Positions 1 through 35,402 of a stretch of 35,402 nucleotides of DNA are shown here, one piece after another (the first letter of the stretch is position 1; every line of letters starts with the position of its first letter). Where the stretch lies: the NCBI GenBank assembly GCA_031119295.1, contig JAVHYE010000006.1, positions 1 to 35,402 on the forward strand. The letters are read 5' to 3'. A model generated the notes under the pieces. The model had not been told where the DNA came from, did no database searches, and saw only the letters and a program-made list of their open reading frames with translations. Origin of the DNA: Pedobacter sp. (GTDB lineage: Bacteria > Pseudomonadota > Gammaproteobacteria > Pseudomonadales > Moraxellaceae). A program made the position numbers and the translations under genes.

Positions 1-108
1 CTTTATAACGGCGTGAAGATTCATGTGGATGTGGCTGCTGTCGAGCTGCCGCCCGGCGTGGATACGGCCGAAGACCTTGAGCGTGTGCGGGCCTTGCTCG
101 CCGTATGA
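1..108 (+). CDS. kdsB: KdsB C-terminal end (partial): CMP-KDO synthetase
   Basis: The reading frame is open from base 1 to a TGA and encodes the last 35 residues of a protein ending [28 protein letters not shown]. The [14 protein letters not shown] tail matches the end of 3-deoxy-manno-octulosonate cytidylyltransferase, the cytoplasmic enzyme that activates KDO with CTP for lipopolysaccharide inner-core synthesis. The catalytic part lies upstream of the window, so only this tail can be judged. It is too short for the ORF track. The neighbouring phosphatase and murB follow in the same direction after 19 bases, the order known from Pseudomonas. Confidence 0.8.
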
Positions 109-127
109 AGTACAGGATCAAGAACTG

Positions 128-634
128 ATGAGTGATGGCAAGAGCGTTCTTTTTGTTTGCATAGGCAATATCTGCCGCTCGCCCACGGCCGAGGCCGTGT
201 TCCGTGCGCAGGTGGAGAAGGCCGGCTGGAGCAAGCTTTTCACCACGGATTCGGCCGGAACCAGCAGCTTCCATGTGGGCGAGCCGCCGGACCGACGTGC
301 GCAAAAGCATGCGCAGCAGCGTGGCTACAATCTGTCCAGCCTGCGTGCACGGCATGTCGGCCCCATGGATTTCGAGCGCTTCGATCTCATTCTCTGCATG
401 GAAAAATCCGTACTGGATACCGTGCTCAAGCTGCAGAAATTTGCACGCAACAATAAGGCCGAGGTGTCCCTCTTCCTCGACTATCTGCCGGGGCACGAAG
501 GCGAGAATGTGCCCGATCCCTATTCACGTGGTGAAGACACCTTCGAGCGTGTGCTGGATCTGGTGGAGGCGGGCAGTGATGCCCTGCTGCGCGATCTGCT
601 CAAGAAACAGGGTGTGATGAGCTGTGGCTGCTGA
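128..634 (+). CDS. Low-molecular-weight protein tyrosine phosphatase
   Basis: This 168-residue protein starts at MSDGKSVLFV rather than at the upstream ATG at 23, which would overlap the kdsB tail by a long stretch. The P-loop CIGNICRSP near residues 11-19 is the LMW-PTP active-site signature (nucleophilic Cys, invariant Arg). DPYSRG in the C-terminal half carries the general-acid Asp. The family dephosphorylates phosphotyrosine, or other small phosphoesters, in the cytoplasm. It ends in the unusual MSCGC, giving two Cys close to the terminus. It overlaps murB by 11 bases and sits between kdsB and murB, suggesting co-transcription with cell-envelope genes. The physiological substrate cannot be told from sequence. 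Confidence 0.9.
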   Translation: MSDGKSVLFVCIGNICRSPTAEAVFRAQVEKAGWSKLFTTDSAGTSSFHVGEPPDRRAQKHAQQRGYNLSSLRARHVGPMDFERFDLILCMEKSVLDTVLKLQKFARNNKAEVSLFLDYLPGHEGENVPDPYSRGEDTFERVLDLVEAGSDALLRDLLKKQGVMSCGC

Positions 635-1664
635 GACGGTGCAGATTCATGAGCACCATCCGCTGGATGGCCTCAATACCTTTGGCTTGCCGGCTTCAGC
701 GCGTTTTTTTGCTGCTCCTGACTCCGAGGCTGGCTTGCAGTCCCTGCTGGCCAGTGAGATGGCTCGCGATTTTCCGCTGATGATTCTGGGCGGCGGCAGC
801 AATGTGATTCTGGCCGGAGATTTTCCCGGTCTGGTGATACAGCCGGCCATGAAGGGCATACGCTGCCTGGAAGCCACCGCGCAGGATTATCTGGTGGAAG
901 CTGCTGCGGGCGAGGTCTGGCATGACTTCGTGCAATACGCACTGGCGCAGGGCTGGTATGGCCTGGAAAACCTTTCACTGATTCCCGGCTCGGTCGGTGC
1001 CAGCCCCATACAGAATATCGGCGCCTATGGTGTCGAGATCACGGACTTTTTCGATTCACTGACAGCGGTGGAAGTTGCCAGCGGCAAGCAGCGCGAATTC
1101 ACGCATGCCGAATGCCGCTTTGCCTATCGTGACAGTGTCTTCAAGCAGGAACTGGCCGACCGCTACATCATCACACGCGTGCGTTTCCGCCTGCAGCGCA
1201 TGCCGGCCGTGAAAATCGCCTATGGTGATATCCAGAAGGAGCTGTCGGAGCGAGGGATTGAAAATCCATCGCCACAACAGGTGGCGGATGCCGTGATCGC
1301 CATACGCCAGCGCAAGCTGCCTTCGCCGGCCGATATCGGCAATGCCGGCAGCTTTTTCAAGAATCCCGTCGTCAGCCTGGAGAAATGCCGGCAGTTGCAG
1401 CAGCAGTATCCGGCGTTGGTGGCTTATCCGCAGGGCGCTGACATGAAGCTGGCCGCGGGCTGGCTGATCGACCAGGCCGGCTGGAAGGGCCGGCGCATGG
1501 GGCCGGTGGGCAGCTATGAAAAGCAGGCGCTGGTTCTGGTCAACCATGGAGGTGCCACGGGCCATGATGTGCTGGCCCTGGCGCAGGCCATACAGGCCGA
1601 TGTCCTGCAGCGCTTTGGCGTTGAGCTGGAAATGGAGCCGCGCGTTTATGGCGTTGCCAACTGA
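624..1664 (+). CDS. murB: UDP-N-acetylenolpyruvoylglucosamine reductase (MurB)
   Basis: MurB is the cytoplasmic FAD enzyme that uses NADPH to reduce UDP-GlcNAc-enolpyruvate to UDP-MurNAc in peptidoglycan precursor synthesis. The 346-residue length and layout fit the E. coli-like type I enzyme. GGGSNVIL near residues 57-64 and the FAD-binding segment LSLIPGSVGASPIQNIGAYGVEI are present, followed by GNAGSFFKNPVV with the catalytic Ser. The C-terminal AAGWLIDQAGWKG and EPRVYG are also typical. The likely start is GTG at 624, inside the phosphatase 3' end; a second in-frame GTG at 639 cannot be excluded. The overlap suggests translational coupling to the phosphatase. Confidence 0.95.
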   Translation: MAAETVQIHEHHPLDGLNTFGLPASARFFAAPDSEAGLQSLLASEMARDFPLMILGGGSNVILAGDFPGLVIQPAMKGIRCLEATAQDYLVEAAAGEVWHDFVQYALAQGWYGLENLSLIPGSVGASPIQNIGAYGVEITDFFDSLTAVEVASGKQREFTHAECRFAYRDSVFKQELADRYIITRVRFRLQRMPAVKIAYGDIQKELSERGIENPSPQQVADAVIAIRQRKLPSPADIGNAGSFFKNPVVSLEKCRQLQQQYPALVAYPQGADMKLAAGWLIDQAGWKGRRMGPVGSYEKQALVLVNHGGATGHDVLALAQAIQADVLQRFGVELEMEPRVYGVAN

Positions 1665-1748
1665 GCTGACAAGCTGAGCCCATTACAGCACGGTTTGCCG
1701 CAGTGTAGTCTTGACTGACCTCATCACAATAAAAACCACGAGGCAGTC

Positions 1749-2732
1749 ATGTATATCCCGTTTTTCTTTTCCTGCCGCCGCCTTGTCCCGCGTGGCTTGC
1801 TGGCATTTTTCCTCCTGCTTCCCCTGTTGGCGCAGGCCGCCGACAAAGCCCTGTTTGATGAAATCCTGCAGGGGCAGGAGGCTGTTGCCGGACTCAAGCG
1901 CCATGAGGCGGTCATAGATGGCCAGAAGATTTTCTATCTCGACAACGAGAACAAGAGCGGCCGTCCTCTATTGCTGATCCATGGTTTTGGCGACAGCAGC
2001 ATGACCTGGGTGCAGTTTGCCCGTCGCTTCAAGCATGAAAATGTCCGCATCATTGCTCCCGATCTGCTGGGCTTTGGCCAGAGTCCAAAGCCGGTTGATG
2101 CCGATTACCGCTTTTCCGCACAGGCCAAACGCATGTTTGCTCTGATGCAGCAGCTGGGCGTGGAGAAATTCCATGTCGCCGGCAATTCCATGGGTGGTGG
2201 CATTGCCGGTGAAATGGCGGCCACACAGCCACAGAAAATTCTCAGTCTTACCTTGATCGATGCGGCGGGCGTGCATTACAAGCCGGCTGATCTGGACCGC
2301 GCCATGCTGGCTGGCCGCAATATGCTGGTGCTGAAAAGCCGTCAGGATTTTGAGGCCTTGCTGGCGCTGGTGTTTGTGAACAAGCCGCCCGTACCGGAGC
2401 CGGTGACCAGCTATCTGGCAGAGCGGGCCGTGCAGGACTGGCCCCTGCATGAGCGCATCGTGCGGGATGCCCTGTTTGATGATGTGAATTTCCTGCTGCT
2501 GAAAATGGATGCCATCACTTCACCCACACTGGTGCTCTGGGGCGAGAAGGACCGGTTGCTGAGCGTGGACAATACGCAGGTCTTCAAGAAATTCATCAAG
2601 GGCAGTCAGGTAGTCATCCTGCCCGATGTCGGCCATGCGCCGCAGGTGGAGGTGCCCAATGAAAGCTCGGCGGAAGTGCTGAAGTTCATTGATGCCCTTG
2701 CGCCCTTACCCGCAGCGGCCGCGACGAAATAA
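1749..2732 (+). CDS. Exported alpha/beta-hydrolase (lipase/esterase-like)
   Basis: This 327-residue protein begins with a positively charged, strongly hydrophobic segment ending LLAQAADK, consistent with a Sec signal peptide, or an uncleaved anchor, directing it to the periplasm or beyond. The mature part is an alpha/beta hydrolase. The oxyanion-hole HGFGDSS lies near residue 78, the nucleophile elbow GNSMGG gives Ser147, GEKDRL gives Asp268 and DVGHAP gives His296, so a full catalytic triad is visible. The substrate (lipid, ester or other) cannot be assigned. It stands alone, 84 bases after murB, and is followed by a strong bidirectional terminator before convergent rne. Confidence 0.85.
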   Translation: MYIPFFFSCRRLVPRGLLAFFLLLPLLAQAADKALFDEILQGQEAVAGLKRHEAVIDGQKIFYLDNENKSGRPLLLIHGFGDSSMTWVQFARRFKHENVRIIAPDLLGFGQSPKPVDADYRFSAQAKRMFALMQQLGVEKFHVAGNSMGGGIAGEMAATQPQKILSLTLIDAAGVHYKPADLDRAMLAGRNMLVLKSRQDFEALLALVFVNKPPVPEPVTSYLAERAVQDWPLHERIVRDALFDDVNFLLLKMDAITSPTLVLWGEKDRLLSVDNTQVFKKFIKGSQVVILPDVGHAPQVEVPNESSAEVLKFIDALAPLPAAAATK

Positions 2733-2753
2733 GAAGCCCGGGCAATAAAGCAA

Positions 2754-2790
2754 TAAAAAAAGGGGCGATCAATGATCGCCCCTTTTTTTC
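2754..2790. terminator. Bidirectional intrinsic terminator between the hydrolase gene and rne
   Basis: A perfect 10-bp GC-rich stem, aggggcgatc / gatcgcccct, with an AAT loop is flanked by an A-run on the left and a T-run on the right. It would terminate both the plus-strand hydrolase transcript and the minus-strand rne transcript. Confidence 0.9.
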
Positions 2791-2799
2791 ACGCCGCTC

Positions 2800-5613
2800 T
2801 TATTCTGCGGAAGAGGGCGTGTTGTTGTCGGCAACTGGTGCTGCAGCCGGCTCAACTGGAGCCGCTTGCGGCGCTGCAGGTGTCGGTGCCGGAGTGGCGG
2901 CAGCCGGCGGCGTGATGCCACGTGCCGCCATTTCACGCTCGCGACGACGACGCTCGCGCGGATCGTTGGCAGCGCGGCCTGGTGTGCGTGGCACATAGAC
3001 AGCCGGTTCGATGGCAGCAGAAGTGGCGGGAGCCTCTTCCTTGCTCACGGACATGCTGACTGTCGCAGCGGGTACAGCGGCTTCCTTCACTTCTTCAACA
3101 ACTGGCGCAGCAGCAGGAGCGGCTTCCGCAGCAGGGCTTTCGCTGTTGGCAGCGGAAGTGCTGGTTTCTGCAGTGGCTTCAGGGGCGGCAGCAACAGGAG
3201 CGGCTGCTTCTGCGGCAGGGGCTGGGGCAGCAACAACGGGGCTGCCATCTGCATTCAGCAGACCTTCTTCAATCAGCACCTGCTGATCGCGCTCGCGTGG
3301 CGGACGCTGGCGACGATTGCTGGGGTGACGGCCACGACGCGGACGACGCTCGCCTTCAGCATTGCCGGTCTCAGGTGCATCGCCGGTGTTGGCGACAGCG
3401 GCTTCACCGGCGACAACTTCAGTATTGGCCACGACCTCTGCATCTTCACGCGGCTCGCGACGCGGACGCTGTTCACGTTCCGGACGCGGCTGACGCTCGC
3501 CACGGGGTTCGCGCTCAGCACGCGGCTCGCGCGGTTCACGAGGTTCGCGAGGCTCTCTGGGTTCACGTGGCTGACGCTGCTGCTGTTCACCTTCGGGGCG
3601 GCCTTCGATTTCAACACGACGGCCTTCGATGGTGGTGCGGCGGTTTTCGCCCTGGCGATTTTCACGCGGTTCCTTGGGCTCACGTACCGGCTCGCGCTGC
3701 TCGCGCAGGCCCACGGTTTCAATCTTGTCGCTGCTGCGGTCGCGCTCATTGCGATCGTTACGACCACGGCCACCCTGGCGGTTGCCATCACGACGCTCAT
3801 TGCCGCGATTATTGCCACGCTGTTGCGGGCGACCTTCTTTCTTGGGCGTTTCTGCTACAGCAGGCTGTGCCGCCGGCTTTTCGCCGCCACCAAAAAGATT
3901 GGAGAGCCAGGCAAAGAAGCCGGGCTGGCTGGGCTGGGCCGGTGCCAGTGGTGCAGGGGCAGGAGCGGCCGCCGCACGCTGGGCCGGGGTTGGCGCCTGC
4001 GTAGTCGGCTGCACCATTTTCACGGCGGCTTCCTGGCGACGCGGCTCCGGATCCACCGTGCTCAGCACCTCTTCATTGGCGGGCGGCTGTATGCGCTCCA
4101 CCAGCTTGTAGGTAGCGATGTCTTCTTCGCCTTCCACCAGCTGGTCGTCACGCAGGCGCGTGATTTCGTAATGCGGCGTTTCCAGATGCTCGTTGGGCAG
4201 AATGACGATGCGCACATTGCTGCGGGCTTCGAGCTGGGTGAGGGCACCACGCTTTTCATTGAGCAGGAAGGTGGCGACGGAAATCGGCACCTGCGCATTG
4301 ATCTGCGCGGAACGCTCCTTCAGCACTTCTTCTTCAATGACACGCATGATGGACAGGGCCAGCGAGCGCACATCGCGGATGACGCCGGTGCCGTTGCAAC
4401 GCGGGCAGACGAGGCCGGTGGTTTCTTCCAGCGAAGGACGCAGACGCTGACGCGACAGCTCCAGCAGGCCGAATTTCGAAATGCGGCCGATCTGGATGCG
4501 GGCGCGGTCCATGCCGAGCGCATCACGCAGACGGTCCTCGACGGCGCGCTGGTGTTTCACCGGCGTCATGTCGATGAAGTCGATGACGATGAGGCCGCCG
4601 ATATCACGCAGGCGCAGCTGGCGGGCGATTTCGTCCGCTGCTTCCAGATTGGTATTGAGTGCGGTTTCCTCGATATCGCTGCCTTTGGTGGAGCGCGAGG
4701 AGTTGATGTCGATGGAGACCAGGGCTTCGGTCGGATCAATCACGATGGAACCGCCGGAAGGCAGCTTCACTTCGCGCTGATAGGCCGTCTCGATCTGGCT
4801 TTCGATCTGGTAGCGATTGAACAGCGGTACCGAGTCTTTATAGAGCTTGATCTTGTGCTGGTAGTGCGGCATCACCTGCTGCACGAAGTTCATGGCTTCG
4901 TTAAAGGCCGTTTCGCTGTCGATCAGGACTTCATTGATGTCCTGGCGCAGGTAGTCGCGCACGGCGCGGATGATGACATTGCTTTCCTGATAGATCAGGA
5001 AGGGAGCAGGGCGCTCGCTGGCAGACTTGATGGAGGTCCACAGCGTGAGCAGGTAATCCAGATCCCATTGCAGCTCTTCGGCACTGCGGCCGAGGCCGGC
5101 GGTACGCACGATGGCGCCCATGTCCTGGGGAATGGTGATGGCATTCAGCGCATCTTTCAGTTCCTGACGCTCTTCACCCTCGATGCGGCGCGAGATGCCA
5201 CCGGCACGGGGATTATTGGGCATCAGCACGAGATAGCGGCCGGCCAGGGAAATGAAAGTGGAAAGCGCTGCACCCTTGTTGCCGCGTTCTTCTTTCTCGA
5301 CCTGGACGATGATTTCCTGGCCTTCCTTGATGGCATCACGAATGGTGATGCGACCACCGGCTTCCTTGGAGGATTTGTTGAAATATTCGCGGGAGATTTC
5401 CTTGAGAGGCAGGAAACCGTGGCGCTCGGCGCCGTAGTCGACAAAGGCAGCTTCGAGACTGGGCTCGACGCGGGTCACTTTGCCTTTATAGATATTGGCT
5501 TTTTTCTGTTCGCGAGCAGTGTGCTCGAGATCGAAATCGTAAAGACGTTGTCCATCTACCATCGCGACGCGCTTTTCTTCGGCGTGCGCGGCATTGATCA
5601 GCATGCGTTTCAT
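2800..5613 (-). CDS. rne: Ribonuclease E
   Basis: RNase E is the essential endonuclease of the RNA degradosome, acting in mRNA turnover and in rRNA, tRNA and sRNA processing at the inner membrane. The N-terminal half (about residues 1-500) is canonical: an S1 RNA-binding domain after [21 protein letters not shown], catalytic Asp302 in SIDINS and Asp345 in VIDFIDM, and the zinc-link CPRCNGTG (Cys403, Cys406). These are one residue off E. coli numbering. From about residue 530 the protein is disordered, rich in Arg, Pro, Glu and Ala, with a run of REP tripeptides. [13 protein letters not shown] motif lies near the C terminus, resembling a motif I recall from Pseudomonas RNase E as a degradosome contact. 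The ATG has only a weak ribosome-binding site (GGGTAG), and the long leader suggests autoregulation as in E. coli. Confidence 0.97.
3520..3567 (-). repeat. Tandem Arg-Glu-Pro codon repeat in the RNase E tail
   Basis: Sixteen consecutive codons on the minus strand read REP five times and then R. The 9-nt units are degenerate at third positions, so the repeat is kept at the protein level. Arg-rich repeats of this kind in RNase E tails are thought to bind RNA. Confidence 0.85.
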
Positions 5614-5849
5614 GTTCTACCCAACGGGTTCGGCACTTCTGGTGCAGAACGCCGCCGGCAGCGGACGATCCTGTGACGCTCATGGCGGCCCCGTGATGAG
5701 GGTGGCCATGCAGGTCTTGTCTGGCGCATGGCGAGCACATGGCATCGGCATGCATACAAGCACAAGAACAAACAACACGTTCACTGTGGTGCCGGAAGTT
5801 CGCTGGCTTGTGGCCGGCGGTGTGCGCAGGCACGGCCTTCCGTCACGCA

Positions 5850-5920
5850 GAAGCTGCACCAGGCAGCTTCAAAAATTCGTTCCGCTTCCGGTAGCGCTCC
5901 ATTTGCCAGAGTGCAAATGG
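5850..5920 (-). promoter_or_regulatory. Paired hairpins in the presumed rne 5' leader
   Basis: Two perfect 8-bp stems lie about 230-310 bases upstream of the rne start. One is gaagctgc/gcagcttc with a 5-nt loop (5850-5870). The other is ccatttgc/gcaaatgg with a 6-nt loop (5899-5920). The linker is AU-rich (aattttt). The long structured rne leader of E. coli binds RNase E and mediates feedback cleavage of its own mRNA; a similar role here is inferred from position only. Confidence 0.4.
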
Positions 5921-6225
5921 TGGCAAAGGCGGACTAGCCGCCCCGGATTTTCGGGAGAAAGCCGTGTTACGCGCCCTTTGCTGCTTTATCTATAGGGTGA
6001 TGCAGCGGCAGGCGGTGGCTTTAGCCCGGTTCTTGATTGCCGCCGGAGGTGCATGGAGTGCGACGTATCGTGACAGTTTCGTCATGAAGGCCGGCGATTT
6101 GCTGTTCCTGCGGCAATCCGTGCCTGCAGATAACGGAAGCGGATGTCAGTGTGGGCTGCTGCAGCCCGTGATCCGGCGAAAAATGCAGCCTGGATCGGGC
6201 TTGTCCTGTGACAGGGCAGCGGCTC

Positions 6226-6254
6226 GCGACACATGTACCCGGCTTCTGTACAAT
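6226..6254 (+). promoter_or_regulatory. Candidate sigma70 promoter for rluC
   Basis: GCGACA (4/6 match to the -35 consensus), a 17-bp spacer and TACAAT (5/6 match to -10) lie in the intergenic region, giving an rluC leader of roughly 145-165 bases. No better element is visible closer to rluC. Confidence 0.4.
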
Positions 6255-6404
6255 CGGCCCCCTTTTGGCGGCGGCTCCCGGCTTACAACATGTGGCTCGT
6301 AAGCATGTCTGGGGGCCTGGCCCGGGTCTCCGGTTCTGCAAGCGACGGGCAACTATAGCAGCAGGATTCGTGTCCGGCCACAGGAATCCACCCCAGCCTA
6401 TTGA

Positions 6405-7391
6405 TTGCTAAATGGTTTTCTTGAAGTGACTTCCGATGAAGGGGCGCAGGCCTCGGTACGATTGCTGACGGTGCCTGATGATGTGGCCGGCCAGCGTATC
6501 GACAATTTCCTCCTTACCCAGCTCAAGGGCGCACCGCGCACCCTGATTTACCGCATTTTGCGGACGGGAGAGGTGCGCGTGAACAAGGGGCGTATCAAGC
6601 CGGATTACCGCCTGCAGGCCGGTGATGTGGTGCGCGTGCCGCCGCTGCGCCTGGCTGAAAAAGAAGAAGGTGAGCGGCCGGCAGCGGCTGTCATACGCAA
6701 TCTGGCTTCCCGCATCGTCTATGAAGAGGGCGGTCTGCTGGTGCTGAACAAGCCGGCAGGCTTGGCTGTGCATGGTGGCAGCGGGGTTTCCTGGGGCGTG
6801 GTGGAGGCCATGAAATTGGTCCGACCAGAATCGCCTTTCATCGAGTTGGTACATCGCCTGGACCGGGATACTTCCGGCCTGCTCATGCTGGCCGAGAAAC
6901 GCAGCGTGCTGCGCGAGCTGCATGGCTATCTGCGCGAAGGCCGCATGGAGAAGGTATATATCGCCTTGCTCTCCGGCCGGCTCAAGGGCGCCAGCCATCA
7001 GGTGACGGCGCCTTTGCTCAAGACCAATCTGCCCAATGGCGAGCGCATTGTGCGCGTTTCCAGCGAGGGCAAAGAGGCCCTGACGGACTTCCGCGTTATC
7101 GAAAGAATTGGTAATACCACTTTGGTGGAGGCCCGGCCCAAGACCGGCCGTACTCACCAGATTCGTGTGCATGCCCAGTATCTGGGGCATCCGCTGGTGG
7201 GTGACGAGAAGTATGGCGATGACAGGGTCAACAAGGCCATGCGTACATCCCACGGCGCTGGCCGCCTTTTCCTGCATGCCACAGCCTTGCGTATCCGCCT
7301 TGCTGGTATGACCACTGATTTGCGTCTGCAATGCCCGCTCGAGCCCGAGCTTGAGGCAGTTCTGGAGAGTTTGCGCCGTGCCCAAGCCTAG
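6405..7391 (+). CDS. rluC: 23S rRNA pseudouridine synthase RluC
   Basis: RluC converts specific uridines in 23S rRNA (955, 2504 and 2580 in E. coli) to pseudouridine. An N-terminal S4 RNA-binding domain (GQRIDNFLLTQLKGAPRTLIYRILRTGEVRVNKGRIKPDYRL) precedes the catalytic domain with HRLDRDTSGLL, which contains the nucleophilic Asp. The later GRTHQIRVH motif also fits the RluA/C/D family. The S4 segment with KGRIKP is RluC-like. The start is uncertain: the track uses TTG at 6405, while an in-frame GTG at 6426 (VTSDEGAQ) fits the usual N terminus as well, and neither has a clear Shine-Dalgarno. It overlaps the following HAD gene by 14 bases, and in gammaproteobacteria rluC is typically divergent from rne as here. 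Confidence 0.93.
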   Translation: MLNGFLEVTSDEGAQASVRLLTVPDDVAGQRIDNFLLTQLKGAPRTLIYRILRTGEVRVNKGRIKPDYRLQAGDVVRVPPLRLAEKEEGERPAAAVIRNLASRIVYEEGGLLVLNKPAGLAVHGGSGVSWGVVEAMKLVRPESPFIELVHRLDRDTSGLLMLAEKRSVLRELHGYLREGRMEKVYIALLSGRLKGASHQVTAPLLKTNLPNGERIVRVSSEGKEALTDFRVIERIGNTTLVEARPKTGRTHQIRVHAQYLGHPLVGDEKYGDDRVNKAMRTSHGAGRLFLHATALRIRLAGMTTDLRLQCPLEPELEAVLESLRRAQA

Positions 7392-8031
7392 GCTGTTCGT
7401 GTTTGACTGGGATGGCACGCTGATGGACTCCGAGCGCCAGATCGTGCAGTGCATGCAGATGGCAGCACACGATCTGGGATTGGTCGTGCCAAGCTCTTCC
7501 GAGGTGCGGGTCATCATTGGCCTGGGCTTGCCTGAGGCCATCCTCAAGCTTTTTCCCCTGCATGATCGCGAAACCCGGGATCGTATCCGTCAGGCCTATG
7601 CCCGCCATTTCGTGGCGGAGGCGGGTGGCCGCAGCGAGCTTTTTCCGGGCGCCATGGATCTGCTGCAGGACCTGCGCGCGCGCGGTTATCTGCTGGCCAT
7701 TGCCACCGGCAAGAGCCGGCTGGGGCTGGATCGCGTTTTGAACCAGGTGGGGCTGATCGACTTTTTTGATACCACACGTTGTGCCGATGAAACGGCCTCC
7801 AAGCCGGACCCGCGCATGCTCAACGAGATACTGGTATCGCTCTCGGCCTTCCCGGCGGAGTCGGTGATGATCGGTGACACCAGCTTTGATCTGGAAATGG
7901 CGGCGCGCGCCAGCATGCCCAGCATAGGGATTGCTCACGGTGTGCACGACACCACGGTATTGCTGCGCCACAAACCGCTGACCATTGTTCCCGATTTGCC
8001 CGGTTTGGCGCAGTATCTGGCTTCGCTCTAA
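7378..8031 (+). CDS. HAD-superfamily hydrolase (Gph-like phosphatase)
   Basis: The likely start is GTG at 7378 (VPKPRLFVFDWDGTL), overlapping the end of rluC by 14 bases; the track start at 7351 adds nine residues with no HAD character. All four HAD motifs are visible: nucleophile FDWDGTLMDS, motif II ATGKSR, the Lys in SKPDPRM and the acidic GDTSFDLEMA. A cap domain inserted after motif I places it in subfamily IA, near phosphoglycolate phosphatase and related enzymes. It is a cytoplasmic Mg-dependent phosphatase whose natural substrate I cannot name. The overlap implies translational coupling with rluC, an arrangement conserved in Pseudomonas. Confidence 0.88.
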   Translation: MPKPRLFVFDWDGTLMDSERQIVQCMQMAAHDLGLVVPSSSEVRVIIGLGLPEAILKLFPLHDRETRDRIRQAYARHFVAEAGGRSELFPGAMDLLQDLRARGYLLAIATGKSRLGLDRVLNQVGLIDFFDTTRCADETASKPDPRMLNEILVSLSAFPAESVMIGDTSFDLEMAARASMPSIGIAHGVHDTTVLLRHKPLTIVPDLPGLAQYLASL

Positions 8032-8100
8032 TCTTTGTGCCGGTTTGGCCGCCTGTGGCGGCTCGTGACGGTAATACGCGACAACAAGGAGTGCATATAG

Positions 8101-9087
8101 ATGGCAGACAATCCCTGGGGCTCTTCTTCATCAACTCCGTCAACGCCGCCGCGCGGCCGCGAATGGGAGCTGCTGGAAAACGTGGTCATGGCCTCGGTGC
8201 AGGAGCAGCGCCGCGCGCGTCGCTGGGGCATCTTTTTCAAGCTGCTCACCTTTCTTTATATCGCTTTGGTGATCTGGATGATTTTCGGTGCCAGCAAGGT
8301 CGAGAAGGCCGCGATTGCCGGCAGCCACACGGCGGTGGTGAATGTCACGGGTGAAATTTCCGACAGCAGTGATGCCAGTGCCGAAGCCATCATTGCCGGC
8401 CTGCAGGCGGCTTTCGAGGCGCCCAAGAGCAAGGCTGTGGTCTTGCGTATCAACAGCCCCGGCGGCAGTCCCGTGCAATCGGCTTATGTCTATGACGAAA
8501 TCCGTCGTCTGCGCGCCGAGCACAAGGACAAGAAGCTGTATGCCGTGATTACCGACATGGGCGCCAGCGGCGCCTATTACATTGCCTCGGCGGCCGACCA
8601 GATCTATGTGAACCAGGGCAGTCTGGTGGGCTCCATCGGCGTCATCATGCAGGGCTTTGGCGTGCAGGGTCTGATGCAGAAGCTGGGTGTGGAAGACCGC
8701 ACCATGACGGCGGGTGAGCACAAGGCCATCATGAGCCCCTTCGAGCCTTTGAAGCCGGAAGAAAAAGCACATGTAAAGAGCGTGCTGGATGCCGTGCACC
8801 AGCAATTCATTGCAGCCGTGCGCCAGGGTCGTGGCCAGCGTCTCAAGGAAAATCCCGATATTTTCAGCGGCCTGTTCTGGACCGGCCAGCAGGCGGTGGA
8901 GCTGGGTCTGGCTGATGGTTTTGGCTCGGTGGACTCCGTGGCGCGTACCGTCATTGGGGCAGAAGAGACGGTGGATTACAGCGAGCTGCCTGATCCCATG
9001 ACGGCGGTGTTGCGCAAACTCGGTGCCAGCATGGGCGAGGCGGTGGCGGCACGCGTGGCGCCGGCCCAGGGCATGCAGTTGCGCTGA
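8101..9087 (+). CDS. sppA: SppA-type signal peptide peptidase (S49 family)
   Basis: This 328-residue protein is the short, single-domain SppA form. A Pro/Ser-rich cytoplasmic N terminus is followed by one transmembrane segment (FFKLLTFLYIALVIWMIF, about residues 45-62) and then a periplasmic S49 protease domain. DMGASGAYYIASAAD gives the nucleophile Ser156, and TAGEHKAIMSPF gives the general-base Lys208. The 52-residue Ser-Lys spacing equals that of Bacillus SppA (Ser147/Lys199). RINSPGGSP is also typical. The family degrades cleaved signal peptides in the membrane. AAGGAG lies before the ATG with good spacing. The gene follows the HAD gene by 69 bases and ends at a strong terminator. Confidence 0.9.
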   Translation: MADNPWGSSSSTPSTPPRGREWELLENVVMASVQEQRRARRWGIFFKLLTFLYIALVIWMIFGASKVEKAAIAGSHTAVVNVTGEISDSSDASAEAIIAGLQAAFEAPKSKAVVLRINSPGGSPVQSAYVYDEIRRLRAEHKDKKLYAVITDMGASGAYYIASAADQIYVNQGSLVGSIGVIMQGFGVQGLMQKLGVEDRTMTAGEHKAIMSPFEPLKPEEKAHVKSVLDAVHQQFIAAVRQGRGQRLKENPDIFSGLFWTGQQAVELGLADGFGSVDSVARTVIGAEETVDYSELPDPMTAVLRKLGASMGEAVAARVAPAQGMQLR

Positions 9088-9106
9088 ACGGAAATCCGGC
9101 ATCAAT

Positions 9107-9134
9107 AAAAAAGCGGCCAGATGGCCGCTTTTTT
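9107..9134. terminator. Bidirectional intrinsic terminator after sppA
   Basis: The perfect inverted repeat aaaaaagcggcc / ggccgctttttt with an AGAT loop gives a hairpin with a U-run in either direction. It ends sppA (+) and also the small minus-strand gene that stops at 9155. Confidence 0.93.
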
Positions 9135-9154
9135 ATGCGCGTGATTTTCTGCGG

Positions 9155-9397
9155 TTAGTGGCCCGGGCTGGGTTGCGAGGTGCGGCTTTCGCGATTGAGT
9201 TCGCGCAGCAGGTCGCGCAGGGCCAGTGCCAGGAATATCAGGCCGGCCAGTGCAATGACGATCACCAGGGGTTTGCCCGCCACATTGTTTTGCAGCTGGG
9301 TCAGCACCAGAAACAGGGCGGTAAAGAGGGCGACGACAATAAGGCCTATGCGCAGCAGGATAAGGGTGGCGGTATTGGCAGAGGGATTGTGGCTCAT
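9155..9397 (-). CDS. Small two-helix membrane protein, unknown function
   Basis: The start is taken as ATG at 9397 (MSHNPSANT), because a very good ribosome-binding site (AAAAGGAGC, 5 bases upstream) fits it. The track version starting at 9460 has none. The 80-residue product has two predicted membrane helices, about residues 9-30 (LILLRIGLIVVALFTALFLVL) and 40-58 (PLVIVIALAGLIFLALALRDLL), joined by a short LQNNVAGK loop. It ends with a charged, Pro-containing tail. I recognise no family. It lies downstream of yceF on the same strand after 115 bases, tail-to-tail with sppA, which acts in the membrane, but a functional link is not shown. Confidence 0.7.
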   Translation of the reverse strand: MSHNPSANTATLILLRIGLIVVALFTALFLVLTQLQNNVAGKPLVIVIALAGLIFLALALRDLLRELNRESRTSQPSPGH

Positions 9398-9512
9398 GAT
9401 GCTCCTTTTGATGAGGCCGGTGGATGCATCAAGCCTAAGCGTGATGCATGGCGGGCTCATGAAAGGTGCGTGACGACTTGAACAAGTCTTCTTGCGGCAA
9501 ACAGCTTTCTAT

Positions 9513-10103
9513 TCAAGGAATCTGCAGTCCTTCGGTCTGCAGCATGTCTACCAGCGCCATCAGTGGCAGGCCGATCAGGGTATTGGGGTCGCGCCCGGAA
9601 AACTCCCGGAACAGGCTGATGCCCAGGCCTTCGGCCATGAAGCTGCCGGCACAGCCATAAGGTTGCTCGGCCTGCAGATAGCGCTCTATGGCGGCATCCG
9701 TCAGGGTCCGGAAGCTCACGGTATAGGTTTCCACGGTCAGTTGGTGGCGGCCACTGCCGGTATTGAGCAGGCAGAGCCCGGTATGGAAGGTGACGGTACG
9801 ACCGGAAAGCCTCTGCAACTGCGCTACGGCCTTGGCGTGGTTGCCGGGTTTGCCCAGGATTTCGTCGTCCAGGCTCAGGGTCTGGTCGGAGCCGATGATG
9901 AGGTGATCAGGGTGTCGGCTGGCCAGGGCCCGGGCCTTGGCTTCGCTGAGGCGGCCCGCCAGGGCAGCCACGGTCTCGCCGGGTCGGGGGCTTTCATCTA
10001 TATCCGGGCTCTCGTGCCGGAAGGGCAGGCCGAGGCGGCCCAGCAGTTGCCGTCTGGCCGGGGAGGAGGAGGCGAGAAGCAGGGGCAGGGCTGTAGCGGA
10101 CAT
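9513..10103 (-). CDS. yceF: Maf/YceF-family nucleoside triphosphate pyrophosphatase
   Basis: The start is ATG at 10103 (MSATALPLLLASSSPARRQLL); the extra 26 residues in the track lie in the divergent promoter region. The Maf signature SSSPARRQLL, GSDQTL, SFRTLTD and GCAGSFMAEGLG are all present. Maf proteins are cytoplasmic house-cleaning enzymes that hydrolyse modified NTPs to NMP and PPi. The YceF branch prefers 7-methyl-GTP. I assign YceF over YhdE because the gene is divergent from yceD-rpmF-plsX exactly as in E. coli and Pseudomonas. The length of 196 residues is normal. Confidence 0.9.
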   Translation of the reverse strand: MSATALPLLLASSSPARRQLLGRLGLPFRHESPDIDESPRPGETVAALAGRLSEAKARALASRHPDHLIIGSDQTLSLDDEILGKPGNHAKAVAQLQRLSGRTVTFHTGLCLLNTGSGRHQLTVETYTVSFRTLTDAAIERYLQAEQPYGCAGSFMAEGLGISLFREFSGRDPNTLIGLPLMALVDMLQTEGLQIP

Positions 10104-10161
10104 AATCGGGTGTGGCCGGGGAAGAGGGCGCCAGAGTACCTGAAATACAAGGACTTTTCTT

Positions 10162-10190
10162 TTGACAGCCGGGGGGCGCATACGTATGAT
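10162..10190 (+). promoter_or_regulatory. Strong sigma70 promoter for yceD-rpmF-plsX
   Basis: TTGACA (perfect -35), exactly 17 bp, then TATGAT (5/6 match to the -10 consensus). Transcription should start near 10197, only about three bases before the yceD ATG at 10200, so the mRNA would be practically leaderless. No Shine-Dalgarno is visible before that ATG. Confidence 0.88.
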
Positions 10191-10199
10191 CGCGCGCCT

Positions 10200-10739
10200 A
10201 TGTCAACCGGCGCCCTGCCTCAGTACATCGACGCCCAGAAATGGGCTGACCGTGAAGCGGTGATCAATCAGGTCATTCCGCTCTCCGGCTTTGTGCGTTT
10301 GTGCGAGGGTGCGGCCAGCAACGAAGGTGAAGTCAGCGTCAATGTGCGCATCCATCGTGATGCCCAGGGCCTCTTTGTTGTTGATGGTGAAATGTCCACG
10401 CAAGTGGCGCTGGTTTGCCAGCGTTGTCTTGAGCCGGTCATGACGCCGATTGATGCTTCCGTGCAGCTTTGGCTTTTGCGTGATGAGAGCGTGGCCGATC
10501 GCCTGCCGGATGATGCGGATTATCTGGTGCTGGACGAGGAAGGCCGTATCTCCCTCGCTGATGCACTGGAAGATGAGCTGATACTGGCTCTGCCTTTGGT
10601 AGCGGCGCATGACGATTGCGAAGCTTATCAATTGCAGGCTGGTGAAATTGCCGAGGTGGATGATGAAGAGCCACCGAAGCGCGAAAATCCTTTTCAGGTG
10701 CTCGCCGGTCTCAAGACCGATGACACTAAAAAGTCGTAA
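10200..10739 (+). CDS. yceD: YceD (DUF177), 23S rRNA accumulation/ribosome-associated protein
   Basis: The real start is the ATG at 10200 (MSTGALPQYIDAQKW); the track ORF from 9492 runs back through yceF and is not plausible. The 179-residue protein has the DUF177 hallmarks: LVCQRCLEP, the acidic DEEGRISLADALEDELILALPLVAAHDDC segment and the NPFQVLAGLK end. YceD is conserved with rpmF in bacteria and plants and has been linked to 23S rRNA accumulation; its biochemical role is still unclear. It is the first gene of the rpmF-plsX-fab transcription unit. The near-zero leader from the consensus promoter is unusual for this family. Confidence 0.9.
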   Translation: MSTGALPQYIDAQKWADREAVINQVIPLSGFVRLCEGAASNEGEVSVNVRIHRDAQGLFVVDGEMSTQVALVCQRCLEPVMTPIDASVQLWLLRDESVADRLPDDADYLVLDEEGRISLADALEDELILALPLVAAHDDCEAYQLQAGEIAEVDDEEPPKRENPFQVLAGLKTDDTKKS

Positions 10740-10772
10740 CTGATTAACGTTTAATTTGTGCCGGAGTAAATC

Positions 10773-10955
10773 ATGGCCGTTCAACAGAATCGCAAAAGCC
10801 GTTCCCGTCGTGACATGCGTCGTTCGCACGATGCACTGACCGGCCCCACGCTGTCCGTGGATCAGGAATCCGGTGAGACCCATCTGCGTCACCACGTGAC
10901 CAAGGATGGCCTGTATCGCGGCCGTCAGCTGTTCGCGAGCAAAGACGCCGAATAA
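10773..10955 (+). CDS. rpmF: 50S ribosomal protein L32
   Basis: This 60-residue basic protein, [22 protein letters not shown], is the classic L32, a small protein of the large ribosomal subunit near the peptide exit. It keeps the [11 protein letters not shown] terminus and the [11 protein letters not shown] segment. It is the zinc-free type, because the paired CxxC of some L32 paralogues is absent. GGAG lies just before the ATG. It sits 33 bases after yceD and 12 before plsX, the conserved yceD-rpmF-plsX order that couples ribosome and lipid synthesis genes. Confidence 0.98.
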
Positions 10956-10967
10956 GCCGACGACTCC

Positions 10968-12020
10968 ATGAGTGTCGTTGCTATCGCTGTCGATGCCATG
11001 GGCGGGGACTTCGGTCCCCGCGTCACGGTTCCCGCCTCGCTGGCGGTGCTGCGTGAAACGCCTTCCCTTCGCCTCTCTCTGGTAGGCGACGAAGCCCAGA
11101 TCACTCCCTTCCTCTCGCGTCTTTCGACGTCGGAGCGCGGGCGCGTGTCTGTCGTGCACACCGATGAAGTCGTCACCATGGACGACAAAGTCGCTGTTGC
11201 CCTGCGTAACAAGAAAAAATCCTCCATGCGCCTGGCCATCAACCTCGTGCATGAAAAATCCGTTGATGCCTGCATCTCGGCCGGTAATACCGGCGCCCTC
11301 ATGGCCATCAGCCGTTTCGTGCTGAAAACCCATGCTGATATCGATAGACCTGCCATTCTCGCCACGCTGCCGGCCATGACCGGGCATGTGCATATGCTGG
11401 ATCTCGGCGCCAATGTGGACTCCGAGCCGCAGCATCTGCTGCAGTTTGCGCAGATGGGCTCCATCGTGGCGGAAGTGCTGGATGGCATTGAGCGCCCGCG
11501 CGTGGGTCTGCTCAATATCGGCGAAGAAGACATCAAGGGTAACGATCTCATCAAGCAGACGGATGCCTTGCTGAAAAACTCCGGCCTCAATTACATCGGT
11601 TATGTCGAAGGCGATGGCGTCTTCAAGGGTCATGCCGATGTCGTGGTTTGCGACGGCTTTGTTGGCAATGTCGCGCTCAAGGCCTCGGAAGGTGTGGCCA
11701 AGATGATGGCCGGCATGATCAAGGAAGAGATCAAGCGTAACTGGCTGACCAAAATTACCGGTGCTCTGGCGTTTCCGATCTGGAAGGGCCTCAAGCACCA
11801 GATGGACCCGGGCCGCTATAACGGCGCCAGCCTGGTGGGCCTTACCGGCATCGTGGTGAAAAGCCATGGCAGTGCCGATATCTTTTCATTTGCGCATGCC
11901 TTGCGCGTTGCCATCACGGAAGTGGAAAAAAATGTACCGGCGCTGATTCATGCCCGTCTAGGGCGTGATGAGGCTCATGACGAGCCGGCCGTGGTTGAGG
12001 GCGCTCCACAGAGCGTTTGA
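10968..12020 (+). CDS. plsX: Phosphate acyltransferase PlsX
   Basis: PlsX transfers acyl groups from acyl-ACP to inorganic phosphate, making acyl-phosphate for PlsY in the first step of phospholipid synthesis. It is a peripheral membrane enzyme. The N terminus AIAVDAMGGDFGP and the ISAGNTGALM motif near residue 104 are diagnostic. EEDIKGNDLIK, VEGDGVF and VCDGFVGNVALK follow in the usual order. The 350-residue length is normal. It starts 12 bases after rpmF. About 80 bases separate it from fabD, and no fabH gene lies between them, unlike in E. coli. Confidence 0.97.
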   Translation: MSVVAIAVDAMGGDFGPRVTVPASLAVLRETPSLRLSLVGDEAQITPFLSRLSTSERGRVSVVHTDEVVTMDDKVAVALRNKKKSSMRLAINLVHEKSVDACISAGNTGALMAISRFVLKTHADIDRPAILATLPAMTGHVHMLDLGANVDSEPQHLLQFAQMGSIVAEVLDGIERPRVGLLNIGEEDIKGNDLIKQTDALLKNSGLNYIGYVEGDGVFKGHADVVVCDGFVGNVALKASEGVAKMMAGMIKEEIKRNWLTKITGALAFPIWKGLKHQMDPGRYNGASLVGLTGIVVKSHGSADIFSFAHALRVAITEVEKNVPALIHARLGRDEAHDEPAVVEGAPQSV

Positions 12021-12100
12021 AAACTTTCTTACAACCTGAGACTGGCGCTATCGGGACCGACTGGTCATGATTCGCGCCGCTGATTTTGCAGGGTGCTTTC

Positions 12101-13030
12101 ATGTCCAAACTCGCCTTTGTTTTCCCCGGCCAGGGTTCCCAGGCCATAGGCATGCTGGCCGATCTGGCCGCTGAGCACGCTGTTGTTGGTGAAACCTTTG
12201 CCGAAGCTTCGGCAGCGCTGGGTCTGGATCTCTGGGCGCTGGCACAGAACGGTCCTGAAGCCGAGCTCAATCGTACGGAAAACACCCAGCCTGTGTTGCT
12301 CACCGCCAGTGTGGCTGTGTTCCGTGCCTGGCAGAAAGCCGGTGGCAAGACACCGGATTATCTGGCTGGCCACTCGCTGGGTGAGTATTCCGCACTCGTG
12401 GCTGCTGGCGTGTTGTCGCTGGCCGATGGCGTGAAGCTGGTGGCCGAGCGTGGTCGCCTCATGCAGCAGGCCGTGCCGCAGGGTGAGGGGGCTATGGCTG
12501 CCATTCTCGGTCTGGATGATGATGTTGTGCGCCAGTGCTGCGCTGAAGCGGCTGCGGCTGGCGTGGTTGAGGCGGTGAACTTCAATGCACCCGGCCAGGT
12601 GGTGATTGCCGGCAGTACGGCTGCCGTGAATGCTGCCATAGAAAAATTGAAAGCAGCGGGTGCCAAGCGTGCGCTGCCCTTGCCGGTGAGTGTGCCGTCG
12701 CACTGTGCGCTGATGAAGCCGGCGGCAGAAAAGCTGAAGGCTTCGCTGGATGCCGTGACATTTAATACGCCTGCCATTCCGGTGGTGCAGAATGTGAATG
12801 CGCGTATCGAGGCGGATACGACAGCCATGCGCGCCGCGCTCATTGCCCAGCTCTTCAGCCCGGTGCAGTGGGTGAAGTCGGTGGAAGTGCTGGGGGGCCT
12901 GGGTGCGACGCGTGCGCTGGAGTGCGGTCCGGGTAAAGTGCTCTGCGGCCTTAACAAGCGCATCGTGAAAGAGCTGGAATGTGCTTCGCTGGAAAATGCT
13001 GAAAGCTTCAAGGCGGCTCTGGCTGTTTGA
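12101..13030 (+). CDS. fabD: Malonyl-CoA:ACP transacylase
   Basis: FabD loads malonate from CoA onto ACP, providing the extender unit for fatty acid synthesis in the cytoplasm. The start at MSKLAFVFPGQGSQ (12101) fits all FabD proteins; the five extra codons in the track are not needed. Ser92 lies in GHSLGEYSALV and His201 in SVPSHCALM, matching E. coli numbering exactly. The oxyanion GQGSQ loop is at residues 10-14. The length is 309 residues. It precedes fabG by 46 bases in the same orientation, and the regular spacing suggests one transcription unit through fabG. Confidence 0.97.
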   Translation: MSKLAFVFPGQGSQAIGMLADLAAEHAVVGETFAEASAALGLDLWALAQNGPEAELNRTENTQPVLLTASVAVFRAWQKAGGKTPDYLAGHSLGEYSALVAAGVLSLADGVKLVAERGRLMQQAVPQGEGAMAAILGLDDDVVRQCCAEAAAAGVVEAVNFNAPGQVVIAGSTAAVNAAIEKLKAAGAKRALPLPVSVPSHCALMKPAAEKLKASLDAVTFNTPAIPVVQNVNARIEADTTAMRAALIAQLFSPVQWVKSVEVLGGLGATRALECGPGKVLCGLNKRIVKELECASLENAESFKAALAV

Positions 13031-13076
13031 GTGATCACCTGAACGGCCTCATTGATTCGATTAAAGAGGGAAAACC

Positions 13077-13820
13077 ATGTCCATCGAAGGAAAAATTGCA
13101 CTGGTGACCGGCGCCAGCCGCGGTATAGGCAAGGCGATTGCGCTGGAGCTGGTACGTCGCGGGGCTGTGGTCGTCGGTACGGCCACGACAGAGTCGGGTG
13201 CTGAAGCCATTACGGCCTATCTGAAAGAAGCCGGTAATGCCGGTCGTGGTTTTGCGCTGAATGTTTCGGATGCTGCCTCCATAGAAAGCACGCTGGCTGC
13301 CATCACCAGTGAAGTCGGCACGCCGCTGATCCTGATCAATAATGCCGGCATCACCAAAGACAACATCATGCTGCGCATGAAGGACGAGGAGTGGGATGGC
13401 GTCATCAGCACCAACCTCACCTCCATCTTCCGCATGAGCAAGGCCTGCCTCAAAGGCATGACCAAGGAGCGCTGGGGCCGCATCATCAGCATCAGCTCCG
13501 TGGTAGGTTCCATGGGCAATGCCGGCCAAGCCAATTACGCGGCCGCCAAAGCCGGTCTCGAGGGCTTTTCGCGCGCACTGGCGCGTGAGATCGGTTCGCG
13601 CAATATCACCGTGAATGCCGTGGCCCCGGGCTTCATCGCCACCGACATGACGCATGTGTTGCCGGAAGAGCAGAAAGAAAAGCTGCTGGGCTCGATTCCG
13701 GCCGGCCGTTTGGGCCAGCCTGAAGAAATTGCAGCTGCTGTGGGCTTCCTGGCCTCGGCAGAAGCATCCTACATCACCGGTGTCACACTCCATGTGAATG
13801 GCGGTATGTATATGGAATAA
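13077..13820 (+). CDS. fabG: 3-oxoacyl-[ACP] reductase
   Basis: FabG is the NADPH-dependent short-chain dehydrogenase that reduces beta-ketoacyl-ACP, the first reductive step of fatty acid elongation. The cofactor motif TGASRGIG is at residues 11-18 and NNAG follows near residue 88. The catalytic Ser141, Tyr154 and Lys158 lie in SISSVVGSMGNAGQANYAAAKAG. The MTHVLPEE and GVTLHVNGGMYM segments match true FabG rather than a generic SDR. The 247-residue length is typical. A GAGGG ribosome-binding site precedes ATG. The stop codon lies inside a short hairpin with a U-run that could partly insulate it from acpP. Confidence 0.96.
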   Translation: MSIEGKIALVTGASRGIGKAIALELVRRGAVVVGTATTESGAEAITAYLKEAGNAGRGFALNVSDAASIESTLAAITSEVGTPLILINNAGITKDNIMLRMKDEEWDGVISTNLTSIFRMSKACLKGMTKERWGRIISISSVVGSMGNAGQANYAAAKAGLEGFSRALAREIGSRNITVNAVAPGFIATDMTHVLPEEQKEKLLGSIPAGRLGQPEEIAAAVGFLASAEASYITGVTLHVNGGMYME

Positions 13821-13840
13821 CAGGGATTTTCCCTGTTTTT
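13819..13840 (+). terminator. Short intrinsic terminator after fabG
   Basis: The 8-bp stem aacaggga/tccctgtt with a 3-nt loop, followed by TTT, begins in the fabG stop codon. It is AT-rich, so it is probably partial. It would reduce read-through before the separate acpP promoter. Confidence 0.6.
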
Positions 13841-13880
13841 GTGATTGCAACAAACCCTTACCTTTGCAGGAACGGCCAGC

Positions 13881-13909
13881 TTGCCACCCCTGTAGGGGTT
13901 CAATACACT
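13881..13909 (+). promoter_or_regulatory. acpP promoter with palindrome in the spacer
   Basis: TTGCCA (5/6), a 17-bp spacer and TACACT (4/6) stand about 45 bases upstream of the acpP start, consistent with the strong independent expression of acpP. The spacer contains a perfect inverted repeat, ACCCCT-GT-AGGGGT (13886-13899). This may be an operator or simply a DNA-shape element. Confidence 0.7.
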
Positions 13910-13953
13910 AGCGCGGTTCCTGAGAGGGATACCGACCAACGAGGAGAAAAAGC

Positions 13954-14190
13954 GTGAGCACTATCGAAGAACGGGTCAAGAAGATCGTTGCTGAACAGCT
14001 GGGTGTGAAGCTGGAAGACGTGACCAACGAAGCATCCTTCGTAGACGATCTGGGCGCCGATTCGCTCGACACCGTTGAACTGGTGATGGCTCTGGAAGAA
14101 GAGTTCGAACTCGAAATTCCTGACGAAGAAGCCGAAAAGATCAGCACGGTGCAAAACGCCATTGATTACATTGGCGCCAACAGCAAGTAA
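13954..14190 (+). CDS. acpP: Acyl carrier protein
   Basis: AcpP carries growing acyl chains on a 4'-phosphopantetheine arm for fatty acid, lipid A and phospholipid synthesis. The 78-residue acidic protein has the DSL motif ([18 protein letters not shown]) with Ser37 as the modified residue. The start is a GTG preceded by GAGGAG, a strong ribosome-binding site. Codon use is biased to C-ending and otherwise optimal codons, as expected for one of the most abundant proteins. It has its own promoter and an intrinsic terminator, so acpP probably also makes a short monocistronic message within the fab cluster. Confidence 0.98.
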
Positions 14191-14207
14191 TTCGCTGTTA
14201 TAGCCGT

Positions 14208-14245
14208 AAAAGCCGCAGCTCTGCCTTCAGGGGACTGCGGCTTTT
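14208..14245 (+). terminator. Intrinsic terminator after acpP
   Basis: The perfect 11-bp stem aaaagccgcag/ctgcggctttt with a 16-nt loop and a terminal T-run lies 18 bases after the acpP stop. It likely separates abundant acpP mRNA from the lower-level fabF message. Confidence 0.85.
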
Positions 14246-14367
14246 GCATATCTGGAGGCCGGTTTTCATCACGGTGACATATTGCCGTGGGTGCTCCTCC
14301 GCAGAAAAAATGTGTGCGTAGTGTGTGAAAGGGCAGTGCTGCTTGCGCTGCACGGGAAGGAGATGAG

Positions 14368-15606
14368 ATGAGCCGTCGTCGTGTTGTAGTAACCGGTCTT
14401 GGCATGTTGACCCCCTTGGGCAACACGGTGGACGCCACCTGGGAAGGCATTCTTGCCGGCCGCAGTGGTATCTCCCTGATCGATCACTTCGACACTACGG
14501 CTTATTCCACGCGCTTTGCCGGCCTCATACGCGATTTCGATATCGAGCCTTACATGCCGGCCAAGGAAGCGCGTCGTCTCGACGAGTTCATCCAGTACGG
14601 CATGGCCGCGGGTCTGCAGGCCTTTGCAGATGCCGGTATCGAAGTGACAGCAGAAAATGCACCCCGCATCGGTGTGGCAGGCGGTGCCGGTATTGGCGGC
14701 CTGTCTTCCATCGAGCGCAGCCATGAAACGCTGATGAAAGATGGCCCGCGCAAGATTTCGCCTTTCTTCGTGCCGGGCTCCATCATCAATATGACGGCCG
14801 GCATGCTGGCGATACGCCTGGGTCTCAAGGGGCCGAATATCGCACTGGTGACGGCCTGTACCACGGGCACGCATTCCATAGGCCTTGCAGGCCGCCTCAT
14901 TTCTTATGGCGATGCTGATGTCATGCTGGCCGGTGGCAGTGAAAAGGGTTCCAGCCCGCTGGGCATGGCCGGTTTTGCGGCGGCCCGTGCGCTGTCCACA
15001 CGCAATGACAATCCGCAAATTGCCAGCCGCCCCTGGGACAAGGACCGTGATGGTTTTGTGCTGGGAGATGGCGCCGGCATGATCGTGCTGGAAGAGTACG
15101 AACATGCCAAAGCCCGTGGCGCGAAGATTTATGCCGAGCTGATCGGTTTCGGCATGAGCGATGATGCTTTCCACATGACTTCACCACCCGAAGGTGGCGA
15201 AGGTGCAGCAGCGGCCATGCGCAATGCCATACGCGATGCCGGCATTGCCGCCAGCGAAATCGATTACATCAATGCGCATGGCACCTCGACGCCGGCCGGT
15301 GATATTGCCGAATCGCAGGCGATCGAATCCGTATTGGGTGAGCATGCGCAGAAAGTGGCGGTGAGCTCCACCAAGTCCATGGTGGGACATTTGCTGGGTG
15401 CTGCCGGTGCGGTGGAGGCGATTTTCTCCATCCTCGCCATACGCGACAATATTGCGCCGCCCACCATCAATCTCGACAACCCCGATGAAGGTTGCACGCT
15501 GGATTATGTGCCGCACAAGGCGCGTCCCATGAAGATCAATACCGTGCTGTCCAATTCCTTCGGCTTCGGCGGCACTAACGGCTCGCTGATTTTCCGCCGC
15601 GTCTGA
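14368..15606 (+). CDS. fabF: 3-oxoacyl-[ACP] synthase II
   Basis: FabF condenses malonyl-ACP with acyl-ACP and controls elongation of unsaturated chains (16:1 to 18:1) in gammaproteobacteria. The active-site triad is complete: Cys164 in TACTTGTHS, His304 in [11 protein letters not shown] and His341 in [14 protein letters not shown]. The C-terminal [13 protein letters not shown] is also typical. The length is 412 residues. GAAGGAG precedes the ATG. FabF ends in TGATG, overlapping the pabC start by one base, so the two are translationally coupled. Confidence 0.97.
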
Positions 15607-16430
15607 TGACGTATCCGGTCTGGGTCAATGGTGTGGAGGGAGGCTCGCTCCTTCCCTCTGACCGCGGACTGGCTTATGGCGATGGTCTGTTTGAAACGCT
15701 GCGCGTTGAAAACCGGCGCGCCGTTTTTGCCGAAGCCCATTTCTCCCGTCTTGCCGCCAGCGCTGCAGCCTTGGGTATTCCCTTGCGGCAGGCAGAGTTG
15801 CTGGCCGGTTTTTCGCGCTTCCTGCTTTCTTGCCCGGCCAGCTGCGTTGCCAAGATCGTGCTGACGCGCGGCAGCAGCGGTCGCGGCTATCTGCCGAATG
15901 AAGAAGCACCGTCCACGGTGATTTTCAGCGCACATCCGCTGCCTGCATATCCCGAGAGCTTCCAGTCGGATGGTGTGGTGGCCGATATTTCCGGCCTGCG
16001 TCTGGGCTTGCAGCCCATGCTGGCCGGGCACAAGCACCTCAATCGTCTGGAACAGGTCATGCTGCGCCGCGAGCAGGCCATGTTGAGTGCAGACGAGATG
16101 CTGGTTTGCGATCTTGATGGTCATGTCGTGGAAGGTGTCTCCAGCAATATCTTCCTGGTCAGGGATGGCGAGCTGGGCACGCCCCTGCTTGATCGTGCCG
16201 GTGTGCATGGTGTCATGCGGGGCCAGATCATGGCGCAGGCCGCTCGTCTGGGCATCAATGTGACCGAGTCCCGCTACGCAGCGGATGCTTTCCTGTCGGC
16301 AGATGAGGTATTTTTCTGCAACAGCGTGAACGGCATCTGGCCGGTGCGGCGCCTGCCGGGACGGCAGTGGCAGCCGGGCCCCGTGACCCGTCAGCTGCAA
16401 TCCTTCTGGCAGGACGCACTCGGTCTCTAG
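15606..16430 (+). CDS. pabC: Aminodeoxychorismate lyase
   Basis: PabC is a PLP enzyme that splits 4-amino-4-deoxychorismate into p-aminobenzoate and pyruvate for folate synthesis. This 274-residue protein is a class IV fold-type aminotransferase. DRGLAYGDGLFETLRV near residue 19 is the family signature. GHKHLNRLEQVM supplies the PLP Lys, and the E..SSNIFLV segment (VVEGVSSNIFLV) binds cofactor phosphate. The fabF-pabC-mltG-tmk order is conserved in E. coli and Pseudomonas and supports PabC over related branched-chain aminotransferases. It overlaps fabF by one base and mltG follows 19 bases later. Confidence 0.95.
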   Translation: MTYPVWVNGVEGGSLLPSDRGLAYGDGLFETLRVENRRAVFAEAHFSRLAASAAALGIPLRQAELLAGFSRFLLSCPASCVAKIVLTRGSSGRGYLPNEEAPSTVIFSAHPLPAYPESFQSDGVVADISGLRLGLQPMLAGHKHLNRLEQVMLRREQAMLSADEMLVCDLDGHVVEGVSSNIFLVRDGELGTPLLDRAGVHGVMRGQIMAQAARLGINVTESRYAADAFLSADEVFFCNSVNGIWPVRRLPGRQWQPGPVTRQLQSFWQDALGL

Positions 16431-16449
16431 ATTACAGGCAACGGTTTTT

Positions 16450-18137
<1,688 letters not shown>

Positions 18138-18155
18138 GCCTGCCGGGTAAAAGCC

Positions 18156-19175
18156 ATGAGTGAAGAAGAGCGTCGCCCGACCTGGTCATTTCATCCCTAT
18201 GCCTGGCAGCACACGGTTTGGCAGAGGCTGGTTGATTTGGCAGAGAGTGGCCAGTTGCCGCATGCCCTCTTGATCAGCGGTCATGCCGGTATCGGCAAGG
18301 AAAGACTGGCCAGCGCTTTTGCGGCGCGTCTGCTGTGTCAGGCGCCTTCGCCGCAAGGCGGCTGTGGCAGTTGCAAGAGCTGCAATCTGCTGAATGCCGG
18401 TGTGCACCCCGATCTCATGTGGCTGGCACCAGAAACCGATGCCAAGACGGAAAAGACGGCGAAATTCATCAAGGTGGACCAAGTGCGCGAGCTGGTCGGC
18501 TTTGCCGAAAAATCGGCACAGCTGGGCGGCTATCGCGTGGTCATCATCACGCCGGCGCATCTGCTCAATGTGCAGGCGGCTAATGCCTTGCTGAAAACTC
18601 TGGAAGAGCCGGGCAGCCGTACCCTGATCCTGCTGGTGAGCTCGCAGCCCTTGAGTCTGCCTGCCACCATACGCAGCCGTTGCCAGCAACTGGCGCTGGA
18701 TATTCCTGCAGAAAAAGAAGCCCTGGCCTGGCTGCAGCCGCAATTGCGTGATGAAGCCACGGCGCGCCTGTTGCTGGCGCTAAGCGATGGTGCGCCGCTG
18801 GCGGCACTGCAATTGCGCGATGCCCTCTGGTTTGGCGAGCGTGAGCGTCTCCTGCGTGATCTTGGCAACCTGGGCGAAGGCAAGGCGACAGCACTGTCTG
18901 TGGCGCAGCGCTGGCAAGGACTGGGGGCCGAGGCTGTGTTGCCGGCACTGGCCAGCCTCACGGCAGATGTGGCGGTCGTGGCCAGTGGCGCCACAGTTGT
19001 CAAACACCAAGACCTCACGCCTATAATCACGGCTGTTGCGCGTCGGGTCAGTCCTGCAGCGGTCCTCGGTTTCCGCCAGGGTCTGATCGAGAAGCAGCGT
19101 CTCCTGGCTGGTAATGTGCAGGGGGCCGCTTTGCTGGATGCGGTTTTTTCAGAATGGGCCCGGATGAGCCGCTGA
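18156..19175 (+). CDS. holB: DNA polymerase III delta' subunit
   Basis: HolB is the delta' stator of the clamp-loader complex that places the beta clamp on DNA. This 339-residue AAA+ protein has a degenerate P-loop (GHAGIGKERLA). A zinc-binding cysteine cluster (CQAPSPQGGCGSCKSCNLLNAGVHPDL) follows, with spacing typical of HolB/DnaX. The SRC motif is in ATIRSRCQQ and the sensor region in NALLKTLEEPG. The 3' part of the gene carries a promoter-like element that may serve pilZ. It follows tmk closely and is probably translated from the same mRNA. Confidence 0.95.
   Translation: MSEEERRPTWSFHPYAWQHTVWQRLVDLAESGQLPHALLISGHAGIGKERLASAFAARLLCQAPSPQGGCGSCKSCNLLNAGVHPDLMWLAPETDAKTEKTAKFIKVDQVRELVGFAEKSAQLGGYRVVIITPAHLLNVQAANALLKTLEEPGSRTLILLVSSQPLSLPATIRSRCQQLALDIPAEKEALAWLQPQLRDEATARLLLALSDGAPLAALQLRDALWFGERERLLRDLGNLGEGKATALSVAQRWQGLGAEAVLPALASLTADVAVVASGATVVKHQDLTPIITAVARRVSPAAVLGFRQGLIEKQRLLAGNVQGAALLDAVFSEWARMSR
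18997..19027 (+). promoter_or_regulatory. Candidate internal promoter in holB for pilZ-tatD
   Basis: TTGTCA (5/6), a 19-bp spacer and a perfect TATAAT lie inside the end of holB, about 230 bases before pilZ. The long spacer is suboptimal, but the exact -10 in a GC-rich gene is notable. Confidence 0.45.
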
Positions 19176-19254
19176 TGCTCCGGGGCCCGCTGATTTCAGG
19201 GATGCGGCGCTAATGACGCCGGCACACACAGATCAAGAAGAGGCATAGACCCGA

Positions 19255-19599
19255 ATGAACATGCCCCGCGCTGGCGGTATCATCAATCAGGCCATCAAGG
19301 ACAAGGCCGCGCTTTATGCGTCCTTCATGCCTTTTGTGAAAGGTGGCGGGCTGTTCCTGCCCACCAATCGCCCCAGCAAGCTGGGTGAAGAAGTCTTTGT
19401 GCTGCTGACGCTGATGGATGATCCGGAGCGCATTCCGCTCACGGGCAAAGTCATCTGGATCAATTCCAAGCAGCAGGGCACGCGCCCGGCCGGTATCGGC
19501 ATACAGCTCACCGGTGAGGAGGGCGACAAGGCCAGACGCAAGATTGAAACTTATCTGGCCGGTGCACTGCAGGCCGACAGGCCTACTCATACGATGTAA
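19255..19599 (+). CDS. pilZ: PilZ-domain protein, type IV pilus assembly
   Basis: PilZ is the small cytoplasmic protein required for type IV pilus assembly in Pseudomonas, where it binds the PilB ATPase and FimX. This 114-residue protein consists almost entirely of one PilZ domain (FMPFVKGGGLFLPTNRPSKLGEEVFVLLTLMDD to GKVIWINSK and GIGIQLTGEEGDKARRKIE). As in the founding PilZ, the N-terminal RxxxR motif for c-di-GMP is missing, so it is probably a non-binding adaptor. It sits between holB and tatD, as in Pseudomonas. No other pilus gene is in the window. The GC hairpin ggccggc/gccggcc just after the stop lacks a good T-run. Confidence 0.93.
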   Translation: MNMPRAGGIINQAIKDKAALYASFMPFVKGGGLFLPTNRPSKLGEEVFVLLTLMDDPERIPLTGKVIWINSKQQGTRPAGIGIQLTGEEGDKARRKIETYLAGALQADRPTHTM

Positions 19600-19663
19600 G
19601 GTCGTGTGATGTGTTTTCCGGGGCCGGCTTCTGCCGGCCTCTTCATTTCAGACAGAGTGCTTC

Positions 19664-20431
19664 ATGTTTATCGATTCACATTGCCATCTTGACCGTCTGG
19701 ATTTTGCTGCACTGGGCACAGATCTCGAAGGCGCTCTGCAAGCGGCGCGTGGTCGCGGTGTGCAGCATTTCCTTTGCATCGGTGTTGATCTGGAAAGCCT
19801 GCCGGATGTGCTGGCCGTGGCTGAAGCACACGGCGATGTATCGGCTTCGGTGGGCGTGCATCCCCTGCATCTGGAGTCACTGGAGCCGGAAATCGAAAAG
19901 CTGGTGGAGTTGGCTGCGCATCCCAAGGTCGTCGCCATCGGCGAGACCGGGCTGGACTATCACTACGACAAGGAAAGCCCGGCCGATCAGCAGCGCCGTT
20001 TCCGCAAGCATATCGAAGCGGCACGCCGCACCAACAAGCCGCTGGTGATCCATACGCGTGAAGCCAGAGCCGACACTATCGCCATCCTGAAAGAAGAGGG
20101 TGCTACTGCCGGCGTACTGCATTGCTTCACGGAGGATTGGGCTATGGCCAAGGCCGCTCTCGATCTCGGCTTTTATATTTCCTTCTCCGGCATCGTGAGC
20201 TTTGCCAATGCCAAGGAGCTGCGAGAGGTGGCAACGAAAGTGCCGCTGGACCGCATGCTGATAGAAACCGATTCCCCTTGGTTGGCCCCCGTGCCTTATC
20301 GCGGCAAGACCAACCAGCCAGCTTATGTGGTGGAAGTCGCCAAAACGATTGCCGGTTTGCGTGGCATGGACATCGAAGCACTGGGGGCTGCGACTTCGGA
20401 AAATTTCCGGCGCTTGTTCGGTGTGGGTTGA
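19664..20431 (+). CDS. tatD: TatD-family metal-dependent DNase
   Basis: TatD enzymes are cytoplasmic metal-dependent nucleases (3'-5' exonuclease or DNA repair/fragmentation roles reported) of the amidohydrolase fold. Metal ligands are visible in order: HxH in IDSHCHLD near residues 6-8, Glu in AIGETGLDYH, His in VIHTREA, His in LHCFTE and Asp in ETDSPWLAP. The length of 255 residues is typical. Despite its name, TatD is not needed for Tat export. It lies 64 bases after pilZ. Immediately downstream is a 538-base gap rich in hairpins and a likely small RNA gene on the opposite strand. Confidence 0.95.
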   Translation: MFIDSHCHLDRLDFAALGTDLEGALQAARGRGVQHFLCIGVDLESLPDVLAVAEAHGDVSASVGVHPLHLESLEPEIEKLVELAAHPKVVAIGETGLDYHYDKESPADQQRRFRKHIEAARRTNKPLVIHTREARADTIAILKEEGATAGVLHCFTEDWAMAKAALDLGFYISFSGIVSFANAKELREVATKVPLDRMLIETDSPWLAPVPYRGKTNQPAYVVEVAKTIAGLRGMDIEALGAATSENFRRLFGVG

Positions 20432-20515
20432 GCTAAAGAGTCAGCTTCGAAGGGCTGCGCCCAAGAGATGAGATGCAAGGTGCGAGGTTTTTGCAGACTG
20501 ATCTTGCCGGAGCCG

Positions 20516-20638
20516 GGCGACACAGGGATGTGTCGCCATCGCAGCTGCATCACGCAGTGATGCAGCTGGCGGGAGCCTTGTACGGACCTGAGCCGGACAA
20601 GGCCTGGTCTGTATTTTTCAGGATGGAAAATACAGACC
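20516..20638. repeat. Cluster of four hairpins downstream of tatD
   Basis: Four stems lie side by side. They are ggcgacaca/tgtgtcgcc with a GGGA loop (20516-20537), the perfect 12-bp cagctgcatcac/gtgatgcagctg (20542-20568), gccttgt/acaaggc with an inner CGG/CCG extension (20575-20603), and the perfect 12-bp ggtctgtatttt/aaaatacagacc (20606-20638). Two loops contain CAGG(G)ATG. Together they look like a compound palindromic element of a dispersed-repeat type, but I cannot name the family. Confidence 0.6.
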
Positions 20639-20641
20639 CTG

Positions 20642-20678
20642 AATAAAAAGAACCCGGCGCCTGGGGGGGACACCGGGT
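20642..20678 (-). terminator. Intrinsic terminator of the candidate small RNA
   Basis: On the minus strand the stem acccggtgt/ggcgccgggt (9 pairs, two G-U) encloses the loop CCCCCCCAG and is followed by TTCTTTTTATT. The U-run lies only on this strand, so the transcript must run leftward. Confidence 0.75.
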
Positions 20679-20776
20679 CAAGACCAATCAGGGATGTTTC
20701 CTTCCTGGCCGGCTTGCGCCGACCAGCGTGCTATCCAGTATTGTCGAGATTGCCGGTTTCGCCAGTTTTGACTGGC
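20642..20776 (-). ncRNA. Candidate small RNA (RgsA/P16-like by position)
   Basis: Read on the minus strand, this stretch forms a 5' hairpin (GCCAGT-CAAA-ACTGGC) and a central 8-bp hairpin with a GCAA tetraloop (ggtcggc/gccggcc, 20706-20725). A purine-rich single-stranded stretch (ggaaggaaacatccctgattgg) and an intrinsic terminator with a C7 loop follow. Two promoter-like -10 elements lie on the minus strand: TAATAT (20780-20785), giving an RNA of about 130 nt, and CAATACT (20737-20743, similar to the RpoS-type CTATACT), giving about 90 nt. In P. aeruginosa I recall the regulatory RNA RgsA lying beside tatD; identity here is inferred from position and architecture, not from alignment. Confidence 0.5.
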
Positions 20777-20832
20777 GGCATATTAGATTGCTTTCGCATA
20801 ATGTTGTGACTGTGTTGCTATCAACCGGGATT

Positions 20833-20875
20833 TGACCGGACTGACTGGTCATTGGCCGGATTTGATGCCTATACT
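20833..20875 (+). promoter_or_regulatory. tetR promoter and overlapping operator-like palindrome
   Basis: TGACCGGACTGACTGGTCA (20833-20851) is an imperfect palindrome with 7 of 9 pairs matched. Its right arm overlaps a TGGTCA -35 (4/6), followed after 18 bp by TATACT (5/6). This arrangement is typical of autorepression by a TetR-family regulator. Confidence 0.55.
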
Positions 20876-20969
20876 GGCCCAAAGCTTGTCGGGCTGGGTT
20901 TAACCCGCGAGAATGCGCGGTTTTCGCGGACCAGTTTTGGTCTGCAGGGACAATCAGAGGGTTGGAAAG

Positions 20970-21605
20970 ATGAGTGACTTGGCCAAGGCCACCCAGAAGG
21001 CACGGGAGTTTCGTCAGCGCGAGCAGTCCATTCTGGATTGTGCTCTGCAGTTGTTCATAGAGCAGGGCGAAGACAAGGTGACCGTGGAGATGATTGCCGA
21101 CAAGGTCGGTATCGGCAAAGGCACCATCTACAAGCACTTTGAAACCAAGAATGAAATCTATCTCCTGCTCATGATCCGTTATGAGGAAGAGCTGGCCGAT
21201 ATGTTCCGCCGTGTTGATACCTCGCAGGACAAGTCGGCGCTGGTGCGCGAATTCTTCCGCTTCCGTGTGCAGGATCCGGACAAATACCTGTTGTTTGATC
21301 GCCTGGAATCCAAGCTGGTGGCCGACAAGGCCATGCCGCAGTTGCTGGAAAAGCTGCACGCCATACGCCGCTCCAACTTCGACAAGCTGACCAGCATCGT
21401 GAAGGCCCGCATCGAAGAGAAGAAGCTGGCCGATGTGCCGCCCGAATATCACATCTGTGCCGCCTGGGCGCTGGCCCATGGTGCTTCCGCCCTGTGCAAG
21501 TCGGCTTTCTACAAGGATGTCATCAAGGACACGGATGCCTTCTTCGACTTCCTGCTGGGCGCCGGTGTACGCATGGGTAATCGTTCCCTGCACCAGGCTG
21601 ACTGA
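20970..21605 (+). CDS. TetR-family transcriptional regulator
   Basis: The start is ATG at 20970 (MSDLAKATQKAREFRQREQSIL), preceded by GAGGG; the track's earlier start lies in the leader. The N-terminal TetR HTH is clear: ILDCALQLFIEQGEDKVTVEMIADKVGIGKGTIYKHFETKNEIY, about residues 20-65. The C-terminal ligand domain is not specific enough to predict a ligand. The palindrome overlapping its own promoter suggests autoregulation. The syntenic Pseudomonas regulator (PA2957 from memory) also lies between tatD and the etf genes, so its targets may be fatty-acid or electron-transfer genes; that is inference. It ends in a good terminator. Confidence 0.92.
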   Translation: MSDLAKATQKAREFRQREQSILDCALQLFIEQGEDKVTVEMIADKVGIGKGTIYKHFETKNEIYLLLMIRYEEELADMFRRVDTSQDKSALVREFFRFRVQDPDKYLLFDRLESKLVADKAMPQLLEKLHAIRRSNFDKLTSIVKARIEEKKLADVPPEYHICAAWALAHGASALCKSAFYKDVIKDTDAFFDFLLGAGVRMGNRSLHQAD

Positions 21606-21625
21606 CAGGCCGCTCTGCGGTCACG

Positions 21626-21661
21626 GACCGGCGTTTCCTGCATGGGGCGCCGGTCTTTTTA
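21626..21661 (+). terminator. Intrinsic terminator after tetR
   Basis: The 8-bp stem gaccggcg/cgccggtc with a 14-nt loop is followed by TTTTTA. It isolates tetR from etfBA. Confidence 0.85.
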
Positions 21662-21836
21662 TTGGCGCGTCTGACAGGCTTTTGCTGGCGGAGCGTCACT
21701 TGACCTCCCCGGGCTCTGCCTTCAACATACGGCACCTTTTCGGGCCGGGGTCTTCCCGCCGCAGGCAGCTTCCCCAGTGCGTCATCCGGGTGAAGTACCC
21801 AATCCCCTTAAATCTGAACAACCAGCCGAGGATTCC

Positions 21837-22586
21837 ATGAAGGCTCTTGTTGCTGTCAAACGCGTTGTTGACTACAACGTGAAAGTTCGCGTCAAAGCGG
21901 ACAAGACCGGCGTTGAACTTGCCAACGTCAAAATGGCTCTCAACCCCTTCGATGAAATCGCTGTTGAAGAAGCCGTGCGCCTGAAAGAGAAGGGCGTGGT
22001 TTCCGAAATCATCGTCGCCACTGTTGGCCCCGCCACTGCCCAGGAACAGCTGCGTACTGCACTGGCCCTCGGTGCTGACCGCGCCATCCTCGTGCAGACC
22101 GATGAAGACGCCCAGCCTCTGGCTATTGCCAAGATCCTCAAGGGCATCGTTGACGCTGAAAAGCCCGAGCTCATCATCCTTGGCAAGCAGGCCATCGACG
22201 GTGACAACAACCAGACCGGCCAGATGCTGGCTGCTCTCGGCGGTTTCGCCCAGGGTACTTTCGCTTCCGTCGTGAAGCTGGAAGGCGGCAAGGCCCAGGT
22301 CACCCGTGAAATCGACGGCGGCCTGCAGACGGTTGAACTGAACCTGCCGGCCGTGGTCACCACTGACCTGCGCTTGAACGAGCCGCGTTACGCCTCCCTC
22401 CCGAACATCATGAAGGCCAAGAAGAAGCCGCTGGACACCAAGACGCCTGGTGACTTCGGCGTGTCTGCACTGACCTCCGTGAAGACCCTCAAGGTCGAGC
22501 CGCCTGCAGAGCGCAAGGCCGGTATCGTCGTGAAGACGGTGGAAGAGCTGGTTGAAAAGCTCAAGAACGAAGCCAAAGTGATCTGA
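21837..22586 (+). CDS. etfB: Electron transfer flavoprotein beta subunit
   Basis: EtfB pairs with EtfA to carry electrons from acyl-CoA and other dehydrogenases to ETF-ubiquinone oxidoreductase in the respiratory chain; the beta subunit binds AMP. The start is [19 protein letters not shown] at 21837. [36 protein letters not shown] and the recognition-loop-type segment [31 protein letters not shown] are diagnostic. The length of 249 residues is normal. Codons are strongly biased to AAC, AAG, GAC and C-ending forms compared with neighbours, implying high expression. A weak TTGACC -35 (21700-21705) lies upstream, but no clear -10 follows. etfA begins 16 bases later. Confidence 0.97.
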
Positions 22587-22602
22587 GAAGGGTGATCTGA
22601 AC

Positions 22603-23532
22603 ATGAGCATTCTCGTATACGCCGAGCACGACAACGCCTCCATCAAGGGCGCCACGCTCAACACCATCACTGCGGCCAAGGCCATCGGTGGTGACATTCA
22701 CGTTCTCGTGGCTGGTCAGGGCGCACAGGCTGCTGCCGACGCTGCTGCCAAGATCGACGGCGTGAGCAAGGTCCTGCTGGCCGACAACGCCGCCTACGGT
22801 CACCAGCTCGCTGAAAACGTCAGCGCTCTGGTCGCTGAACTGGGCAAGGGCTACAGCCACATCCTGGCTCCTGCTACCACCAACGGTAAGAACTTCCTGC
22901 CGCGCGTGGCTGCCCTGCTGGACGTGAACCAGATTTCCGAAATCACCAAGGTGGTCTCGCCTGACACCTTCGAACGTCCCATCTATGCCGGCAATGCCAT
23001 CGCCACCGTGCAGTCCACGGATGCGATCAAGGTCCTGACCGTGCGCCCGACAGGTTTCGACGCTGCTGCTGCCACTGGCGGTTCCGCTGCTGTGGAAGCC
23101 GTGGCTGTGGCCAAGGATGCCGGTACGTCCAAGTTCGTGGGTGAAGAGCTGGCCAAGTCCGACCGTCCCGAGCTGGCCGGTGCCAAGATCGTCGTTTCCG
23201 GCGGCCGCGGCATGGGCAATGGCGACAACTTCAAGATCCTCTACTCGCTGGCTGACAAGCTGGGCGCTGCCGTTGGTGCTTCCCGCGCCGCTGTGGATGC
23301 CGGCTTTGTGCCCAACGACATGCAGGTCGGTCAGACCGGCAAGGTCGTGGCTCCCCAGCTGTATGTGGCCGTCGGTATCTCTGGCGCCATCCAGCATCTG
23401 GCTGGCATGAAGGACTCGAAAGTTATCGTTGCGATCAACAAGGATGCCGAAGCTCCGATCTTCTCCGTTGCCGACTACGGCATCGTGGGCGATCTCTTCG
23501 ACATCGTCCCGCAGCTGGAAAAGCTTGTCTGA
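22603..23532 (+). CDS. etfA: Electron transfer flavoprotein alpha subunit
   Basis: EtfA holds the redox-active FAD of the ETF heterodimer. The C-terminal FAD domain is clear: [73 protein letters not shown], then [30 protein letters not shown]. The N-terminal domain ([19 protein letters not shown]) fits as well. The length is 309 residues. It shares the optimised codon bias of etfB and is clearly in the same operon. A perfect terminator follows 17 bases after the stop. No ETF-ubiquinone oxidoreductase gene is in the window. Confidence 0.97.
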
Positions 23533-23549
23533 TCAAGCACTTCCTGTTG

Positions 23550-23581
23550 TGAAAAAGCCCGCCGCAAGGCGGGCTTTTTCA
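23550..23581. terminator. Strong intrinsic terminator after etfA
   Basis: The perfect 14-bp stem tgaaaaagcccgcc/ggcgggctttttca has a GCAA (GNRA) loop. It works on both strands, but only etfA reads into it. Confidence 0.93.
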
Positions 23582-23628
23582 TGGGCGCGATTTGGATGTA
23601 GAGGGCATTTGTCGGCAGGCTCAAAAAA

Positions 23629-23648
23629 TTTAGAGTAATTACTCAAAA
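23629..23648. promoter_or_regulatory. Palindrome GAGTAATTACTC upstream of the Tat/GMC pair
   Basis: A perfect 12-bp palindrome (23633-23644) extends to 20 bp (TTT-A-GAGTAATTACTC-A-AAA) with a single mismatched pair. It is AT-rich in GC-rich surroundings and is centred about 50 bases upstream of the predicted transcription start, a position suited to an activator or a repressor. Confidence 0.5.
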
Positions 23649-23653
23649 TGTCC

Positions 23654-23681
23654 TTGGCAGGCGTCTTCATATCCATAAACT
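23654..23681 (+). promoter_or_regulatory. Candidate promoter for the Tat/GMC oxidoreductase pair
   Basis: TTGGCA (5/6), a 16-bp spacer and TAAACT (4/6) lie about 65 bases before the ATG at 23747 and just downstream of the palindrome. Confidence 0.4.
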
Positions 23682-23746
23682 AGGGCCAGCATGACCCCAA
23701 GGTACTGATCCCACGATCCGGGCCTAGCGCACACCCAGGAGCTGCC

Positions 23747-24361
23747 ATGACAAAAGAGCCTTCCGCGAAAAAGGCCGCTGCCGAGATTGAATCGGCCCTC
23801 AAGCCATTGTCCCGTCGACGCTTCCTCAAAACCGCCCTCTGGGCCTCTGCCGGCCTTGCTGCTGTAGCCGCAGGTGGCTTTGCGCTGCTGGGCCGCTCTG
23901 CGCATGACAACGATGCCGTACCAGCTGATCTGGCCCATATCGAGCCGGCCCAGTACCGCCTCTTCAATCAGCTGGCGCTGGTGCTGCTGCCGACTGCAGG
24001 TACGGCCTTGCCGCCTGTGGCCGAGATTCCTGTGGCGCGTCATGTGGATGCCATTCTGGGTGCCCTGACGCCGGATATACGCAAGCAACTGGCAGGCGGT
24101 CTCGCCTTGCTGGATAACGCCGCCATTTTCAGCCATGGCAAACGTCTTATCGATCTTGAGCCTGCAGAGGCGCAGGCCTATCTCGCTAGCTGGGTGAATG
24201 CGGACTCCGTCATCAAGCGCACCTTGGGGCAGGTAGCCACCAAGCTCACGCACACCGGTTACTGGATGGATGAACGCACCTGGCCGGCGCTGGAGTTTGA
24301 TGGTGCTGTTTCGCGCAAATGGGGCCTGCCTTCGCGCGGCAACCAGCCCCTTCCCGCGTAA
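23747..24361 (+). CDS. Tat-exported gluconate 2-dehydrogenase subunit 3-like protein
   Basis: This 204-residue protein carries a twin-arginine signal: SRRRFLKTALWASAGLAAVAAGGFALL, about residues 22-48. The folded part (residues 60-204) has the LALVLLPTAGTALPP segment, an alpha-helical core and the THTGYWMDERTWPALEFDG end. This resembles the gluconate 2-dehydrogenase subunit 3 (gamma-subunit) family. In FAD-dependent sugar dehydrogenases that small subunit is a Tat hitch-hiker that carries a signal-less GMC catalytic subunit to the periplasm. The next gene, 39 bases downstream, is exactly such a GMC protein, supporting a complex. The family call is from pattern memory. An uncleaved signal could anchor it in the membrane. 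Confidence 0.75.
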   Translation: MTKEPSAKKAAAEIESALKPLSRRRFLKTALWASAGLAAVAAGGFALLGRSAHDNDAVPADLAHIEPAQYRLFNQLALVLLPTAGTALPPVAEIPVARHVDAILGALTPDIRKQLAGGLALLDNAAIFSHGKRLIDLEPAEAQAYLASWVNADSVIKRTLGQVATKLTHTGYWMDERTWPALEFDGAVSRKWGLPSRGNQPLPA

Positions 24362-24400
24362 TCAGGCGCATCCAAAAGAACAGACAAGGCAGAAGAAAAA

Positions 24401-25966
24401 ATGGCGGAAGTGATTGCAAGCACGCACGGCCTGGCCGTGACGCAAGCCAAAGATGTGGCTGAAAGTGCGCTGGAGCTCAGCGTGGATGTGGTGGTGGTGG
24501 GTTCGGGCGCCGGCGGTGCCGTCGCCGCCTATGAATTGGCTGCGGCAGGCAAATCCGTGCTGGTGCTGGAAGCCGGCCCCTATGTACCCAGCAGCGAATT
24601 CACTGAAGATTTCGCCAAGGCCATGGAGCAGCTGTATCAGGACAAGGGCGCACAGGCGAATGCCGAAGGCGATTTGCTGGTATTGCAGGGGCGCTGTGTA
24701 GGCGGCTCCACCGTGGTGAATGGTTGTGTGGCCTTCCGCACACCGGATTACATTCTTGCCGACTGGCAGAAGCAGTACGGCCTGACCAATCTCACCGTGG
24801 ACACACTGAATCCCTATTTCACGAAAGTGGAAAGCAATCTCGGCATTCATGTGAATGAGGAGCATGAGGTCAACCGCAACTCTTCCGTGATACGTGAGGG
24901 CTGCAAAAAACTCGGGATTTCCTGGAAGCCTTTCCAGCGCAATATCCGCGAATGTGCGCTCACCGGTCACTGCCTCTCCGGTTGTGCTACTGATCGCAAG
25001 CAGTCCATGCTGGTCACCTATCTGCCCTGGGCAGCACAGAAGGGCGCAAAGATTTATGCCGATACACGTGTCACCCGTGTGCTGGCAGAAAACGGTCAAA
25101 CTACCGGCGTTGTAGCCGAAATCATCGATCCGAAAACTCAAGTGAAAAAAGCGGATCTGAAGGTCAAGGCCAAGGTGGTGATTCTGGCTGCCGGTGCCGT
25201 GCAAACACCGCTGCTGCTGCAGAAATCAGAGCTGGCCAATTCCTCTGGTCAGGTCGGCAAGAATTTCGCCTGTCATCCTTCGTTGATGGTGGTGGGTGAG
25301 CATGCTGAAGACATTCATCCCTGGCGTGGTGCCATGCTGGGTGTGTATGTGGATGAGTGGGCGCACCCGGACAAGGGCGGATTCATTCTCGAAGGCGGCG
25401 GAGCAGGGCCGGTGGAATTATCCGCAGTCGCCAATCCCGGCCTCGGCCAGTCCTTCATGGATTATATGGTCAATGCCAAAAAGCTCTCCGGCATGGTCAC
25501 GCTGATTCATGATCACAATGTCGGTGAAATCAGCTGGGACAAGGATGCCAAGAAAATTGCCTACAGCCTTTCCGACCAGGATTTCCCGGCCATGAAAGCT
25601 TCCATCAAGGCGGCTGCCCGGGTGCATTTTGCCGCCGGTGCGAAAAAGGTTTATGTGCCGACCGTGCAGCAGCGTGTCATCGAGAAAGAAGCTGACGTGG
25701 ACACGGTGGTGGACGGCATTGCCAATGAGGCCATGACCTTCCGTATGGTTTCCTATCACCCGCAAGGCACTTGCCGTATGGGCGCTGATGCCAAAAGCAG
25801 TGTGGTAAACCCCTATGGCGAGACTCATGATGTGAAGAATCTCTTCATCACGGATGCCAGCCTTTTCCCCACCTCCATCATCGTCAATCCGCAGGTCACG
25901 GTGTATACGCTGGCCAGCTATATCAGCGACAAGCTCATCGAGAATGCGGACAAGCACTTCGCCTGA
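24401..25966 (+). CDS. GMC-family FAD oxidoreductase (alcohol or sugar dehydrogenase-like)
   Basis: This 521-residue flavoprotein has the N-terminal dinucleotide fold VVVVGSGAGGAVAAYELAAAGKSVLVLEAG (about residues 29-57). The GMC segment GRCVGGSTVVNGCVAFRTP follows, then a Cys-rich CALTGHCLSGC stretch like that in long-chain alcohol oxidases. The C-terminal part contains YHPQGTCRMG and DASLFPTSIIVNPQVTVYTLASYISD with the catalytic His and Asn. No signal peptide is visible, so export would depend on the Tat partner upstream. The substrate is unclear: long-chain alcohol, sterol-type or polyol are all possible. No cytochrome c subunit is encoded nearby, so the electron acceptor is unknown. It ends at a perfect terminator. 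Confidence 0.85.
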   Translation: MAEVIASTHGLAVTQAKDVAESALELSVDVVVVGSGAGGAVAAYELAAAGKSVLVLEAGPYVPSSEFTEDFAKAMEQLYQDKGAQANAEGDLLVLQGRCVGGSTVVNGCVAFRTPDYILADWQKQYGLTNLTVDTLNPYFTKVESNLGIHVNEEHEVNRNSSVIREGCKKLGISWKPFQRNIRECALTGHCLSGCATDRKQSMLVTYLPWAAQKGAKIYADTRVTRVLAENGQTTGVVAEIIDPKTQVKKADLKVKAKVVILAAGAVQTPLLLQKSELANSSGQVGKNFACHPSLMVVGEHAEDIHPWRGAMLGVYVDEWAHPDKGGFILEGGGAGPVELSAVANPGLGQSFMDYMVNAKKLSGMVTLIHDHNVGEISWDKDAKKIAYSLSDQDFPAMKASIKAAARVHFAAGAKKVYVPTVQQRVIEKEADVDTVVDGIANEAMTFRMVSYHPQGTCRMGADAKSSVVNPYGETHDVKNLFITDASLFPTSIIVNPQVTVYTLASYISDKLIENADKHFA

Positions 25967-25978
25967 GCCATTCCTGAA

Positions 25979-26010
25979 ATGAAAAACGCCCCGAGAGGGG
26001 CGTTTTTCAT
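25979..26010. terminator. Intrinsic terminator after the GMC gene
   Basis: The perfect 14-bp stem atgaaaaacgcccc/ggggcgtttttcat has a GAGA (GNRA) loop and A/U flanks suitable for either direction. Confidence 0.93.
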
Positions 26011-26019
26011 TGGGCTTCT

Positions 26020-26088
26020 GTAGGTCGGGCTTTAGCCCGACAGCCCTGCATGATGCGGGGTGCCTTGTCGGGCTAAAGCCCGACCTAC
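26020..26088. repeat. GTAG-type REP pair (inverted, BIME-like)
   Basis: GTAGGTCGGGCTTTAGCCCGAC (26020-26041) and its exact inverse complement (26067-26088) flank a 25-base spacer that itself can pair (ccctgca/tgcgggg). Each arm is a GTAG tetranucleotide next to an 8-bp hairpin with a TT loop. This is the structure of REP elements mobilised by TnpA-REP (RAYT) enzymes. No RAYT gene is in the window. Confidence 0.88.
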
Positions 26089-26105
26089 GACTGAAAAGAG
26101 AAAAA

Positions 26106-26807
26106 CTAGACGCTGAGATATTCCTGCACTACCTCATCCTTCAGATCGGCAATCTTGCCTTCGGCGACCAGACGGCCCTTTTGCAGGATATGAAAGTCAC
26201 TGGCGGCCTGGCGCGCAAAAGGCAGCTTCTGCTCGACGAGCAGGACGGTCATGCCCTGTTCCTTGTTCAGGCGCTTGATGACTTCGCCGATCTCGCGAAC
26301 GATATTGGGCTGTATGCCTTCAGTGGGCTCATCCAGTATCAGCAGCTTTGGGTCCAGCACGAGAGCGCGGCCTATGGCCAGCTGTTGCTGCTGGCCACCG
26401 GACAAATCACCACCACGCCTGTTCCGCATTTCTTTCAGCACCGGAAACATGCTGTAGATATGTTCCGGTATCTGTTTCAGACCATCCTTGCGGCCTCCCA
26501 GCGAAATCTTCAGGTTTTCTTCCACGGTGAGCATGGGAAAGATTTCACGCCCTTGTGGCACATAACCTATGCCGCCGCGGGCACGCATTTCCGTGGACTG
26601 TTTGCTGATGGGTTTTCCATTGAAAGTGATTTCACCGCTCTTGATGGGCAGCAGCCCCATCAGGCATTTGAGCAGGGTGGTCTTGCCCACGCCATTGCGG
26701 CCCATGAGGCAGGCACAAGCACCTTCCTGCACGTCGAGATTCAGGTCCCAGAGGATATGGCTTTGACCATAAAACTGGTTTACACCGCTGATGCTAAGCA
26801 CCGTCAT
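26106..26807 (-). CDS. urtE: Urea ABC transporter ATPase UrtE
   Basis: UrtE is one of two ATPases that power the high-affinity urea importer UrtABCDE, a member of the branched-chain-amino-acid (HAAT) ABC family. The 233-residue LivF-like protein has Walker A GRNGVGKTT, signature LSGGQQQQ and Walker B LLILDEPTEGIQP. VLSISGVNQFYGQSHILWDLNLDV at the start is typical of UrtE. It is the last gene of the operon and overlaps urtD by 4 bases (ATGA). A GTAG REP pair lies just beyond its stop, and no separate intrinsic terminator is visible apart from the GMC hairpin further on. Confidence 0.95.
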   Translation of the reverse strand: MTVLSISGVNQFYGQSHILWDLNLDVQEGACACLMGRNGVGKTTLLKCLMGLLPIKSGEITFNGKPISKQSTEMRARGGIGYVPQGREIFPMLTVEENLKISLGGRKDGLKQIPEHIYSMFPVLKEMRNRRGGDLSGGQQQQLAIGRALVLDPKLLILDEPTEGIQPNIVREIGEVIKRLNKEQGMTVLLVEQKLPFARQAASDFHILQKGRLVAEGKIADLKDEVVQEYLSV

Positions 26808-27637
26808 TCTCCCAAATAGACTTCAACCACCTGCGGGTTGTTCTGTATCTGATCCATGGTGCCTTCGGCCAATACGCTGCCCTGATGCAGTACCGTTACT
26901 TTTTTGGCAATGGAGCGCACAAAAGCCATATCGTGTTCCACCACGATGACGGAGTGTTTGCCGGCCAGTGAGGTGAGCAACTCTGCCGTGCGTTCGGTTT
27001 CTTCACCGGTCATGCCGGCCACAGGCTCATCGACCAGAAGCACTCGCGGGTTCTGCATGAGCAGCATGCCGATTTCCAGCCATTGTTTCTGGCCATGCGA
27101 AAGCAGTCCGGCCTGACGCTTGTAGTGGGCGGCCAGACCTATGATGCCCAGCACCTCATCAATGCGGTCTTTCTGCTCGGCCGAGAGTTTGTAGAAAAGG
27201 CTGGCCCATACGCTCTTGTTGGAGGCCATGGCCAGCTCCAGGTTTTCAAACACGGTGAGCTGTTCGAAAACAGTGGGCTTCTGGAATTTGCGGCCTATGC
27301 CACCCTGGGCAATTTCATGCTCGTCCATCTTGAGCAGGTCTATGGTCTGGCCGAAGAAAACACGGCCGGTATCGGGGCGCGTTTTTCCGGTAATCACATC
27401 CATCATGGTGGTCTTGCCGGCACCATTGGGGCCGATGATGCAGCGCAATTCGCCTTCATCGATATAGAGCGTGAGGTTGTTGAGGGCCTTGAAGCCGTCG
27501 AAACTTACGCTCACGTCTTCCATATAAAGCACCGGCTTGCCGAAGTCGGTATTGATGTCCAGATGCGTTTCAGGCTCAGGCAAGGCAGCGCGTACCTTGT
27601 TCATGCCGAAGCGGGGCAGGCGTTCGATAATGCTCAT
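26804..27637 (-). CDS. urtD: Urea ABC transporter ATPase UrtD
   Basis: UrtD is the LivG-like ATPase partner of UrtE. The 277-residue protein has an N-terminal extension of about 30 residues, then Walker A GPNGAGKTTMMDVITG, GGIGRKFQKPTVFEQLTVFENLELA, signature LSHGQKQWLEIG and Walker B VLLVDEPVAGMTGEETE. The SHGQ variant of the ABC signature is characteristic of UrtD. It overlaps urtC by 4 bases upstream and urtE by 4 bases downstream, so all three should be translationally coupled. Confidence 0.95.
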   Translation of the reverse strand: MSIIERLPRFGMNKVRAALPEPETHLDINTDFGKPVLYMEDVSVSFDGFKALNNLTLYIDEGELRCIIGPNGAGKTTMMDVITGKTRPDTGRVFFGQTIDLLKMDEHEIAQGGIGRKFQKPTVFEQLTVFENLELAMASNKSVWASLFYKLSAEQKDRIDEVLGIIGLAAHYKRQAGLLSHGQKQWLEIGMLLMQNPRVLLVDEPVAGMTGEETERTAELLTSLAGKHSVIVVEHDMAFVRSIAKKVTVLHQGSVLAEGTMDQIQNNPQVVEVYLGE

Positions 27638-28758
27638 GCGCTTTTCTCCTGCAGCACTTCCGCTTTTTTCTCTTCCGTCTTCTTGAAGCGGGCCAGCAGG
27701 CCGACCAGGCCTTTGGGCAGGAAAATGGTGACCAACACAAAGAGTGTGCCGAGGGCAAAGAGCCAGGCTTCCGGATAGGCCGAGGTGAACCAGGTTTTTG
27801 CATAGTTCACGGCAAAAGCCCCGGTGATGGCGCCGTAGAGAGTCCCACGTCCACCTACGGCAACCCAGATCACCTGCTCGATGGAATTCAGCGGCGCAAA
27901 TTCACCCGGGTTGATGATGCCGACCTGCGGTACGAAGAGGGCACCGGCAATACCGGCGAGCATGGCGGAAAACACGAAGAGCCAGAGCTTGTAGGACTCC
28001 ACCTTGTAACCGCAAAAGCGTGTGCGCGATTCGGCGTCACGTATCGCAGTAATCACGCGTCCAAGACGCGAGGTGACAATGAAGCGGCAGAGCACATAGG
28101 CGCTGCCCAGTGTCAGTACCGTAATCAGGAAAAGTGTCACACGTGTGCTGTCAGCCGCCAGCGGAAAGCCGAGGATGTCCTTGAAGTCGGTCAGGCCGTT
28201 ATTGCCACCAAAACCCATTTCATTGCGGAAGAAGGCCAGCATCAGCGCATAGGTCAGGGCCTGCGTGATGATGGACAGATAAACACCGGTGACGCGCGAG
28301 CGGAAAGCCAGCCAGCCGAAGACCAGCGCCAGCAGACCCGGCACCACCATCATCATGAGGAGCGCAAACGGAAAATGACTGAAGCCGCTCCAGTACCAGG
28401 GCAGTTCACTCCAGTTCAGGAAGACCATGAAATCGGGCAGGTCGGCGTTGCCGTAGACACCGCGCGTACCGATCTGGCGCATGAGATACATGCCCATGCA
28501 GTAACCGCCCAGTGCGAAGAACACGCCATGGCCCAAGGAGAGAATGCCGCAATAGCCCCAGATCATGTCCAGCGAGAGTGCGAGCAGGGCATAGCAAAGG
28601 AATTTGCCCAGTAGTGTCACCGAGTAGCTGGACATATGCAGCGGTGAATCAGCCGGCACGGCCAGAGCAAGTATGGGAACAACCACGGCCAGCAGGATGA
28701 GCAGGGCCAGTATCACCATGCCGCCCTTGTCACTCATGAATAAACGTTGGGTGAGCAT
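27634..28758 (-). CDS. urtC: Urea ABC transporter permease UrtC
   Basis: UrtC is the LivM-like inner-membrane permease of the urea importer. This 374-residue protein is strongly hydrophobic, with many membrane helices starting at GGMVILALLILLAVVVPILAL. DMIWGYCGILSLGHGVFFALGGY and GVYLSIITQALTYALMLAFF are family segments, and NPGEFAPLNSIEQVIWVAVGGRGTLYGAITGA lies near the C terminus. It starts 3 bases after the urtB stop and ends overlapping urtD by 4 bases. The last 30 residues are charged and cytoplasmic. Confidence 0.95.
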   Translation of the reverse strand: MLTQRLFMSDKGGMVILALLILLAVVVPILALAVPADSPLHMSSYSVTLLGKFLCYALLALSLDMIWGYCGILSLGHGVFFALGGYCMGMYLMRQIGTRGVYGNADLPDFMVFLNWSELPWYWSGFSHFPFALLMMMVVPGLLALVFGWLAFRSRVTGVYLSIITQALTYALMLAFFRNEMGFGGNNGLTDFKDILGFPLAADSTRVTLFLITVLTLGSAYVLCRFIVTSRLGRVITAIRDAESRTRFCGYKVESYKLWLFVFSAMLAGIAGALFVPQVGIINPGEFAPLNSIEQVIWVAVGGRGTLYGAITGAFAVNYAKTWFTSAYPEAWLFALGTLFVLVTIFLPKGLVGLLARFKKTEEKKAEVLQEKSA

Positions 28759-28761
28759 GGA

Positions 28762-30462
28762 TCAGGCCTCCGCTGCACGGCCTTTCTGCGGAAATAATCC
28801 ACGCGGGCGTTTTTGTATGAACAGGATGATGACAACCAGTACGAGGATCTTGGCCAGCACGGCACCGGCATGAGGCTCCAGGAATTTGTTGAAGATGCCG
28901 AGGCCCATGGCGCCCACGAGCGTGCCCCAGATATTTCCCACTCCGCCGAAGACCACCACCATGAAGGAATCGATGATATAGCCCTGACCGAGATTGGGGC
29001 CGACATTGGTGAGCTGGGAAAGCGCGACACCGGCAACGCCGGCAATGCCGGAGCCGAGGCCGAAGGTGAGGGCATCCACCCAGCTGGCACGTACACCCAC
29101 GGCACGCGCCATGGAACGGTTCTGGGCGACGGCACGCAGCTTCAGGCCTAGCGAGGTTTTCTTCATCACCAGCATGATGAGGAAGAAAACAATCAGCGCG
29201 AAAATCAGGATGGTGAGGCGGTTATAGGTCAGCGACCACACCGGATTGATTTCCAGCGAGCCACTCATCCAGCTGGGCGAGGCGACTTCACGATTGAGTG
29301 GAGAAAAGATGGAGCGCACCGCCTGTTGCAACACCAGACTGATGCCGAAAGTGGCGAGCAGGGTTTCCAGCGGGCGGCCATAGAGAAAGCGTATGACGCC
29401 ACGCTCTATGGCAATGCCAACCAGGCCCGATACCAGAAAGGCGGCCGGAATCGAGAGCAACAGACTGGCGCCAATACTGTTGGGCATGAGTTGCTGCATG
29501 ACATAGGTGGTATAGGCGCCCAGCATGATGAGCTCACCATGCGCCATATTGATCACTCCCATCACACCGAAGGTGATGGCAAGGCCGACGGCCGCCAGCA
29601 ACAGCACCGAGCCCAGACTCAGGCCGAAGAAAAGATTTTCCAGAAATCCGTAGAAGGCAATTTTTTCCGCCACGGTAGCCAACGCCGTAACAGCTGCGCT
29701 TTTCACTTCCGGTACCGGGTCATTATCGGCCAGCTCTTGCAGACGGGCGCGTACCTCCGGATACAGCGAGCCGCTCAGCGTGGCAATGGCCGCTTTGCGC
29801 ACGGCAGCATCTTCGCTTTGCGTATCTGCCATGGCGAGCACAGCAGCAAGAGCAGCCTTCACATCGCCATCTTCCTCGCTCTTTAGACGCTCACTGAGCA
29901 GGGGAATCATTTCTGCTGAGGGCTCGGCGCTGATGAGCTGTTTGGCGGCGGCCAGCCTGATACTTTCATCGTCTGAGGCCAGCTGCAGGCGGGCAATCAT
30001 GCTGCGCAATTCGCCGCGCAGGGAATTATTCACCGAGATACTGTCCAGTGTGAGCGCCGAGGCCTTGCCCAATGCCTCACCACTCAGTGCATCACTGGCC
30101 TCGGGATCATCGCCTTCACCCAGCAGGACCAGCTGCGGTGGCGTAGCGCTCTTGCTGTTGAGGCGGCCATCAACAAGGGCGGAGAGCAAGGGCAGGGCGC
30201 GTTTGTCCTGGCCGGCTGCCATGGCCTGCACAATGAGCAGTTTCTGGTCGAAGTCGGCATCAATCAGTGCGGCTGCCTGAGCATCGAAGCCGGCCGGCAC
30301 AACATAAGGTGTTTCCGCAAGCGCGGTTTCTGCTGCCTCGGAACTTGTATCTTCGGCATGGGCCATCGTAATGGTGGCGTTGAATATGAGAAAGAAAGAA
30401 AGCAGCAGAAAGCGCATCAGTGGGTTCCGTTTTTCCACAATCGACATACAGCAGGTTTTCAT
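28762..30462 (-). CDS. urtB: Urea ABC transporter permease UrtB with N-terminal periplasmic domain
   Basis: UrtB is the LivH-like permease. The C-terminal half (about residues 280-566) holds the membrane domain: FFGLSLGSVLLLAAVGLAITFGVMGVINMAHGELIMLGAYTTYV, then GLRLRAVAQN-like and LGSGIAGVAGVALSQLTNVGPNLGQGYIIDSFMVVVFGGVGN. Before it lies a signal-like segment (MRFLLLSFFLIFNATITMAHA) and about 220 residues of soluble HEAT-like helices (for example LAAAKQLISAEPSAEMIPLLSERLKSEEDGDVKAALAAVLA), a layout seen in many proteobacterial UrtB. The start is ATG 30462 with GAGGAG 8 bases upstream; ATG 30417 is an alternative that gives a shorter signal. Confidence 0.93.
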   Translation of the reverse strand: MKTCCMSIVEKRNPLMRFLLLSFFLIFNATITMAHAEDTSSEAAETALAETPYVVPAGFDAQAAALIDADFDQKLLIVQAMAAGQDKRALPLLSALVDGRLNSKSATPPQLVLLGEGDDPEASDALSGEALGKASALTLDSISVNNSLRGELRSMIARLQLASDDESIRLAAAKQLISAEPSAEMIPLLSERLKSEEDGDVKAALAAVLAMADTQSEDAAVRKAAIATLSGSLYPEVRARLQELADNDPVPEVKSAAVTALATVAEKIAFYGFLENLFFGLSLGSVLLLAAVGLAITFGVMGVINMAHGELIMLGAYTTYVMQQLMPNSIGASLLLSIPAAFLVSGLVGIAIERGVIRFLYGRPLETLLATFGISLVLQQAVRSIFSPLNREVASPSWMSGSLEINPVWSLTYNRLTILIFALIVFFLIMLVMKKTSLGLKLRAVAQNRSMARAVGVRASWVDALTFGLGSGIAGVAGVALSQLTNVGPNLGQGYIIDSFMVVVFGGVGNIWGTLVGAMGLGIFNKFLEPHAGAVLAKILVLVVIILFIQKRPRGLFPQKGRAAEA

Positions 30463-30560
30463 CCCAGCATCTCCTCTCCCTGACCCTCTCCCGCGAACGG
30501 GAGAGGGGAGGAATTGCTTTTTTATTTACCGCAACAAGTGCTTTGAGCCGCAGGCGCGCA
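30463..30560 (-). other. urtA-urtB intercistronic region
   Basis: The 98-base gap holds the hairpin described separately, and its right flank includes the Shine-Dalgarno of urtB. No T-run follows the hairpin on the minus strand, so it is not a standard terminator. It more likely protects the 3' end of a shorter urtA message. Confidence 0.5.
30484..30507. repeat. Dispersed-type hairpin CCCTCTCCCG/CGGGAGAGGG
   Basis: A perfect 10-bp stem with a CGAA/TTCG loop is followed on the minus strand by tcagggagaggag, itself a partial copy of the arm. Sequences of the form ccctctccctgaccctctcccgcgaacgggagaggg recur as intergenic repeats in many proteobacteria (from memory). Confidence 0.7.
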
Positions 30561-31859
30561 TCACTTGTAGTTCTGGCCCGAGCACTTCTTGGTGACCTTG
30601 TTGTAGTTACCGCACTTCAAGGTGACCCAGTCAGCTTCGGTGTCCTTGCTCACCGGCAGGAAATCGGACCAGGCATCACCCGGCACCAGGCCCTGAGTCT
30701 TCCACACGGTGGCGAACTGGCCATCGGCCTGGATTTCGCCAATCAGCACCGGCTTGGTGATGTGGTGGTTGGGGAGCATGGTGGACGTGCCACCGGAGAG
30801 GTTGGGCGCGGTGATGCCAGGCAGGGCCGCAATGACCTTGTCAGCATCGGTGGACTTCACCTTCTGCACGGCCTTCACCCACATATTGAAACCGATGAAA
30901 TGGGCTTCCATGGGGTCGTTGGTGACGCGCTTCGGGTTCTTGGTGTAGGCCTTCCACTTCTTGATGAACTCGGAATTGATCGGGGCCTTCACGCTTTCGA
31001 AGTAGTTCCAGGCAGCGAGGTGACCAACGAGAGGCTTGGTGTCGATACCGGACAGTTCTTCTTCACCCACGGAGAAGGCCACGACCGGAATCTTGTCAGC
31101 CGAGATGCCCTGGTTGCCGAGTTCCTTGTAGAAAGGCACATTGGCATCACCATTGATGGTGGAGACCACTGCAGTCTTCTTGCCGGCAGAACCGAACTTC
31201 TTGATGCTGGCCACGATGCTCTGCCAGTCGGAGTGACCGAAAGGCGTGTAGTTGATCATGATGTCTTCGTCTTTCACGCCCTTGCTCTTGAGATAGGCTT
31301 CAAGAATCTTGTTCGTGGTGCGCGGATAGACATAGTCGGTGCCAGCGAGAACCCAGCGCTTCACCTTCAGGTCTTTCATCAGGTAATCAACCGCAGGAAT
31401 GGCCTGCTGATTGGGCGCAGCGCCAGTGTAGAACACGTTTTTGGACGATTCTTCACCTTCATACTGCACCGGGTAGAAGAGCACGCTGTTCAGTTCTTCC
31501 ACCACCGGCAGCACGGATTTGCGTGACACCGAAGTCCAGCAGCCGAACATCACGGCCACTTTGTCCTTCTGGATCAGCTCGCGGGCTTTTTCCGCGAACA
31601 GCGGCCAGTTGGAGGCCGGGTCAACCACGACCGGTTCCAGTTTCTTGCCGAGCAGACCGCCTTTCTTGTTCTGCTCATCGATGAGCATGAGCATGGTGTC
31701 TTTCAGCGTGGTTTCGGAAATTGCCATCGTGCCCGACAGCGAGTGCAGGATGCCGACCTTGATGGTGTCTTCGGCAGCGTGGGCACTGAGAGCGCCCATC
31801 CCCAGACCCAGCGCAAGCGCTGTGGCCGAGAATTTTTTCATCAGGCTTTTAACGTTCAT
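30561..31859 (-). CDS. urtA: Urea ABC transporter substrate-binding protein UrtA
   Basis: UrtA is the periplasmic receptor that delivers urea to UrtBC. The 432-residue precursor has a Sec signal (MKKFSATALALGLGMGALSAHA-AED). DTIKVGILHSLSGTMAISETTLKD, VAVMFGCWTSVSRKSVLPVVEELNSVLFYPVQYEGEE and the NHHITKPVLIGEIQADGQF segment are canonical UrtA rather than LivJ. AAGGAG lies 10 bases before the ATG at 31859. It follows the porin gene by 33 bases with no terminator. Guanidine- or amide-specific relatives exist, so urea is the best but not the only ligand. Confidence 0.95.
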   Translation of the reverse strand: MNVKSLMKKFSATALALGLGMGALSAHAAEDTIKVGILHSLSGTMAISETTLKDTMLMLIDEQNKKGGLLGKKLEPVVVDPASNWPLFAEKARELIQKDKVAVMFGCWTSVSRKSVLPVVEELNSVLFYPVQYEGEESSKNVFYTGAAPNQQAIPAVDYLMKDLKVKRWVLAGTDYVYPRTTNKILEAYLKSKGVKDEDIMINYTPFGHSDWQSIVASIKKFGSAGKKTAVVSTINGDANVPFYKELGNQGISADKIPVVAFSVGEEELSGIDTKPLVGHLAAWNYFESVKAPINSEFIKKWKAYTKNPKRVTNDPMEAHFIGFNMWVKAVQKVKSTDADKVIAALPGITAPNLSGGTSTMLPNHHITKPVLIGEIQADGQFATVWKTQGLVPGDAWSDFLPVSKDTEADWVTLKCGNYNKVTKKCSGQNYK

Positions 31860-31892
31860 TGTGTGTGAGCTCCTTGTATTCCCTGGATTGGA

Positions 31893-33014
31893 TTAAAGCG
31901 TCATCAGCTGCAGGCCGAGACCGATGGAGGTGGTGTCAGCAGCGGCGGAATCGGAATAGCTCTTGTCGAGATAAAACAGGCTGGCCTTGGCGTTGAAGGA
32001 CTTGATGATGTAGTTGATGTTGACTTCCAGCGTGTCCTGTTCGATGTCTGCAGCACCAGCAATACCTTCATAAGTTGTGGTGCCGAACTTGGCGAGAAGC
32101 TGCGGCTTGCCGATACCAATGACCTGCGGGAAGAGATAAGAAGTCAGCAGGTAGTAGCTGTCGCCATTGGAACTGACAGTCGTCGCAGGAGCAGGGTAGC
32201 CACCGAGATCGTCATACTTGATGTATTCGCCTTCCACAGTGAATGCACCACCAGCACCCACTTTCTTTTCCATCAGGAAATCGACATTGGAGGTGCTGTC
32301 GCTGCCGACCATATTGGTGGCAACGGCAATGGCCAGAATGTCTTTTTCGCCCAGATAGGTGCCGTTGATGTAATAGCCCGGCTCAGCATCCCAGAAGTCA
32401 TACTGCACACGGGCCGCTGCCATGGTGGAGTTGTCTTGCAGGGTAGAGGGAATATCGAAAAGACCGGCGGAAACCTTCAGCTTGGTATCGGCAAAATCAC
32501 CCCAGTAAGCCACGCCATCAGCACGACCGAATTTGTCGATAAAGGGGTAGCCATCCTGGGTGCCGTCGGAGGCGAAGTTCCAGTTATTGGAGAAATAGGC
32601 GCCATAGCTGTTGGCACGGTCGGTTGGCGGCAGGAAGCGGCCAGCCCAGAAGTTCAGGGTGGGGCCATATTCGAATTGGGCAATGGCATCCTGTACGGAT
32701 ACGCTGCTTACACTGGCACCGGTAGTGACATCATTGACCGCACCAGTAATTTCACTGGAGAAGCTGAATTTGATGTTTTCCGTGATCTTGCTGTTGATGT
32801 AGAGGCTGAGGCTGTTAAGTGCAAAATCGTTGGTGTCAGTATCAACACCATCCGTACTGGTGTTGGTGAAGCTGGTACGCAAGCTGGCGGTCAGCGTGGT
32901 ATCCGGAATCTTCACCTCGGCGGCCTGAGCGACACTGCTCACCGCGGCTGCCAGGGCCAGAGGCACCATGAACAGCGATTTACTACCCCGTTTGCTTTCA
33001 AATTTGACACACAT
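31893..33014 (-). CDS. Outer-membrane porin, likely for urea/short amides
   Basis: This 373-residue protein begins with MCVKFESKRGSKSLFMVPLALAAAVSSVAQA-AEV, a signal peptide with an AQA cleavage site. The mature part alternates short polar and hydrophobic runs rich in Gly, Asn, Ser and Tyr, as in a beta-barrel, and ends in the hydrophobic LGLGLQLMTL. FWAGRFLPPTDRANSYGAYFSNNW is the kind of segment seen in the FmdC/OprP-like porin group that accompanies urea or amide uptake. An AAAGGAG lies just before the ATG. The location directly before urtA makes outer-membrane entry of the same substrate the likely role; specificity is inferred from context. Confidence 0.82.
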   Translation of the reverse strand: MCVKFESKRGSKSLFMVPLALAAAVSSVAQAAEVKIPDTTLTASLRTSFTNTSTDGVDTDTNDFALNSLSLYINSKITENIKFSFSSEITGAVNDVTTGASVSSVSVQDAIAQFEYGPTLNFWAGRFLPPTDRANSYGAYFSNNWNFASDGTQDGYPFIDKFGRADGVAYWGDFADTKLKVSAGLFDIPSTLQDNSTMAAARVQYDFWDAEPGYYINGTYLGEKDILAIAVATNMVGSDSTSNVDFLMEKKVGAGGAFTVEGEYIKYDDLGGYPAPATTVSSNGDSYYLLTSYLFPQVIGIGKPQLLAKFGTTTYEGIAGAADIEQDTLEVNINYIIKSFNAKASLFYLDKSYSDSAAADTTSIGLGLQLMTL

Positions 33015-33073
33015 GGTCCATCTCCTTTGACGACCCTGGAAAAAACGGGGAGCTGGTCAGGTCTCGCCCGAAG

Positions 33074-33089
33074 CGACGTTCACACGTCG
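33074..33089. promoter_or_regulatory. Palindrome at the gntR stop codon
   Basis: A 6-bp stem cgacgt/acgtcg with a 4-base loop (GTGA on the transcribed strand) overlaps the gntR stop and lies 60 bases before the porin gene. It could be an intercistronic RNA hairpin or a GntR operator. No T-run follows on the minus strand. Confidence 0.35.
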
Positions 33090-33844
33090 TTTTCTGTTTC
33101 GCCCGTATTCTGGTTACGGGCGCTGTGCAGCATGTGCAGGGTGATTTTTCTCACCTCGGCCTTGCTTTCCTCGATATGGGACTTGAGCAGCATCTGGGCT
33201 TGATCGGCACGGCGTTGCAGCACGGCTTTCAGGATTTTTCCGTGCTCGGTGTAAGTGGCTTCCACGCGGACCTTTTTGGTGAAGTCCAGGCGCCGGATGA
33301 TGCGTATGCGCTCGGTGATGCTGTGATGGATCTTGGCCATTTCACTATTGCCGGCGGCCTCCACCAGCATTTCGTGAAAGCGCTCATCCAGCAGGGATAC
33401 CGTGGCAGGATCGCCTATGCGTTCGGCCGGTGAGACCAGCCAGATATGTTTGAGATCATCAAGCAGGGGAGAGTTGATTTCCTGCTCGCAGATCTTCCTG
33501 ACGGCAGCCAGCTCGATGATGATGCGCAGGTCGTAGATTTCTTCGAAGAACTTGAAGTCGAAAGGCTTTACCTGCCAGCCGGAGCGATAGAGCACATCCA
33601 CATAGCCTTCACGCTGCAGACGGTAGAGGGCTTCGCGCACGGGCGTGCGGCTGGCAGCCATGCGCTCGGCAACTTCGTTTTCACTGAAGCGGTCACCCGG
33701 CAGCAGCTGGAAGTCGAAAATTTCCTCCTTGAGACGGGAATAAATGCGCTCGGCGAGGTTTTCGCTGTTTTCCTTGCGCTTGCCGCCACGCAGTACGGTC
33801 AGGTTGGAAGTTTTCTCGTTCATGCTGTCGTCGCTTTTCTTCAT
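33080..33844 (-). CDS. GntR-family (FCD) transcriptional regulator
   Basis: This 254-residue protein has an N-terminal GntR winged helix (LAERIYSRLKEEIFDFQLLPGDRFSENEVAERMAASRTPVREALYRLQREGYVDVLYRSGWQV, about residues 30-93). An all-helical FCD ligand domain follows, with DLRIIIELAAVR, ERFHEMLVEAAGN and TEHGKILKAVLQRRADQAQMLLKSHIEES. FCD domains typically bind metal and carboxylate ligands. It overlaps the urea carboxylase gene by 4 bases (ATGA) and precedes the porin by 65 bases, so it is translated with the operon it probably controls. Ligand and sign of regulation are unknown. Confidence 0.93.
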   Translation of the reverse strand: MKKSDDSMNEKTSNLTVLRGGKRKENSENLAERIYSRLKEEIFDFQLLPGDRFSENEVAERMAASRTPVREALYRLQREGYVDVLYRSGWQVKPFDFKFFEEIYDLRIIIELAAVRKICEQEINSPLLDDLKHIWLVSPAERIGDPATVSLLDERFHEMLVEAAGNSEMAKIHHSITERIRIIRRLDFTKKVRVEATYTEHGKILKAVLQRRADQAQMLLKSHIEESKAEVRKITLHMLHSARNQNTGETENDV

Positions 33845-35402
33845 GCCAGTTCGATTTCGATGAGTGCATCACCGGCTGAAATCGCCTTGCCGGGCCGACA
33901 GTGCAGTGCACGTACTGTGCCGGAGACCGGTGCGTGTATCGGGAATTCCATTTTCATGGCTTCCAGAATGACCAGTGGCTCTCCGGCTTCGATACGGCTG
34001 CCGGCTTCCACCAGCAGCTTCCAGACATTGCCGGAAATATCGGCGGCAACGAGGTGGCCTCCTTCGGCGACGGTGACGGCAATTTCTTCTTCGATAAGTT
34101 CGACAACATTCAGGCTGTCTTCGGCCTTCCACAGTTCCACTTCGGTGTCGAAAGCGGTTTTCTGGCGGGCCTTGAAGGCGGCAATGTCGGTCGCGTTGTC
34201 ACGCAGTAGCTTGTCGTAAGCAGCGAGCTCGAAAATCTCTTCCTCGATACGGATTTCGGCACGGCCTTCACGAAAATCTGCCCGCAGCTGATCCAGTTCA
34301 GCCTCGCTAACTTCGTAGTACTGCACCTGGTCGAAGAACTTGAGCAGCCAAGGCTCGCCATCTGCAAACTGGGCGTTCTTCAGGAATTTGTTCCAGATCG
34401 GCAGGGTGCGGCCCACCAGCTGATAACCGCCGGGTGAATCCATGCCGTAGATGCACATATACACACCGCCAATTCCGACCGTGCCTTCGGCGGTGTAAGT
34501 ACGCGCCGGGTTGTATTTGGAGGTCATGAGGCGATGACGCGGATCCACCGGCACGGCGCAGGGGGCACCGAGATAGACATCACCCAGGCCCAGAATCATG
34601 TAGCGAGCGGAGAACACGATGTCTTTCACATCATCGCGTGAGGGCAGGCCATTGATGCGCTGTATGAAATCCACGTTATTGGGCAGCCATGGCGCTTTGG
34701 CGCGCACGGTTTCGCTGTAACGGGTAACGGCGCCCAGGGTGGCGGAATCTTCAAAAGCCATGGGCATATGCACCACGCGGCTTTTGATCTTCATGCTTTC
34801 CACATCCGGCAGCGTGCTTTCGCGTGCCAGAAGAGCAGCAATCAGTTCTGCTTGGGAAATGATGCGGCTGTCGTAATGAATCTGCAGGGAGCGCACGCCG
34901 GGAGACAGTTCGAGTATGCCTTTCACCGGTTCGGCCTTGAGCGACTCCATCAGGGCATGCACGCGGAAGCGCAGACGCAGGTCCAGCACAGTGGGGCCGT
35001 ATTCCAGCAGGATGTATTTGTCGCCGGCCTGACGATAGGCAACCGCAGGGCGCGAGCCTTCTGCAGGCAGCTCAGCGATCACGCATTCAGAAGCGGTTCC
35101 CTGCGGAATCACCAGGGCACGCGAAGGCAGGGCAGGCAATTCTTTCAGCGCAGCAATCGCCGCATCCTGTGCCAGCTCCAGTGCCAGGGCTTCGTCAAAG
35201 CTGATGCGGCGGGCGAAATAGTCGGCGAAGAAGGTGAAGCCGCCCGAGACCAGTGAGCAGAAGGCGCCATGGGCGCGCATTGTGTGCACCAGCGCGCGGC
35301 CGCCATTGGCGAGGGTGATCTGGAGCCGGCGCACTTCCTCGATGCGCTCACGCTCCAGGCCCTTGAGCAAGGCAACGCGGGTGCGCAGGGCCTGTTCGAA
35401 AT
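33841..35402 (-). CDS. uca: Urea carboxylase, C-terminal part (partial)
   Basis: The frame is open to the window edge (FEQALRTRVALLKGLERE), so the biotin carboxylase half is outside. The KipI-like carboxyltransferase region is clear: YRQAGDKYILLEYGPTVLDLRLRFRVHAL, then LELSPGVRSLQIHYD, GLGDVYLGAP and TSKYNPARTYTAEGTVGIGGVYMCIYGMDSPGGYQLVGRT. A linker follows (EIRIEEEIFELAAYDKLLRDN) and then a BCCP domain with the biotin Lys in LEAMKMEFP. The enzyme carboxylates urea to allophanate with ATP and bicarbonate. Some proteins of this family prefer guanidine, which cannot be excluded. The first 65 visible residues do not look like the usual KipA tail to me. Confidence 0.9.
   Translation of the reverse strand, partial: FEQALRTRVALLKGLERERIEEVRRLQITLANGGRALVHTMRAHGAFCSLVSGGFTFFADYFARRISFDEALALELAQDAAIAALKELPALPSRALVIPQGTASECVIAELPAEGSRPAVAYRQAGDKYILLEYGPTVLDLRLRFRVHALMESLKAEPVKGILELSPGVRSLQIHYDSRIISQAELIAALLARESTLPDVESMKIKSRVVHMPMAFEDSATLGAVTRYSETVRAKAPWLPNNVDFIQRINGLPSRDDVKDIVFSARYMILGLGDVYLGAPCAVPVDPRHRLMTSKYNPARTYTAEGTVGIGGVYMCIYGMDSPGGYQLVGRTLPIWNKFLKNAQFADGEPWLLKFFDQVQYYEVSEAELDQLRADFREGRAEIRIEEEIFELAAYDKLLRDNATDIAAFKARQKTAFDTEVELWKAEDSLNVVELIEEEIAVTVAEGGHLVAADISGNVWKLLVEAGSRIEAGEPLVILEAMKMEFPIHAPVSGTVRALHCRPGKAISAGDALIEIELA

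Follow-up and report, generated by a model that had tools for sequence, protein, structure and literature searches.

A putatively stringent promoter joined directly to the start codon of yceD predicts a leaderless first gene ahead of rpmF in most Gammaproteobacteria sampled

In the stretch of DNA analysed here (the window, 35,402 nucleotides), the yceD operon very probably begins with a stringent-type promoter that is fused to the yceD start codon, and carries a leaderless, weakly translated yceD before an rpmF gene that is strongly driven by a Shine-Dalgarno (SD) sequence. Sequence comparison indicates that this fused promoter-start architecture is neither local nor a product of chance. The operon runs in the order yceD, rpmF (L32), plsX and then fab genes, and an intergenic region of 96 nt separates it from the divergent maf gene (Table 1). 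The assignment of yceD is secure, with a match to the PF02620 profile of 78.8 bits against a curated cut-off of 33.2. YceD is a 23S rRNA accumulation factor that functions in ribosome assembly, and its operon is essential and joins ribosome and lipid functions. In Gammaproteobacteria, leaderless mRNAs are regarded as rare curiosities, known from phages, transposons and a small number of genes. The first gene of the yceD operon appears to have stayed leaderless in most of the class, E. coli included. This operon, which ties lipid synthesis to ribosome assembly and a ribosomal protein, would offer a conserved, housekeeping and genetically tractable case for studying why leaderless initiation persists.

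Table 1. Features of the yceD promoter and the surrounding genes, in window coordinates.
Feature	Position	Strand	Basis or remark
-35 hexamer TTGACA of the yceD promoter	10162..10167	+	Sequence; comparison with 78 aligned gammaproteobacterial promoters
Spacer, 17 nt, poorly conserved	10168..10184	+	~0-0.5 bits per column
-10 hexamer TATGAT	10185..10190	+	Sequence and alignment
GC-rich discriminator CGCGCGCCT, spanning the entire gap from -10 to start codon; rrn-P1-like, putatively stringent-type	10191..10199	+	
Predicted transcription start	10196..10200	+	Most likely A10200, for a leader of 0 nt; alternatively G10196, for a leader of 4 nt
yceD (PF02620), first gene, predicted leaderless, no SD	10200..10739	+	Pfam E 4.3e-22
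rpmF (ribosomal protein L32), second gene, strong SD (GGAG)	10773..10955	+	TIGR01031
plsX (phosphate acyltransferase), third gene	10968..12020	+	TIGR00182 E 1.1e-109
maf-family pyrophosphatase, divergent neighbour	9513..10103	-	PF02545 E 8.1e-52; likely start 10103

The hexamers of the yceD promoter match the consensus at 11 of 12 positions, and the -10 element ends 9 nt 5' of the ATG. Promoters were called by simple consensus scoring, and the scan of positions 9000-12000 yielded this promoter as the sole sigma70-type match, with no second promoter of 9/12 or better found in that interval. Because dinucleotide shuffles yield ~1.1 such matches per 3 kb, the hexamers by themselves are not significant; significance comes from where the promoter lies and from its conservation. 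A search of the 3.14-Mb assembly, a draft that is 87% complete, for the pattern TTGACA-N16..18-TANNAT-N7..11-ATG gave a single match, at yceD. The same search in nine other genomes gave one to three matches in eight and none in the ninth, with the yceD site included in seven of the eight. The original prediction had described a TTGACA-17-TATGAT promoter and no SD at yceD. Its coordinates are confirmed, and the 20 nt upstream of yceD form an anti-SD duplex with an energy of +0.6 kcal/mol, compared with -6.1 kcal/mol for rpmF. Further 5' of the -35 hexamer, positions 10144-10152 hold a short ATACAATGG/ATACAAGG-like stretch that recurs within the genus and could be part of the promoter of the divergent maf gene.

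Comparison of the same gap in related genomes, which the original prediction had proposed as a check, revealed that the arrangement extends across the class. For this comparison the yceD starts were picked without regard to promoters, as the in-frame ATG closest to where the Pfam match would place the start, and a promoter was scored as abutting if it matched the consensus at 9/12 positions or more and ended 5-13 nt upstream of that start. An abutting promoter is present in 124 of 146 gammaproteobacterial genomes, compared with ~1.1 expected from dinucleotide shuffles. The 124 comprise 24/30 genomes from the window's family, a fraction that is biased upward because these 30 loci are the best-scoring relatives, together with 40/45 from elsewhere in the order, 59/70 from elsewhere in the class, and E. 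coli MG1655. Kinship was allowed for solely by counting families, and 78 of 91 families have the abutting promoter. Control genes in the same loci almost never do (rpmF, 0/139; plsX, 2/111), and outside the class no abutting yceD promoter was found in 27 genomes. Three or more of the genomes scored as lacking it (among them L012, L138 and L148) seem to have had the wrong start assigned, since an ATG does directly follow the promoter there. Orthologues from the genus, family and order share the block TTTTGACA-N17-TATNAT-NGCGCGC[CT]T-ATG. A chance arrangement is ruled out by the counts over genomes and families and by the single genome-wide pattern match, and a quirk local to the genus is ruled out because the arrangement is class-wide. 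SD strength follows the same division, with median anti-SD duplex energies in Gammaproteobacteria near 0 for yceD and -6 to -7 kcal/mol for rpmF in the same loci, and a good SD (median -6.0 kcal/mol) before yceD outside the class. The leaderless reading of yceD put forward in the original prediction is well supported by these comparisons.

The discriminator was examined in an alignment of 78 gammaproteobacterial yceD promoters with a spacer of 17 nt and 9 nt to the ATG. In this set TTGAC(A) is nearly invariant, and a T lies immediately 5' of the -35 element in 99% of promoters. The discriminator consensus is NGCGCGC[CT]T, with ~0.8-1.8 bits in most columns from positions 2-9 compared with ~0-0.5 in the spacer, and it is the best-conserved untranslated part after the hexamers. 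Pairwise differences within the genus amount to 47% in the spacer, 6% in the discriminator and 0% in the -35 element. Counting from the end of the -10 element, positions 7-9 are pyrimidines in ~99% of the 78 promoters, and position 10 is the A of the ATG, with a T immediately 5' of it in 97%. The pyrimidines at positions 7-9 leave this A as the most favourable initiator: it is the sole pyrimidine-preceded purine at positions 6-10 in 28 of the 78, and an additional G is found at position 6 in 49. Position 10 is mostly still a purine (A or G) in relatives where the ATG has shifted downstream (genera g5, g8, g10, g12, g13 and g15). From these bases we infer a yceD leader of 0-4 nt, with +1 at the A of the AUG and the G at position 6 (4 nt) as the alternative. 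Transcription had originally been predicted to start about three bases before the ATG. That figure of three reflects a generic 7-nt rule. Positions 7-9 in the window are C, C and T, so A10200 or G10196, the only pyrimidine-preceded purines 6-10 nt after the -10 element, is likelier, and with both the leader is at most 4 nt.

Based on this architecture, we infer a 5'-AUG mRNA, translation of yceD that is low compared with rpmF, and sensitivity to ppGpp/DksA. In this process, sigma70 RNA polymerase would begin transcription with the first base of the AUG, or 4 nt before it, in a manner like that at rrnB P1. The GC discriminator would lead to an unstable open complex, which would cause operon transcription to drop with ppGpp/DksA, in step with rRNA. 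With its AUG at the 5' end of the mRNA, yceD would be translated inefficiently, through leaderless initiation of the 5'-AUG, 70S type, and rpmF on the same mRNA would use its strong SD, so that a single transcript could supply little YceD and much L32. General work on leaderless mRNAs suggests that the response of yceD to initiation factors and 70S pools would be altered. In rrnB P1, a GC discriminator is combined with a start 9 nt from the -10 element, an alternative start three bases upstream, and sensitivity to ppGpp/DksA (PMC7822876). Both promoters have a GC-rich discriminator directly 3' of the -10 element, and the start predicted for yceD would, like that of rrnB P1, lie ~9-10 nt from this element. 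The yceD promoter is unlike rrnB P1 in its near-perfect -35 element, its 9-nt discriminator (8 nt in rrnB P1) and its product, a predicted leaderless mRNA. A leaderless first gene that dampens translation within an operon, as proposed for yceD, has a likeness in acuR, which is reported to be transcribed as strongly as the downstream genes and translated less (cited in PMC3293720). However, acuR encodes a regulator and belongs to a catabolic operon of Alphaproteobacteria, whereas yceD encodes a ribosome-assembly factor and the arrangement is class-wide.

The same anatomy would be expected if only the promoter, with its GC discriminator and start site, were conserved, the placement of the ATG being a historical accident and leaderless translation having no selected role. 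This alternative differs from the fused architecture described above solely on what is selected, and we consider it plausible, if short of probable. It draws on genomes that keep the discriminator without leaderlessness. In genus g12 the promoter and discriminator are kept, ATT or a similar codon replaces the ATG, and a new start lies ~30 nt downstream. In f185 genomes outside the class (L197, L201, L203 and L205-L208), TTGACC-16-GATAAT-GCGCGCCTG, with a GCGCGC discriminator, is followed by a GGAGG leader and an SD-led yceD, perhaps an ancestral leadered form or a parallel one. Within the window's family the fusion is absent from genera g7, g9, g11 and g12, and perhaps g3, and is therefore not indispensable; in several g9 genomes a GAGG lies 6-9 nt 5' of the yceD ATG, and at least some g11 genomes have AGGA before it. 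The g12, g9, g11 and f185 cases indicate that discriminator and leaderlessness are separable, and that an SD can arise upon loss of the fusion. Although an SD leader can be gained in this way, the ATG stays 7-13 nt from the -10 element in the 124/146 genomes and 78/91 families counted above, which argues against a placement by accident. The fourth base of the coding sequence (position 10203 in the window) argues in the same direction, being T in 87/124 leaderless cases compared with 7/49 others. Codon 2 of leaderless yceD is mainly TCN, TTT or TTR. Bacterial genes generally prefer A as the fourth base (PMC5850271), and the T in yceD possibly reflects selection on the first bases transcribed or on the 5' terminus of the mRNA. 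A bolder proposal is that the leaderlessness of yceD is itself selected class-wide. Translation that prefers intact 70S ribosomes would gate the synthesis of this 23S rRNA accumulation factor and the rRNA-type discriminator would gate its transcription, in a two-level feedback between ribosome content and 50S assembly that contrasts with the strongly SD-led L32 on the same mRNA. We offer this proposal tentatively and rate it as somewhat unlikely.

A less probable alternative, and in our judgement an improbable one, is that the promoter is real but yceD is translated mainly from longer transcripts that begin farther upstream, through a non-SD leader, with the ultra-short form serving rpmF and plsX only. 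E. coli provides the grounds for it: two yceD promoters are credited there, so a leadered transcript could coexist, and the gap also encodes sraB just 5' of yceD. Against it, the window has no other promoter in the interval scanned and the divergent maf gene leaves only the short gap noted above, no SD is kept 5' of the gammaproteobacterial yceD ATG, and discriminator and ATG are conserved as a single block. The E. coli yceD-rpmF(-plsX-fab) operon resembles the window in gene order and in the fusion, with TTGACT-17-TAATAT-GCGCGCCCT-ATG and 9 nt between the -10 element and the ATG. It differs in its weaker hexamers (9/12), its second credited promoter and a longer intergenic gap that holds sraB. 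The sraB small RNA (L062:1190-1358) is encoded on the same strand as yceD, between maf(yceF) and yceD, and its 3' limit is beside the promoter, 36 nt 5' of the yceD ATG.

The fused, leaderless reading of yceD also finds an echo in the E. coli literature. Ribosome profiling placed yceD-rpmF among the unequally translated operons, with yceD less efficiently translated than rpmF and described, in a passing remark, as having no 5' leader (PMC4378010). Leaderless mRNAs are a known kind that is rare in E. coli (PMC4681348, PMC3415461, PMC9031893). Only five have been mapped there (dicA, pgpA, racR, rhlB and ymfK), and the absence of yceD from this list counts against a leaderless yceD (PMC4681348). 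The original prediction called leaderless translation uncommon in Gammaproteobacteria, which holds for mRNAs generally, as the five mapped cases illustrate, but fails for yceD, where the arrangement is a class-wide rule that includes E. coli. Of the five, pgpA and rhlB are ordinary chromosomal genes with a leader of <10 nt (PMC4681348), as predicted for yceD; yceD differs from them in having an rrn-like discriminator and in leading an operon that includes a gene for a ribosomal protein. Apart from the passing E. coli remark (PMC4378010), no earlier report of a class-wide leaderless yceD, or of an rrn-like discriminator fused to an ATG, was found in the open papers searched. Within these papers, how deeply the arrangement is conserved and how the yceD discriminator is built seem unreported, and a leaderless yceD in E. 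coli has already been mentioned.

A start of yceD at ATG 10200, as originally predicted, is well supported by the comparisons. This ATG is the only canonical start before codon 21, and the orthologues are conserved from codon 6 onward, with differences mainly at third positions; within the genus, codons 6-22 differ at 83 third, 32 second and 16 first positions. Translation from a downstream codon with a normal leader, for which GTG 10260 is present as a candidate, is extremely improbable and is contradicted by this codon conservation, since codons 6-20 are conserved as protein and no in-frame ATG, GTG or TTG, nor any good SD, lies between codons 1 and 21. An upstream in-frame start was also rejected: the frame is open far upstream but is not conserved there, and the stretch from promoter to ATG contains no start codon. 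When cases are anchored on the promoter instead, the codon at positions 10-12 after the -10 element is ATG in 80 of 118; GTG and TTG are never found there. In L051 and L131, two relatives from the order, the ATG next to the promoter now opens a tiny upstream ORF (ATG ACA ACC AAC CCG TGA in L051, ATG TAG in L131), and the true yceD start follows downstream.

Follow-up and report, generated by a model that had tools for sequence, protein, structure and literature searches.

C-rich stem loops that bind Shine-Dalgarno regions characterize a general class of small RNAs (sRNAs). The Pseudomonas sRNA RgsA (P16), 120 nt long, represses fis and acpP together with Hfq in P. aeruginosa (PMC8395346), where it also represses rpoS (PMC9308961). 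In the original report its gene adjoins tatD, and some strains have a TetR gene upstream of it (PMC2375449). RgsA is Gac-regulated in Pseudomonas, as are RsmX, RsmY and RsmZ, and it did not behave like these three RNAs on hcnA in P. fluorescens (PMC2375449). We found no report of RgsA outside Pseudomonas in the open-licence literature, which does not prove that such reports are absent. Judged from its sequence, the RNA encoded at a locus in a Moraxellaceae genome, within a contig stretch of 35,402 nucleotides that we refer to as the window, is this known sRNA in a diverged form with a changed seed region.

The genes around the locus are arranged in the order tmk-holB-pilZ-tatD-sRNA-tetR-etfB-etfA, with the sRNA on the minus strand, and the same order and orientation is found at many Pseudomonas loci. 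The tmk, holB and pilZ-type genes (17511-19599, plus strand) lie upstream of tatD in the order seen in Pseudomonas, and the tatD-type nuclease gene itself (19664-20431, plus strand) matches TIGR00010 with an E-value of 2.6e-87. As in Pseudomonas, the predicted sRNA (20645-20730, minus strand, approximately 86 nt with both ends predicted) is encoded beside tatD but on the other strand, with a tetR-type regulator gene (20970-21605, plus strand) on its far side. The tetR gene is its most constant neighbour in Moraxellaceae; in other genera of the family it remains beside the sRNA, with tatD not found nearby. The window also contains acpP (13957-14178, plus strand), which RgsA is known to target in P. 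aeruginosa, at a distance of about 6.5 kb from the sRNA. The interval between tatD and the sRNA contains four consecutive inverted repeats (20516-20638). The hairpin GGCGACACAGGGATGTGTCGCC downstream of tatD (20516-20537, plus strand) has a CACAGGGATGTG core resembling a CsrA/RsmA-binding hairpin, and 17 nt show a weak match (E 0.018) to the RsmV model. A 206-bp stretch here occurs once in the genome; the genus lacks a full match to it, and what matches in one genome (G004) is a 31-nt piece only.

The preliminary description had proposed a divergent RgsA/P16 homologue beside tatD, outside the genus Pseudomonas, and this is borne out by the Rfam E-value, the gene order, a reciprocal model, compensatory changes and an RpoS-type promoter. 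The search with the Rfam RgsA model (RF00628) that it called for gave a minus-strand match at 20654-20815 (43.1 bits, E 7e-9, model positions 1-194), but this falls under the gathering score of 88.4 bits, a curator's threshold that is not in itself a biological feature. An Rfam scan of the whole window at the gathering threshold returned no matches. The match at this locus takes in the promoter region and the terminator, and it is the only one of the RgsA model at E≤1 in the whole 3.14-Mb draft genome. Related loci likewise match RgsA at this position, with 21-33 bits, so the copy in the window is among the better preserved ones. Two other Rfam matches on the sRNA strand near the locus, SorX and anti-hemB, had E-values above 1, lay far under their gathering scores and were rejected.

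The reciprocal model (R1, 51 nt) was built from eight sequences of the Moraxellaceae family only, and it recovers the RgsA of Pseudomonas. It scores 74 bits against the sRNA in the window, by construction, and matches 70 of the 343 genomes of the order at E≤0.01. When 20 R1-matched loci, family members included, were scanned against Rfam, RgsA was found at E≤0.001 in 15, seven of which were over the gathering score (L041, L037, L032, L033, L018, L027 and L029) and eight at 38-65 bits. The weaker R1 matches (E near 0.001-0.01) include ordinary terminators and were not counted as members. A second R1 match in the genome of the window (contig 105, L063) was discarded as a terminator that lacks the C-loop. 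The terminator pattern TCTTRRCCCGNNNTCCCCCCCAGNNNNCGGG, searched in one genome per GTDB species, found 31 loci in Pseudomonas, Stutzerimonas and MAGs, and all 18 of the Pseudomonas and Stutzerimonas loci that were tested proved to be RgsA (122-199 bits). When the Rfam model was run against the whole class, no convincing match appeared beyond the order. These results suggest that the Rfam threshold for RgsA misses members in several families of the Pseudomonadales. An RgsA-like sRNA is also seen in a family other than that of Pseudomonas (L029-L031); at L029, which at 116.3 bits is over the gathering threshold, neither tatD nor tetR was found in the 3-kb locus. At a further locus (L011, genome G198), an RgsA relative scoring 87 bits has lost the C-rich loop from its terminator and kept one of CCCCCC in its 5' hairpin, which reverses the loop pattern of the window.

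Upstream of the RNA, the element CAATACT (20737-20743, minus strand), which had been noted as close to the RpoS -10 consensus, aligns with CAAUACU of the RgsA consensus and is conserved in the family, whose members carry CAATACT, CTTAACT or CTTTACT. The -35-region element ACTGGC (20761-20766, minus strand) lies 17 nt ahead of it and is also in that consensus, and the putative RpoS-type promoter with its conserved upstream element, ACTGGC-N17-CAATACT, thus aligns with aCUGGA-N17-CAAUACU; the form ACTGGM-N17-CAATACT is common to the window and Pseudomonas RgsA. The -35-type element with the 17-nt spacing was found by pattern in 13 of 15 family members and by eye in a fourteenth (G003, GCTGGC-N17-CAATTAT). 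A TAATAT element also put forward upstream is not conserved among the relatives and was abandoned as a promoter element. The predicted start at about 20730 is 7 nt past the -10 element, the distance published for Pseudomonas. Of the three minus-strand hairpins described previously, all are present in the fold, but they do not form part of one RNA, since the upstream one (20776-20761) overlaps the -35 element and precedes the predicted start. ACTGGC is one arm of this hairpin and only that arm is conserved, and with the start at about 20730 the hairpin would be promoter DNA lying outside the RNA, of which it is no longer considered a part.

The RNA ends in a rho-independent terminator hairpin (20651-20679, minus strand) of 11 pairs with the loop CCCCCCA (20662-20668) and a U5 run (20645-20649). 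The U-run is restricted to the minus strand, as had been stated; the hairpin read in the opposite direction is not followed by a T-run. The supposed C7 loop is C-rich but holds six Cs and an A, as the G of "CCCCCCCAG" closes the stem. The 87-nt stretch folds at -40.0 kcal/mol against a shuffle mean of -28.9 (z -3.2), with 1 of 200 shuffles as good. No other true terminator in a 255-kb sample of this genome carries five or more consecutive Cs in its loop; a second C-loop hairpin in this sample (L149) is inside a coding gene, ispE by sequence, and was rejected. Like the terminator of Pseudomonas RgsA, that of the window has a C-rich loop and carries UUGGUCUURACCCG.

Covariation of the hairpins in related genomes, proposed earlier as a check, was found for the terminator stem. 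Compensatory changes on both sides occur in 8 of its 11 pairs, and 94.9% of cells are paired in an alignment of 73 sequences (54 distinct) whose fitting to the model biases it toward the structure. None of 500 shuffles reached any of the five measures, and sliding the pairing partners by one base reduced the paired cells to 65%. Furthermore, RNAalifold yielded the same stem from structure-free MAFFT alignments. The terminator is the only hairpin that is a conserved structure in the relatives. The Cs of its loop and the A that follows are nearly invariant across the aligned sequences, and since a terminator has no need of a fixed loop, it is probable that the loop is under selection of its own. 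With the C-rich-loop class of sRNAs the RNA shares an unpaired run of Cs, placed in a stem loop and potentially able to pair with G-rich starts; in the window the loop belongs to the terminator.

The 5' half of the RNA is less well preserved. In the predicted fold, a hairpin with a GCAA loop (20705-20726, minus strand) occupies the position of the hairpin that has a C-rich loop in Pseudomonas RgsA. This central hairpin had been singled out for its tetraloop, and while it is present, neither sequence nor alifold indicates its conservation in the genus, so the tetraloop was dropped as a conserved feature or as having a role. The linker that follows (20680-20704, minus strand) ends in UUGGUCUU, a box whose type is common to Pseudomonas RgsA. 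The ACUCCU seed is not shared, and the window lacks the linker ACUCCUAAUGG, whose fit to the acpP start region is a property of the Pseudomonas members noted here rather than a published family criterion. The RNA thus differs from that of Pseudomonas in its predicted length, in the missing C-rich loop of the 5' hairpin and in the missing linker seed. It also differs from RsmX, RsmY and RsmZ, as it has no array of GGA hairpin loops; in the centroid structure predicted for the 86-nt RNA, none of the hairpin loops contains a GGA motif.

The predicted pairing with targets changes along with the linker. Pairing ranks were obtained from simple duplex energies that take no account of accessibility, against a background that was the same for every genome, namely gene starts from the genome of the window. 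Three Pseudomonas genomes served as the positive control, and their linkers ranked their own acpP start regions 1, 5 and 1 of 238, whereas the linkers of ten family genomes, that of the window included, ranked their own acpP 97-237 of 238. A shorter version of the linker ranked the window's acpP 47 of 238. The terminator loop ranked fis 25, 26 and 1 in three Pseudomonas genomes, and neither acpP nor fis is supported as a conserved target in most family genomes. Among the known targets, the best predicted partner of the loop is the rpoS start region, ranked 1, 1, 2, 24, 41, 45 and 88 of 238 in the seven family genomes in which an rpoS start was found; these exclude the window's own assembly, from which that start is missing at a contig edge. 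The best of these ranks reflect G runs in the Shine-Dalgarno region of rpoS. Since several segments and targets were tried against a one-genome background, single good ranks are weak and rpoS is to be read as a lead only. With the acpP linker seed replaced and the first C-rich loop gone, the C-loop of the terminator is the main candidate seed retained.

We consider it very probable that the trans-acting sRNA RgsA has a divergent orthologue in the minus-strand locus 20730-20645. The 5' half and linker are unconserved and much of the similarity lies in the terminator, as would be expected if an unrelated sRNA, RgsA-like in its terminator only, had arisen at the same site. This is quite unlikely given that address, strand, promoter element with its spacing, UUGGUCUU box and almost invariant loop all agree, and given that intermediate sequences connect the sRNA in the window with Pseudomonas RgsA. 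The position between tatD and tetR on the opposite strand, together with a linkage to tetR that persists in Moraxellaceae even without tatD nearby, would also suit a terminator or a cis-acting antisense element controlling one of these genes instead of a trans-acting sRNA. However, such an element is very unlikely: the predicted RNA does not extend into either coding region, RgsA-like matches occur in other families at several 3-kb loci where neither gene was found, and the conservation of promoter and loop favours a free RNA. It is extremely improbable that the locus is a decayed RgsA whose expression or function was lost in this lineage: the score is low, and neither the acpP seed nor the first C-rich loop survives, but throughout the genus, and in three further genera, promoter, loop and compensated stem have been retained.

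If the locus is indeed an RgsA orthologue, the stationary-phase factor RpoS would transcribe it from ACTGGC-N17-CAATACT, and the transcript of about 86 nt would stop at the C-loop terminator. With Hfq, the sRNA would then pair with G-rich Shine-Dalgarno regions and lower translation. Both rpoS and hfq are present in the genome. Because the acpP-fitting linker seed of Pseudomonas is not kept, the terminator loop would be the likeliest seed in the Moraxellaceae family, and a plausible target, as a lead and not a result, may be rpoS itself, in a feedback resembling that reported in P. aeruginosa.

Among 99 family genomes, sorted by hand from two tables, the sRNA (E≤1e-6) was found in 15, RpoS over the curated cut-off in 19 and both in 13. 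Of the remaining two sRNA genomes, one (G006) has a partial RpoS match and in the other (G011) none was found. Six genomes have RpoS and no confident sRNA match, two of these being incomplete, and there was no confident sRNA match in those genera of the 99 genomes that are without RpoS. Since this co-occurrence follows the tree, it may reflect few independent events. In G006, which has kept the sRNA, the RpoS match (contig 2, 320747-321280) spans only model positions 7-184 in an open frame of 264 aa and is possibly truncated. A broader history is tentative and, in our view, rather doubtful: RgsA would be old in the Pseudomonadales, the Moraxellaceae would have lost the linker seed, the terminator loop would silence rpoS, and the sRNA would have been lost where RpoS was lost.

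The identification of this locus as RgsA extends the range of the sRNA well beyond Pseudomonas. The parts kept over this long divergence are the RpoS-type promoter and the terminator loop, while the linker that fits acpP was not kept. Given these kept and lost parts, one can directly test which element of RgsA carries its essential function.
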